Shown here one piece after another: positions 1 to 64,000 of a stretch of DNA of 64,000 nt (positions are counted from its first letter, which is position 1; each line of letters opens with the position of its first letter). The translations under genes were made by a program, and so were the position numbers. The notes under the pieces are model-generated. The model made no database searches, was not told the DNA's origin, and saw only the letters and a list, made by a program, of their open reading frames with translations. The DNA is from Gautieria morchelliformis (Eukaryota > Basidiomycota > Agaricomycetes > Gomphales > Gomphaceae): assembly GCA_015179125.1 (NCBI GenBank), contig WHVA01000133.1:62001-126000 (forward strand). The letters are read 5' to 3'.

Positions 1-1
1 T

Positions 2-229
2 GCACCCGCATCCGCACCGCGTCCCGAGAACTCCCCGCCGTCGCATTCGTCGTCCGGCGACGACTCGTCTGACGACGACAGCAGCGGCAGCAGCGGAAGC
101 GAGCACGGCGACCCCCGCGACGCCACCTCGCGTGCCCCAGACCCAGACCCAGACCCAGAACCCCCGCGAAAACCCGACATAGTCGTCCTCAACCCCGATT
201 CCAGCGACAGCGACCGCGACCGCGAGTAG
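2..229 (+). CDS. C-terminal end of an acidic, Ser/Asp-rich protein (partial)
   Basis: An open frame enters from the left edge and ends at the TAG at 227-229, giving 75 residues. It is very rich in Ser, Asp and Pro: runs of S and D near the start, then four Asp-Pro or Glu-Pro pairs, then a short hydrophobic stretch (DIVVLN) and an S-D-R-D-R-E ending. The GC-rich, C-ending codons look like real coding sequence of this genome. Such acidic low-complexity tails are common in nuclear proteins, but nothing here identifies a family. The start and any upstream exons lie outside the window. Confidence 0.5.
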   Translation, partial: APASAPRPENSPPSHSSSGDDSSDDDSSGSSGSEHGDPRDATSRAPDPDPDPEPPRKPDIVVLNPDSSDSDRDRE

Positions 230-783
230 CAGCACTACCACGGCGACCATCATCGCCACGTGCGTCCGCAGCGTCGTTCGTTGCCCGATGTGGCACGAGT
301 GGCTCTGCTATACATTGAATTGAATCTCATTCGCGACATACCGCGTATTCGGTCGCCATCACAGATCCTTGGCAACTCTAATTTCAGACATCAACCGCAA
401 CGCCACCCGTTCTCATCAGTCTTCTCATGTTGATGTCGCGCCTGCGCAGCCCTGATCGCGCTGACTACATATGAAGAACAATGCATCCTGTATTGCCTAA
501 CGCGGTACATAGACACAAGCTCAATCAAGGCTTTTTGCACGCCCGCCCTGCACGTGACCGTGCAAGTAAGGCTGCGAGAGAAAAACGGCTCCGATCCGGG
601 TCGTCATGTCGTCGTAAGGTCGTGTCATGAGCGTCATAAAAACGAGCGAGCGAGCAAGAGAAAATAAGAGAAAACAAAAAACGGAGAAAGAAAGAGAGTA
701 GATGCCGGATCAAGTGGGCGCCACTAAGCAGTATACAAGCCTGAAGACAACCCATGAGCAACGTTCATGCGTCGAGCATCGCA

Positions 784-1567
784 CTAACCTCCGTATGAAG
801 ATGAGAGCGAGTCGTACTTCTCCAGCAGCGTGGTGAACCGCCAGTTGAGGAAGAGCATGTATATCTACGGCGCGTCACTGCGTGTCCGCGCCCGCCAAAT
901 GCACGGGCCCGACGTACCTGGAACCCCAGGTCCGCGAGCAGGCCGACGATAAACGCCGTGTACAGCGCGTGGAACCCGGGCGGGCATATCCCGCTCGGGA
1001 ACGCCGTCGTGTTCCCGTACCCCGCCGCGGCGGAGTCCGCCCACAGCTGCCCGTTCTGGCATTCCCACGCGATCTTGTCCTGGCTAGACGGGACGGGACG
1101 GGGCGTGAGCATGCGCAAAGCAAAGAAAAGCAAAGAAAAGCATGGGTGTGTGCGTGCGTGCGTGGCTCACCCGCGATTCAGCTCCCAGATCATGATGACC
1201 GCGCGCACGCCGCACAGCACGAGGAGGACGGGCCACGTCGCCCGGCAGACGCGCCCCCAGAGGTACGACTTGTTCGACAGCGCGACGAGGTTGATGAGCG
1301 CGTTGAACGCGACCGCCAGCGCGATAATGCCGTAGATAGTCCTTCCGCGCACCGGCACGTATGACGTCAGAATGGGGATATACACACATACGTGGCGCAC
1401 GACTACGCACCACTCTGGGTACACGAAGTAGAAGTATTGGCCGTATTCGAGCAGGAAGATCCCGCCTGCCAGGCTGTACAGCTGGTGTTGACGTGAGCTC
1501 CCAACTTGAACGACAGAGGGCGTGGGAGATAAAGGGCACGCACCAAGATGATGAAAGCCCATGCCAT
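784..1567 (-). CDS. Four-pass membrane protein of unknown function
   Basis: Five exons can be joined on the minus strand. The start ATG at 1567 sits in a good context (GCGCCATGG) and opens MAWAFIIL. An intron of about 55 bases follows, then an exon reading LYSLAGGIFLLEYGQ, then TIYGIIALAVAFNALINLVA, then the exon with WECQNGQLW and FPSGICPPGFHALYTA, and finally MLFLNWRFTTLLEKYDSL with stop at 784. The product is about 215 residues with four clear hydrophobic segments, so a multi-pass membrane protein is inferred. The Cys-containing WECQNG...GICPPG segment would lie between the third and fourth membrane spans. I do not recognise the family and assign no function. About 365 bases without a recognised gene separate it from RAD5 upstream. 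Confidence 0.6.
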
Positions 1568-1931
1568 GGCGCCTGAGCGCTGCGGCGTCCTTCAGCACAA
1601 CCCGCATCCCGTGCACAGCGAGCTCACCAGAGGCAGAAGCAAGAGGCAGTTATCACACCTGACGTCACAGGATGGCTTCAACTGAACAACAGCGCGGAAT
1701 GCCATTAGGGACAACGCACCACATGACGAGCGGAGGCGAGCGTGTCTTGAAGCGATCGTGGGGTGCACTCGAGTACGCTGAGCAAGCTTGCAAGGGCTTT
1801 CACGCTCAAATGAATAGATGACAGAAGAGGGGGACGATGTGGAGCGCCTGCTTTCCCGGAGATTACGTATCAAGCTAATTAAGCCCGCGAGCTTGGCGGC
1901 CTCCGACACCGCACGTATTAGTACACGCGGA

Positions 1932-4900
1932 TTACATCCCCTCGCCAAACATTATTCGCAAGTTCTCCAAGCTGTCTGCATCCTCTCCCGTCTTCCCGCC
2001 CAGCGCCCCCTTGATGATCGCCGTCTTCCGCTTCTGGATCTGCAGGATCCTTTCCTCAATCGTCTCTGAGATCTGGTGTATATTACGTTAGTGACGGCGC
2101 GCAGGGTGGCCATTGTCATAGCTCACTATGAACTGTTTGACGTATACGGTTCTTTCCTGGCCGATGCGATGTACACGGTCGATGGCTGCCAAAGCGTCAC
2201 GACCCGCAGCCCAGCAGGGACAATGCTGCTTACGCACCTTGGTTCTCCGTTGCAGAGTTCCACCAACAATCCATCTTATTCAGTTGTCAGAATCAACCGC
2301 TAAAAGCACTCGAATGGCGACAGACCATGTAGACGTGGTCCGCTGCCGTCAGCTTTTGGCGACACTATCAGTATTGTAAAGCCGGGTATTGAATCCAAGC
2401 TCACGTTCAGCCCAACCCCACCTGCCTTTAGACTCACAATAAACACCTTTCCGCTCCGCGATGGACGCGTAAACTCCTCCACGGCCATAGCCTTTTTTTT
2501 CACGCTCATCTCACCGTCAAAGCGATAGAACGCAAACCGATCCCGTCGGAGCACGACCTGGATTAGATCTAAGAAGCTGGTGAACTGCGAAAAAACAACA
2601 GCCCGGAAGCAAGGATCTTGGTCTCGCAACCGGCCTAACTCTGACTGAGAATTCGGCAACGTCGCGCGAAATGCGACTCACGGAGATCCTCAGAAAGCGC
2701 ATCGAGCTTTGTTGACGAGTTGAAGTTGTTTCTGCGTAGCATGACCGCGGGAGAAGAATCCCGGTCGTCGCCCACGTCGCCCGCATCAGGTGAACCGAGC
2801 TTCTTGACCGGTTTTGTCCTGACGATCTCCAGCAATTGGGACTCCTGGATGATCCGTGTTACGCTCGCCTGAGAGGTTATGGGAAACTCACTTTCACGGG
2901 ACCACCCCGGCAGATAGGACAATGGCCCTCTTCGCCTTTCTCTTCGCATGCTTGTAAGAAAGCCAGCGCACAGCTTTTACAGCTGTTGGCGCATTAAATA
3001 ATTGAATGCAATAGGCAACGACGATTGGCCCACCATGAATGCATGCAGTTCGGCACAAGCACCGGTAGGTCCATGAGGTCAAAACACACCGCACATTCCT
3101 GTCCGTCAGCTTCCTGTATCCGACTGAGGACGCTTTCGGCGAACGCAGAAGAAGGTCCATCTTCAGACCCGTCTGTCCCATGGGTATCCTTTGGAATCAG
3201 CGAGTCAACCTCGACATCGCCATGACTGTCTTTGGCATCCTCTGAGGTGGAGGATTCCTTGACCTGAGCCAGGCTAGGGTGTAGCACCGCACGCCGAAGC
3301 CTTCGCAGACATCAAATTCAGCTGATCTCGCGTAGTTGCGTTTAGCTCATACCTCATCAGCATGGCCAAAATATGAGTGTAGTTCTTGCCTACTAGACCC
3401 TTCGCGTTCAATCTGTCGAAATTGTTCTTGGCATCCATATACATGGAATCATAGATTTTACGCTCCACAGGCGAAAAGTCGAGGTGCACAACGGTGACCT
3501 GGCAGAGAAGTTAGCTGGCGCACACATTCCACCTGAGATGCGCACTTCTTTAGCTGGAAGCTCGACGATACGGTTGCCGTCGCGATCGCGCATATTCTTT
3601 TCCCGCCGGAGTAACACGCTTTCCAAGATAACCTGCACAATCTCAACTGCCTTGGGATCCCGATTTAGGAATGGAAGCTAAGGTGAATAATTCAGGAAGA
3701 CACTAATAATGCGGACACTGTGCACGCACCGTGATGAAGGACCGGAAGAACGAATAGTCAGACCATGGTGTGTAGTCAAGGAACTTACTGCTCGACGGCT
3801 TAGTACGCTTCTCTTACGGAGTTACCAACTTACAGTAGCGAATAAAGATCTTCCAACTTGTTCACAATAGGAGTCCCTTGCAATATCGGGGTGAGACCCG
3901 GACCCAAATGCAGCCTGTAATTGGATAACTTACCAGTCAATGCCCATCTATTTCGGGCATTGAGTGCGCAGCAAGCCCTCGCTGACCTGCTAAGCCTAGA
4001 CTTGCAGTTGTGCGCTTCATCCAGAACCACTCGAAGCCATTCCACTACGGATAGGCGTTAGCGGGCGTATAAGAGAGTTCGTTCAAAGGAAATGACCCTG
4101 AAATAAGGGCGAGCTATGTCGATTTGAGCTTTCATGTTTCGCCCATTCTGAACCAACCACCCCATAGCTGGTGATGACGACATCGGTCTTGCTGTTACCA
4201 CCCAAGATGTCATCGAGGTCATTCCGATTGTTTCCGTGCCATACTAGCAGGTTCAAGCTTCCCTTTTTACTAGATCGCTCGAGTTCATTCGCCCACTGTG
4301 CCATGAGTGATGTTGGAGCAATGATGAGAGTCGTAGAAGGAGCTGCTGATACGGAAGTGTGTTTGTTGGAATCCAATATTGGCTGAAAAGCCGCGTTCAG
4401 CCTTAATTGTCTTGGCTTAGGAGGCCCCGGTGGCCCTTCCGCTTCTGGCTGAACGACTGGGGACTCCGCAGGTTGTACGTCACGGCTCGTATGCAGAAGA
4501 CTGGATATCATAATGGTTTTTCCCATGCCCACTGTAACGAGTGATGAGTTTGAAAGCGTCTCGCTTGCAAGACTTACTTTCTGTCATTCAAACCATTCAC
4601 CGCAGCCAGGCCTGTCAGAGCCAACCAATTAGCAAGACAAAGAACATACCATCGCTGCGAACAATTAACTTCTATTAGCAACGTTATCCACTTAGGGCCT
4701 ACAGCTACGTACGCCAATATCCCACCCCGGCATTTTTTCTCAGCTCGAGGGAATGCCAAGCTTAGTTCGCCCGAGTACGGGTTGTAGTAAAAAGGCTTTT
4801 GCTCTTCTGTCATATCAATGACGCCGTCCGCCAGCTCTTCGTATGGGAAGGCATACCTATCGTCTGTAAATATAAACGCTCTAAGCACGATAATAATAAT

Positions 4901-6471
4901 GTACGTACTCCTCCCATAAAGGATGCATGGAATTGGCGTCACGAGCAGCGGCGGTTCCTGATTCTAATGAATGCATCCATCTTGTAGAGGTTGAGTAAGC
5001 CAGGAAAACCGAAGACTATGCAGCTGCGTAAACATACAAAAGAGCCTGCTTTTGGTATGGCCTCAAGTTCAGCGTGAAAGTCTCTGCTGGATCCATTTCA
5101 GGCATTGTCCGGTCATTTTTTTGGGCTCTGTTTAAGTCGATGGCGTCAGTCAACATCACGACGTGAGGAACGTTTCAGACTTTTTGTAAATCATGTCCAG
5201 CTGGCCCTCGGAGAGTAACTCCGCATCATCGCCATCTTCTTCTGGGTCTTCAGCTTCTTCCATCGCATTGAGCCCTACCTTCTCTTTCCTCTTGTCAATA
5301 CGTCCAACTGGCACCGTTTCCAGTACATTTACGTTGGAACTCGAATCACGGAGAAATGCATTAGGACGTCTAGGAGTCAGGTCAATTGCCTTGAAAAGCT
5401 GTTGTAATGAAGCCTTGCGCTCCCGAAGGCTCTGTTCGTCAAGGGTTTCTTGACCTTCGTTAAACATCGATCGTGGGTCATCGGACGAGGATGAAATTTG
5501 ATGTTTCTGAAAGGCCTCGGCGAGAACATAGACACGTAATTGAAGTAGCATCTCAGCACCAGTCTGCAGAGTCTCTGCACAGTCAACCATGGTACTGCCC
5601 CGGAAGGTAATGATGCCTATAGCGTCAAGATGAGATACGCAAAGTCAGGATAATGAGGGATACGAGCTCGCCTAGGTCAAGGAGTTTGGCAACCCATGAT
5701 GCCACGTTTTGAGGCAGCCTCCCGATCTCTGCATCCTCATAAAGAATACAAATACAAACAACGACAGCTCCACTCACCGAATCCACGAGAGTTAGTGAAC
5801 CTGACCACGTTATCGGGTTTATGTTTTTTTAGAGGCTTGGGTGCTTGACCCTTTTCCTTGACATTCATCATCGATGTTAACTTTAGCTGTTTTCCTGTCA
5901 CTTTCTTGTGAGTCTTTAGCTTGGTTGGATTGGACTGCCCGGACGGCGCTTCTTCATCATTTCTTCGGACAGATATCTCTTCGCCTGCTTTGACCCAGCC
6001 ACGGCCCTTGCATGTGCTCCACGCGTTGGGCACTAAGAATGAGCCAATGTATGCCGGCTTGAAATCCACCGATTTAGACACGGGATCTAGAGGCGTAGGA
6101 GCCAGTTGTGGCTGTTTTCGCTTCTTCATACCAGGTGGAGTCGGTTTTTGCTTCTTAGGCGGTGGCGGCGGTGGAGAGCTAGAGCGTACAGGGGTGGCGG
6201 GGTCGTGCACGAAGCGAGGAGGGGGAGAAGACGCGACCACAGACGAGCTCGAGCTTGCGCTCCGTATACGACGTTTAACTATATCGTCGATGTTCGCAAG
6301 TCGCGAGTCATTCTCCTCATCACTGCTTGCCAAAAATAACCGTTTCTTGGAGGTTTCTGCTGCCGCACTGCTGGTGTCATTCAGGGGGACAACATCCACA
6401 GCCATTCGAGTATCCTCTCCTTCAGAGTCAGAAGCAAAGAACAGTGGCTTGCATTTGGATACTTCAGCCAT
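1932..6471 (-). CDS. RAD5: RAD5-type DNA repair helicase / ubiquitin ligase
   Basis: This is a multi-exon gene for a SNF2-family ATPase with an embedded RING finger, the architecture of Rad5/HLTF, which polyubiquitinates PCNA and remodels stalled replication forks in the nucleus. In order it shows: an acidic start ([10 protein letters not shown]) and a proline-rich region; a HIRAN-like segment ([12 protein letters not shown], about 6050-5980); the Walker A remnant GMGKT (about 4525); the DEAH box in VVLDEAHN (about 4010); [18 protein letters not shown]; a C3HC4 RING (CAVCFDLM...CMHSCC..C...CPICRGG, intact after removing an intron near 3030-2980); and the C-terminal helicase with [19 protein letters not shown] and [14 protein letters not shown]. 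It ends IMFGEGM with stop at 1932. The start is placed at MAEVSK; the in-frame ATG at 6573 would nearly touch the upstream gene. No frameshift was found once introns are removed. CCT7 ends 111 bases upstream on the same strand. Confidence 0.9.
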
Positions 6472-6582
6472 TAATGTGGAGTCGAAAGTCGTGGTCACAA
6501 TTAGACGCGTCAACATGCGTCCACACGGCTTAGCCGTTAACGTAATGTAATTATTAAAGGCTACGCTGTACAAGTGTACTTT

Positions 6583-8523
6583 TCATCGCCGCGGTATACC
6601 TCTACCGCGACCCCGTAAGGCCCTCTGAGCCGCACCTGGTGGGGCACGCGGTCCTGGGTTAGGCTGAAAAATTAAGCCCGTCAAACCACACAGCAAAAAC
6701 TAAGGAATACCGAACTCACTTGTTCGCTTTGAGGATTCCTCACAGTCTCATCCACGCTTAAAATTAGGCAGGCTGCTTCAACAGCACTACCAATTGCGTT
6801 GGTTTTGATCAAGCTCGGCTCCCACACGAATGCCTCCATATTGTCTCGGACACCTTCGACACCATCCACGTCGACGCCCGTCCATTTCTCTCCGTTTGCA
6901 TGCCGCATTCGAAGTTTGTTCAGCACATCAGTGGAATCCAGACCAGCGTTATCCGATATTTGGCGGGGTATGATCTCCAACGCGCGAGCAAAAGCTGTAA
7001 GCATGAGCTGTTGCTTACCAGGAATAGAAAAGGCATATTTGCGAATGTATGCTGACAGTCCCATCTGTCATATCAAATGAGATGGCAAAACATGAGAAGT
7101 GAGGCGATGACTTACTTCGATGGCCCCTCCCCCTGCTACTACCTCGCCGTTTCGTAGTGCACGCTTAACAACCATGATGGCATCATGCAAACTACGCTCC
7201 ACTTCCTCAATGAACTGTTCGGCCCCACCACGCAGCAACAAAGTGCATGTTTTGGCCTTGGGGCATTCCTCAAATATGTTGTACCTCTCCCCACCAACCT
7301 GCCTCTCCTGGAATATCCCACATGTTCCGAGATGCTCCCTTCCGATATCCGAGCATGTACTTTGGATGGAGCCACCAACCGCCTGTGTCACTCTTCTCAA
7401 ATCATCTGAGGGAACACGACCGGCGCAGAAAATGTCCCGATCGGCAAACCATTGGGTGGCCAAATCACCGATCGGCAGCTTGCTTAGTACCACCTTGGCA
7501 CCTGTCTTCTCGATGGCTTCCAGCTTTCTGTATATGATCTCCCACTCGGCATCGACGATCGCTTGATATTCGGAAACCTGTTCCACACGGACTTCGGCGT
7601 TATCTTTCTCCGCCTTGAGTTCCAGCTCGACGTTTAGGCTCAGAATTAATGGATCTCTGAACAATTTTGGCTGTTGCTCGGCGCCCGCGTAAGTAAACGT
7701 CTTCTTAAACGAGACGCCGCGGATCAAGAGTGAATCCTGCATCCCTCCGCCGGGAATCTTTTTGACACCAATCAAACTTTCATCGAGATCCTCTGGGTCC
7801 AAAGACTGCACTGCATCTACGACCATTTCTGAAAAAAAAGGCTTTTGAGACTGGATTAGTTTGGAAGACATAGATGTGGAAGCGCATTTCAATAAAAGCG
7901 AGCGGAAAAGTCTGGAAGACAAGGTCAGAGGGCTGTTTCATAGAAAGCACACGAACTCACTGCGGATCCGACTTGTCGATTGAGATTTGAACCTCTTTTA
8001 TACGTTCGATTGCCTATAAATCGGATATAACCAAAATCATATGTTCTGATTCCTCACGTCGAACTTACCAGTTGTCCTGCTTTTCTCAAGCCTTTGATTA
8101 TGATATGTGGGCTAACGCCCTCTTCCACATATCCTCGGACCTCTTTCAATATCTGTGCTGCCAGTAGAACAACACTCGTGGTCCCATCCCCAACTTCAGC
8201 ATCCTGAGCGCGGGCAATGTCAACGAGGGTCTTCGCTGCTGGATGAACGATGTCGAGCAACTTAAGAATGGTTGCGCCGTCGTTAGTGATCTGAGCGTCG
8301 CCACGATCCGAAACAATGAGTTTATCCATGCCACGAGGACCCAAGGTACTCGAAAGTGTGTCTGCTATGGCGAGGCATGCCGATATATTAGACAGTAGCT
8401 GACCCTTGCCTTGAGAAGTATCAGTGCCCTCCCGGAGGAGAACAACAGTTGGTTGCTGTAAGCATGTGTCAATACAATCCCACCCTCATTCCATGAACTG
8501 ACCATAGGTAGCCCGCGTTGCAT
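6583..8523 (-). CDS. CCT7: T-complex protein 1 (CCT/TRiC) subunit eta
   Basis: This is subunit eta of the cytosolic group II chaperonin that folds actin, tubulin and WD40 proteins. Exon 1 encodes only MQRGLPM; after an intron the protein continues [20 protein letters not shown] and [20 protein letters not shown]. Family motifs follow in order: [30 protein letters not shown] (nucleotide binding, catalytic Asp), [83 protein letters not shown] and VDETVRN. The last exon encodes a Gly/Arg tail ([11 protein letters not shown]) typical of eta subunits, with stop at 6583. Several introns of about 50-60 bases interrupt it. The match with known eta subunits is close throughout. Its upstream region is unusual: a transposon ends only about 100 bases before the start codon. 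Confidence 0.95.
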
Positions 8524-8629
8524 TTTCAAGGTTTTTGAACACGACCAAGTTTTAGTGGTTGCGCGTCGGCTTAGCGCTTTCAAAGGCGCTAAATGTCACG
8601 GACCGCACTTCGTTTCTTGCTCGTTTCTA

Positions 8630-8672
8630 AGATAGGGGACACCAGGAACCAACCACCTTTATGTAAGCGAGC
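8630..8672 (+). repeat. Left terminal inverted repeat
   Basis: Begins AGATAGGGGACACCAGG and is the reverse complement of 11312-11354 except for a six-base variable block at 8658-8663. It is preceded by TA. Confidence 0.8.
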
Positions 8673-8810
8673 ACGCCAGTAGCAGCCGCCTTCCGACATC
8701 CTCAATTCCACCCACATACATTAAGTTCTGACTTATTTGAGTCCTTTATAAGGGTTTCTCTCAATATGTCTAGTTTGAATTTGTAGGAAAGGGTTTAGCA
8801 AAATAATGCC

Positions 8811-8859
8811 AGAACTTCCGGGCTACCGGGAAACGGTCTATGGACCTCGGTCTATAGAC
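8811..8859 (+). repeat. Left subterminal inverted repeat
   Basis: Contains GGGAAACGGTCTATGGACCT. The reverse complement of 10861-10910 has a closely similar sequence (GGGAAAAGGTCTATGGACCT), so the element has a second, diverged inverted repeat inside each end. The arms lie at unequal distances from the tips, about 180 bases on the left and 445 on the right. Confidence 0.6.
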
Positions 8860-9070
8860 TAGACCCACACCATATGCACCCACAGCAATCACTCGTCATA
8901 TCCAGATCTGGAATAAGTATAAATAACAAAATAACCAAAGTAAAGAAACTAAACAAAATAACGGTAAATAATAATAGACCTACTGTATAGTTCTGCCACA
9001 AAAAGAAAATTTTCTTGTCGCTTCACAACAGCATGCTATCCCACCGCTGCCACTGCCACCCTCCCCACCG

Positions 9071-9292
9071 TTGCCTCTGGAGACATGGGAGTCCAGTGCA
9101 GACTATGGACGTCAAACCTTCGCAGCCTCCGATGAAGATAGTCAGAAAGTGGTATCACAAGGAAAAGGGAAAGGAAAGGCGAAGGCCATGGGGAAAGGGA
9201 AATGGCAAGAGGGACATGTGAAGGAGGAACCAGAAGAAAAACCATACCGAGTGCTGATCCAGGATGGCCAGGAAATTCTTATCGTTGATTAA
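9071..9292 (+). other. Lys/Gly-rich open frame inside the TIR element
   Basis: A 73-residue frame with a repetitive centre (GKGKGKAKAMGKGK) and a charged end, EEKPYRVLIQDGQEILIVD. The preceding TTCACAACAG at about 9022-9031 resembles a splice acceptor, so this could be the last exon of a captured or resident gene. I do not recognise the family. The PEPCK and DCC1-like pieces nearby lie on the opposite strand, so it would be a third, independent insert. Confidence 0.3.
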
Positions 9293-9424
9293 TTAGTACT
9301 TCCAGGTGGATTCATAGATAGATAGATATACACCGGCATTGAATAGACTAATGGCTGCCATGCACACCCTTAATCGCTTCACAAATCAAATCTGCTAGAT
9401 ATCTACTAATGCCATTATCTAGGT

Positions 9425-9962
9425 TCAAAGCTTGGACACGGGCGGCAGCACGCTGCACGCGTCGCACATGAGCATGATGATGTTCTTTGGCTGGGTGTTG
9501 ACGACGCACGGGATGTGCACGTTGGGGATGAACTCGCTCGGGTACGTGCAGCGCGTGTTCTCGGTGATGCTCACGTCGCCATAGTCTGGCGCGACACGGG
9601 GCTGTACACGACGTTCTCGAGGATGGACCCGAAGCGGATCACCTCGAAGATCTTGGGCTCCTTCTCGCGCGAGAGGTTGATGCACTTGGCGTAGCACCGG
9701 CCCTCGATGTTGAAGACGCCCGTGTCAGACCAGACGTGCTCGTCGTCGCCGATGAGCTGCCGGCGCAGGTCTGCGGAGAGGGTGCTGCGGGGGGTGAGCG
9801 GGACGCTACACGGAGGGGGGAAACGGGGACTCACGTCTTCCCCGTGCCAGAGAGCCCAGAGAAGAGGGTGACGTCGCCGTTGTCGATGCCGACGTTGGCG
9901 GACGAGTGGAGGGACAGCTCGCCGAACTTGATGGGCTGGAGGTAGTGCATGATGGAGAAGAT
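9425..9962 (-). pseudogene. Phosphoenolpyruvate carboxykinase (ATP) fragment
   Basis: The minus strand reads [20 protein letters not shown], then [15 protein letters not shown] (the PEPCK kinase-1a loop), then after an intron of about 50 bases [19 protein letters not shown] and [14 protein letters not shown], then [12 protein letters not shown]. The frame shifts near 9600-9610 and resumes with [21 protein letters not shown] and [20 protein letters not shown], after which a stop follows. This is the central part of an ATP-dependent PEPCK, the gluconeogenic enzyme converting oxaloacetate to PEP. The N-terminal third, C-terminal half and promoter are missing. The retained intron shows it was copied from genomic DNA rather than from mRNA. 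It lies wholly within the TIR element. Confidence 0.85.
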
Positions 9963-10170
9963 GCGGCTAATAGCGGCCCTGGCACCCTTCAGGGCTTCCC
10001 AGCAACTTGTGGAAGGCGAGAGGTCGTGTTCTGTCCTGTACAGAGACAACCTTCTCGTAGTGCGAAGAGAGGGCGAGAGCGGCATAGAGAGTGCAGCAGA
10101 GAACGCATCCCGGAGCATTAGATAAGAGCATTACTGCTCAGGCGCGATCGAATGGGTGAGGCATGCGAAA

Positions 10171-10503
10171 TCAACACACCTTATACAGCATAAGATGTCC
10201 AAGTCCAATCTGCCTCACGACATGCTTCTGATCCATCCTCCACATCGCCTCACTCGCTCTATCTTCTGCCTCGCTCTTGAAATCCCCAAACCACCCCATA
10301 ACCTGTCTGACTACGCCCCTCCCCAACTCCATGTCGAGTTCCGATTCCAAGCAGTTCACGAGGCGCTGCACTGGGACGCGTGCTGGGGAAAGTGGTAGTC
10401 GCTGAGATATTAATGTTGTAAGGAGGGCTTCAAGGATGTGTGTTAGGTAAGGGGTGGATAATGGGCGAAGGTGACCTGCAGGCTGCAGGGTGAAGTAACC
10501 CAT
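10171..10503 (-). pseudogene. DCC1-like (sister chromatid cohesion) gene fragment
   Basis: The minus-strand frame reads YLTHILEALLTTLISQRLPL, CLESELDMELGRGVVRQVMG and WFG. After a probable short intron it continues WRMDQKHVVRQIGLGHL and then stops. The pattern (winged-helix-like repeats ending in W-R-M-D...V-R-Q-I-G-L-G) recalls the C-terminal part of Dcc1, a subunit of the Ctf18 clamp loader. The assignment is from memory of the family pattern and is only moderately secure. No promoter or N-terminal part is present. It is the second host-gene fragment inside the TIR element and lies on the same strand as the PEPCK piece, about 210 bases away. Confidence 0.45.
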
Positions 10504-10860
10504 TAATTTTGTGTTTTATATGAAAAGGTAGAAAACGAGTGGTCGTGCTGGAGATATAACTGAAGGCAAGAGTCACACACCATCAATATCTAGAATATGA
10601 AATTCCCTGAATGCTGCTCTCAGCTCCACGTCACTGGCTTGAACTTCGCCACGTATCGTATCTTTCGTGTATCGCGCAGGAGGCATCAAATTTTTCCGTG
10701 TGATACAGGCAACTGATGGCACAGCAAAGGGTACTCTTGTGATATTTTAATGAGGTGAGCTAAGGACGACATATCTAACTACAGCTTATCTCAGTGGTCA
10801 CGTGCCACCATGTTATCTTTGCCGGCTCGGCGACAGCGCCCATAGCGGTCCAGGTCCAAA

Positions 10861-10910
10861 GGTCTATGGTCCAAGGTCCATAGACCTTTTCCCAGTAGCT
10901 CGGACGCTCT
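10861..10910 (-). repeat. Right subterminal inverted repeat
   Basis: Partner of 8811-8859 on the other strand. It holds the nested palindromic words GGTCTATGG and CCATAGACC, so it can also fold back on itself. Confidence 0.6.
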
Positions 10911-11311
10911 CAATAATGCAGGGTAGCTGAGTTATATACTCTTGAAGTGCAGACTAAGAATTTTTTTCCAAATACTTTATTTTGTGTTTTGGAACCGTTT
11001 GGGACACATTCTGTATTTTCCAACTGCAACATTTGGGGCGTCACGTGACATTATTTGTCAGCTTTCTCAGCGCTTGGACGTTGGCGCTCAGTGATGGATG
11101 ACCATTCTGGGAGGTCACGTGCCACGTGACACAGCAAATTGGTCAAACATGGGCAGAGTCCCTTGCCCAGTAACAAATTAGCAAGTCAATCAAAAGTATA
11201 GTAATTAGATACAAAATTTACACTTCTGTATATCAAAATTGAATTATCTGGCACACTTTTTGAAAAATTGAGATCCAAGTCTTTCGATTTGGTGCGTCAC
11301 GTGATCTAAGC

Positions 11312-11354
11312 GCTCGCTTACGTCAGGGTGGTTGGTTCCTGGTGTCCCCTATCT
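11312..11354 (-). repeat. Right terminal inverted repeat
   Basis: Ends GGTGTCCCCTATCT, the mirror of the left terminus, and is followed by TA. The outermost 28 bases match the left end exactly. Confidence 0.8.
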
Positions 11355-11361
11355 TATTTAT

Positions 11362-11694
11362 TTTGGATCCAATAACGTCTTAAAGGGCTCTAGAAATTAC
11401 AGCGTATTATGTATATGATGCGCTCCTGCTAGCTTTACCAACCGTGACCAACGCTCCTGGAAACTTTCAAGATCTGCATGGCGCCTTCTCATCACTAAGC
11501 TCCTTGCACTATGTTTCTGTACTCGTCCAGGACAACCTCTCTGGTTCAAGGCTGCTAGTGTTATTGCTGCAGATTCTCACCCAGGAGGTGGGATGCACCC
11601 ATAGGTTTTAAACGACTCTTAGGGATGAGAACAACTTCAGTGTTTCAACCCTCTTGAATGCATCAATTATGCTCGATATATGGTGCCATAATAT
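11362..11694 (+). repeat. Long direct repeat, copy 1
   Basis: Begins TTTGGATCCAATAACGTC and ends TATGGTGCCATAATAT. It is nearly the same as 43638-43957, in the same orientation, about 32 kb away. Differences are scattered substitutions, a three-base indel near 11415 and about 16 extra bases near 11653-11670 in this copy. It directly abuts the truncated end of element A and begins just after the TA that follows the TIR element. The repeat class is unknown. Confidence 0.85.
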
Positions 11695-14436
11695 TCGCTG
11701 AATGACCATTCGCTACTCGCATCATTCGCCAGTAGTTTGAAGGGAGTGTCTGTGGCCATTGGCAGGTCGATCCGTGGCATATATCCGTGGTTCAGCTTGA
11801 AGGGTGCAGACCCCATCATCGAGCTGACATTGCTGTTTAATGCAACTTTGACCATTGGGCACTTGTTGGCCCAGTCCTTTTGATCGTCCTTGACGACTGA
11901 TCGAAGGACCTGGCCTATCAAACGGTTTGCCCGTTCGGTCACGCCATCTGTTTGAGGATGGAACACGGTGGACATGAGGAGTTTCGTCCCCATGAGTCGT
12001 TGGAGCTCACGCCAGAATATGGACGTGAATTTCGAGTCTCGATTTGAGACTATGGAGTCTGGGACTCCATGAAGTCTTACGACCTCTTTCAGAATAGCCA
12101 GGCTATTCCTTTGGCTGTCACACTCATCGTTGTCGGGATGAGGTGTAGGTGAGACGTGAGTCTATCTATGATTACCATGAGGTAATCACAGTCATTCGAT
12201 TTGGGCAGTGGGCCCATGAAATCGATACCAATAGATTGCCATGGTCTATCGGGTATGGGCAGGCTATGCAGTAGCCCTGCGGGGCGCTGCGTGCCTGTCT
12301 TGGTAGTCTGACACTTCGCGCATGAAGTGCAGAATGCCTCAATGTCTGAGGCCATACTGGGCCACAGTATGTTCTTTGAATGTAGTTTGAAGTTTTCAGT
12401 TGACCGTAGTGGCCAATTGTCTGGTGGGCGTGATCGATTATAATATCGATCAGCCTCCTTCCCCCTTGAAATACATTCCGAGGGATGGCTATGACATCCC
12501 TCTTGAGCTGATTCTTTGTCCAAATCAGCCCATCCCGGATGCCGAATCTTGGATGTGCATCTAGGTTCTCCATGCTCTTCGCGAATATGGGCTCCTTATG
12601 GTAGGAGTTGCAGGTCCATGTTTTTTTCTACGCTTACGCGTAGGGAGGCTCCGTCATTGCTTGCAGCAATGACGTGGACATCATTGTTGTTGTTGTTGTT
12701 GTTGTTGTTATTGTTGTCTGGCAACGACACCTCGTGGCGAGGCTCCTTGGCGGAGTCTTCGTTTATGGCCGCTGCTTCTAATGTTTGGGGCTCTGTTTTC
12801 TCCGCAAGGCAAGTTGATCACCTCATAGCTGCTGTATGCAGTTCCATGTATTGGTCAGTGGGCATTAGCTCATCATCCGGGTCTAGTTGCACATCTGCGT
12901 TGACAAAGACATGGTCCAGGTGCTTCTCATCACCTGTATCACTCTCATAGTAGTGGGATAAGCAGTCCGCTACTTTGTTCTCAACACCATCAACGTGGAT
13001 GGTGTTGTAATTGAAGCAGGATAGGAACTCCCACCACCGGACCTGTCTATCAGACAGGTTCTTTTGGGTCTCGAAGTACTCGAGACCCTTGTGGTCCATG
13101 ACTAGGGTGAACTTTCGCACTAGGAGTTTGTCCTCTCATTTCATGAGGGCCTCGAGCATGGCGATGGTTTCCTGCTCATGTGCTCTGTAGTGTTGCTGCG
13201 CAACACTGAACTTCTTTGACAAGAAGCCAGCTGGTCGACATGTTCTCCAGTCTGGTCCCTGGCCATATACAGCTCCGACACCAGACTCTGAACCATTGGT
13301 GATGACCCATATCAGGTCCATGTTCCGTGCGTCGATTGGACACAGGATCGGGGCCTTGCAGGCCAGTGCCCTTTGCTTTGGAAGCATTTGTCCAGCAACG
13401 GTGTCCATTCAAATGGACGGTTGTTGTGCACACATCCTGATAAGGGGGTGGTGTATGTGCTGACATCTGGCATGTAGTGTGCCAGGTATTGGACGAGGCC
13501 GAGGAACCTCTGTATGTCGTTAAACGTACGAGGCCTCCTCCACTCACGGATGCATTGCATTTTATCACCATCCGCATGAACTCCTTGGCCATCCATGATA
13601 TGGCCAAGGCACTCCATTCTTTCTGAATAGAGATCAACCTTCTTTTTGCTTAAGAAGAGATGGCTGCTCCGTAGTCTGTTGAAGACTATGTGGAGGTGTT
13701 CCTTGTGCTCTTGTATCGAGTGTGAGAAGATGAATATATCATCCATGTATACATGGACGAAGCGACCTATGCAGTCGTGAAATATCGACGTCATGAGACG
13801 TTGAAACATCGATGGGGTGTTGCAATCCCCCATCTGTATCACTTGGCTCCTGAACATGCCAAGGATCGTCACAAAGGCTGTCTTTGGGGCGTCTTCAGGA
13901 AGAATATGGATTTGCTCATATGCCTCTGACATATCGAGTTTCGTCCTGTATTTGCAGCAAGCGACATCGCTCCTGATAACATTCTGATCCAGGCAGGGCA
14001 TTACGTCCTTCACCGTGTTCTCGTTCTGCTGTCGCAGGTTGAAGACAGTACATAGCATACCGTTTTTCTTCAGTACACACAGCATTGGCACTGCTTGATG
14101 GGCCACTGGTGGTATCCACCACTTCGCAGTGGTGTATCGTTATAACTTCATGGACAATTCCTCGTGGAAGTGTTTGGGACACTTGGGTAGTCGATACCGC
14201 ATGCGTTTGTCAGGATCAATGAGATTGATCTCGTGATTCACCTCCCGTAAGGGAGGGAGTTCCAACGGGATACCGCCAACAAGGTTGGCGACCTTGTCCA
14301 TCCATTCCTTGCACAAGTGAGGGATGTCATTGTCTGTGAGGATGATGGTTGTAGTTTGGGCAGCCATCAAGCACCATGTACATCTGTTTGGACCCCCGGC
14401 ACTCAGTGGCTTTTTCCTTTTTTCTAGCGCTTTCAT
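11695..14436 (-). pseudogene. Element A pol remnants: RT, RNase H, integrase
   Basis: Frames in order of translation: 14436-14140 (protease-RT linker), 14106-13312 (RT with YMDD, then the RNase H connection), 13408-13136 and 13120-12818 (RNase H), 12573-12089 (integrase zinc and first core part, in two frames), 11993-11667 (integrase core). The last frame runs a few codons into the 330-base repeat (EYYGTIYRA). No full-length product is possible. Confidence 0.8.
12684..12717 (+). repeat. (GTT)n microsatellite
   Basis: About eleven GTT/TTG units with one interruption (TTA), inside element A between the RNase H and integrase regions. Confidence 0.9.
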
Positions 14437-14527
14437 CCTGAGATGACAGCATCTCTCCCTGCAAGTGTAGGGAGAGGTTGAGGACGAGTCACAAGACTCA
14501 TCCTCCTGGCTTCAATTGGCCAGGGTG

Positions 14528-14532
14528 GGCGT
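14528..14532 (+). repeat. Target-site duplication of element B (left)
   Basis: GGCGT directly before the 5' LTR; the same five bases follow the 3' LTR at 20725-20729. Confidence 0.9.
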
Positions 14533-14995
14533 TGTCAGGGGACACCCTGTTTTCCATTTCCAGTTCCGACTCCATTTCCGAAGACGCTTCCGATTCCGAT
14601 TCCATCTCCGCCTCCGCTCTCGGAAATGATTCCGCTTCTGGGAGAACTTCCACCAGTTCTGTTCGCCTTCCCAGTTCCACTCCAATTTCCGAGTTCCACC
14701 CTCGGAACAGTGTCGGAAATCAAGCGACTCGCGTAATAGGTGACATCAAGGGTCGATCAAGGGTCAGGGAGGTGCAGGGTTGATGGCGGGTGCCAAGTGT
14801 TGTCCCTGGCTGCGCAGCGTAGTATAATACGGGCTCGCTGACATTGGGGGTCCTTAGACTTTTCTCTTTGGATTTCCCCTTGTCAGGTGAGAATCCCCTC
14901 TCTTGTATGCTCTGTTCATTTATACAGACTTTGGATTTCCCCTTGTCAGTTGTGTGGTAGTGTGATCTCCACAACTAGCCAGGGTTGCCCTTACA
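14533..14995 (+). repeat. 5' LTR of element B
   Basis: 463 bases. The first 200 or so (U3) are a degenerate six-base-period repeat in which TCC recurs every six bases (TTCCGATTCCGATTCCATC...). A TATAAT box lies at 14823-14828, and the predicted RNA start (AGACTTTTCT) is 33 bases downstream at 14856. Confidence 0.95.
14823..14828 (+). promoter_or_regulatory. TATA box of element B LTR
   Basis: TATAAT, 33 bases (start to start) before AGACTTTTCT at 14856, which is the exact complement of the primer-binding site. That spacing fits a TATA-directed transcription start at or very near 14856. Confidence 0.6.
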
Positions 14996-14997
14996 GC

Positions 14998-15007
14998 AGA
15001 AAAGTCT
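14998..15007 (+). promoter_or_regulatory. Self-complementary primer-binding site
   Basis: AGAAAAGTCT, two bases after the LTR end, is the exact reverse complement of AGACTTTTCT at 14856-14865, the predicted 5' end of the element RNA. There is no TGG-type tRNA complement at this position. This is the arrangement of Tf1/sushi-type self-priming elements. The same pair is present in element C. Confidence 0.65.
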
Positions 15008-15182
15008 CTCCCATAGAGGACCGGCGGTCGTACTGCGTGTCGCAGCCGCCATAGGTGCGTTCGGAATCGGAGACAGCGACTCGGAGATCGCAACCTCTTC
15101 CGCACACACAGCGTACGACAGCCCTTCTTCTTACGTCGAGCTCCCAACCCCGGAAATCCCGTCCCACATTTCTCCTTCCGAC

Positions 15183-16358
15183 ATGGATCCGGACGATCGT
15201 CTTCGGAATATGGAGGAGGAATTGACGCGGAACCGGATGAAGACCGACGCGATTGAAACAGCCTTACAAGCGATTTTGGCTAAGTTAGATATTCCACAAG
15301 GTGGTGGAAATGAAATGTTGGACGATCCGGAATTCGGAAAAGCGGAACTAGCGGAGGAGAGAAAGTCCGCGAAGTTAGCAAAGGTCAAATCCGCAACTCC
15401 GGCGGACTTTGACGGAGATCGGGAGAAGGGACGCGCATTCTTCAACACATGCAGCATCTACTTCGCAATTGTCGGAGACCTCTTTCCGAACGACCAGGCT
15501 CGGATTCACTGGGCATTGTCCTTTTTCAAGTCGGACCGCGCATCCCGTTTTGCAAACAAGGTGATCCGACATGAAGCAAAGGGCAAGGGGAACTACTTCC
15601 GGGACTGGGACGCCTTCGAGAAAACATTTTCCGACCAGTTCTGCCCAAAAAATGAGCAGCTCACAGCCCTTACGAAGCTCGAGGGGACCAGCTGGTACCA
15701 GGCCAAGGATCCGGTCGATGACTATATCGATCGCTTCCAGGAGCTCATCGACCTTGCGGAGTATGATGACGACAAGACGATCGTCATCAAATTCCGACGA
15801 GGACTCGATCCGACACTCCAGAACCAAGTTGCGCTGCTTGGGGATGGAGCTCCGGACTTTGATGACCCGGAAGGGTGGTACCAAGCTGCACAGAGGGTGT
15901 CCCGGAACAGGGAAGCAAATGAGGCCTTCGTGGAGACGAGCCGGAATATGACGCGCAGTTCCACTCGTCCTACTCCACCTGTGCCAAAATCCGGAAGCAC
16001 ATTCATTCCCATGCGGAAAGTATTTCCGACGCTTTCTCCGCCCGCTCCTATTAGGAACCATAGCCCTCCTCCCTCGAAGAGTGGCCCTGCCCCGATGGAT
16101 GTTGACCGCATGCGTGGAGAAGGCCGCGGAACTATCACCTGCTTCCGATGTCAACAACCAGGCCACTATGCCCGCGAGTGCCCCCAAGCATTTGACATCC
16201 GGCTTATGACCACAGAGGAGAAACTCGAGCTCCTTCCAGAGTTCCTCGCACTTGCGGACATAAGCAGAGTGCCTACTGCGGAAGGAGTTTCCGAAAATGC
16301 GGAACATGGCGCATCGGAAGCGGAAGATGCGTCGGATTTTGTGACGCGCAGCGGGTGA
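15183..16358 (+). CDS. gag: Gag of chromovirus B
   Basis: A protein of 391 residues from the first ATG in frame (MDPDDRLRNMEEEL) to TGA at 16356-16358. An N-terminal coiled-coil-like stretch leads into a retrotransposon capsid domain (FFNTCSIYFAI, WDAFEKTFSDQF, VDDYIDRFQELIDLAEYDD, IKFRRGLDPTLQNQVALLG). A proline-rich linker follows, then one CCHC zinc knuckle, CFRCQQPGHYARECP (residues about 320-334), the usual nucleic-acid-binding motif. The same frame stays open back into the LTR but without an upstream ATG. Gag and pol are in different frames: pol is -1 relative to gag and is open from about 16197, so some 160 bases overlap. No stop or frameshift breaks it. Confidence 0.9.
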   Translation: MDPDDRLRNMEEELTRNRMKTDAIETALQAILAKLDIPQGGGNEMLDDPEFGKAELAEERKSAKLAKVKSATPADFDGDREKGRAFFNTCSIYFAIVGDLFPNDQARIHWALSFFKSDRASRFANKVIRHEAKGKGNYFRDWDAFEKTFSDQFCPKNEQLTALTKLEGTSWYQAKDPVDDYIDRFQELIDLAEYDDDKTIVIKFRRGLDPTLQNQVALLGDGAPDFDDPEGWYQAAQRVSRNREANEAFVETSRNMTRSSTRPTPPVPKSGSTFIPMRKVFPTLSPPAPIRNHSPPPSKSGPAPMDVDRMRGEGRGTITCFRCQQPGHYARECPQAFDIRLMTTEEKLELLPEFLALADISRVPTAEGVSENAEHGASEAEDASDFVTRSG

Positions 16359-19300
16359 GATGTGTGCCCCTGCTGCCTGTACATAACCGGTTTGCCTGTC
16401 TTGAAGTAGAGAATGAAAAGCCCCGACTCCCCTCACTTCATACAGACCCACCGGATATCACACAAAAGCCAAATCCGACACCCCGTCTATCCCGCATCCG
16501 CCCTTGGGAGAGACGCCTTCCGAAACGCTATGTCGTTGCTGCCACCCCTGGCCCCAAGTCACTAGTCATTAAGGTAGAGATCCAGACGACAGATACGGCG
16601 GAAGTCAAATCCGGACCCGCCCTTGTCGATTGCGGGGCCACTGGTCAGTTTATGGACCGGGACTATGTGGAACGGAACCGACTGACCACGCGGAAGTTGC
16701 AACGTGCAATCCCGGTGTTCAATGTGGATGGAAGCCCCAATGAGGCAGGGTCCATCACGGAGATAGTGGACACAATTCTCCGCTACGATGGACACTCGGA
16801 ACGCACTCCCTTCGCTGTCACCAGCCTGGGGAAGCAAGACATCATCCTTGGGTTTACCTGGCTTCAAGAGCACAACCCGGAGATCAATTGGCAGACTCGG
16901 AAGGTACTGATGAGTCGATGTCCAGCCAAGTGTCACATGTGCCGGTCGGAAGTGCGGAAGGAGCACCAGGAGCAGCGGAAGACCGAACGGCTCATACAGA
17001 CATGTCGTTCCGGCCCCCATCCACTGCTTGCAGAAGAAGACTCGGAAGCGGAATTTGACCCGGATCCCCCTTCCAAGTCCGATTCCGACGTCATCCGACT
17101 CGGCCTGGAAGACGCTCTGACGGAAGGGGAGCACTTGCTGTACGTAAACCTTCCGCCGGAGGCGGAACACATCCGCGCCACCGGAAATATTTCGCAACGC
17201 CTTGCTGAAGCCTCTAAGAGGTATGATAGAGTGGAGGCGGAAATTCCGGAGTACCTGCGGGAGTTTGAGGACGTCTTCTCCAAGGAGTCGTTTGATGCCC
17301 TGCCTCCGCGGAAACTGTGGGACCATGCCATCGAGTTGGAGCCTGGGTCGAAGCCCACCAACTGCAAGGTCTACCCGCTGTCACCCAAGGAGCAGGTAGA
17401 GCTCGATGCATTCCTTGCGGAAAATCTCCGTACAGGGAGGATCCGCCCCTCCAAGTCACCCATGGCATCTCCGGTGTTCTTCATCAAGAAGAAGGACGGC
17501 TCGCTCAGACTTGTGCAGGATTACCGGGCCTTGAATGCGATCACGATCAAGAACCGGTACCCCATTCCGCTCATTTCCGAATTGATCACACAACTCCGCG
17601 GGGCGAAGTACTTCACCAAGCTGGATGTCCGCTGGGGCTTCAATAATGTCCGGATCCGGGAGGGAGATGAGTGGAAGGCCGCATTCCGCACCAACCAAGG
17701 ACTCTTTGAGCCACAGGTCATGTTCTTTGGCCTCACCAACAGTCCTGCCACGTTCCAGACAATGATGAATGACATTTTCCGTGACATGATAGCAGAAGGG
17801 GTTGTCTGCGTCTACCTCGATGACATCCTCATCTTCACAAAAACAATGTCCGAACATCGGGAAGTCGTGCGGAGAGTGCTGGAACGACTCCGGGAGTACA
17901 ACCTGTGTCTCAAGCCGGAAAAGTGCGAATTTGAGCGGACGCGGATAGAGTATCTTGGGGTGATCGTGTCGGAAGGAAAGGTGGAAATGGACCCCGTCAA
18001 GGTTTCCGGTGTGTCGGATTGGCCGGTGCCGCGGAACAAGAAGGAAGTCCAGTCCTTCATTGGGTTTGTCAATTTCTACCGGCGGTTCATCAAGGACTTC
18101 TCCTGCCACGCCCGTGCCCTCTTCGACCTCACCAAGAAGGAGGTTGGATGGCGGTGGGGAGAGCCGGAACGGGCCTCCTTTGACAAACTCAAGGAGCTGA
18201 TCACTTCCGCCCCGGTCCTGATCTTTCCGGACGACTCTCGCCCTTATCGAGTCGAGGCGGATTCTTCCGACGCAGCTACCGGAGCGGTCTTGTCACAGCA
18301 GTCATTGGAAGAAGGTGGGGGGTGGCATCCGATTGCCTTCTTCTCTAAGAGTCTCAGTCCGGTCGAGCGGAACTACGAGATCCATGACAAGGAGATGCTG
18401 GCAATCATCCGAGCGCTGGAGGAGTGGCGACACTTCCTTGAGGGTGCTCTATGCCCATTTGAGATCTGGACAGACCACAAGAACCTTGAGTATTTCCGCA
18501 CGTCTAAGAAGTTGAACCGACGACAAGCACGGTGGTCCCTACACCTGTCCCGGTTTGACTTCAGGCTCCACCACCGCCCCGGCCGCACCATGGGCAAGCC
18601 CGATGCCCTATCCCGCCGTGCGGATCATGGAAGCGGAAGCGGAGACAATGCGGATATGACACTGCTCCGCCCAAGTCTCTTTGCAATCCGCGCCCTAGAA
18701 GGAGTGACTGCAGTTGGAGCGGAAGCGGAAATGCTCCGGGACATCCGGAGACAGTATCGGAATGGAGAGAAGGAGGAGTCGGTGGTGAAGGCAGTGGAGG
18801 AACTTCGGAAAGGGCACTCACGGTCTGTACGGGCAGCGGAATGGTCGGAACGGGATGGGCTGCTCCACTTCAGAGGCAAGGTCTACATTCCAGATGGGGC
18901 GGACCTCCGCCGCCGCATCGTGTCCCAGCACCATGACACATGGGTCGCTGGGCATGCTGGCAGGTGGAAGACGCTGGAGTTAGTGGCTCGGAATTACTGG
19001 TGGCCTCAGATGTCCCGCTACATTGGACAGTACGTGAAGACATGTGACCTTTGTCTCCGAACCAAAGCGCAACGACATCCACCCGTCGGAGAACTTGTTC
19101 CGCTCCTGATTCCCGAATCCCGCTGGGACACCATCAGCGTCGACTTCATTGTTGAACTCCCAGAGTCTCATGGCTACGACGCGATCATGAACGTCGTGGA
19201 TTCGGTAAGCAAGGTGTCCCACTTCATTCCGACGCACACGACGATCACAGCCCTCGGAGCGGCCCGCCTGTTCCTTGCCCATGTCTGGAAGTTGCATGGG

Positions 19301-20512
19301 CTCCCGAAGCAAGTGGTTTCCGACCGAGGTCCGCAGTTTGTCGCGGAACTGACTCGGGAGCTCTACCGCCTGCTCGGCATAAAGCTAGCTACCACCACGG
19401 CGTACCATCCGCAGGGTGACGGACAGACGGAACGGGTCAATCAGGAGTTGGAGCAATATCTCCGCCTCTTTGTCAATGAGAGGCAGGACGACTGGGATGA
19501 ATTACTTCCGCTGGCGGAATTCCAATACAACAACCATGTCCATTCCGCCACACAACAGACTCCCTTCATGCTCGACTCCGGACGACACCCGCGGATGGGC
19601 TTCGAACCACGCCAGGCTGAGTCCCGACTCGAGACGGTCAATGAGTTCCGAGACCGCATGGACTCCACCCTTTCGGAAGCCAAGTCGGCCCTTGCAAAGG
19701 CCAAGGATGACATGGCGAGGTACTACAACCAACGCCGGGTTCCTGCCCCAGAGTACCAAGTTGGAGACAAGGTGTATCTAGATGCAAATGACATCCGCAC
19801 CACACGCCCTTCACAGAAGCTTGCCCACCGCTACCTTGGGCCCTTCACAGTGACGCGGAGGGTTGGACGGAATGCATACCGCCTGCGACTTCCGATGTCC
19901 ATGTCCCGCCTCCACCCCGTCTTCAACGTGGTGAAGTTACTCCCTATGCTTGAGGACCCAATTCCAGGTCGGAAGGCTCATCCGCCACCTCTGCCAGAGA
20001 TTGTAGATGGGGAGGAGCACTATGTGGTGGAACGGATCCTGGACAGCCGGTTTGTGCGAGGACGACTCCAATTCCTCGTGAAATGGGAAGGGTATGGGTA
20101 CGAAGAGAATTCGTGGGTCCCGGAGCAAGATGTTTCCGCCCCGGACAAGCTCGGGGAGTTCTATAGGACACATCCCGGTGCCCCTCGCCGGATCCGCTCG
20201 TTGGCATTTCAATCCCTCGTGTCCCGTGCTTCGAGGACGCAGCACGCTAGAGAGGGGGTGATGTCAGGGGACACCCTGTTTTCCATTTCCAGTTCCAACT
20301 CCATTTCCGAAGACGCTTCCGATTCCGATTCCATCTCCGCCTCCGCTCTCGGAAATGATTCCGCTTCTGGGAGAACTTCCACCAGTTCTGTTCGCCTTCC
20401 CAGTTCCACTCCAATTTCCGAGTTCCACCCTCGGAACAGTGTCGGAAATCAAGCGACTCGCGTAATAGGTGACATCAAGGGTCGATCAAGGGTCAGGGAG
20501 GTGCAGGGTTGA
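16355..20512 (+). CDS. pol: Pol of chromovirus B (PR-RT-RH-IN-chromodomain)
   Basis: An uninterrupted frame of about 1,385 codons. In order: protease with the unusual active-site variant LVDCGATGQF (near residue 90, DCGA rather than DSGA/DTGA); reverse transcriptase with FTKLDVRWGFNNVRI and YLDDILIF (near 485); RNase H with VEADSSDAATGAVLSQQ and EMLAIIRALEEWRHF; integrase with an HHCC zinc region (HHDTWVAGHAGRW...CDLC), the catalytic acids in SVDFIVELP, SDRGPQF and QTERVNQELEQ, and a GPF motif; and a chromodomain (HYVVERILDSR...FLVKWEGYGYEENSWVPE), which identifies a chromovirus. There is no ATG in this frame before the protease, so expression probably depends on -1 frameshifting from gag. 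The stop at 20512 lies 251 bases inside the 3' LTR. Confidence 0.93.
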   Translation: MRCVPLLPVHNRFACLEVENEKPRLPSLHTDPPDITQKPNPTPRLSRIRPWERRLPKRYVVAATPGPKSLVIKVEIQTTDTAEVKSGPALVDCGATGQFMDRDYVERNRLTTRKLQRAIPVFNVDGSPNEAGSITEIVDTILRYDGHSERTPFAVTSLGKQDIILGFTWLQEHNPEINWQTRKVLMSRCPAKCHMCRSEVRKEHQEQRKTERLIQTCRSGPHPLLAEEDSEAEFDPDPPSKSDSDVIRLGLEDALTEGEHLLYVNLPPEAEHIRATGNISQRLAEASKRYDRVEAEIPEYLREFEDVFSKESFDALPPRKLWDHAIELEPGSKPTNCKVYPLSPKEQVELDAFLAENLRTGRIRPSKSPMASPVFFIKKKDGSLRLVQDYRALNAITIKNRYPIPLISELITQLRGAKYFTKLDVRWGFNNVRIREGDEWKAAFRTNQGLFEPQVMFFGLTNSPATFQTMMNDIFRDMIAEGVVCVYLDDILIFTKTMSEHREVVRRVLERLREYNLCLKPEKCEFERTRIEYLGVIVSEGKVEMDPVKVSGVSDWPVPRNKKEVQSFIGFVNFYRRFIKDFSCHARALFDLTKKEVGWRWGEPERASFDKLKELITSAPVLIFPDDSRPYRVEADSSDAATGAVLSQQSLEEGGGWHPIAFFSKSLSPVERNYEIHDKEMLAIIRALEEWRHFLEGALCPFEIWTDHKNLEYFRTSKKLNRRQARWSLHLSRFDFRLHHRPGRTMGKPDALSRRADHGSGSGDNADMTLLRPSLFAIRALEGVTAVGAEAEMLRDIRRQYRNGEKEESVVKAVEELRKGHSRSVRAAEWSERDGLLHFRGKVYIPDGADLRRRIVSQHHDTWVAGHAGRWKTLELVARNYWWPQMSRYIGQYVKTCDLCLRTKAQRHPPVGELVPLLIPESRWDTISVDFIVELPESHGYDAIMNVVDSVSKVSHFIPTHTTITALGAARLFLAHVWKLHGLPKQVVSDRGPQFVAELTRELYRLLGIKLATTTAYHPQGDGQTERVNQELEQYLRLFVNERQDDWDELLPLAEFQYNNHVHSATQQTPFMLDSGRHPRMGFEPRQAESRLETVNEFRDRMDSTLSEAKSALAKAKDDMARYYNQRRVPAPEYQVGDKVYLDANDIRTTRPSQKLAHRYLGPFTVTRRVGRNAYRLRLPMSMSRLHPVFNVVKLLPMLEDPIPGRKAHPPPLPEIVDGEEHYVVERILDSRFVRGRLQFLVKWEGYGYEENSWVPEQDVSAPDKLGEFYRTHPGAPRRIRSLAFQSLVSRASRTQHAREGVMSGDTLFSISSSNSISEDASDSDSISASALGNDSASGRTSTSSVRLPSSTPISEFHPRNSVGNQATRVIGDIKGRSRVREVQG
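20249..20261 (+). promoter_or_regulatory. Polypurine tract of element B
   Basis: AGAGAGGGGGTGA directly before the 3' LTR, the expected plus-strand primer site. It is also within the pol reading frame. Confidence 0.7.
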
Positions 20513-20724
20513 TGGCGGGTGCCAAGTGTTGTCCCTGGCTGCGCAGCGTAGTATAATACGGGCTCGCTGACATTGGGGGTCCTTAGACTTTTCTCTTTGG
20601 ATTTCCCCTTGTCAGGTGAGAATCCCCTCTCTTGTATGCTCTGTTCATTTATACAGACTTTGGATTTCCCCTTGTCAGTTGTGTGGTAGTGTGATCTCCA
20701 CAACTAGCCAGGGTTGCCCTTACA
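20262..20724 (+). repeat. 3' LTR of element B
   Basis: 463 bases, matching the 5' LTR except at 20297. It is followed by GGCGT (20725-20729). Its first 251 bases carry the end of the pol reading frame. Confidence 0.95.
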
Positions 20725-20729
20725 GGCGT

Positions 20730-22066
20730 GGGCCCTGAGGTGATTCTACTCACCTTTGGCTCTGCACCTTTCTTCGATGGCTTTTCGCCATCGAAGCTCA
20801 CCTTTCCTGTGGGGATGGTTTCATTCCCCACACGGATCGTCCCTGGACTGGCAAAGTCCAGGGTTACTCCTAATTTCCTTAGGAACAGAGTCCCCAAGAT
20901 AGCATCATAATATTCGACATTCACCACGTTGAAGTATTCTTTGACTGTTTCGCAACCAAATTTAATGGTCATGTTTGTCCCGTAGTTGATCATTGATTGA
21001 TTACCGATGCACACCAATTGCAGGGCAATTGGCTGTTCCAAGGCAAATGTCTTAATGCCAGTGGCACGGGTGAATTTGGGGGATAGTAGTACCCCTTCAC
21101 TCCCACTGTCTAGTAGACAGTGGGCCTTCGTGCCATTGATTTCCCAGTACCCTGACAGGGTACGGTTCTCGCTGTGCGGCTGTGCAGGTCACGTGCGGTG
21201 TTTGCTCCGATGATGATACATCGGCTTGGCCACCTTGTCTGGGGCCATCGTTCGAGCAGCCATGACTTTGGCTGACTTGTCTACCTGTGTGATTCTAATC
21301 GCACTGGATCTGTAGGCAGTCTCGTTGTCTGCCATGTCCGAATCCCAATCATAGTATGGGGATGGTTCCGGCTCCTAGGCCTCTCTGCTGGCTCACCGTT
21401 CCCTTCCTGATCCTCAGTTTCCTGAGGGTCACCCTCCCCCTCTTCAACCTCTTGAAGAGAGGTGTCGATGGGATCCTCTGGATCTCCATTGTCGTCCTGC
21501 CGTACGGCCGCTGTCCATACTTTCGGCTTCAGGCATGGGCAATTGGCCTTAATGTGGCCTGTTTGGCCACATTCAAAGCAGCTTGCACTGCTATAGGCGT
21601 TTTGCGGCCTGTCTGGGGGCAGCCAGATGGTTTTTGCGGGTAGCTCGGCAAAGCCGAGCTTCCTGATGCCTGAGGCGGCTTCGCCTCAGGCGGACCACCT
21701 GTTTGCAGCGGATTCATCACCATGGGTCGGTGGAAGGCATTGTTTGCCTGGAATACAGTGGGCTTGTTAAAGCCCGACTGTGCAGTCAGCTCTTGAGCTC
21801 TTGGGCCGTTCTGGGACTACTGTAATGCACAGTTGCAGACCCTGAGCTTGGCCCCGCTGTGACAGCCACCACTGCATAGGACGCAGATCTCCTGGTGTAC
21901 TGTACAAGTATCTTAAAATACAACAAAGTATCTCAAAATAAAGCAATCTATTCCAACATCTTTGACCGAGGGCTGTGCCGGAAAAGCCGGTGCGGCTGTC
22001 GGTCAGTAGCTCCTCTGTTAATACCTTTGACAAGATGAAAAATGAAGAGGCAGCTTTTGAATCCAA
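20730..22066 (-). mobile_element. Element A, gag and protease part (decayed)
   Basis: This continues element A on the far side of insertion B. The minus strand reads a proline-rich gag tail, then a CCHC knuckle (CFECGQTGHIKANC, about 21570), then an aspartic-protease-like segment (YDAILGTLFLRKLGVTLDFA, about 20900). Frames are broken several times. The capsid part upstream of about 22066 is not recognisable and no LTR was seen at this end, so the element is truncated on both sides. Confidence 0.75.
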
Positions 22067-22648
22067 ACCTCCTTTTAGTTTACTGAGGTAGTCAGAATTG
22101 TTTTCAACTGATTGGTTTGAGAAGACTATGGATAAACTGGGGATTGGTATGGTGGTGCTCTCAACATATGGAACGGGGCACTTATTTCTAGGGACCTATT
22201 GGATTCCGTGTGTGGATGACACAGTAGAGAGTTGGAATAGTGACTTTAATAAATAAAGACCGTTACAACATCCACTCACTTTAATAAATAAAGACCGCCA
22301 CCCTAACGACTTCGACAAGGGCCTCGCCAGCAACGCTGGCCTCTAGTCACAAGTGGTGACGATGTCACACCGGCGCCGCGCGATTTTCCTTATGTTACTG
22401 TAAGCGCGCGTCTCTTCTGTTGACTGATGGCGACGATGACCGCTTCCCTACCTGGTGGATACACCCAGGCTTCAAGGTCCAAGTACAAAACGTTTGTTAA
22501 CGTCGCTCTGGATGCCTCCATATCGACTGTGTGAAACTGTCAGCACAGCGCCTTGAATGTCTCCGCTTGTTTTCAAATAGCACAAGGCCACTGCCATGAC
22601 ACTAGGTAGCCGCGCTGGACTTTCCACCCTAACCATCGACTCGACGCA
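22067..22648. other. No gene recognised; short direct repeat
   Basis: Mixed-composition sequence with no convincing coding frame. A 19-base word, CTTTAATAAATAAAGACCG, occurs twice at 22244-22262 and 22279-22297, 35 bases apart. Confidence 0.5.
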
Positions 22649-23168
22649 ATGGCTGAGGCTCTGGCAGGTCTTGGGGTAGCAGGTAAGTCAGCGATATTCA
22701 TCTCCCTTCTACTGCGATGCTAATCATCCCACTCAGTGAGTGTCTTCGCCGTCGTCCAGATCTCCGAAGACGTTATCAGCAAATGCTCCGCATATCGAGT
22801 TGCACACAAGAATGCGCCCGAAAATATGCGCAAATTCAGCGACCAGGTCTCCGGACTCCATGGGGTCTTGACCTTCACAAGCTCATAGTGGCCGAGCAAG
22901 CCCAAGGCTTCTCTCGTTTGCCGACTTTGATGAAGACGCTCAATATATATCCAATGGCGGTCATGACGGTCAAACTCCAGGCGGGCCCCCCACAACGAGC
23001 GTGGACGGGGCACGACCCTCACAGAGACTCCCTGGATCTGTGCCAACTGAGCATACAAATCCCCTAAGACGCCTTTTGAAGAAGCTCAAGCGCAAAGTAC
23101 CCAAGAATACGGCAGACCCCCATTCTGAACGCACAGATGGCACCCATCCCCACTGCGACAACTCGTGA
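22649..23168 (+). pseudogene. Fungal STAND/NLR-type N-terminal domain fragment
   Basis: An ATG at 22649 opens MAEALAGLGVA. After an intron of about 55 bases (GTAAGT...CTCAG) the protein continues VSVFAVVQISEDVISKCSAY and VAHKNAPENMRKFSDQVSGLHG. This resembles the helical N-terminal domain found on many fungal STAND (NACHT/NB-ARC) and ankyrin proteins, which have roles in non-self recognition. The frame then breaks: a one-base shift leads to LDLHKLIVAEQAQGFSRLPT and LMKTLN, and a further shift leads to a basic segment (LRRLLKKLKRKVPKN). No nucleotide-binding domain follows before 23200, so this is an orphaned, broken N-terminal module. The family call is from general pattern only. Confidence 0.4.
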
Positions 23169-23559
23169 TTCCTTACCAGCCGAAGCTGGAAACACCACAG
23201 GGAATACCTCGGAAAGCAAAAATGATCAAAAGTGCTTACCTCGTGGTCTTAGCTGCAATTCGACCAGCATGACATAAGCTCAGATATACGGATATCCCAT
23301 CCATTTTGTTCATACGCGGCGGAACGTTGGACATCGCACGGACACGGACAGCCGCAGGGGCACGGTCACTCGTTCTCACTCGAGAGCAGCACCCGGGACC
23401 CGTACCAGCGGCCCGCGCAGCGCACGGCTCACCACCGCTGCCGCACCGCGCTCCCGCCAGCGCCGAAGGTCCGCGCACGACGACGACGGGTAGTACGACA
23501 CAGGCCGCAGCGGCGTCGGGCTCAGCCCACAGAGCACCGGCGGGATGTCCGGGCATGTC

Positions 23560-23900
23560 CTTGCGGAGACACTCGCGACAGCAGAAAGGAGGTCACACGC
23601 CGGCAGCGGGTCGAGGCGGAGCAGCGGCGACGTGACGAGTTGCGTGACGACTACTTGCACCTCAACGCCATTCTCCCGCTGCTAACCAGAAGAGCAGCAA
23701 GGTCTCGCTTCTCGAACGCGCTATGTCTTCAGTCCTGATTCCTTGCATGCAGCTCACTCACGGCCGTGCTCCTCGAAGCCACTAACTACATCGCAAGATT
23801 CTCCACGCGCGCGTGACGTCGCTCGAGGCGCAGGTCGCGCGCCTGAGTGAGATCAATGGGAGACTCTCACTCACATGCCCACAGACCTCGACCTCAGCCT
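23560..23900 (+). pseudogene. bHLH-zipper transcription factor remnant
   Basis: The basic region and helix 1 read KEVTRRQRVEAEQRRRDELR then DDYLHLNAILP. One missing base then breaks the frame; in the next frame helix 2 is clear (ANQKSSKVSLLERA). After a probable intron comes ATNYIAR, and after another shift a zipper-like helix (LHARVTSLEAQVARLSEING). All parts of a bHLH-ZIP DNA-binding domain are therefore present but in three frames. A decayed gene is the simplest reading; assembly errors could mimic this. It is unlike the intact bHLH gene at 52041-52766. Confidence 0.6.
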
Positions 23901-24952
23901 CGCCCCGCTCCCGTCCCCGCAGGGGCATTTTGATGAGCACAAGACCGAGCCTGACGTCGAGCAGCGTCTCGAGCAACGTCCGCTCTCACCGCCGCCGGAA
24001 TGTGCACCCCCCCGCCGATGCAGCAGCAGCAGCACCAGGGGCTCCCGCAACACCGTCACCCACACGACCTGTACCAACGCCACAGCGACTCGAGCGCGAG
24101 TGCCTCCCAGGCTTCCGGCAGCGAGCATTGAGTGCGGCGTGGGCGGGGCGAGAGAGGAAGCGGACCTGCTTGCACGGAGACGGACCCTGACGGGCGCTAC
24201 TGGCAGACGTCGGATTTGGCACGGATAAGGACAGCGGCGGGAGGACGGATGGCAGGACTGTTGAGGTGGGTAGGGCATGTATAATGGTACACGCAGGGGA
24301 TGCACCGTCGAGCAGGGCTCGCTGGCAGTCGCACCAAGGACGCATCGAGGTCGCACCGCTCGCAGGCGTGGCGTATTTAACGGGACGTAATGTAGGAGGG
24401 GGGGGCGTACGTGGGCGCGCGGGCGCATTGCGTATGCGTGTGTGGTACGGTCACGATTCGACATCGACGGACGGCGCGCATGTGGGGGCGCCGGCGATTC
24501 GACATCGCCCACGCAGACCCAGGACGCACATAGCTGCCCATGGCGCGCCTTGAGCTGACTGGCTCCGCTCGGTGCCCATGATGCCCCACGTTCCCCCTCC
24601 GGCTCTCACCCACACGCCGACCCCCTGAAAATGAACAGACAGCACGCCTCCAAGACCCCCACCTACTAACCTGTACAAGCACCTATCTCCCTTTCCTTCA
24701 CACTCATTCCACAATCTCTGCCTCAACCCCTCCCTTCCCGCCATACAACCTCACTTCAACCATATGATCCCTGGCATGAAGTCACGAAACCAAACACGAA
24801 AACGAACCGAACTGGGTGCGTCGCGCCACAGCACGCTCCCCGCATCTGGGTTTGCAGTTTTTAAGGAACAGGGCCCAAGTCTTCAACAAATGGTGCTCTA
24901 ATGATGGCGAAGCCGAAGCCTCTTGTATACATATGATAGTCAACTGTGTTCG
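23901..24952. other. GC-rich stretch without a supported gene
   Basis: The first 330 bases may be the out-of-frame C-terminal part of the bHLH remnant. The rest is GC-rich with many overlapping frames on both strands and no family signature. It adjoins the end of the HNH gene. Confidence 0.4.
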
Positions 24953-26256
24953 CTAGAGTAATGTAGCGTTGAAGCCAGCAACTGCCCGTTTGCCAAAACC
25001 TCTGACATGTGTCAACAGAGCAATGGTGAGGTGTGCATCAAGTAACTCCATGCTACATGGGGCGGTCGTATTCAAATTCGATGGTCGAAGATTTCTGACT
25101 TGGCATCCTTTCAAAGCTGTAGCACCCGACTTTTCGAAGCGAACAATTTTGGGTATACCCTGGGCAAACTGCTACAAGAATTAAAGAGCGGAATGTAGGG
25201 TAAAACTGACATACCCATATGCTCCATTGATAGTCATCAAATAAACTGTGCACATCTGCCCGGAGAAGGATAGCATTGAAAGGACGATCTGCAGCCTGAC
25301 GAGTAAGTACTTGTGCCCGAGTAGATGCTGACAGGGTTGCTGTCCATTCTGGCTGCATGTGAGAAGTGAGACAAATGGATTCTGTGATGTAAGTCTGCAC
25401 TCACGATGCCAACACCCATCAATGGAAATATGTGTGCAACCTCAAGCCCAGTGAAATTGCCACCACGAGCACGTTGAACAGCGGCCTGGCCTGTGACTAC
25501 ACAGCACTTATCTCTCATGCGCACAGCAATGCGAGTTCCAGTATGCTGAATTTGCTAAGGTGGAGTTACAAGATAGCCAGAGTAATGGTAAACTTACACG
25601 AGTTAGTGTGCGGCTTGGAGAAGGTGTGCAGGTCTGCGACGGGGAAGGGCTACGCCGCTTGAATTTGGCGGTGATGAGCTGTGGCCAAACAGGGACAAAA
25701 CTATTAAGCTCCTTGTCTGAAACAAAACATCCAATGTAAGTGTTCTGGGATGAATGGAACTGTGACCACTATTACTGTATCGATATATCATATAATGCCC
25801 CTCTTGCACCATACTTGTGGGGGTGTTCTGAAGAGGAGGCCCCCCAGGGCATGCAATGTTGCCCACCTGAAACGATACCTTCCTTGGATCCATGGGGCAG
25901 CGGAATAGAGCCATGTTTCCAATTTCTGCAACATCCAATTAGAGGCATGCACAAAGAGAAGTATTATTGAGTACATCTGACCAGGCTCTTCGAGTCTCAT
26001 AATTCTGTCCAGCCAATTATACAACATGGAAACCGGCAGCCACCCATCGTGTATATAGCAACCTAGAGTTTAGTGGGACAAAGTATGCATGAATATAGAT
26101 ACCAAGTTTACCAGCAATGAGTCCAAGGGTGGGTTTCTTGAAGAAATTTTTGCTATCATGGGAGCATGCCTTCACCATGGAGGACCATACATGTACATTC
26201 CGTTCCGATTCATTGATGTAAGATCCATTCAGATCTGCTTCAGGTAGGTATTCCAT
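24953..26256 (-). CDS. Fungal HNH-endonuclease-domain protein
   Basis: A multi-exon gene whose C-terminal half is an HNH domain of the type often found in Agaricomycetes. It reads CCVVTGQAAVQRARGGNFTG and LEVAHIFPLMGV (first His), then ADRPFNAILLRADVHSLFDD (Asn and second His), then after an intron FAQGIPKIVRFEKSGATALK and CQVRNLRPSNLNTTAPC, ending FNATLL with stop at 24953. Upstream exons read SERNVHVWSSMVKACSHDSK, KPTLGLIAGKLG and LYNWLDRIMRLEEPGQ. All three HNH residues are present, so nuclease activity is possible. The start is uncertain: the ATG at 26256 is the safest, but coding-like sequence (DPKIDLPALLFDIYL) continues to about 26350. It is divergent from the related gene at 26701. Confidence 0.6.
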
Positions 26257-26700
26257 GAACCTAATATCCTGAACAGGGGTATCTAGGGCAAGAATGATAG
26301 CTTTTTTGAAAGATAGATGTCGAAAAGCAAAGCAGGGAGATCAATCTTCGGATCGATAACAGTGTGGCTTTTGTATGTTGTTGTACATTTGGCAATGTTT
26401 TGTAACATTTGCTACGTGTAACTTTGTATAGTACTACTCAATTCTTAGTTCAGTTAGTTCGTATGGGAGCCGGACTGGACAGCTGCTACTGTAGCTGTCA
26501 GTTCGACGTTTCATGTTATATAATGGGTACAGAATAGTTGACACATGTTCGGTTGGTAAAAAAACTCCGAACGACCTTTTGCACAAACGAACCGAACTAA
26601 GAATTGAGCAACACTTATCTCTGATTCTGCCGCGTTCCTCACACTGCTATGTACAAACCCGTTCACGTCTTGTCCAAAAAATCCACTCGACAACGCCGCA
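26257..26700. promoter_or_regulatory. Shared upstream region of two divergent HNH-family genes
   Basis: About 350-440 bases between the minus-strand HNH gene and the plus-strand relative at 26701. It contains a small inverted repeat (GACAGCT...AGCTGTC at about 26480). A bidirectional promoter is inferred from the layout only. Confidence 0.35.
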
Positions 26701-27997
26701 ATGTCTTCATTTGGTGCACTGACTCGCACAGTCTGGCCTTAGGTTAGTTGTTTTGACGTTAAATCTCGAAATCACCCTCAAACCCATATCCAGGCTGGCG
26801 TGTTGATAATGACTCACCAATTTCTGTTTCGACGGCATATCGTTGGATAACCGACGCTGTCCTGAGCCAAGCTCGGTGTCGTACTTGGGCTGAAGCCGAG
26901 AGGTATACTCTCTTCCCTGTCGAGATTCGACCCAGTATTGTCATGACGTATTCTGTCCACAAAAATGGCCCTGGCTTATCCCGAGAATCTCAAGACATCA
27001 TTGCTCCTGGGGACTATGGGCTATATACTATAGGCAAGAATACCATTTTCATATACCACTGCAGACTAGGTGACCTAAACACGCAGGAGACCCCGGTCTT
27101 TACTTCTTCTTCAGTCCAGTTTTTTCATTTTCGGGTATGGGGGAAGTAGTGGAATACAATAGCCCATTGCTCTCCGCCAAGGTACCTCATTGTCGCGTGG
27201 AATATGCTTTACTCTCTCTAATGCTGAGCAGGCGTCCTTGACTCCCTCTATCATTCAACAGGCTCTCGATAGAGATCGTCAATGCATTTTTTCTGGAGTC
27301 GTGCCAAGCTGTGACTCTGATGCGCTGGTAGCAACATGGGTATTTCCTCCATTCTTGGGCCATAAGGCAAGTGTACAACATTTCGAACCATCGCATCTAT
27401 GTTTACATTTCCTGCGATTCTTATCATCCCCAATAAGCTGTCAGATGACCTAGAGCTAGAGACCAAGTACTATGTAGATCCCGACGCATGCGATCTAAGC
27501 GAATTGATGGTGGTCGAAAATGTCGTATCAGGCCGTAAGGACATTGTCGCCCTATTTTGGGAAAATAAACTCGGTGTTGACGTAGATGTGCGTATTCTGC
27601 CTTCCAAATGTTTGGCTGTGGTACCCATGACATACAGGACAATTATCGCATCATCATATTCGAGGGATCAGAACTCTTAAAGAATAGCGCACCGTTGAAG
27701 AGCCACCTCACCCTTATCGATGGACCCCATCGACTTAGCGACCGCTTTCTCCGTCTGCATTTCAATGAATGCCTTGTTGTTTGTGTTTGCCGTGGCGACG
27801 TTATGGAAGATTATCAAGAGCAGGAGATTGAGAATTTCATGGAAGAACTTGGCGTTTACGATGGCGAGATAGATACTAGTGATCCAAGATGGTCGACCCC
27901 GCTGGGTTCACATGTCCATGCTTACCTCTTACGGCGAAAAATGGCAGAATATTGGTCAGTCATCCTTTTTATTTTGGTCTGGGAAACACGCCACTGA
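26701..27997 (+). CDS. HNH-like family protein lacking the catalytic histidines
   Basis: The start MSSFGALTRTV at 26701 leads, after an intron, into GWRVDNDSPISVSTAYRWIT and AVLSQARCRTWAEAERYTLF. Later exons read LTPSIIQQALDRDRQCIFSG, LVATWVFPPFLGH, LSELMVVENVVSGRKDIVAL, FWENKLGVDVD, NYRIIIFEGS and IENFMEELGVYDGEIDTSDP, with stop at 27995. This family accompanies fungal HNH proteins and has the same Cys-x-x-(T/S)-G entry, but the AHIFP His is replaced (ATWVFPP) and VHSLFD is replaced by KDIVALFW. It is therefore probably not a nuclease. Two details need care: the first intron junction puts a TAG just before the best donor (CCTTAG|GTTAGT), and one intron may use a GC donor (about 27032). It could be slightly decayed. 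Confidence 0.5.
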
Positions 27998-28468
27998 AGG
28001 AGCAGCCTCGGTAGTGACACACATGACGAACATCTGAACCAAATCAACTTGAACCAAAGCGACTAGCACTCGACACCAGGTATGATGAACAGCGGAAGGT
28101 GATTGTGCGTTGAATTACACTACTTTCTCTCCTGTCCTTGCTGTTCCCATGAGTCCATATCTTGAGAATTCAGTAATGACTTCTAGTACTGCGAATTTTC
28201 TTGTTCATGATGGTTGTCGCCAAAGTGCAGTAGAAAATGTGTTTTATGAAGTCAACTCCGCTTCAGCCGGATCTGGACTTGGCCTATCCGTATTATTCTG
28301 TCACTGGGGGTGATAAGTGTCCAAAATTCAGTGAGGTCGAGATGCAATCAAGGAGCACTCAAACGAGATCGTGGCTGTGAGAAGCTGCTGTTCCTTTTGC
28401 GAAAGCGTAAGTGAGATAGACGGGCTCTCCATGCTCCGCGTAAGCTGCGTTCCCCTCTTCAGTTCCGA
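27998..28468. other. No gene recognised
   Basis: A short frame at 28110-28313 has no family signature or good start context. Nothing else was seen. Confidence 0.4.
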
Positions 28469-29158
28469 CTAGGCGTCAGGGTCGCGAGGGCAGTGCTCCG
28501 GCATGCAACGCGATGTCATACCACCAGGGGTACGAGGGAAGAGGAAGCTGGTGTCCGCGGCGTCGCCCTCGCTCGTCTCGGTCGGACTGCCGTCCTTGTT
28601 CACCGCGAGCGGTTTCTGTTCTGCGAGAAAGAGCTTTACATGTTCGAGATGGGCGTCAAAATGCACCCATGGGTGTTGTTGGGGCGCCTTCGTGCTTTTC
28701 CGGAGAAGGAACGTGGAGCTGGAACCTGGTGGGACGACGGTAGGGACAGGTTCAGAGAGAGTAAGCGTCCTTGCGATGTCCATCTCTGGAGGGACGTCGG
28801 ATTGAAGTTTGGTGGCTCTGATTGGGTATCTATTCCTGAGACCGGAGAGAGGCTTCGAGGGAGAATCAGTGTTGGAAGGAGGGAGAGGGACAAGCATGGC
28901 TTCCTTGACAGACGCTGGGTAGTTAGCCTGCACAGGTGTCGTTCGGTCTACGTCACGCATTCGGACATCCTCTTCGTGTCGATCCAGCGTCGTAGACCGG
29001 TGTTGTCTCCATGGGTGATGAATGGGGTGATGGTAGAAGATGCTGTTGGTTGGAAGTTGTACCGGCAGGGGAGCAGGGAGCTTTGTTATAGGTAAGCTCG
29101 GGGCGTGCATATGAGGTGGGATCGCCGTTGGGAGGTGAGGTAGACGACCACTGGTCAC
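28469..29158 (-). CDS. Hypothetical Pro/Ser-rich protein
   Basis: A 229-residue open frame without introns. It is proline- and histidine-rich at the start (LPTAIPPHMHAPSLPITKLP) and low in complexity. Its centre contains LSGLRNRYPIRATKLQSDVP and its end HPWVHFDAHLEHVKLFLAEQ. The length of the frame and its codon choice make it more likely coding than chance, but no domain is recognisable. It may be a retroelement or gag-like remnant or a lineage-specific gene. Confidence 0.35.
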   Translation of the reverse strand: MTSGRLPHLPTAIPPHMHAPSLPITKLPAPLPVQLPTNSIFYHHPIHHPWRQHRSTTLDRHEEDVRMRDVDRTTPVQANYPASVKEAMLVPLPPSNTDSPSKPLSGLRNRYPIRATKLQSDVPPEMDIARTLTLSEPVPTVVPPGSSSTFLLRKSTKAPQQHPWVHFDAHLEHVKLFLAEQKPLAVNKDGSPTETSEGDAADTSFLFPRTPGGMTSRCMPEHCPRDPDA

Positions 29159-30721
29159 TCTGAGATGCCGCTGCTGGGACCTGGTTCTGTGTCTAGGGCA
29201 GCCAACTGGACATGCGACGACATGTGATATTAGACAAAGTATGATGTAAAATGAATAAAACTCACCAGGACAGCTTCATCCACAGGTGTTGGTTGAGGCA
29301 TCACACCTGCCTCAATCCACCGCCTCATGCTTCGGCCTGCAAACGCCTCCAATGCGGACCATCCCCGATACGCTCCAGTCAACCGCAAACCCCAGCGCTA
29401 TCTCCGCCTTGGCCCTTTGCAGTGCTCCCTAAAGAGTAGCTCTCATAACCCACGTCGTCTTCCGACCCTTGCCTGGCCTCGGTGACTCCAACCTCAAACA
29501 CCTCCCCACTCTCAAGCTCTTCAACAAAGCTGGCGAGCCAACAGGCGCAGCTCTCCCTCTCCCCACCACATGACGACCGTTGTATCAAAGTCGCAAAACT
29601 TCGCCGACTGAACCGCATTCGGCGGGGGTCATATCCACGCTAATGTAATTACCGCCTTTGTCGGAGACAAGAGGAAACCACCCTTGCCGGCAATACTCCC
29701 GGCGTATCTAGCCAGGGGGTATGGACTGCATGTCTTCCTGAAGCTCGGGATTGGCTCCAGTAGCAGGATCGTCGTCAACCTCACGCCAGAACCGCTATCG
29801 TCAACGACGTCTGCAAAGGAGAGGAGTGTGAGGCCAAAGAAGAGACCTTCGGAACAGCCCGCAGATGATTCGGCTTCCTGGCCGTCCAGGATGAGATATG
29901 ACTCACGCACTGCCTGGGGAAGAGCAAAGCCGAGCTGCAGCCTCGAGGTGAGCTATCCAGCGGTTGAGTTCAATGTATCTGCGAGTTCTGGGTATTGTTC
30001 GTCCAGCTATGTATGGAGACGATTCCCCATGAGTGCAGAGGGTGTCAGATGAAGTAATAAATGAGGGATAGTGCTCAATGCAAGTCCACAATGACTATAT
30101 CCCATCTTTGCTGCTCCCTGGAATCCCACCACTTAGGGGCATTCAACCAGGAAGTCACTAGGGATATGCCCCCACCCTGAATCCCACCACTTAAGGGCAT
30201 TCAACAGAGTGTGGGTGTGTACAGAGTGGATGAGGCATGGCATTGGAAAGGAGCGGCAGATTCAATGCCCTCAAACGAGAAGGAACTGGGCTACGATGAG
30301 GGACAAAGCGTATCCGGGCGGGTAAGCATGACGGGGCTTTATGGTTCAGGTTCTAGAGGTCACGTGACGTCATCGCTACATCATTGTGACATCATAGCGC
30401 TTCATCACTGTCCAGACGACACCATTGCTATTTGGGCGATATTCTTGGGTGCAGGTTAACTAAGCTGTGGAAGAGAGAAGAGTACCTTGTGGGCGGGTGC
30501 TGTCCACAGCAGAGGTGGACGATGTATGTTTCTATCCCATGCGTCTAGATGGTCACTAAATTGGGTTACGTAGCTTCGTATACACCATTCCGAATCTTTT
30601 CCCCGCCCCCACCTCAGCCGCAACACCATCCTGTTCCTCCTGTTCCCCCGATCATCGCCGAGCCTATAAGCCGTAATCAACCATGTATCCGTCTTCCGTT
30701 TGACGAGCGCTAACAACGGTA
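29159..30721. other. No supported gene; short direct repeat
   Basis: Frames on both strands are short and lack signatures. Near-identical 27-base words, starting GAATCCCACCACTTA, occur at 30121-30147 and 30179-30205 with one difference. A GTCACGTGACGTCATC motif lies at about 30358-30373. Confidence 0.4.
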
Positions 30722-31606
30722 ATGTACAACGGCAGCGGAATGGTATACAGCTCGGCGGAGGGCTTCTCTACCAAAGGAACAAACCTGGACATCCCCCCTC
30801 GTGCGCAGGTGCACTTCCCTCTTCGCTCTGAGAGTTATGATGAGCCTTTTGACGAGGCCGACGACATCTCAGAATTGAATCACGCTGCAAGCTTCTTAGG
30901 CCGATTTTTCTCAGTTTTATCGGGAGACGAACGCCGCGATGGCACCCCTTGCAGCGTATACCTGTTGATTACCGTACGGAGTTTGGACATCCTCAGACAA
31001 TCCTTTTTGGTGGCTTGGGACAGTGGGGGTCGCAGAAACGCTGCACTTGGCCTTGGTCCAGATTACGACAGCCGGATGACCATCCAGACTGCGCAGACGT
31101 ATGATTTCAGAGCAGGAGGAACGCGACTCCAAAGTGGATGGGTCTGACATTCTCATTTGTGCAAAGTGTCTGGACCCCTTCTTAGCGAACGCCGATGGGA
31201 TGGTGGATGTCAGTAGCGAAGAGGAAAAGAAATGGAGGCGCGTGTGGGGTTTAAGATGCGGCCACGTCCTGGATGGCAAGTGTGTGCGCTCTAATGCAGC
31301 CGGTTAGGGCACAGGGGCCCGGGAACACCTCGTGATAACCCTAAGGCAAAGGGAGCCAGCGAACTGGACGGTGATAAGACTAGCGGGCGGGTCGGTTACA
31401 GTTCTCGACATCAAGGGTAGAGGCAAAGCCGTTGCTGCGCCTTTTCATCCTCCAGCCCCGATTCTTAACGACTCGGAGACAACGCAGCTCCCGTTCCCAG
31501 CTGCTGACCCTGTAGAAACTATTCTCCTAAAATACCTCCATACGGTCTCGTCTTCGCCCCCTCCTCTTCAGTGTTAACGCTAGCTCCACTCGCCGCTCCG
31601 CTCGCC
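30722..31606 (+). pseudogene. RING/zinc-finger-like protein remnant
   Basis: The first frame reads TKGTNLDIPPRAQVHFPLRS, LNHAASFLGRFFSVLSGDER and GTPCSVYLLITV. A shift follows into QEERDSKVDGSDILICAKCL and DPFLANADG, then WRRVWGLRCGHVLDGKCV, a Cys/His pattern (CAKC...CGH..C) like the first half of a RING finger. A third frame continues with GRGKAVAAPFHPPAP. Because the parts lie in different frames and the second half of the finger is missing, I treat it as a decayed gene. Unrecognised introns could account for some of the shifts. Confidence 0.4.
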
Positions 31607-33773
31607 ATCCAGCCACACCCTTCACCATGAACCGCGTCCGGAGGTTCGTCTTTGACGAGACGTGGGGGCCACAAGCATTGGCGTTGGTGCTTGATGCTGC
31701 TGTTTATTTTAGTCGCCATTTAGCCGGTGTTTTTTCCTGAGCCCACTTCAAGTGTACATGTGCGAACGCATTGTAGGACTCGATATGTCATCAAACTCAA
31801 ACTGTACATCTTCAGTGAAAAACATGACCATGCCAAATACTATATAAGTGACCGTTAACTTAGCTTTGTGTGCAGCGGCGCATAGTTGGAAATATTGTGA
31901 CATTAATACGCACGAGGCATACCCATTCAAGCTCTAGGAAGCAAGCAAATCACAGGGCCCGGGATGAGCTCCATCACCAGCGGACGCGAGATAGTCGCAG
32001 ATCCAGGTTTCCACGTCGGGATCCTGAATTCCACCGCATTGTCCCCTCGAACGTCTTCCGTCGCTGTCTCTATTGCTCACTATCTGCTTCTTTGTCAGGT
32101 AGCGATGCTATGAAAGGCCAGACACAGGTTTTCTGACCGCCGGTGAGACCTAACACTTGATACACCCTTCGCGACCAATTTCTGAGCGTCGTTCCTCACT
32201 TTGCCCTTTATCCATCAATCCTGCAAGCCGCTGGGCCATTCCTATCCGCAAGAGGAAGGACAACTGGTCAAGGGTGCCATGTAGTGATACTGTGTATTCG
32301 AATTCAAAGCAAGTGCTCGGGTACAGACCCGGTAGTTCACTGGTCTACTTACTGGTGCTTTGCAGTATAAGGCAAAATCAATATTTGTAGTCAGGTCATT
32401 CATCAAACACGTTTACATGGCGGTGGTCCCTGAATGCCTTGACCAGCGGGGGCAAATGATAAGTATAAGTATACTAATGAAATCCATGTACGCACCCGAA
32501 ACGAACTACCGAATGCGTGTTCGTCGTCATAGTCTATTATTAATGCTGCACCTTTGCTATTTGTTGGGTTCGTTGCTTTGCTTTCGTCTTTTCCGCTGCC
32601 CGAAACCATTTTTGCCTATCTTCCTTGCCGCTCGCCATTCAGAACTTGATACTTAGACACGACAACCTGATGGCAGGCCTGAGAAACGGAGAGGTGCTGG
32701 AGACAAAATAAAGCGAAAACTGTGATGGTGATTGGGCGTCTTGGGACGTCGATGACGCCATGGACGAATCAGTGTAAGATGGCCGGACTAAGATTTGTCG
32801 AAACACGCTCTGAGTTTCTACAGATGTTATAGTAAGGATCAGGTAGTAGCCATAAAGTGACTATGTTTTCCTCAGTGATGTTTACCGGCAACGCATCAAA
32901 GAACTCATGCGCGACAACCATTGTAAATCGTCGTCTGAATCGAGAAAGTCAGCATGAAATATCATCATCAAGTGAGCCAGCTTACCAGATGACACGGGCC
33001 TATCCCTATGGAAACCCACCAGTAAAATGGGATGTTTTGTGATTCGCGCCATGCAGCAAGCTTCTGAGCTTGTCGTGAACGCATCATAGAACTATTTTCG
33101 ACTAGATGGACACTGGTGATGGCGACCCTTGAGTTAGGCCACATAGATAAGGTCTTAGTTGAGTAAAGAGGAAAAAAAAAGCGTCGATGACTGCGCCTGA
33201 GCTAGCCATTCTCCGCATCGCCCTGTCACTCACTGCTCCACATCCTCGCCTGCGCAAATGAAGATGATGGGGGGGGACTCTGAGCCTCAGCGGCCTTGCC
33301 TAGATAAGGAGATTGTTAGAACGATCCTATGCTATCTTTCATCAAGGAACAGTCTATAATTATCAAGTCGCGTAGTCATCCTGTCAGTGAGTTTGACATC
33401 ACTTATTCCATCATACATTCAGCCCTATCATCATTGAGCTAAAGATTAGCCATATAGGAGTATACTGCATCATTATTGACATCATATTTTGACCCTAACT
33501 CCTAGTACCATCATATTCCCCTGTTATTCACTCCTATTTCCCACTGCTTAAATACTTGGACTATACACACAAATAAAATACGATTTTATGCCCTTTTTCC
33601 TTGCCAGCTTTGAGTCATAAGCTCTCCTGGATTATTCTCATTTCTTCATCACCTTCAGCTTTAGAACCTCGAGTTATAGGCTCAAACTCAAATTCCATTA
33701 CTTATAAAAGCTACCAACACTTAACCTTGCCACTGTTCCTTACCAGCATCTTTTGCATCTAACACTTGTTGCC
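31607..33773. other. Long stretch without a recognised gene
   Basis: Only short frames (at most about 98 residues), with no signature. The last 500 bases are AT-rich with several ATCATAT-like words and could hold the promoter of the gene starting at 33774. Confidence 0.4.
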
Positions 33774-33873
33774 ATGGATTTACTTGATGAAGACATGATG
33801 AATGAGATGGACCAAGGGATGGGGGACCTGACTGAATATTTTCATAGACATAGTCTACATGACTGTGCATCTG

Positions 33874-34039
33874 TGTTGGAGAGCGAGCGACGTCATGGTG
33901 GCGTCACTCATAGTGTCAGGCTGAGACACTGAGGAATGGTTTATAAATTAGTACTGGATGTGCATTAATTGCTCGTGCGGTTGTAACCCGCAGTTGTGCA
34001 TTGTCGTTTTGCTATCAAGCGCATCGCTGTTTTCCTACA
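33874..34039 (+). repeat. TRIM left LTR
   Basis: 166 bases, with TATAAA at 33942. GTGCGGTTG at 33975-33983 lies 33 bases downstream of the TATA start and is the exact complement of the first 9 interior bases. Confidence 0.92.
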
Positions 34040-34048
34040 CAACCGCAC
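34040..34048 (+). promoter_or_regulatory. TRIM self-complementary primer-binding site
   Basis: CAACCGCAC begins at the base after the LTR and is the reverse complement of GTGCGGTTG in the LTR (33975-33983), the predicted RNA 5' end. It is not a tRNA-type TGG site. Confidence 0.6.
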
Positions 34049-34130
34049 AATAACCTTGCCCCATCGAGGCCGAAATCAATACTCTAGCCCCGTCGAGGCC
34101 GAAATCGACATTGAAACCCGCTTACTGAGT

Positions 34131-34426
34131 CGCGCCTAACGAAAGCGCGCTTAGTCGTCGAAGGACACGCCTATTGAAAGCGTGTTAAACCGACCCGGAA
34201 GTCGCACCTACCGAAAGTGCGCCACGCCTACCGAAAGCGTGTACCATTCTCGAGCCTACCGAAAACTCAAGTTTCGTCGAAAGCCACGGCTATTGAAAGC
34301 GTGCTAACCCTCGGAAGTCGCACCTACCGAAAGTGCGCCACGCCTAACGAACCGTTGATTGTAATTGTGCCTACCAAAAGCACATCGATTGCCGGCCTAA
34401 CGAAAGCCACACCTAACAAAAGTGTG
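34131..34426 (+). repeat. Array of about ten hairpins with a shared loop
   Basis: Units have the form stem / CTA(AC, CC or TT)(G or A)AAA / complementary stem. Positions and left stems: 34131 CGCGC; 34165 ACACGC; 34203 CGCAC; 34223 CACGC; 34249 CTCGAG (one mismatch); 34285 CACGG (one mismatch); 34319 CGCAC; 34339 CACGC (right arm lost); 34366 TGTGC; 34394 GGC; 34408 CACAC. Right arms are complementary in each case, for example GCGCG, GCGTGT, GTGCG, GCGTG, GCACA, GCC and GTGTG. A longer unit covering three hairpins has been duplicated (about 34165-34241 and 34285-34357), but the other stems are distinct. Confidence 0.85.
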
Positions 34427-34590
34427 CCCCCCCGCCCCCCTTCTGTTCATTTGCCTTTACTCTCTTGTCGTTGTCTCTTTGCCCGAAGCATGGCAGGGCC
34501 ACTTTACAGATGCTGTAGAAGGGGGATGATGAAGATTTTGCACCCTGAGTTTCAGGAGGTGCTTTAGATTCGACGCTGCTCGAGGAGGTG

Positions 34591-34756
34591 TGTTGGAGAG
34601 CGAGCGACGTCATGGTGGCGTCACTCATAGTGTCAGGCTGAGACACTGAGGAATGGTTTATAAATTAGTACTGGATGTGCATTAATTGCTCGTGCGGTTG
34701 TAACCCGCAGTTGTGCATTGTCGTTTTGCTATCAAGCGCATCGCTGTTTTCCTACA
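34591..34756 (+). repeat. TRIM right LTR
   Basis: 166 bases, the same as the left LTR at every position compared; followed by ATCTG. Confidence 0.92.
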
Positions 34757-36891
34757 ATCTGGCTGTAAGTATATTCTGCAAATAAACATTCATCATACTG
34801 AGGGACTCTAGATTTACCTTCAGGTCTCAATCCTGACCTATGGAAGAATACCACTCTTCCATCTGGCCCAAAGTTCATTGAAGGTATTTAGTATTTTGTT
34901 CTATAGCTATATAATTCTGAATGAGCTATAGAACATCTACTGCAATTGCCATCTTCAGCACGGAAGATTTCAAAGCCACTCTGTCAAAGCATAATATCAA
35001 GTTGGCCTATGGATGATGAGGAAGCATATCGAAAGCTCATCACACCATACACCTTTTATCATTTGCTTTTTGTGAGTAAACTTGAAGATGCGGTAAATGA
35101 AGAGCATAATTCTGGCGAAGTAAGTTCTATTCATATAGTGGTTATAACTACTAATGCATTCTCTTCTGTATAGGAAAATGGAGCAGCACAACAGCTGCAC
35201 CACCATGTATGTTATATATATTACATAATTTTCATGGTATAATCCTTATTTTATAACAGGTACAAGTTTACCCAGATGAAGGAAAAGCCAGCATACATCA
35301 TATTTTCATGGAGGTTGCAGAATCCATGCCAAACATGCAATCTATTGTTGCAAGGGCTAAGGGATATACTGGAGCACTGAGGAAAGTTCGAAAGGTGGGT
35401 TCAGGTGCTCGAGCCCAGGCTATTTGGCTCGGATTACTCAGGCTTGTCATTATCTATATATTAGAATGTCTTTTTTCATATAATTGCTTTTTAGAGTTTC
35501 TGATTCAGACCTAGCCGGTCTGGATAACAAGTTTATTTTGGAGACGGCAGAACAACTTCAAGAGGTCCTTGAGGACAACAAAACCAATACTGAGGCTGTG
35601 ATTCTCATCCAAGGCACCCATTACAGGGTGTGTGCCCCCAAGACTGGTAAAATGCAGTCTGCCATTTTTTGGACAAAGGAATCTGAAGCTGACATTACAC
35701 CAACTTGGGAAAAAGTTGTAAGTTTTTGTTTGACTATATATTTAAATATTATTGAAGAATTGGATTAGTTTGGAGGTGTAATTTACAATGCAGACACTCT
35801 CCAAGAGATCTTCAAGGATGAAGGTACACTTAGTCAGCAGATGGTAGAAGCAACGATGCTTTCAGTCATGTGTGTAATTTTCTTTTTATTATAATTTTTT
35901 TAACAATTTTTTAGAGATAATATAACTGTCCAGCGTGGCCAACGAATGAGTACAGATGGGATGATGGTCAAGGGAATGGGCCTTCAGAGTACAAATGGAA
36001 AGCTCTACACAGGTCAAGTAAGTGCTTATTGAATGGAATTATTTATGAAGTTAATATATTTTAGATCAAACCGCTACCAGAGCCTACTTCAGCCAATCCT
36101 AGGCCGGCAACATTGCAAAAAATCCATGAACGGCAGCAGTTGCGTGAAGAACTGCATAAGAACTGGGGATGTAAGTCAATCCTCAAATTTTCTATTCGAA
36201 GGCTCAATTACAAACAGTCAATCAAGCCATTTGGTATAATCTCATTTTAGGCTTCTTGCCACCCTGGGCTAAGCATCAGCAGGTATTGTATTTTTATTTT
36301 TTTTAATCCTAATTTTTAATCAAAAAACCAGGCACTTAGTGAGATGTACCCGGATCAACTTTTAAATGAACTTGGGACTCCAAACACATCTTCTTTTTGC
36401 ACATATGCATATTGTGCTTCATCACACTTGGATAAGGATGACGGCTATACATGGGGAAGAGTTGTACGACGATCAAACAAGGTATGTATGGTCACATATT
36501 TGGCCTAAGTTATAATGACTTGATTATTTGATTAGGTTCTGAGGAGTGAAAGCAACTTTATATGGGCATCCCACAAGCTTACTGTGGAGATGGAAGAAGG
36601 TGCATTCTGGTTTTGGAATGCAAGTCAAGACTATCATGGAACAAGTATGAATAGAATCGCACTACTTCGCCCAGCTACGTTCAAGAATTTTGTAAAGCAT
36701 GCTCCAGATGATGCACAATGGACACTTGTCCATGTTGTCCCCTATTCGGTGACAATGGCTGCAAGGGCAGAGTCAAGGGCCTAAGACACCTGATGTATTT
36801 TGCTAAGGAGTTGAGGAAATACACATTTCATTGAATTTATTAGGGATGCCCACCGTACCATACTGTACCGTAACCCATAGGGTACAGGTCA

Positions 36892-36920
36892 GCTGATGGC
36901 TACATCCCGTAGCCATCAGC
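36892..36920 (+). repeat. Perfect 12-base-pair hairpin
   Basis: GCTGATGGCTAC, loop ATCCC, GTAGCCATCAGC. Confidence 0.85.
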
Positions 36921-37095
36921 CACACAATCTTGAAGCACTTATGGTTATGGTACGACAAGAAAACAGCCATATATGGCATTTACGGTACATATTTCCAGGC
37001 AGTAAGCATTAGTAGAAAGTATTAGTATACTACAACATCATAAGCTATTTACGAAGAGCAACTACCATAGGACCCTGGGTCGAATAAAATGGCGG

Positions 37096-37125
37096 AAAAA
37101 TAAAATAAAATAAAATAAAATAAAA
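37096..37125 (+). repeat. (TAAAA)n microsatellite
   Basis: Five to six TAAAA units, just before the left boundary of element C. Confidence 0.9.
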
Positions 37126-37141
37126 CACTTAGAGCTGCCTC

Positions 37142-37630
37142 TGTAAGGGCAACCCTGGCTGGTTGTGGAGATCACACTACCACACAACTGACAAGGGGAA
37201 ATCCAAAGTATGTATAAATGAACGGAGTATACAAGACCGGGGATTCTCACCTGACAAGGGGAAATCCAAAGAGAAAAGTCTAAGGACCCCCAATGTCAGC
37301 GAGCCCGTATTATACTACGCTGCACAGCCAGGGACAACACTTGGCACCCGCCATCAACCCTGCATCCCCTGACCTCCCTGACCCTTGATCGACCCTTGAT
37401 GCCACCTATTATGCGAGTCGCTTGATTTCCGACACTGTTCCGGGAGTGGAAGTCGGGAATTGGGGTGGAACTGGCAAGGCGAACAGAACTGGTGGAAGTT
37501 CTCCCAGAAGCGGAATCATTTCCAAAAGCGGAGGCGGAGATGGAATCGGAACCGGAAGTGGAGTCGGAAATGGAGTCGGAACTGGGTGTGGTGTCGGAAC
37601 TGGAAATGGAAAACAGGGTATCCCCTGACA
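37142..37630 (-). repeat. 3' LTR of element C
   Basis: 489 bases; its U3 hexamer region is longer than that of element B, which accounts for most of the length difference (463 against 489). Confidence 0.92.
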
Positions 37631-40600
37631 TCACCCCCCCTCTAGCGTGCTGCGTCCTCGAAGCACAGGACACGAGGGATTGAAATGCCAGCGAGCGGAT
37701 TCGGCGAGGGGCACCGGGATGTGTCCTATAGAACTCACGGAGTTTGTCTGGAGCGGAAACATCTTGCTCCGGGACCCACGAATTCTCCTTGTACCCATAC
37801 CCTTCCCATTTCACGAGGAATTGGAGTCGTCCTCGCACAAACCGGCTGTCCAGGATCCGTTCCACCACATAGTGCTCTTCCCCATCTACAATTTCCGGCG
37901 GAGGTGGCGGATGAGCCTTCCGACCTGGAATTGGGTCCTCAAGCATAGGGAGTAACTTCACCACGTTGAAGACGGGGTGGAGGCGGGACATGGACATCGG
38001 AAGTCGGAGGCGGTATGCATTCCGTCCAACCCTCCGCGTCACTGTGAAGGGCCCAAGGTAGCGGTGGGCAAGCTTCTGCGAAGGGCGTGTGGTGCGGATG
38101 TCACTTGCATCTAGGTACACCTTGTCTCCAACTTGGTACTCCGGGGCAGGAACCCGGCGTTGGTTGTAGTACCTTGCCATGTCATCCTTGGCCTTCGCAA
38201 GGGCCGACTTGGCTTCTGAAAGGGTGGAGTCCATACAGTCTCGGAACTCATTGACTGTCTCGAGTCGGGAGTCAGCCTGGCGTGGTTCGAAGCCCATCCG
38301 CGGGTGTCGTCCGGAGTCAAGCATGAAGGGAGTCTGTTGCGTGGCGGAATGGACATGGTTGTTGTATTAGAATTCCGCCAGCGGAAGTAACTCATCCCAG
38401 TCATCCTGCCTCTCATTGACAAAGAGGCGGAGATATTGCTCCAACTCCTGATTGACCCGTTCCGTCTGTCCGTCACCCTGCGGATGGTACGCTGTGGTGG
38501 TAGCCAGCTTTATGCCGAGCAGGCGGTAGAGCTCCCGAGTCAGTTCCGCGACAAACTGCGGACCTCGGTCGGAAACAACTTGCTTCGGGAGCCCATGTAA
38601 CTTCCAGACATGTGCAAGGAACAGGCGGGCCGCTCCGAGGGCTGTGATCGTCGTGTGCGTCAGAATGAAGTGGGACACCTTGCTTACCGAATCCACGACG
38701 TTCATGATCGCGTCGTAGCCATGAGACTCTGGGAGTTCAACGATGAAGTCAACACTGATGGTGTCCCAGCGGGATTCGGGAATCGGGAGCGGAACAAGTT
38801 CTCCAACGGGCGGATGTCGTTGCGCTTTGGTTCGGAGACAAAGGTCACACGTCTTCACATACTGTCCGATGTAGCGGGACATCTGAGGCCACCAGTAATT
38901 CCGAGCCACTAACTCCAGCATCTTCCACCTGCCAGCATGCCCAGCGACCCGTGTGTCATGGTGCTGGGACACGATGCGACGGCGGAGGTCTGCCCCACCT
39001 GGAACATAGACCTTGCCTCTGAAGTGGAGCAGTCCATCATGTTCCGACCATTCCGCTGTCCGTACAGACCGTGAGTGCCCTTTCCGGAGTTCCTCCACTG
39101 CCTTCACCACCGACTCCTCCTTCTCTCCATTCCGGTACTGCCTCCGGATATCCCGGAGCATTTCCGCTTCCGCCCCAACTGCAGTCACTCCTTCTAGGGC
39201 ACGGATTGCAAAGAGACTTGGGCGGAGCAGTGTCATATCCACGTTGTCTCCACTTCCGCTTCCATGATCCGCATGGCGGGATAGGGCATCGGGCTTGCCC
39301 ATGGTGCGGCCGGGGCGGTGGTGGAGCATGAAGTCAAACCGGGACAGGTGTAGGGACCACCGTGCTTGTCGTCGGTTCAGCTTCTTAGACGTGCGGAAAT
39401 ACTCGAGGTTCTTGTGGTCTGTCCAGATCTCAAAAGGGCATAGAGCACCCTCGAGGAAGTGTCGCCACTCCTCCAGCGCTCGGATGATTGCCAGCATCTC
39501 CTTGTCATGGATCTCATAGTTCCGCTCGACCGGACTAAGGCTCTTAGAGAAGAAGGCAATCGTATGCCACCCCCACCATCTTCCAATGACTGCTGTGACA
39601 AGACCGCTCCGGTAGCTGCGTCGGAAGAATCCGCCTCGACTTGATAAGGGCGAGAGTCGTCCGGAAAGATCAGGACCGGGGCGGAAGTGATCAGCTCCTT
39701 GAGTTTGTCAAAGGAAGCCTGTTCCGGCTCTCCCCACCGCCATCCAACCTCCTTCTTGGTGAGGTCGAAGAGGGCACGGGCGTGGCAGGAGAAGTCCTTG
39801 ATGAACCGCCGGTAGAAATTGACAAACCCAATGAAGGACTGGACCTCCTTCTTGTTTCGCGGCACAGGCCAATCCGATACACCGGAAACTTTGACTGGGT
39901 CCATTTCCACCTTTCCTTCCGACACAATCACCCCAAGATACTCTATCCGCGTCCGCTCAAATTCGCACTTTTCCGGCTTGAGACACAGGTTGTACTCCCG
40001 GAGCCGTTCCAGCACTCTCCGCACGACTTTCCGATGTTCGGACCTTGTTTTTGTGAAGATGAGGATGTCATCGAGGTAGACGCAGACAACCCCTTCTGCT
40101 ATCATGTCACGGAAAATGTCATTCATCATTGTCTGGAACGTGGCGGGACTGTTGGTGAGGCCAAAGAACATGACCTGTGGCTCAAAGAGTCCTCAGTTGG
40201 TGCGGAATGCGGCCTTCCACTCGTCTCCCTCCAGGATCCGGACATTGTTGAAGCCCCAGCGGACATCCAGCTTAGTGAAGTACCTCGCCCCGTGGAGTTG
40301 TGTGATCAGTTCGGAAATGAGTGGAATGGGGTACCGATTCTTGATCGTGATCGCATTCAAGGCCCGGTAATCCTGCACAAGTCTGAGCGAGCCGTCCTTC
40401 TTCTTGATGAAGAACACCGGAGATGCCATGGGTGACTTGGAGGGGCGGATCCTCCCTGTACGGAGGTTTTCCGCAAGGAATGCATCGAGCTCTACCTGCT
40501 CCTTGGGTGACAGCGGGTAGACTTTGCAGTTGGTGGGCTTTGACCCAGGCTCCAACTCGATGGCGTGGTCCCACAGCTTCCGTGGAGGCAGGGTATCAAA

Positions 40601-41556
40601 CGACTCCTTGGAAAAGACGTCCTCGAACTCTCGCAGGTACTCCAGAATTTCCGCCTCTACTCTATCATGCCTCTTGGAGGCTTCAGCAAGGCGTTGCGAA
40701 ATATTTCCGGTGGCGCGGATGTGTTCCGCTTCCGGCGGAAGGTTTACGTACAGCAAGTGCTCCCCTTCCGCCAGAATGTCTTCCGGGCCGAGTCGGACGA
40801 CGTCGGAGTCGGAATCAGAATCGGAATCAGAATCGGAAGTGGGATCCGGTTCAAATTCCGCTTCCGAGTCTTCTTCCGCAAGCAGTGGATGGGGGCCAGA
40901 ACGACACGTCTGTATGAGCCGTTCGGTCTTCCGCTGCTCTTGGCGCTCCTTCCGCACTTCCGACCTGCACATGTGACACTTGGCTGGACATCGACTCATC
41001 AGTACCTTCCAAGTCTGCCAATTGATCTCCGGGTTGTGCTCCTGAAGCCAGGTAAACCCGAGGATGATGTCCTGCTTCCCCAGGCTGGTGACTGCAAAGG
41101 AAGTGCGTTCTGAGTGTCCATCGTAGCGGAGAATTGTGTCTACTATCTCCGTGATGGACCCTGCCTCATTGGGGCTTCCATCCACATTGAACACCGGGAT
41201 TGCACATTGCAACTTCCGCGTGGTCAGCCGGTTCCGTTCCACATAGTCCCGGTCCATAAACTGACCAGTGGCCCCGCAATCGACAAGGGCGGGTCCGGAT
41301 TTGACTTCCGCCGTATCTGTCGTCTGGATCTCCACCTTAATGACTAGTGACTTGGGGCCAGGGGTGGCAGCAACAACATAGCGCTTCGGAAGGCGTCTCT
41401 CCCAAGGGCGGATGCGGGATGGATGGGGTGTCGGTTTTGGTTTTTGTGTGACTTTATCCGGTGGGTCTGTATGAAGTGAGGGAGTGGGGGCTTTTCATTC
41501 TCTACTTCAAGACAGGCAAACCGGTTATGTACAGGCAGCAGGGGCACACATCTCAC
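37296..41556 (-). pseudogene. Element C pol (broken)
   Basis: Same domain order as in element B. Breaks seen: a frameshift near 41440 before the protease; a stop near 40193, where the B codon CAA (after AAFRTN) is TGA; a one-base insertion in a run of Gs near 39570, in RNase H; and a stop near 38370 (LLPLAEF then TAA, where B has CAA). The final frame (38324-37296) still reads the integrase C-terminus and chromodomain and runs on into the LTR. Confidence 0.9.
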
Positions 41557-42722
41557 CCGCTGCGTGTCACAAAATCCGACGCATCTTCCGCTTCCGGTGG
41601 ACCATGTTCCGCATTTTCGGAAATGTCTTCTGCAGTGGGCACTCCGCTTATGTCCGCAAGTGCGAGGAACTCTGGAAGGAGCTCTAGTTTCTCCTCTGTG
41701 GTCATAAGCCGGACATCAAAGGCTTGGGGGCATTCGCAAGCATAGTGGCCTGGTTGTCGACAGCGGAAGCAGGTGATAGTTCCGTGGCCTTTTCCGCGCA
41801 TGCGGTCAACATCCATCGGGGCAGGGCCACTCTTCAAGGGAGGAGGGCTATGGTTCCTAATAGGAGCAGGCGGAGCAAGCATCGGAAATATTTTCCGTGT
41901 GGGAATGAATGCGCTTCCGGGTTTTGGCACAGGTGGAGTAGGACGAGTGGAACTGCGTGTCATGTTCCGGCTCGTCTCCACGAAGCCTCATTTGCCTCCC
42001 TGTTCCAGACACCTTCTGCGCAGCTTGGTACCACCCTTCCGGGTCATCAAAATCCGGAGCTCCATCCCCAAGCAGCGCAACTTGGTTCTGGAGTGTCGGA
42101 TCAAGTCCTCGTCGGAATTTGATGACGATCGTCTTGTCGTCGTCATATTCCGCAAGGTTGATGAGCTCCTGGAAGTGGTCAATGTAGTCATCGAACGGAT
42201 CCTTGGCCTGGTACCAGCTTGTCCCTCGAGCTTCGTAAGGGCTGTGAGCTGCTCGTTTTTCGGGCAGAACTGGTCGGAAAATGTTTTCTCGAAGGCGTCC
42301 CAGTCCGGAAGTAGTTCCCCTTGCCCTTTGCTTCATGTCGGATCACCTTGTTTGCAAAACGGGCTGCGCGGTCCAATTGAAAAAGGACAATGTCCAGTGA
42401 ATCCGAGCCTGGTCGTTCGGAAAGAGGTCTCCGACAATTGCAAAGTAGATGCTGCATGTGTTGAAGAATGCACATCCCTTCTCCCGATCTCCGTCAAAGT
42501 CCGCTGGAGTTGCGGGTTTGACCTTTGCTAACTTCGCGGACTTCTCTCTTCCGCTAGTTCCGCTTTTCCGAAATCTGGATCATCCAGCATTTCATTTCCA
42601 CCACTTTGTGGAATATCTAACTTAGCCAAAATCGCTTGTAAGGCTGTTTCAATCGCGTCGGTCTTCATCCGGTTCCGCGTCAATTCCTCCTCCATATTCC
42701 GAAGACGATCATCCAGATCCAT
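41553..42722 (-). pseudogene. Element C gag (broken)
   Basis: The start MDLDDRLRNMEEEL near 42722 and the end with knuckle CFRCRQPGHYACECP match element B, but frames change several times between 42530 and 41980 through small insertions and deletions. Confidence 0.85.
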
Positions 42723-42908
42723 GTTGGAAGGAGAAATATGGGACGGGATTTCCGGGGTTGGGAGCTCGACGTAAGAAGAGGGGCTGTCGTACGCTGTGTG
42801 TGCGAAGAGGTTGCGATCTCCGAGTCGCTGTCTCCGATTCCGAACGCACCTATGGCGAATGCAACGCGCAGTACGACCGCTGGTCCTCTAGGGGAGAGAC
42901 TTTTCTGC

Positions 42909-43396
42909 TGTAAGGGCAACCCTGGCTAGTTGTGGAGATCACACTACCACACAACTGACAAGGGGAAATCCAAAGTATGTATAAATGAACGGAGTATACA
43001 AGAGAGGGGATTCTCACCTGACAAGGGGAAATCCAAAGAGAAAAGTCTAAGGACCCCAATGTCAGCGAGCCCGTATTATACTACGCTGTGCAGCCAGGGA
43101 CAACACTTGGCACCCGCCATCAACCTGCATCCCCCTGACCTCCCTGACCCTTGATCGACCCTTGATGCCACCTATTATGCGAGTCGCTTGATTTCCGACA
43201 CTGTTCCGGGAGTGGAAGTCGGGAATTGGGGTGGAACTGGCAAGGCGAACAGAACTGGTGGAAGTTCTCCCAGAAGCGGAATCATTTCCAAAAGCGGAGG
43301 CGGAGATGGAATCGGAACCGGAAGCGGAGTCGGAAATGGAGTCGGAACTGGGTGTGGTGTCGGAACTGGAAATGGAAAACAGGGTGCCCCCTGACA
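42909..43396 (-). repeat. 5' LTR of element C
   Basis: 488 bases, beginning (minus strand) TGTCAG and ending TTACA, with the internal region to the left. It differs from the other LTR by scattered substitutions and small indels, so C is older than B. Confidence 0.92.
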
Positions 43397-43401
43397 GCCT
43401 C

Positions 43402-43637
43402 TAACTTGGATTATATACTATTAGCTATCCCCGCCTTCAATAAATGGCAGTATTCTGGAACCGGATCAAATACAATTATGCAGTTCCAATGTGTCAGGGG
43501 TAGGCTTTGCACAAGCGATGCGTAAAATAGAAAATTAAATAATGTGGTTGAGTTCATGGAACTCTTGTGGTGGCCACCACTGCTGTAAAACTAAAACTGT
43601 GGTATGTAAAGAGACATGAATACAGGATTCATACCTG
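43402..43637. other. No gene recognised
   Basis: AT-rich sequence between element C and the 330-base repeat; no coding frame of note. Confidence 0.4.
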
Positions 43638-43957
43638 TTTTGGATCTAATAACGTTTTAAAGGGCTCTAGAAATTACAGCGTATTATGTATATAATGATG
43701 CGCTCCTGCTAGCTTTACCAACCGTGACCAACGCTCCTGGAAACTTTCAAGATCTGCATAGCGCCTTCTCATCACTAAGCTCCTTGCACTATGTTTCTGT
43801 ACTCGTCCAGGACAACCTCTCTGGTTCGGGGCTGCTAGTGTTATTGCTGCAGATTCTCACCCAGGAGGCGGGGTGCACCCATAGGTTTTAAACGACTCTT
43901 AGGGACGAGAACAACTTCGGCGTTTCAACCCTCGCTCGATATATGGTGCCATAATAT
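43638..43957 (+). repeat. Long direct repeat, copy 2
   Basis: Matches 11362-11694 in the same orientation. It ends at the same point (GGTGCCATAATAT) and is then followed by unrelated sequence. No coding frame or terminal repeats were seen in it. Confidence 0.85.
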
Positions 43958-44339
43958 GGTTCAACAATCCCCTCGATTTTTTATCTGTCTTGAGTTCCCG
44001 ATTACAAGATAGCAATTGAACTACATACAGTATTAGAGGAAAATCCACACCAATACGGGCCGACTTGTGATGGTGAGTGAGCTCGGTTGATCACTATTTC
44101 ATTCTCGAACTAGGTCAGCGGATCAATATGCATGGAATCGCTGCATGAACTACTTACAGAGCTCTAAGTCCCCACTCAGCAGGTCTGGCTCCCGACGCCG
44201 ATGATGTAACCCGAAGCATCTCAGCGCGCAGCGCCTCTTCGTCACTTCTGTCCCTTGAACAGGGTCATGTTTTCCCTGCAGTAGCCGGGAATGCTGCAAG
44301 GACATCATACGGTCATGGTCATATTTACACATACATTTT

Positions 44340-44520
44340 CTGGCACAGGCCGAGTTGGATCGAGTGATCAGAGACGATAGTCTTCCTTCTTTCTGTGGCA
44401 TATTGCCATGTCACCAACCGACGCCCCGTAGGTGTCTGAACTCTCAAGACGACTGTGCTTTGTTTCATTATGATATAAGTTTCCCTGGTTTCTGTAGATT
44501 TGGGAGGGGAGTCGCAAGTT
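44340..44520 (+). pseudogene. Possible cytochrome P450 remnant
   Basis: The plus strand reads AELDRVIRDDSLPSF just after a CAG acceptor-like site, which recalls the stretch between helices J' and K of fungal P450s (AELDxVxGxxRLPxF). A little further on, RFGRGVASS is faintly like the haem-binding FGxGRRxCPG region, but the cysteine motif is not conserved. The parts are too close together and partly out of frame, so at most a relic is present. Confidence 0.3.
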
Positions 44521-44652
44521 CCTCACTCTCGCCAGGACAGCGATGATAAGTCACGATGGGGACAGGCAGCGAAATAATTTCTATAAAAAAATAAAAATTT
44601 AGTACAATTAATACAATAGGTCCTCCTTGTCAATAAATTAACAGCATCCATT

Positions 44653-46433
44653 CTAGCGTCCATTAATTCGTTGGTCGACGTCCTGAACCTCAATATTCTT
44701 GATCCACGCTCCGATAGAGCCACTATAAGTCTGGTAAATACGAGGTTATCTGGAGAAGTAAGAATACGTACAGAAACCCCTCATGTCGAAGGAATAGAGC
44801 GCGCTTCGTGCCTTTGCTCCAGAACCGTATTGCGTACGACAGCGTAGTGACAGTCGCTGCATAGCCTGATACACCTGACATCTCAGTGGTTGGCATGCCC
44901 CACAAAAATGTTACTAACCACGTATGAAACACCCTCCAAAGTATATCTTATCCAGACCATACTTCTCAGCATTCATGTACCTTTCCTTGATGCTTGAGGT
45001 CGCCTCCAAAAGACAGTAATAATGAGTAAACTCACGCGATTTGCCCAATGTTGTTACTAATCGCGTATAGCAAGCTGCGGCTGATGTCTTCAGCGGAAAA
45101 CTTGCGCCTTTGTCCTCCCTCGCCCTTCTTGAACACCTTGCCAAATGACGACGCAATCATAGTCGATTTCAGCCCCAAGCGCGAATAATCCTGCCCATAA
45201 ATGTCCCCGACAAGCATGTCCACCGTGGCGTTATCTCCTTGTTCCGAAAGAGCCAACATTTCTAGATGCCATGTCATATAAGCCGCGTCTCATAAAGATA
45301 TAGTAAGGCCACTGACCATCGAAACTGGTGGCAGGAGTCAGGAGACTCAGCAAACCCCAGAGGGTACCGCCTCCAAGACTTGTCCCGCTGACTCGTTCAA
45401 AAGTGCCGCCTTCGTCCACTTTGATGATCGACACGCCTGACCCAATATTGACTAGAAGACATGGAAATTGTGGACTAGGATCGGTAGCAAAAGACACATT
45501 ATACTGTGGCGGGTTCGGAGACGGTCGTTCAAGCACGTCAAGTTGCGAAGGCCCTGCTGAACCATTCACATAGGCCGCTGGAGGATTCTGTGGTGTTTTA
45601 TCGGGATGGGAGACGGAGTGAATCAGTTCGTCCGAGAAGAAATAGACTTCATCTGGGATATGTGTGATAAAACCCAAGCCTTCGATGAGACACTCCATCT
45701 CATCCTCCCTTCTGACTTCGACACCAAGCTCCTCACTGAAGAGCTCGTGAAAACGATGTGCGCCTCCACCTGTAGCCATGATCTTTACGCTTCTCTTCAT
45801 CTCATCCTCTGTCACGCCATTTACCGTCGCAGAGCGAGTGATGAGTGAGCGGATGAAGGCGACACAGTCTTCAAGATTCGACGTCTCAAATCGCTCGAAA
45901 TTGAGTGATCCTCCGGGGAAATGCTTCAGGGTCATTTTGGCAAGCTTGGAGGACAACCCTGGTTCCAGCGGTGTCGAACTGGATTCCAGGGCGAGGGGTG
46001 TAAGAGCCCCACTGCGGAGGAGATGCCGGGACACGTCTTCAGAGCATCCGTCAGTGCCGGGAGAACTACTAGGGCTGCGTTGGACATTCCCATTCAAGGA
46101 AGAACGAGATGGCGGAAGGGGCTCTGGTGAACGAGTGAAGTACACCACTTTGGCAAGCGACCCGCCGATCTGCGAGTTGTTCAGTGCCGCTCTTAGCTGC
46201 GAGACAAAAACCTACGTCGACTGCGATATGGGAGACGGGTTCGATGTAGTTTGGCAAATATATACCTCGACTATCTCTTGTCTGTCTGATATGAGAGACA
46301 CTCCTAAGCACATCAAGTTCAGGCTGACCTCTGGGGATTCTTCGTGCAATATCACAGCTCCACGAGTGTCGACCTTGATGGCTTTGGGTGTAGGCAGGGA
46401 CATGAGGGCGCTCGAAGGTCGAGCCACTGCCAT
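44653..46433 (-). CDS. Pantothenate kinase (type II, eukaryotic)
   Basis: Catalyses ATP-dependent phosphorylation of pantothenate, the first and regulated step of coenzyme A synthesis. The start MAVARPSSALMSLPTP at 46433 leads, across two introns, to VSHIAVD|IGGSLAKVVYFTRSPEP, the phosphate-binding motif of the ASKHA fold. Then come LNFERFETSNLEDCVAFI, KIMATGGGAHRF, VEVRREDEMECLIEGLGFI, FPCLLVNIGSGVSIIKVD, GTSLGGGTLWGLLSLLT and VDMLVGDIYGQDYSRLGL. The end reads LYAISNNIGQIA, GLDKIYFGGCFIRG, ALFLRHEGF and GAWIKNIEVQDV, with stop at 44653. Residues 50-100 hold a Ser/Pro-rich insert (SPSSSPGTDGC) where fungal enzymes often vary. Introns account for all frame changes seen. It is the first core gene right of the island. 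Confidence 0.92.
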
Positions 46434-46561
46434 GTCGTACCGATCAGCCCATTTAAGTGGACTAGCGTGGCTCTGACACTCGGGTTTTCAAATTCCGGGA
46501 TCCTGCAGGGCCCACAATAGATAAGAGGTTCCTCCACTATGTACAGCCTTTAAGCTTAAAT

Positions 46562-49500
46562 TCAACCCCCAATAGCCGCTATTACAAGCCTAGTTGCTTC
46601 TGGCTTCTCCGCACGCACCCCCAGCTCCAGGGTTACACCGTTTCCGGAAGAATAAGTCATCCGGCTCCGCACAAGCACCTTCCCGCCCCCGCCAGTAACC
46701 AGGCCTGATAATTGCAAAGTGTGAACAGAGGTTGATGAGGGATGCTCTGTACCGCCAAGGGGTTCCATATTCAAAATCTCCACAATGGAATTTACAGCAG
46801 CTGTGTACTTTTGTTAAGCAAACTCTGTGTCTTACTAATACATTTGCTTACCTTTGATACTGTCCATAGCTGACAGTGCGAATGTCTCAGTTGCAGTCGA
46901 TCCACTCCGTAAGCGATCCCACTCCGCAGAGAAGTTAGCATAACTGGGGATGATATAGTCGCCTCCGGCACCAAGCTCTACTTCTTCTAATTGATACTCG
47001 TCCTCGTACCCTTCTTCTTCGGGCTCTCCACTCGATGGGTCTAGCTCTTTGCTGATGAACTTGAGTGTACATTGGAAGGAAGCGAGCGTGTACTCTCTTG
47101 GATCATCACGCGTGAAGGAGACGTAGACAATGCTTGGAGAATCGGCGGCAGTCAGGTGTGGTATGGGAATGATGAAATCCTCTGTTAACCCCGAGTCGGT
47201 AGCCGGTTGCATGATCACGGAAACTTGCTCTAGAACGGTGTCTGGCAACGTGTTCGACACATTAAACTATGATTCAGAGTTAGGACAACCTCGGAAGAGA
47301 CGTAAAGAAGTTTCACCTGGAATACGACATGGTCTTTGAACAAGTGCTTGACGCATGTAACGAGGTATTCCGTCTCACTCTCGGTCAGCGGTGCTGGTTT
47401 AGCGCTACTGTTGAGGACAGGCCCATATGAAGCCAGCTCAGGGACAGCAGCAAGCTGTGCAGCATACGCTGACTGAGTTTCAGCTGCCGTCGGGGGCGGC
47501 GCTACAGCCGTAGCATCCGGCTTTTTGGAAACCGGGGCGCTAATAGTGTCCAAACTGCTTGGACCTTCGCGTAGTGTTGGTCAATATCAACAGTTTGGAT
47601 CGTATAAACACTCACGAGCAACCTCAGTAGCCGCTTGGGCGCGGCTGATTTTGGGAATAGAAGATACATCAAAAGGTTGTTTACTCGCGTCCGTATCATT
47701 GACATAAGACACAAGTTTCGATTCCAGAGCCGAGAGTGAAAAGACCGAATCTAAGGATAATCGCATATATGTCAATGTCACCTAGCATACAAAACTCGTG
47801 GCCTTACCTTCTTTAACATAAGTTTCAGCCAAAGAAGCGTCGTCAATTACCCGGAGGTACATAGCAGCCCGATCTCGAACTTCGTCGTCAACGTCATCCA
47901 GGCATCTAGGAGGCTCTTTTGTCAGGAATAAGACACCGATTTCGTTATAAAACGCTTACCGGGAAAGCAGCACACTGATGCTTCGTTTGACAGTCATGTC
48001 TGCGACGTTCACACCAAACTTGGCCAAGCTGGAAACCGCGGCAGCCCTGACGACTGCATTTTCGAGGACAACGCGATTGTAGATATAACGAATGAATTTG
48101 GTGGGTTGAGGAGCCTTCGGCCCTTCGATACCAAGCAAGTATAGAATTCGTACGCTGAGTTTTGTGAACTCGCAATCTTCGATGAATTCGCACAGATGCG
48201 ATAACGCAGCTTCCTTAGAGTCTTGAATAAACTTGATCATATCGAAGATGGCCTCGACAACCGCACGTTTGAAGTCGTAGCCACCCTCATCGCGTAGCAC
48301 GCCAGACAGGAAGTTGAGCATGAGAGCCTGTTTGGCTGGGAACTTCAAGCAGAGGGACCGGATGGCATCGACGACAATGACTTTGAATTCGTCGCTGATT
48401 TCAGACATGAAGCCGGAAATTTGTTTCATGAGGCGGTCGACCGATGCTTCGTTGCCAGTCTTCAGTAGGGTCGTAATAGCGTATGTGGCAATGCTGCGAT
48501 TTGAGTCGGAAATGAGGTTCTCCATGTCGAGATTGCACGTGGCGACACTAGTGGGGTGAGTGAGAGACAAAGCACTCAGGGTCCGGATAGCCGCGAATTT
48601 AAGTGCCGGCTTAGGCGACGAAAGGAATAGCTGGAGAACTGCACCAATGTCACTGTCGTGTTATCTCACTATCAGGACAACTTGACTCACCGGCTATGGA
48701 GCGAGTCAGCTGCTGTGCCGTAACATTGCGCATCTCGCAAATGGCACGCGCAGCTTCGAAATTGACCATGTCTGATTTGTGTCGCAGCCAGCCTTCTAAG
48801 AGATCAAACATCTGCTTTTGCATGCTGCCGGCAGATGAGCTCGTCGTCAGAACTATAGTCATAAATCGTACTTACTTGGGATCTTCCTCCATAATTTTAG
48901 CAGCATACCGGATGAGCATGCATAATGCCATGGCGTTCTTTAAAGTCGTTCCTGCTCCAGATCTACCTCCACCCAGTTGCTGGATCATTTTCGTGACCGC
49001 CATACGATCCTGTTGCCGTATTACATAAAGAAGCCCCAATGCATGATATTGTGTGATGTAACTGGTTGATGGAATTGCTTGATACCCTGGTGTAGACGGT
49101 TGTGACCCGCCTCCAAAATTGAGGTAGGACGACGCGGAACTGGACACGCCGAAAAAGGAAGAAGACTTCGCATTGACCGCTTCCTGGGCTTCGTTGACCC
49201 ACCGCTTGATGACGTCTTTGGCTACAGGATACAAGTGGTAGGAGGAAACGAGAGCTGCGGATGAAATGGAAGGATTACGATCCACAATGGCTGCTTTGAA
49301 AAAGCGTTCCACGGTTTGGACCATGGATGGCTGCTCATGCGTAAGGCGGGGAAGACAACGGTCATATTGATACTCACATCTGTTATACGACAAAGAGCCC
49401 GAATGGCGTTTGGACGATAGATGACATCAAGGTTTGGCTGCTGCATGTCCTTCATAATGCTGCTGGTAACGATGATCACATCTTCCGCATAACAGGACAG

Positions 49501-49822
49501 TTCCTTGATTGCGAGGTACACCATTTGTCGCAGCGCGCTCTGTGGTGGAAAGTGTGAGGAGTGTTCCTGAATGTCCGAACCAACGGCATGCTCACGTCTT
49601 TGTGCTGGAACAACTTGGTCGTTCCAAAAAAAAGGGTCGTAGCTTCATGTGTCCCAAAGGACTCTCCAATATAAAGCAGATACACAATGCGTGTAAGGAG
49701 GGCCCTGCATTTTCGCGGGCTAATGGGCGACTCGTTGAAGACTCGAGCTTCTTGAGTAATGGTGGACTTGTTGTTATAGTAGGAGCTCAGGCCGCTGTCA
49801 TCATCCCTCTTCGCGTATGCCA
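46562..49822 (-). CDS. SEC21: Coatomer subunit gamma
   Basis: Gamma subunit of the COPI coat, which drives retrograde Golgi-to-ER transport. The protein begins [20 protein letters not shown] at 49822. The adaptin-like N-terminal half contains [101 protein letters not shown]-like segments and [21 protein letters not shown] short linker follows, then the gamma-appendage domain ([33 protein letters not shown] and HVVFQ, ending RLVIAAIGG with stop at 46562). Many introns interrupt it. Length and order fit the family. It is head-to-head with the hydrolase gene at 49927. Confidence 0.93.
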
Positions 49823-49926
49823 TCCCAAGTAGGTAGTGCGGGTATCTAGAGCTCTTAAAGTCACTGGGACACGTCGAAGAGGTGGTTAGACGCTGGTCTG
49901 AGTTTCGATCGACTGCCAAACTTAAC
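49823..49926. promoter_or_regulatory. Compact bidirectional promoter region
   Basis: Only 104 bases separate the SEC21 and hydrolase start codons, which face away from each other. Both 5' UTRs and any core promoters must lie here or overlap coding sequence. Confidence 0.5.
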
Positions 49927-51377
49927 ATGAACACTTTAGTTGACGTGTTAATACGACCTATATTAGAAAATACTGGTCTTTATACCCCTGCGGACCCTAC
50001 GTATGGCCGATATCTATTGGAAACCTCGCCATACGAGACAGCATTAGAGGCGGACAAGGAAATCAAAGTTACCTCTCGCCGTGTATTCCTGGATACCCGT
50101 ATGGGACAAGACGTTCAATTGACGCAGGCGGAACTTGACTCTTCCAGAGGGAAGAAATGGTTATACTACAAAATTTGGGAGAAGGGGAGTGGAAACGACT
50201 GCGACATTGTGATGCTCCATGGTACGTTCTCGACATGGGTTCTTCGCCCCTCATGTGTTTAGACAAGGGAGAAATTATCCTAACGTTTAGGCATCAATGA
50301 CTATGGAGGTGTGTATGATTCGGAAGACTTTGTGGCGAGCTTTTAACACGCTGCCGCAGGGAAATGGGCACCTCATGTGTCTAATCTCCTCGGGAAGGGA
50401 TTTAGAGTCATTGTACCAGATCTCCCATCAGTCAGTTGAACCCGAAAGATGTTTATGCGCGATGCTGAGCAGTCCACCAAGCACGGGCGCTCCTGTGGAC
50501 TACATGTCTATATACCTACCGCAGAACAGCTGTTAGATGGTGTTGAAGCGGTCCTAGTCGATGTGGATAGTCTATCGGATACCAGACGAAAGACATTCTT
50601 CGTAGGAACCAGTATGGGTGCTGGGATTATGTAGGTCTCTATTTCAATGTTTGAATTCTCGTTCTGACTTGACATCATTATAGATTCAATTATTGCGCGT
50701 ATGTATCTCATCACCCCGCGTAAAGATTCAGCGAGTAATTAACCATGGAAGGTAGCCGTCATCCTGGCGGCGAGCGTGTCGCTGGTGTATTTGGAATTGC
50801 CCCAATGCTCGGGAGTAAGCACTTTCTGTTTTGTCTGCCTGTGGCACATTCCTCAACAAGGCATTAAGTCGCTCCTGAGACGATGCCACACCCTATCATG
50901 CACAAGATAGCTCGCATGATATGTTTCTTCGCAGGTCGACTACCCTTTGCCAAGGCCGTCAAAGGTAATGTCAGTGACGATCCTCGCGTGGAAGAGGAGT
51001 TTCTAGGTTTGGGTGTCATGCTCTGCGTAAGTACAGGCTCACGATTCTTGTAATTAACAGCGGACCCTCGTGGGTACCACGGCAAGCTTCGCATCGCGAC
51101 TGGGCTTATGCTCTATGGCTGCGTATCCTATCTCACGCCGACGGTGGCTACATCATTCACCACTCCGTTTCGCATTGTCCATGGGAATCACGACCGTGCC
51201 ACTTCGCATCTCCACTCCGTAAAGTTTTTTGAGGCTGCCGGTAGCCAGGACAAAGCGCTTGAAATCTATGAAGGCTATGAACATGTCATGACGAAGGTTG
51301 GCCTTGATCAGAAGGACGATGAAAAGCGACAGAGAGTCCTGAAGGATATGGAGACCTGGTTGCTACAGAGAACCTGA
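49927..51377 (+). CDS. Alpha/beta hydrolase (lipase/esterase-like)
   Basis: The start MNTLVDVLIRPILENTGLY leads to KWLYYKIWEKGSGNDCDIVM and LHG, the oxyanion region. After introns come KFAPHVSNLLGKGFRVIVPD and HGRS, then FVGTSMGAGI with the nucleophile Ser (about 50610), FRIVHGNHDRAT with the probable acid Asp, and EIYEGYEHVMTKVG with the catalytic His. Stop is at 51377. This is the fold and spacing of monoacylglycerol-lipase-like serine hydrolases; the substrate is unknown. Six or so short introns are needed. No signal peptide is seen, so a cytosolic or membrane-associated enzyme is inferred. Confidence 0.85.
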
Positions 51378-52040
51378 AACGTGGATGTGACATCCAGCAA
51401 CTCAGCCCTCACCGTCTTAAGGCGGCCTATGCATGGTTTTTCCTTATTGGCGTATTTCATTCGATCCTTTGATTGGGCGTGGAAAAAGAAAAAATGTATG
51501 TCTAGCGTTTCCTGCACTCCGTCATGGGGCAAGTATCGTTCTGTAAATATGTGCTTGATCCTACAATGATTTTTCTTGGTCGCAACCTCCGTGACTATAA
51601 TGGAGGCCTTGGGTAGTATGCATAGAGACGTATACCTTATAGGTAATTAACCTACCAACTCTCCGTCACCTTCCGAGCTTCTTACACATACCTTCACCAG
51701 GGCGTTGTTCCTGGGGAGGCGTCTTCCATGTCATCTTTTGGTTTTTATGTCTTCCGCTTCCACTATGCCTCAAAACAGTCTCTTCCGTCTTCCATGCTTC
51801 TGATGATTACTATACACGTACAATGATATGGTTTGGCGATTATAACTAGTCCGTGGACTGGTGGATGAAGTGAGAGATACAGAAAGTGACATGGCGTGTG
51901 TATGAGTCGATGATGAACCAAGGATGCCTGGCGAAAGAATAGTCAGAATCACAGGCAGAAAAGAAAAGGAGATTCCCCCACAGTCTCCATAAGTGCAGAG
52001 ATGCAATGGCGCATAACAAGCACAAAAGTGCCCACGGGGG
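51378..52040. other. Intergenic region
   Basis: 3' flanks of two convergent genes; a frame at 51770-52078 on the minus strand has no signature. Nothing else was seen. Confidence 0.5.
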
Positions 52041-52766
52041 CTATAATACCTGTCCTCCAAAACCTGCTGTAACCTCAATCCTCTCTACCTCTTTCCTTAA
52101 CGCTTCGCAGCCCTCCTCTAACCACCTACAATATTCAACGGCCCTGAATAACACACCGCTCTTTCCTTTCGCGCCCCCTGAGCCTTTCTTTCCCCGTGTG
52201 CCACTGCCCTTTGGACGGCCTCGCGTGGGGATGCCCGAGCCAATAGGGGCACCAGCTGGTGCAAGCATATTTGTTAAAGTAGCATATCCGTCACGGATAG
52301 CGTTTCGTCGCTTCTGCTCGGACATTATATGGTTAAGCCGCTTTTGAGGCGTGCTGAGGAGCGGTTTCGTGCGTGTGGTATGGTTGTGATGCGGGGGGTC
52401 AGGACGGGGTGGGGGCGATGAGGAGGAGGACGCAGAGGAACGTGGTGGCGGGTGACTTGGCTGTTCTTGAGCAACTTTTGCTCGAGTTGCACGTTGTGCA
52501 TTAGGTGGCGGCGAGTAACCGGCACTGGGTGCAGCGGTATCTGACCCGGATGAGGTGGGGGAGAACATGGGCATGCCGTGGGGCAGCACGGGGTCGAATT
52601 CCCATTCGAATTTGTCCAGGAATCCGAAGAATGAGTTGCTTTCCGCAGACGAGAGGAGGTTAGAGTCTGCAGGTAGGTCAGGAATGGCGAAGACGGGGCC
52701 ATCGAACAAGGACTCTCCGCCTGGAAAATTGGCTGCAAAATCTGGGTAGGGAACCGGAGGCTGCAT
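52041..52766 (-). CDS. bHLH transcription factor
   Basis: A single-exon gene of 241 residues. The N-terminal half is low in complexity with acidic and hydrophobic patches (SNSFFGFLDKFEWEFDP), which could be an activation region, followed by a Pro/Ser-rich linker. A basic helix-loop-helix follows: RLNHIMSEQKRRNAIRDGYA, TLTNML, a long Gly/Lys-rich loop (GRPKGSGTRGKKGSGG), then GVLFRAVEYCRWLEEGCEAL with a following helix, RKEVERIEV. The H-x3-E-x2-R-R pattern predicts E-box (CACGTG-type) binding. The loop, about 40 residues, is much longer than usual. Stop is at 52041. It is unlike the bHLH remnant at 23560. Confidence 0.85.
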   Translation of the reverse strand: MQPPVPYPDFAANFPGGESLFDGPVFAIPDLPADSNLLSSAESNSFFGFLDKFEWEFDPVLPHGMPMFSPTSSGSDTAAPSAGYSPPPNAQRATRAKVAQEQPSHPPPRSSASSSSSPPPRPDPPHHNHTTRTKPLLSTPQKRLNHIMSEQKRRNAIRDGYATLTNMLAPAGAPIGSGIPTRGRPKGSGTRGKKGSGGAKGKSGVLFRAVEYCRWLEEGCEALRKEVERIEVTAGFGGQVL

Positions 52767-53591
52767 GTAGACCCAAATCGCAGTACTAGTTAGTATTGGT
52801 TGTTGTGTGTCCTATAAGTAAGGAGTGGATATGCTTCCGCGACGTGCGGGAGGCCGGATACTCTCTTTGCCGGTTGCGATTTAATCCCCTTCGTTCTTGG
52901 TGGTCGGTCACAAGGCTTCGCAAGGCTTATCAAAATATGGAGATGTGAGTCCATAAACCCTAACGGCCTCGCAAGGTCACATACTTCCGAAAGTCATTAC
53001 CAGGCTCTCCTTCTGTAAAAATGATCAAGATAATTTCTCTCCATGCCTGTGGAGAGCCCAGTACCAGGCATTGCCTGTGTTTGCAACATTTATTCTGATG
53101 AGTCGAAAGCTGCCCGACGGGCGTCATGAAAACTGGTCTCCACTAATATATCTGGAGGTATAGGAAGACTGCTTCTCTTTTATATACTTACAAGACTGTG
53201 CGGACATCTCGGGTCTGGTACAGGGCACCGCGTAGGACATGTCTCAAACGCGCAGACCCTCCCTCTCCTTCGGAGAGAGTCGGGGATGGCCGCCTGGGCA
53301 ACGACACCCGCATTGCCATTAATTGTTTTGTCTTGTAGGATGCACCCTCCTTCCTCGATCCTAATGGAGTGCCCCTGGATCTGCCCGTCTCGACATAGGA
53401 CGAATGTACCTTGGCTGTCCTGTGAAGTACGAGAAGGTAAATATCGATTATGGTGTATTGGTGTCGCTGTGTGCTTAAATAGTATACTCTTGCGGTAGCG
53501 GATCTCCGACAAAGGATGCCTTCCTTTCCGCGTCGTGGAAGCCCCATGTTACCCGGCGTTGGCGCTGTCCTATGGTGGTATTCTCATCTGT

Positions 53592-53648
53592 AGATGTTAG
53601 CTCGACTGAATTGAAAATATTAGGCACCATTCAGTCGAGCTAATATCT
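53592..53648 (+). repeat. Inverted repeat with 20-base arms
   Basis: The left arm starts AGATGTTAGCTCGACTG; the right arm is its reverse complement with a single mismatch; the spacer is 17 bases. It could be a small foldback element or an RNA hairpin. Confidence 0.9.
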
Positions 53649-53880
53649 ATGGGTATACAAAACACTCTATTGCATCAGCCGTGGCAGTAGGCGATGCACC
53701 TGAGGTGGCAGAATCAGCCTGATCGCCAGCGGCGGCGGCTCGGCTAGACCTCGAGTTTCAAATCGAGTAACTATAGCTCGTGCAAGCGTGGCTTCCATCG
53801 ATATAAGCTACTACACCATATATCTTTGTAACTAGGTAACCAATAATTATGAAGCTGCCCAACACGGAAAGGCATTTGTG

Positions 53881-53890
53881 GTCACGTGAC
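53881..53890 (+). promoter_or_regulatory. E-box upstream of chitin synthase
   Basis: GTCACGTGAC, 138 bases before the start codon at 54028. CACGTG is the classical bHLH target; binding here is inferred. Confidence 0.35.
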
Positions 53891-54027
53891 CCATTTCTCG
53901 TCTCACCTCGGCTCCGTTGACCACCAAGCTCTTGACACCGATCGTCGGCGGAGTCTTTCGTCACCTCGTCACTCCTTACAACTTCCACTCTTTTACCTTG
54001 TCTCGGGCTTACCCCGAGGGCGACACC

Positions 54028-57000
54028 ATGGAGCATCAGTACTACTCGTCTGGCGGCAGCCCATATGCGGGCGCACATCCTACTCATGCTGGCACGGTGG
54101 GAGGCGCAGGACCCAGATATGCTGCTCATGCTTCTCAGCAACCACAAGATCCTTACTACCAAGATACCACCCATATTATAGCGGACTATTACTCCAGCGA
54201 CGGCCACTCCAACTGGGAAACAAAGTCTTATCAGAGTGACTATTCCCAGGCGTATCTGAACCCTCAGCAGGAAATGAGGAGCGTAAATGTACACAATACT
54301 CCCCCAGTTCCCCCCTTGCCGTATCAGGCGTATCCCCCAGCGCAGCAGCCTTTTAGCGACTATGGCCCTCGTCCAGCCTACGGTCCATCGCCGGGATATT
54401 CCTCAGTTCGAGAGAAATTGATGCGACGACGGGTGAGTGCTAATCATGCCAGTCTACTCGAGTAATCGTCCCTACGCCCTTTCATACAGTCTAAGCGACA
54501 AGTCGAACTGCAGCAAGGCAACCTTGTCCTTGACGTACCTGTCCCAACCCACATCGTCACTGGCAACAACAAAAGCGAGGAGATGAGCACGATGCGGTAT
54601 ACTGCTGCCACGTGTGATCCGGACGATTTCATGCGGAAAAAATATACCTTGAGACCTTATCTGTACGGCCGCCAGACAGAGCTCTTCATTGTCATGACAA
54701 TGTACAATGAAGATGAAGTTCTCTTCGTGAAGACAATGAATGCGTGGGGGAAAAGTCTTGCTTGATCATTATAATGCTAAACTAATACCTGCTGCAGGGT
54801 TATCAAGAATGTGGCCCATTTATGCTCTCGCAGTCGTTCTAGGACTTGGGGCTCAGAAGGCTGGAAAAAGGTTGTCGTGTGCGTAGTAAGCGATGGCCGG
54901 AACAAGGTCAACAAACGAACGCTCCAAGTTCTCAACCTGATGGGTTGCTATCAAGAAGGGATCGCTAAGGACTCTGTCGGCGGTAAAGATGTAACCGCGC
55001 ACATCTTCGAGTAAGCGTTTCCCGTGTGCTGCATGGCGATTGTTCACAGTTCATTATGTAGATATACCTCCCAGGTAGTGGTTACGGCTGCTGGTGAAGT
55101 ATCGGCTAGCTCCTGCCCTGTGCAGATAGTTTTCTGTCTTAAGGAGCAGAACAAGAAGAAATTGAACAGCCACCGATGGTTCTTTAACGCTTTTGGGCCC
55201 TTGCTTCAACCCAACGTGTGCGTCCTTCTCGACGTAGGTACCAAGCCCACTGGGACCTCAATATATGAGCTGTGGAAATGTCGGTGTTGAAATTTCTCAT
55301 AGAATATCGATCTGACTTTAACCTTGCAGGCTTCGATAAGCACCCTAATGTTGGAGGCGCATGTGGCGAGTGAGTTATAGTGGAATCATCCTCTTGCGAA
55401 CGGATGATTGAGGCCCTTTAGGATCTGTGTTGACACGGGACGTGGATGTTCTTTGTTGTTAACCAGTCCCCTGGCTGCTTCCCAGAATTTCGAGGTACGT
55501 TTTTTCAAGGCGACGGAACTTAGTGTTGACACCCATTTCAGTATAAAATGTCGAATATTCTCGACAAGCCTCTTGAAGTGGGTGATCCGTAGTACTGACT
55601 TCCGTATGCATGGCTCAAGTGAGAATCGTAGAGTGTATTCGGGTACATTAGTGTGCTCCCTGGAGCGTTTAGTGCTTATCGTTACAAGGCACTATTGAAT
55701 GGACCCAACGGAAAAGGTCCATTAGCCTCCTATTTCAAGGGCGAAACAATGCATGGCGGAGGGTCTGGCGGCGCCGGACTTTTCGGTGAGAGGCATTGGC
55801 GACTGTGAAGTCCAGTAGTCTTATCTCTGACACGTTCTCGGTCTTAGAACGGAACATGTACCTTGCTGAAGGTGAGTGGGCGGTTTTACTTGTGTACTTG
55901 TTTACCTCTGACAGGCGCGAAGACCGGATCTTGTGCTTTGAGATCGTGACCAAGAAACGTGAAGGCTGGGTGTACGATTCCATCTCCCCTGTCTGCATCT
56001 GGTTTCCATTTGATATGATTTTACCAGACTCCGCTATGTGAAAAGCGCCAAGGCATCAACAGACGTGCCTACCTCCGTGCCGGAGCTAATCAGCCAGAGA
56101 CGTCGATGGCTGAATGGTTCATTGTTCGCCGCCGTGCATGCAACGGTGTTTTGGTTTCGTATCTGGACATCAGGCCAGAACTTCTTCCGCAAGATCTTGC
56201 TCCAGATTGAGTTTATCTACAATGCTATACAGCTTATCTTTACATGGACGTCATTGGCAAATTTCTATTTGGCGTTCTTCTTCGTCGTTCAAGCTGCGAC
56301 GTCGGAGAAGAATGACGCATTCAATTTCTTGAGCAAGGGGGCTGGCAATCAGGTTTTCGAGGTCATTCTGAAGGTTTGTGTTTGGTACCCGTAGTTTGTT
56401 ACATCCAGACACTAACGATCGTCTCAGCTGTATCTTGCTTTGCTTTTTATGATGATCGTCTGTTCCCTCGGGAACCGGCCCCAAGGTTCAAAGTGGACGT
56501 ACACGTTTGCCATCGTCCTGTTTGGTCTGGTGAATTGCATTACGTTATGGTGCGCAGCATGGACTGTATATCTTGCTGTACCCCATACTTTGGCAGGCTG
56601 GAAAGACTTTGGACAGTGCGTAGTCAATGTTGTTGGCTATGGCACATCAGCTCATTATGACCAGTCTGGTTGAGACAAACGCGACCTTCCGAGAGATTGC
56701 GAGTGTGCTATTGATTGAAGTTTTAAACTTATTTTCTGATATTTTTGTAGGTCATCTCCCTCGCCGCCACATATGGGTTATATTTGTTTTCATCGATCTT
56801 GCACTTTGAACCGTATGTCCCATCGATGTGACTGGGCAGCATTCTGACGATATGCGTTAGCTGGCACATGTTCACTAGCTTCCTCCAATACATGTTCCTC
56901 TTACCTACCTGTGAGTCCTTGGCTTTTGCTCGACATAATAACCCTCTCACTGAGATATGTTTAGACGTAAACATTCTGAGTATGTCTGTTGTCATCCTCT

Positions 57001-57573
57001 CCATGGCGTGATTGCAAGCTGAGCTCAATTCTAGTGATGTACGCGATGTGCAATCTGCACGATGTTACCTGGGGTACCAAGGGTGACAATGGAGCTGCTA
57101 AGGACCTTGGAGGGGCAAAGAAAGTCAAAGACGCCGACGGAAAAGAGTTGCTGGAAGTGGAAATACCTACAGCGCGTGAAGATGTGGACAGTATGTGGGC
57201 GGCAAGTCGAGCATCTTTGAGGCACCCTGTCCCTCAGGAGAAGGAGCATCGCGATGCAGCGACGAAACTCGCCGACCACGATCGTAACTCCCGTACCAAT
57301 GTGGTATTGGCATGGGTGGGTACAAACATGTTGATGATCGTATTTTTCACTGTATGTGCATTGTATGCAGTCTTTTATCCAACATGCTGACTATGTGTAC
57401 TTCTATTTCAGTCAACAGCGTTCATAAATTGGGTTCGCGATCATGTCGCCCCTGCAGCCAACACAACATTCAATCCTTACCTTGCCTTATTGTTCATCTC
57501 GTTGGCTGGAATTTCCGCCATTCGATTTGTGGGGTCGTCGCTATATCTTGTCCTTCGACTGTTCGGGCACTGA
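54028..57573 (+). CDS. Chitin synthase
   Basis: A membrane glycosyltransferase (GT2) making cell-wall chitin from UDP-GlcNAc. The start at 54028 (ACACCATGG) is chosen because [10 protein letters not shown] begins the usual disordered Tyr/Pro/Gln-rich head; an in-frame ATG at 53917 looks like 5' UTR. Motifs in order: [124 protein letters not shown] and the product-binding [11 protein letters not shown]. At least six hydrophobic segments follow (for example [38 protein letters not shown]), and it ends [10 protein letters not shown] with stop at 57573. All catalytic motifs are intact across about a dozen introns. NTE1 starts 190 bases downstream on the same strand. Confidence 0.93.
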
Positions 57574-57728
57574 GCATGATTTCCCCTCAGGGATTTTCGA
57601 TATAACCTCTTTATTGTGGAATTATTTTATCACCGTAGGGCTACATGGATTTTGCCATTAGCCGAGATACCCAGATATCCTGTGTCGGATCTGTAGTACT
57701 ACGATTTCTTTCGCTTTTAATGTATCCT

Positions 57729-57738
57729 GTCACGTGAT
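57729..57738 (+). promoter_or_regulatory. E-box upstream of NTE1
   Basis: GTCACGTGAT, 35 bases before the NTE1 start codon. It shares GTCACGTGA with the chitin synthase upstream region. Confidence 0.35.
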
Positions 57739-57763
57739 TTGACATCATCCCTTTGCTCTCGAA

Positions 57764-60700
57764 ATGCTGGAGCCAGAACCTCATCCTTTGGTATCTCTGC
57801 TTGCTGCCTGCTTCTGGGTCATTTGTATGGATAGAAATCTCACAATAACAATCGTTTCTAATCCACTAATTTATAGTTTGGCTGCTTTCATGGGTCCGTG
57901 CGCTGATCGCGTTTGCGACTATCTCCATTCCACGTTACATATACACCATTTTATCTTACTCTTTGACGTTCACCGTGCGTCAGAGTTACTCCAGCTAAGT
58001 TGTGGTTGCTGACTGTCCATTGGTTGTACTCGATATTATAGCTAAACTTTTACTCACTTGCCGTCATATTTGGTCTATCATGCATGATCATTGCATTTCT
58101 TATTCGAACTCGGTATTTGATGGTATTTTCTCCAATTATGTATTGTCATTGAGTTGACTTTCCAGATATCTCAACGACTACGAGGTATTGCGCGAGCCCC
58201 CACTTACCAAACCAGACGCGAAAGAGCTTCACCCAGACGTTCACTCGGTCGATGTACCTCCCACAATGTTCCATAACTACTTGGACGAGTTCTTGCAGGC
58301 CATCCGTGTATTTGGCTTCCTGGAGAAGCCAGTGCGTATAACGGGCTTGACCCCGAGTGACGAACCTCACGTTCATTTGCTGCAGGTTTTCCATGAACTT
58401 GCACGACACCTGCAGACGCGACGATTGATTGCTGGTGATAGCCTTTATTTGGATCAGGACAAAAGCTTTTATTGCGTTATAGATGGGATGGTGCAAGTAT
58501 ATGCCCAGACAGGACGCCCGATCGATCAGGGTTCTGTCCAGTGGGACGAGGAGGATATGAACGGGTACCAGCTCCTAAATGAGGTCGGAAGCGGTGGAAC
58601 ACTTTCAAGTCTTTTCACAATTTTGAGCTTATTCACGGAAGATGTCAAGATCGGCTGGCAACACGCCGTGGCTGATGCTGACAGAATGCACAGTGCACGA
58701 GTCCAGGAACATCTGGGTGACGACTTGAGCCGCAGTAATGTTTCAGATAGAGGCAGAAGTGACACGGTCCGATCTCCTAGAACTGCTTCGTCATCAGGGT
58801 CGACCGTCCTCGTTCCCGAGGCAAGTCTTTCATTTCTCACTACAGAAATACATGCCATCATAGTTGTATCTTCAGGCATCTGGCTCACACCCGCCAACAC
58901 CTACCCACAGATCAGGGGTGGGCCGATCTGGGCGTCCTCCTTCCGAGCGGATCAAGCCTGGTGCAGTGGCACGAGCCACTGAGGACACCACATTGGCAGT
59001 TATACCCGCAGAGGCCTTCAAACGTCTGACCAAGAAATTTCCGAAGGCATCTGCTCATATCGTGCAAGGTGACTTGTGCTGTCATCCTCCGTCTATTATG
59101 CTGAGAGCATATTCAGTAATTCTAACACGTTTTTCACGAGTAACCTTCAATGCTGCTCACAAATACCTTGGTCTCACGAGCGAATTACTTCGGACCGAGA
59201 AACTCATCAACGATATTGCGTTTCATCCGCTGACGCCGTCGTTTTACGAAGGTATATCCTCCCCACTTATATACAATGATGATGTCACGTAGCATCTCCA
59301 GGTGGGGGTCTGCAAGATTTGAGATCACGTTTTGACAGTGGCCCTTCTGGCCAACTGGGAGAAAGGGAGGCAGACGGATCGGAGGCAGATGAGTCCTCAG
59401 ATTATCTTGGACACGCCTTGACCACAGGCCGTCACAACTCGTCACTACCACTAAACATGGGAGTCAAGACGCCAAAGGCCACAACCCGCACACTTCCTCC
59501 ATTGGAAATTTCCGAAAGCTCTCTGGGACCTGAAGGGTCTGATTTCGGTTTACGTACTCCGGGAATTGGGATGAGGAGCAGTAATCGCAGCTATGTGAAC
59601 CCGGGTGACTTGCATAGCATGGCAGGCGTTGTTTCGGACCCATCACGGCTTTCCCGTGACTACAGCATTCTACACGAAGGCGCCTCGAAACATGGTGACA
59701 CATCACATCGACGTTCTCTGTCTGCGACACGATCAGGTGTGGCTGGTCACCTAGGTGTAGGTGACTTTGATCTGAGGGAAGAAGTTATGTCTTGCATCGC
59801 AAAATCTATCGGTCTCATACAGCCTCCACATCTTGGACACGGGGAAAGCGAGAGTGAAACAGCTGAGCGATCTCCGGGTATTCCGCCCTTCTCTCCCTCG
59901 TCTTCTGAGGCAGGTGGAGGACCATCGACTGCCATGTTTAACTCGTCGTTTGGAAGTCTGTCGATGCTAGAAGTTGATATGGGAGTAGGAGATGATGCAA
60001 GTAGTACTTCAGCGTCGGCCACAGGGCTTGCCGGTCGACCACTTTTGGGGTTTGATAATGAAGTGGAGATTTTGTCATTTGATGCGGGATCACCTCTCGT
60101 TATGGCAGGCGAAAGAAATGCAGGTTTGTGTTATTTTCCCCGAACTTTTCTGGTCTCACCGTCAGTGACAAGGATTATTTTATGTTATCGATGGTTTGCT
60201 GGATGTATCGATGCCTTTGGACGAACCGGTCAAGAAATTTGAATCGAAATCCTCTACCGTCAATAAACCAGCGCATTTTCCGGAGCCACTGCCGGATGCC
60301 GTTTTGGGCAGCACGTCTACCACGACTAAGCCCACCAAAAGTCACAAACATCTCTTCACCGTTAGACCTGGTGGAATAGCTGGTTACCTGGGTACGACTG
60401 TTCCACCATCGTATGCATTGTCATTTGACATTTCAAGTTATGCAGCATCTCTTACCGGAACTGCCTCATATGTCGATATTCGGGCGAAAACAGATGCATA
60501 CGTTGGCTTTCTCCCTTCGCATGCATTGGAACGGTTGTTAGAGAAGAGGCCAATCGTCCTCTTGACTCTCGCCAAACGGCTGATATCACTTTTGTCCCCT
60601 CTTGGTCTGTACCTTGCCACCCTCTGATTGAGAAGTCAGCTCACAGGCAGTATCAATATAGTACTTCATATTGACGCATCGCTTGATTGGATGCAAGTCA

Positions 60701-63462
60701 CAGCGGGGCAAGTGCTCTGGCGACCAGGTGACACTAGCGATAGTTTTTACATTGTGTTAAATGGCCGGCTGCGAGCTTTTCTGGACAGGGAGGGAGGTGG
60801 TGTTGACATTGTTGCAGAATACGGACAAGGCGACACGGCTGGGGAACTTGACGTTATCACGAATTCTGAACGCACGACGACGCTGCACGCTATTCGAGAC
60901 TCAGAGCTCGCCCGCATGCCACTGACATTATTTAATGCAATTTCGGCACGGTGCGCTCAGTTGCCCTACATCCTTGATAAAATTTTCACATCAAATTCCC
61001 ACAGGAATCCTCAGACAACTGTCCAGTGAGTAATCAGTCAGTGCTGGCCTGGTTGGTTCACTTATTTTGGTCAGATTACTTCGGAAGATTGCCTCTGGGG
61101 TGCGAACTAAAATGGTTGCACCCATGCAAAACTCTTCCACTTCTAGATCCTCAGAGCTTGCGCGCAATAATTTCAATCTGAAAACTGTAACTATACTCCC
61201 AGCAACACGGGATGTCCCTGTCGCCACCTTCGCCAAGAAGTTACACACAGCACTAGAAGGGATTGGCGCGCCAACATCATCCTTGTACCAGGCCTCCGTG
61301 ACGCGGCATCTTGGGCGTCATGCGTTCACGCGTATGGGCAAACTCAAGGTTGCCGGATGGTTGGCAGATCTTGAACAGCGATACCGTATAGTATTGTATG
61401 TTGCTGATTCCCCAGTAAACTCCCCATGGACCCAAACATGCATCAGACAGGTATGATTATTTTGTCTTCGTTCGTTGTGCGGATTCTAATCGCAACGGAG
61501 GCCGACTATGTGATGGTTGTAGGCATGGGAGATGACCCGAGCCTCGGAGAGTATGAGCGGCTGCTCCTGTCTATGAAGACAACTGCTAGGAAGGAGCTTG
61601 TGTTATTACACCCCGAACGCTCCGTCCATCCAGGATCCACTCGGGAATGGTTGAAGGTGATCAATACCCAAACACTATAATAAAATTCCAACGGATTTTA
61701 TGCAGAATCGATCATGGGTACATGCTCACCTTCATGTGGAACTATCGGCGAGTTCAAGGCCGCCTCCCTTCAGAGTAATACTTATGTCTGTTGTAACAGA
61801 TGACCAAGAGAATGCCTCTCTCGAGGCCTACATCTACTCTCCATGATCCCGCAGCCGTAGTTGCCCTGAAAAATTTCAAATCTAGAGTGCAGAGTGGACT
61901 GCAGAAATACCGCCGCTCGAGTGCGACACCTCGTCCACGGAGAGCAGAGTATGCCAGTGATTTTTCACGTCTCGCACGTCGATTATGTGGCAAATCGGTG
62001 GGCATTGTATTAGGTGGAGGGGGAGCAAGGGGACTCGCCCACTTGGTCTGTTTTAAACAAATTGTCTAGCCCTTTCTTGATGTCAATCCATGACAGGGAG
62101 CCCTTCGAGCCTTTGAAGAGTTCAGTATACCAATTGACTATATTGGAGGTGAGATTCTCTGAGAGATTCATGTTTTGTGTTTTCATTTATTTTGTTCTAG
62201 GTACCAGTATTGGTGCATTCGTAGGGGCCCTGTATGCGCGTGACGTGGATATTCTGGCCAGTGCTGTCCGTGCTAAACAGTTTAGCTCTAGGATGTCCAA
62301 TATCTGGCGCATTTTATCTGACGTGACATGGCCCGTTGTGGCATACACGACTGTACGTACATGAACATGGATGGCAGTGTGCTCCGACTCTCATCCTACG
62401 CTCAAGGGCCATGAATTTAATAGAGCTGTATACAAGGCATGTATACTCACCATTATTTGATTTGCATATTTTACTTACTCGTCTACAGGCATTCTACGGT
62501 CTCCATATTGAGGACATGTGGTTGCCTTATTTTTGCAACACGTCCAATATTTTGACCTCCCGCATGGAGATCCATGAAACAGGATACGCATGGCGTTTCA
62601 TCAGTATGCTAAGTTAACGACAATTTTGTTTGATCCCCGTTTGACGATTGTTTACCAGGGGCATCAATGACATTAGCAGGTCTGTTGCCACCTCTGTGTG
62701 ACAATGGTGGGATGCTAGTAGACGGGGGGTACAGTACGTCCGAGTTGCAATTTGAGATATATTGACTGACCCTTGGTGTTTAGTCGATAATTTGCCTGTA
62801 AGCATAACTAAGCTGTGTGAAAACTCGTCCCTGACAGCGACAAAGGTGTCCACGATGTTTTCGCTTGGGGCCAGCGCAGTGATTGCCGTTGACGTTGCAG
62901 GGGTTGGAGCCACTTTATATTGCTAGTTTTACGTATTGACACCACTCGATATCTATAGATTGACGACAACTCCCCTCGAAATTTTGGCGATACAGTATCC
63001 GGGTGGTGGATTCTACTTAACCGGTGGAATCCGTTCTCTTCGACACGCAACATTCCTGCAATCACGGAGATTCAGAGTCGCTTAGCTTAGTAAGTACGTC
63101 GTGGCAGCCGCTAATTGCAGATGCTTGAAATCTTGGATCATGATTTAGCGTGTCGAGCGTGAAGACTCTCGAGGAGGCGAAGGTTTCCAAAGGCTGTTTG
63201 TACATGGCAATGCCCGTGCAAGAGGTCTGTCTGGTGTATTGCAGCATTCATAGTGGCACTGATCAGGCATGGGCAGTATGGCACGATGCAGTTTGGAAAG
63301 TTCGAGGAGATCCAAGAGAAGGGTTATCAGGCTGCCTTAACGCGCCTGGACGAGTGGGACGAGGAGAGCCGGTTACCTTCTGTGTATGAGGATACTGGTG
63401 AGACAAAAGAGATGAGACTGGGCAAAAAAAGAGGAAAAACTTTGAGGCGAAATTCCATCTAG
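57764..63462 (+). CDS. NTE1: NTE1-type patatin phospholipase (lysophospholipase)
   Basis: An ER membrane enzyme that deacylates phosphatidylcholine and lysophospholipids; homologue of neuropathy target esterase. The start [20 protein letters not shown] leads to membrane segments ([36 protein letters not shown]). Cyclic-nucleotide-binding-like domains follow ([48 protein letters not shown]), separated by a long Ser-rich linker at about 58680-60000. The patatin domain shows [12 protein letters not shown], the nucleophile motif [11 protein letters not shown] (about 62205), MLVDGGY with the catalytic Asp (about 62715) and DNLPV. The end, [12 protein letters not shown] with stop at 63462, is typical of fungal NTE1. 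About 15 short introns are needed; no break was found. Confidence 0.92.
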
Positions 63463-64000
63463 AGAGTTAGCACCAGACTACGTACGGGTGTTTGCGATCA
63501 TCTCTGGCAGACTTACCGGATGTGGCTCAGGCATCTTCGTGGCGTTGGAAGTCGAACACGTGCGAGAGTTTCCGTGTACATTGCGACGTGATGAACATAA
63601 ACACGATATATATTCCTGATTATCGATGTTCACCCCTTTCAAGGCAACCTAAAGCTGATCAGTATGCAGTTTCTTCACGCCGCTGGTGTTGTATTAACCC
63701 CATTTTTGCCTCGCTCTTGCATGACCTGTGATGATTCTGTAGTTCTGCCACATCATGAAGATCAGAAGCCATGCTCTGCTCAGTCACCGCCATCATTTAC
63801 GCCGCGTTCTGTCCAGGCGAAGCAGGATGACGACCTAGACGACCATAATGGCCGCAGTCCTTAAATTCAGAACAGCCTTGGCGGGTATACTAATGGCCAT
63901 CCATAGGGTAGGTGATATCAATTAGTTGATTCACGAGAAGTTCCGTGATGAAATCAAGACAAGGTTTCCTGAAATAGGCGCGCGGGGTAACTGGAAGCCT
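63463..64000. other. 3' flank of NTE1; no supported gene
   Basis: A plus frame to 63864 (ending DDDLDDHNGRSP) and a later coding-like stretch (LIHEKFRDEIKTRFPEIGAR near the right edge) could be exons of the next gene, but no start or family can be supported. Confidence 0.35.

Follow-up and report, generated by a model that had tools for sequence, protein, structure and literature searches.

A hairpin array with constant loop flanks in a fungal TRIM and in the leaders of Gag-only Copia-type elements

The TRIM and its hairpin array

In the window (the entire 64,000-nucleotide stretch of Gautieria morchelliformis DNA that we analysed), positions 33874-34756 are occupied by a TRIM of 883 nt, with the target-site duplication (TSD) ATCTG located by script on both sides. 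Its two LTRs (33874-34039 and 34591-34756; 166 nt each, 100% identical in an alignment within the window) enclose an interior of 551 nt, which contains a self-complementary PBS and a polypurine tract (PPT; CTCGAGGAGGTG) and is filled to more than half by a hairpin array at 34131-34426. An earlier sequence-only reading of this locus had described a TRIM without protein, and indeed no ATG ORF of at least 30 aa lies inside the interior. Across all 11 TRIM copies the longest ATG-started open stretch does not exceed 59 codons, and on these grounds a coding role of the array was rejected. A GTG-started frame of 116 codons (34217-34567) runs through the array of the window copy; it is open in this copy only, because of the copy's deletion history, the longest open stretches in the ten other copies being 63-99 codons. 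The element comprises the following features:

33869..33873, no strand: 5' target-site duplication ATCTG (sequence, script)
33874..34039, plus: 5' LTR TGTTGG...CCTACA, 166 nt (identity to the 3' LTR; ends fixed by the TSD)
33942..33947, plus: TATAAA, 33 nt upstream of the self-complementary segment; putative promoter role (sequence)
33975..33983, plus: GTGCGGTTG, LTR segment complementary to the PBS, candidate self-primer (sequence, script)
34040..34048, plus: PBS CAACCGCAC, immediately 3' of the 5' LTR (script)
34092..34109, plus: separate hairpin GTCGA-GGCCGAAA-TCGAC, 8-nt loop (inverted-repeat scan)
34131..34149, plus: hairpin 1, CGCGC-CTAACGAAA-GCGCG (covariance model R1, inverted-repeat scan)
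34165..34185, plus: hairpin 2, ACACGC-CTATTGAAA-GCGTGT (model R1, inverted-repeat scan)
34203..34221, plus: hairpin 3, CGCAC-CTACCGAAA-GTGCG (model R1, inverted-repeat scan)
34223..34241, plus: hairpin 4, CACGC-CTACCGAAA-GCGTG (model R1, inverted-repeat scan)
34251..34269, plus: hairpin 5, with a closing-pair mismatch; some sister copies have this hairpin intact (model R1, copy alignment)
34285..34303, plus: hairpin 6, with a closing-pair mismatch; some sister copies have this hairpin intact (model R1, copy alignment)
34319..34337, plus: hairpin 7, CGCAC-CTACCGAAA-GTGCG (model R1, inverted-repeat scan)
34339..34351, plus: hairpin 8, truncated, with the 5' arm and part of the loop left (copy alignment)
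34366..34384, plus: hairpin 9, TGTGC-CTACCAAAA-GCACA (model R1, inverted-repeat scan)
34394..34408, plus: hairpin 10, GGC-CTAACGAAA-GCC, 3 bp only (model R1)
34408..34426, plus: hairpin 11, CACAC-CTAACAAAA-GTGTG (model R1, inverted-repeat scan)
34484..34590, plus: remnant of a gag 3' end (clade-B-like ORF) and the region after it (70-74% identity to six clade-B elements, E 3e-15 to 5e-13)
34579..34590, plus: polypurine-tract-like CTCGAGGAGGTG ahead of the 3' LTR, common to the Gag-only elements (sequence)
34591..34756, plus: 3' LTR (alignment to the 5' LTR)
34757..34761, no strand: 3' target-site duplication ATCTG (sequence, script)

Eleven hairpin units thus make up the array: seven intact, one with a 3-bp stem and three damaged. 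The intact units (starting at 34131, 34165, 34203, 34223, 34319, 34366 and 34408) have perfect Watson-Crick stems of 5-6 bp and 9-nt loops with the consensus CTA-NNR-AAA, in which the CTA and AAA flanks are constant and the centre varies. The sequence-only reading had counted about ten inverted repeats with a fixed loop, each stem matched by its own complement. The repeats are real, but the loop is fixed in its flanks only, and the matching holds for 8 of the 11 units, two others having a mismatched closing pair and one being truncated. This last one (34339) was cut by an 11-nt deletion that is missing from sister copies. A duplicated hairpin block, also noted earlier, is visible in the self-comparison of the window (families D2 and D4). 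Simple tandem repetition can be rejected, as had been argued from the start, given that TRF reports nothing at the array and the stems differ.

A scan for inverted repeats that takes no account of the loop found nine of at least 5 bp in 34039-34440 (300 shuffles: mean 2.4, maximum 7), seven of which carry the 9-nt loop. A loop of this type recurred in 12 of 14 inverted repeats of another TRIM (L005), in 6 of 7 of a Gag-coding element (L031) and in 4 of 4 of a second one (L049), two of the latter being variant loops. The inverted-repeat count exceeded all 300 shuffles in both TRIMs. For L031 and L049 the highest shuffle counts, 7 and 5, are no lower than the observed ones. The same scan of one leader from each of three other Gag clades showed no such array.

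Within the window, the loop motif (at most one mismatch) occurs eight times, always within the array, against 1.4 expected, and covariance model R1 finds nine full-length units and a partial one, again all in the array. R1 was trained on 70 of 119 distinct 19-mers, mostly well-paired ones, so its scores lean towards paired units. A known RNA family, tRNA, 5S or hammerhead was rejected as the source: the tRNA scan was blank, and Rfam gave no match at gathering score in the window, nor up to E 1 in the TRIM, limits that a decayed relic could escape.

The array as a leader of Gag-only elements

Searching the genome with the TRIM yielded 61 matches; in one group of these, the ATG of a Copia-type Gag comes immediately after the array. 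The Gag search delineated two close clades, A (L031-L046 and L056; 81-100% identity) and B (L047-L055 and L057-L060; 65-71%), which are 62-71% identical to each other in Gag protein. In both, the array is the 5' leader between the primer site and the gag ATG, its last stem ending about 13-21 nt ahead of the ATG; it is therefore not an architecture peculiar to TRIMs. At least two strict hairpins lie upstream of gag in 27 of the 30 fetched loci (A 14/17, B 13/13), and 20 of the 30 have an LTR-like pair 1.07-1.52 kb apart. From these two features we conclude that the clade A and B loci are Gag-only elements, with LTRs enclosing gag without pol. The earlier suggestion of a cis signal recognised by the Gag of an autonomous partner fits the position of the array directly upstream of gag, but the partners found are Gag-only and not autonomous.

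The open frames of clades A and B reach 336 aa, the longest (L052) being extended by an inserted Gypsy piece, and none exceeds this length among the matches listed at 60% identity or more. By eye, a piece of L052 at about 2215-2640 (gag-strand count) resembles the LTR of the Gypsy element in the window. The Gag carries a PF14223 domain (E 1.4e-28), matches the Copia VLP protein 8vvw over residues 11-237 (E 3.7e-16) and also 8s41, and matches nucleocapsid zinc knuckles, as expected of a Copia-type Gag. It is under purifying selection, with a median dN/dS of 0.22 in clade A and 0.27 in clade B (15 open gag frames from the 30 loci, L041 being kept out of the means on account of an indel); dS between the clades is saturated. 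A protein search found 156 Gag relatives of similar size at E 1e-3, with Hypsizygus, Ganoderma and Phanerochaete among the best 120.

TRIM copies carry more hairpins than the Gag elements (7-13 vs 4-7; p 0.0002, for 7 TRIM and 15 Gag elements chosen by the analyst). Soon after the PBS there is also a second hairpin type, with an 8-nt loop GGCCGAAR and stems that differ between clade A and the TRIM on one side and a more distant Gag clade, C, on the other. It lies at 34092-34109 in the window, at about 1297-1316 (gag-strand count) in L031 and in the leader of L063; the clade C counterpart of the window hairpin, ACTGG-GGCCGAAG-CCAGT, has nearly the same 8-nt loop. Clades C and D (L061-L069) are further Gag-only families with different leaders. 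Three of their members (L062, L063 and L065) were presumably active recently, since their LTRs are 100% identical.

Distribution in the genome

A strict DNA pattern of two neighbouring hairpins matched 94 times in the 122-Mb genome, vs once in the reversed control, and the 94 matches group into 56 clusters, at least three of which (C336, C373 and C488) look by eye like chance or another repeat. We related these clusters to 83 merged gag places, leaving out a group at roughly 30% identity. Places with a cluster no more than 700 nt upstream of gag numbered 5 of 28 at 80% identity or more, 23 of 33 at 60-79% and 1 of 22 at 44-59% (0 of the 9 nearly full-length ones); the single place in the last class (C558, 59%) falls near the border of clade B. 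The strict pattern detects clade A poorly and clade B well (3/20 and 17/20 nearly full-length gags, respectively), because of the hairpin spacing.

Model R1, which is independent of spacing, gave 267 matches over 67 loci. It found none in 16 fetched distant Gag loci (L061-L074, L078 and L079), in the leaders of three long-ORF Copia elements (L100-L102, from two families, LTRs not delimited), in two decayed close loci (L044 and L056) or, as a negative control, in 19 IMG/VR loci with chance loop pairs. In the latter no array is paired: the longest stem is the 4 bp of a single unit in L086, the others having at most 3 bp. Common descent by itself could account for the restriction to one Gag group.

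As for an autonomous relative with a hairpin leader, none was found among the long-ORF Copia leaders L100-L102 or the 67 listed long-frame gags. The latter (frames of at least 1000 aa) had a cluster within 2 kb upstream in 0 of 67 cases among the matches listed, a zero that is informative only within the sensitivity of the pattern and concerns gags mostly resembling one family. At the expected primer-site position, L100-L102 carry GGTTATGGGCCCCGC and no array; this sequence resembles a half-tRNA-iMet site. A search for PBS-like sites of a possible enzyme donor gave 44 places, none of which could be matched by eye to a long-ORF element among 150 of 2723 candidates. In one distant Gag clade (L070 and L071) the leader contains GGTTATGGGCCCCG, as in the long-ORF elements L100-L102, a hint that this clade may be mobilised by long-ORF Copia elements with a tRNA-type primer.

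The two long elements of the window, 14522-20725 and 37141-43353, were rejected as partners: they are Gypsy-type and neither holds the array. The first is assigned to this type by its RVT_1, RNase H, integrase and chromo domains; the second is an inverted copy of it, 93-96% alike over most pieces, with 11-bp repeats in the LTRs. A dispersed repeat of ~300 nt, 90-97% identical, is found at 11352-11653 and 43629-43933.

A primer site complementary to the LTR

The bases that follow the 5' LTR are complementary to an internal LTR segment. In the window TRIM the pair is CAACCGCAC/GTGCGGTTG, whose LTR member starts 33 nt past TATAAA and probably marks the 5' end of the TRIM RNA. The corresponding PBS/LTR pairs are CAACTGCGT/ACGCAGTTG in clade A, CAAACGGAT/ATCCGTTTG in clades B and D, and CAAACGCAT/ATGCGTTTG in clade C; those of L002 and L055 are altered. 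The pair sequence thus varies by family, yet the complementarity holds, over six different sequence pairs. An exact PBS complement of 7-10 nt is present in 17 of the 27 elements whose LTR ends were set by script; one of the ten without it (L006) is a wrong repeat pair. In clades C and D, six of seven elements with script-set LTR ends have a self-complementary PBS. By the analyst's reading, 5-bp TSDs agree in 19 of the 23 elements with a script-set 5' flank.

The PBS would accordingly pair with the 5' segment of the same RNA, and priming in the TRIM and its Gag-only relatives is predicted to be Tf1-like self-priming. Such self-priming has been predicted in Copia elements for the plant TAR lineage (Houba, Osr-1; PMC6317226, in part), where, as in Tf1-type elements, the PBS complements a segment within the 5' LTR; here the complement is usually 9 nt long and occurs in Gag-only Copia-type elements.

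Gag-less derivatives and chimaeras

Positions 34484-34590 are 70-74% identical to the clade-B gag 3' end, which implies that most of gag was lost from the TRIM while the array was kept. Judged by these identities, the TRIM is a gag-deleted derivative that retains the gag 3' end, the PPT and the self-complementary PBS.

Gag-less forms of the array occur with three LTR types, and several are chimaeras with Gag-only elements. L002 and L003 are made up like the window TRIM. Four others (L005, L006, L008 and L014) have LTRs of the Gag-A type (78-96%) and a matching leader (81-88%), joined to the array and tail of the TRIM (tail 87-92%); L004 combines a Gag-A-like 5' LTR (79%) with a TRIM-type 3' LTR (95%), and L030 has clade-B-like LTRs (79%) and gag in pieces only. 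Array length changes by whole units among copies. Template switching between co-packaged RNAs would give chimaeras like the first four. DNA recombination is also a possible source, and it is suggested by L004, because ordinary retrotransposition should not leave a hybrid LTR pair.

A candidate packaging signal

We propose, with slightly more than half of our confidence, that the TRIM inherited the array from a lineage of small Gag-only Copia-type elements, in which it serves as a signal in the 5' leader, and that Gag may bind it for packaging. The RNA would be transcribed from the LTR and would display 4-13 hairpins, whose common loop could be bound at many places by subunits of this Gag, which carries a CCHC knuckle and resembles the Copia VLP capsid protein. 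Through such multivalent binding the RNA would be chosen and packed, a full Copia element would supply reverse transcriptase and integrase, and cDNA synthesis would be self-primed. A protein-less TRIM, being richer in hairpins than its Gag-coding relatives, would compete better for their Gag. We favour a multivalent Gag site because the anatomy of the array, its distribution, its retention after gag loss, its multiplication in the TRIM and the chimaeras all fit. More tentatively, and at somewhat less than even confidence, there may be a packaging code, whereby this Gag group would read CUA-NNR-AAA loops and leave the stems free, Gag-only elements would carry 4-7 copies and the parasite up to 13, and an enzyme donor, a Gag donor and an RNA-only element would share one particle system.

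The earlier suggestion of dimerisation through the array does not fare well in its simplest form: kissing between the loops of like hairpins was considered, and it is unlikely because the loop is not self-complementary.

It seems unlikely that a host RNA-binding protein, and not Gag, reads the loops, e.g., to export the element RNA from the nucleus, localise it or stabilise it. Host recognition motifs, too, typically combine a short constant loop with varied stems, and elements without gag do retain the array. However, the same host has distant Gag-only elements, some of them with a self-complementary PBS, that lack the array, which argues that the host has no general need of it, an argument weakened by shared descent.

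Pairing and conservation

An RNA-level function might be absent altogether, if tandem duplication, together with copying of one arm from the other, kept the stems complementary; in quasi-palindrome correction, a reverse transcriptase switches template and copies one arm from the other. The whole-unit length changes and the duplicated block agree with this, as do the uncompensated private mutations of the TRIM copies, but we consider it rather doubtful, for reasons given below after the pairing data. A survey of 48 loci gave 145 distinct units, of which 90 have all four inner pairs (shuffle mean 45, maximum 60). Pairs 2-5 show two to four Watson-Crick types each, and pairing ends sharply past pair 5, pair 6 being at expectation. 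These units were picked by the loop motif (two are stray matches in L017), so that their loop constancy holds by construction; the loop-blind scan is the independent check on it. For the 16 hairpins present in at least three loci, 75 of 80 pairs are Watson-Crick.

Stem covariation, as claimed by the sequence-only reading, is thus strong when units or clades are compared, but TRIM copies compared with one another show none. The alignment of 11 copies has 371 paired cells out of 397 (shuffle mean 372.0), and 849 of 1000 shuffles do as well, so that this alignment lends no support of its own to selection on the stems. Stems mutating without compensation, the finding that the reading had named as evidence against itself, are therefore what the TRIM copies show, while both Gag clades give a weak positive signal: 318 of 333 cells are paired in clade A and 426 of 437 in clade B, values reached by 16 and 7 of 1000 shuffles, respectively. 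Uncompensated decay of inserted TRIM copies is expected if selection acts on the transposing lineage only. The alignments comprised 11 of 14 gag-less array loci, 13 of 17 clade-A loci and 16 clade-B loci, L077 being left out; L050 and L051 occupy the same place on two contigs and may be alleles.

Over the three alignments, column variability is 0.27 in loops, 0.33 in stems and 0.45 in linkers, with both stems (p 0.003) and loops (p 6e-6) less variable than linkers. Taken singly, stems do not differ significantly from linkers in the TRIMs (p 0.08) or clade B (p 0.38), nor do loops in clade B (p 0.47). A reading without function leaves unexplained the constant loop flanks and the uniform 5-bp stems with their sharp end at pair 6, and it has against it the lower variability of the loops and the persistence of the array in two Gag clades at 62-71% protein identity.

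Strand of action

If the minus strand were the acting one, the hairpins would form in antisense RNA or minus-strand cDNA and might, e.g., regulate the element or pause or guide reverse transcription. Folded as RNA, the window array is hardly better than shuffled on the plus strand (z -0.8) and has a z of -4.7 on the minus strand; across five arrays, z ranges from +0.2 to -2.2 on plus and, in four of the five, from -3.1 to -4.7 on minus. The ordinary folding of the plus strand counts against the packaging proposal made above. Ten single hairpins average -7.9 kcal/mol on the minus vs -4.6 on the plus strand, the energy model counting the 9-nt loop as unstructured and leaving out possible CUA-AAA contacts. 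With DNA parameters, however, the two strands are equal (-3.8 vs -3.7), and the cDNA argument therefore falls. Distinct units show an excess of A.C over G.U states (64 vs 38, p 0.013), but the family alignments show none (36 vs 42); these counts do not favour the plus strand and are not decisive on the strand of action. As the array sits before gag in the sense transcript, we consider action through the minus strand improbable.

Equally improbable is that the array controls gag translation, through scanning or through Gag repression as in a phage operator, for although in clades A and B only about 13-21 nt separate the last stem from the gag ATG, the array is retained and even multiplied in TRIMs, which have no gag start. 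A double role in translation control and packaging is possible by analogy with the MS2 stem-loop (PMC6281560, in part).

Relation to known systems

None of the separate ingredients is new: there are earlier descriptions of TRIMs, of Gag-only elements, of self-priming and of packaging signals with multiple hairpins. Like other TRIMs, the window element is short and gene-less, with short LTRs, a PBS and PPT and a 5-bp TSD; it differs in that its interior is mostly a hairpin array common to gag-coding relatives and its PBS complements its own LTR. TR-GAG elements are Gag-only LTR elements of plants. The partners described here likewise encode Gag alone between LTRs, but they are fungal, about 1.3 kb long, with a Copia-type Gag and a leader hairpin array. 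Helenus, Ajax and Cassandra are also TRIMs, some of them in Agaricomycetes and the fungal ones with 5-bp TSDs (PMC10886601, in part). The Rfam and tRNA scans found no tRNA- or 5S-like sequence in the window TRIM, its LTRs included, although a decayed relic could escape them.

Ty1 belongs to the Copia superfamily. Its packaging region, too, is a 5' RNA structure linked to Gag binding, a pseudoknot, however, vs an array of like hairpins here, and Ty1 Gag has high affinity and low specificity for RNA (PMC8396678, in part). The Conserved Hairpin Site of GalEa, also a hairpin beside the 5' LTR of fungal Copia elements, is a single one with a conserved stem that replaces the PBS (PMC5445492, in part). 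Here, there are many hairpins with a conserved loop, and the LTR is followed by a self-complementary PBS instead of a palindromic 9-bp sequence.

Similar in design are the multiple packaging signals described for MS2 and STNV-1, which likewise consist of several stem-loops with a common loop motif in variable context (PMC6281560, PMC6475782, both in part). Several stem-loops with a common loop motif are present in our elements as well, in a compact array within a retrotransposon, with a 9-nt loop with constant flanks, as candidates for recognition. In STNV-1, five putative AxxA stem-loops lie near the 5' end, and in vivo data weigh against their being true packaging signals (PMC6475782, in part). 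Among the titles and abstract openings listed by our searches of open-licence PMC papers, we met no description of a constant-loop hairpin array as the leader of Gag-only Copia-type elements and their gag-less derivatives.

Implications

How the Gag of LTR retrotransposons chooses its RNA is a poorly understood problem, on which the array bears, and it is a matter of dispute if a set of similar stem-loops can serve as packaging signals (for STNV-1, see PMC6475782, in part). With a constant loop on varied stems, differing unit numbers, a Gag group in which some members have the array and others lack it, and gag-less elements that use it, these elements provide a natural test set, and both questions could be addressed with short synthetic RNAs and one protein of ~250 aa. 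The array also suggests a route by which a protein-less element may be mobilised.
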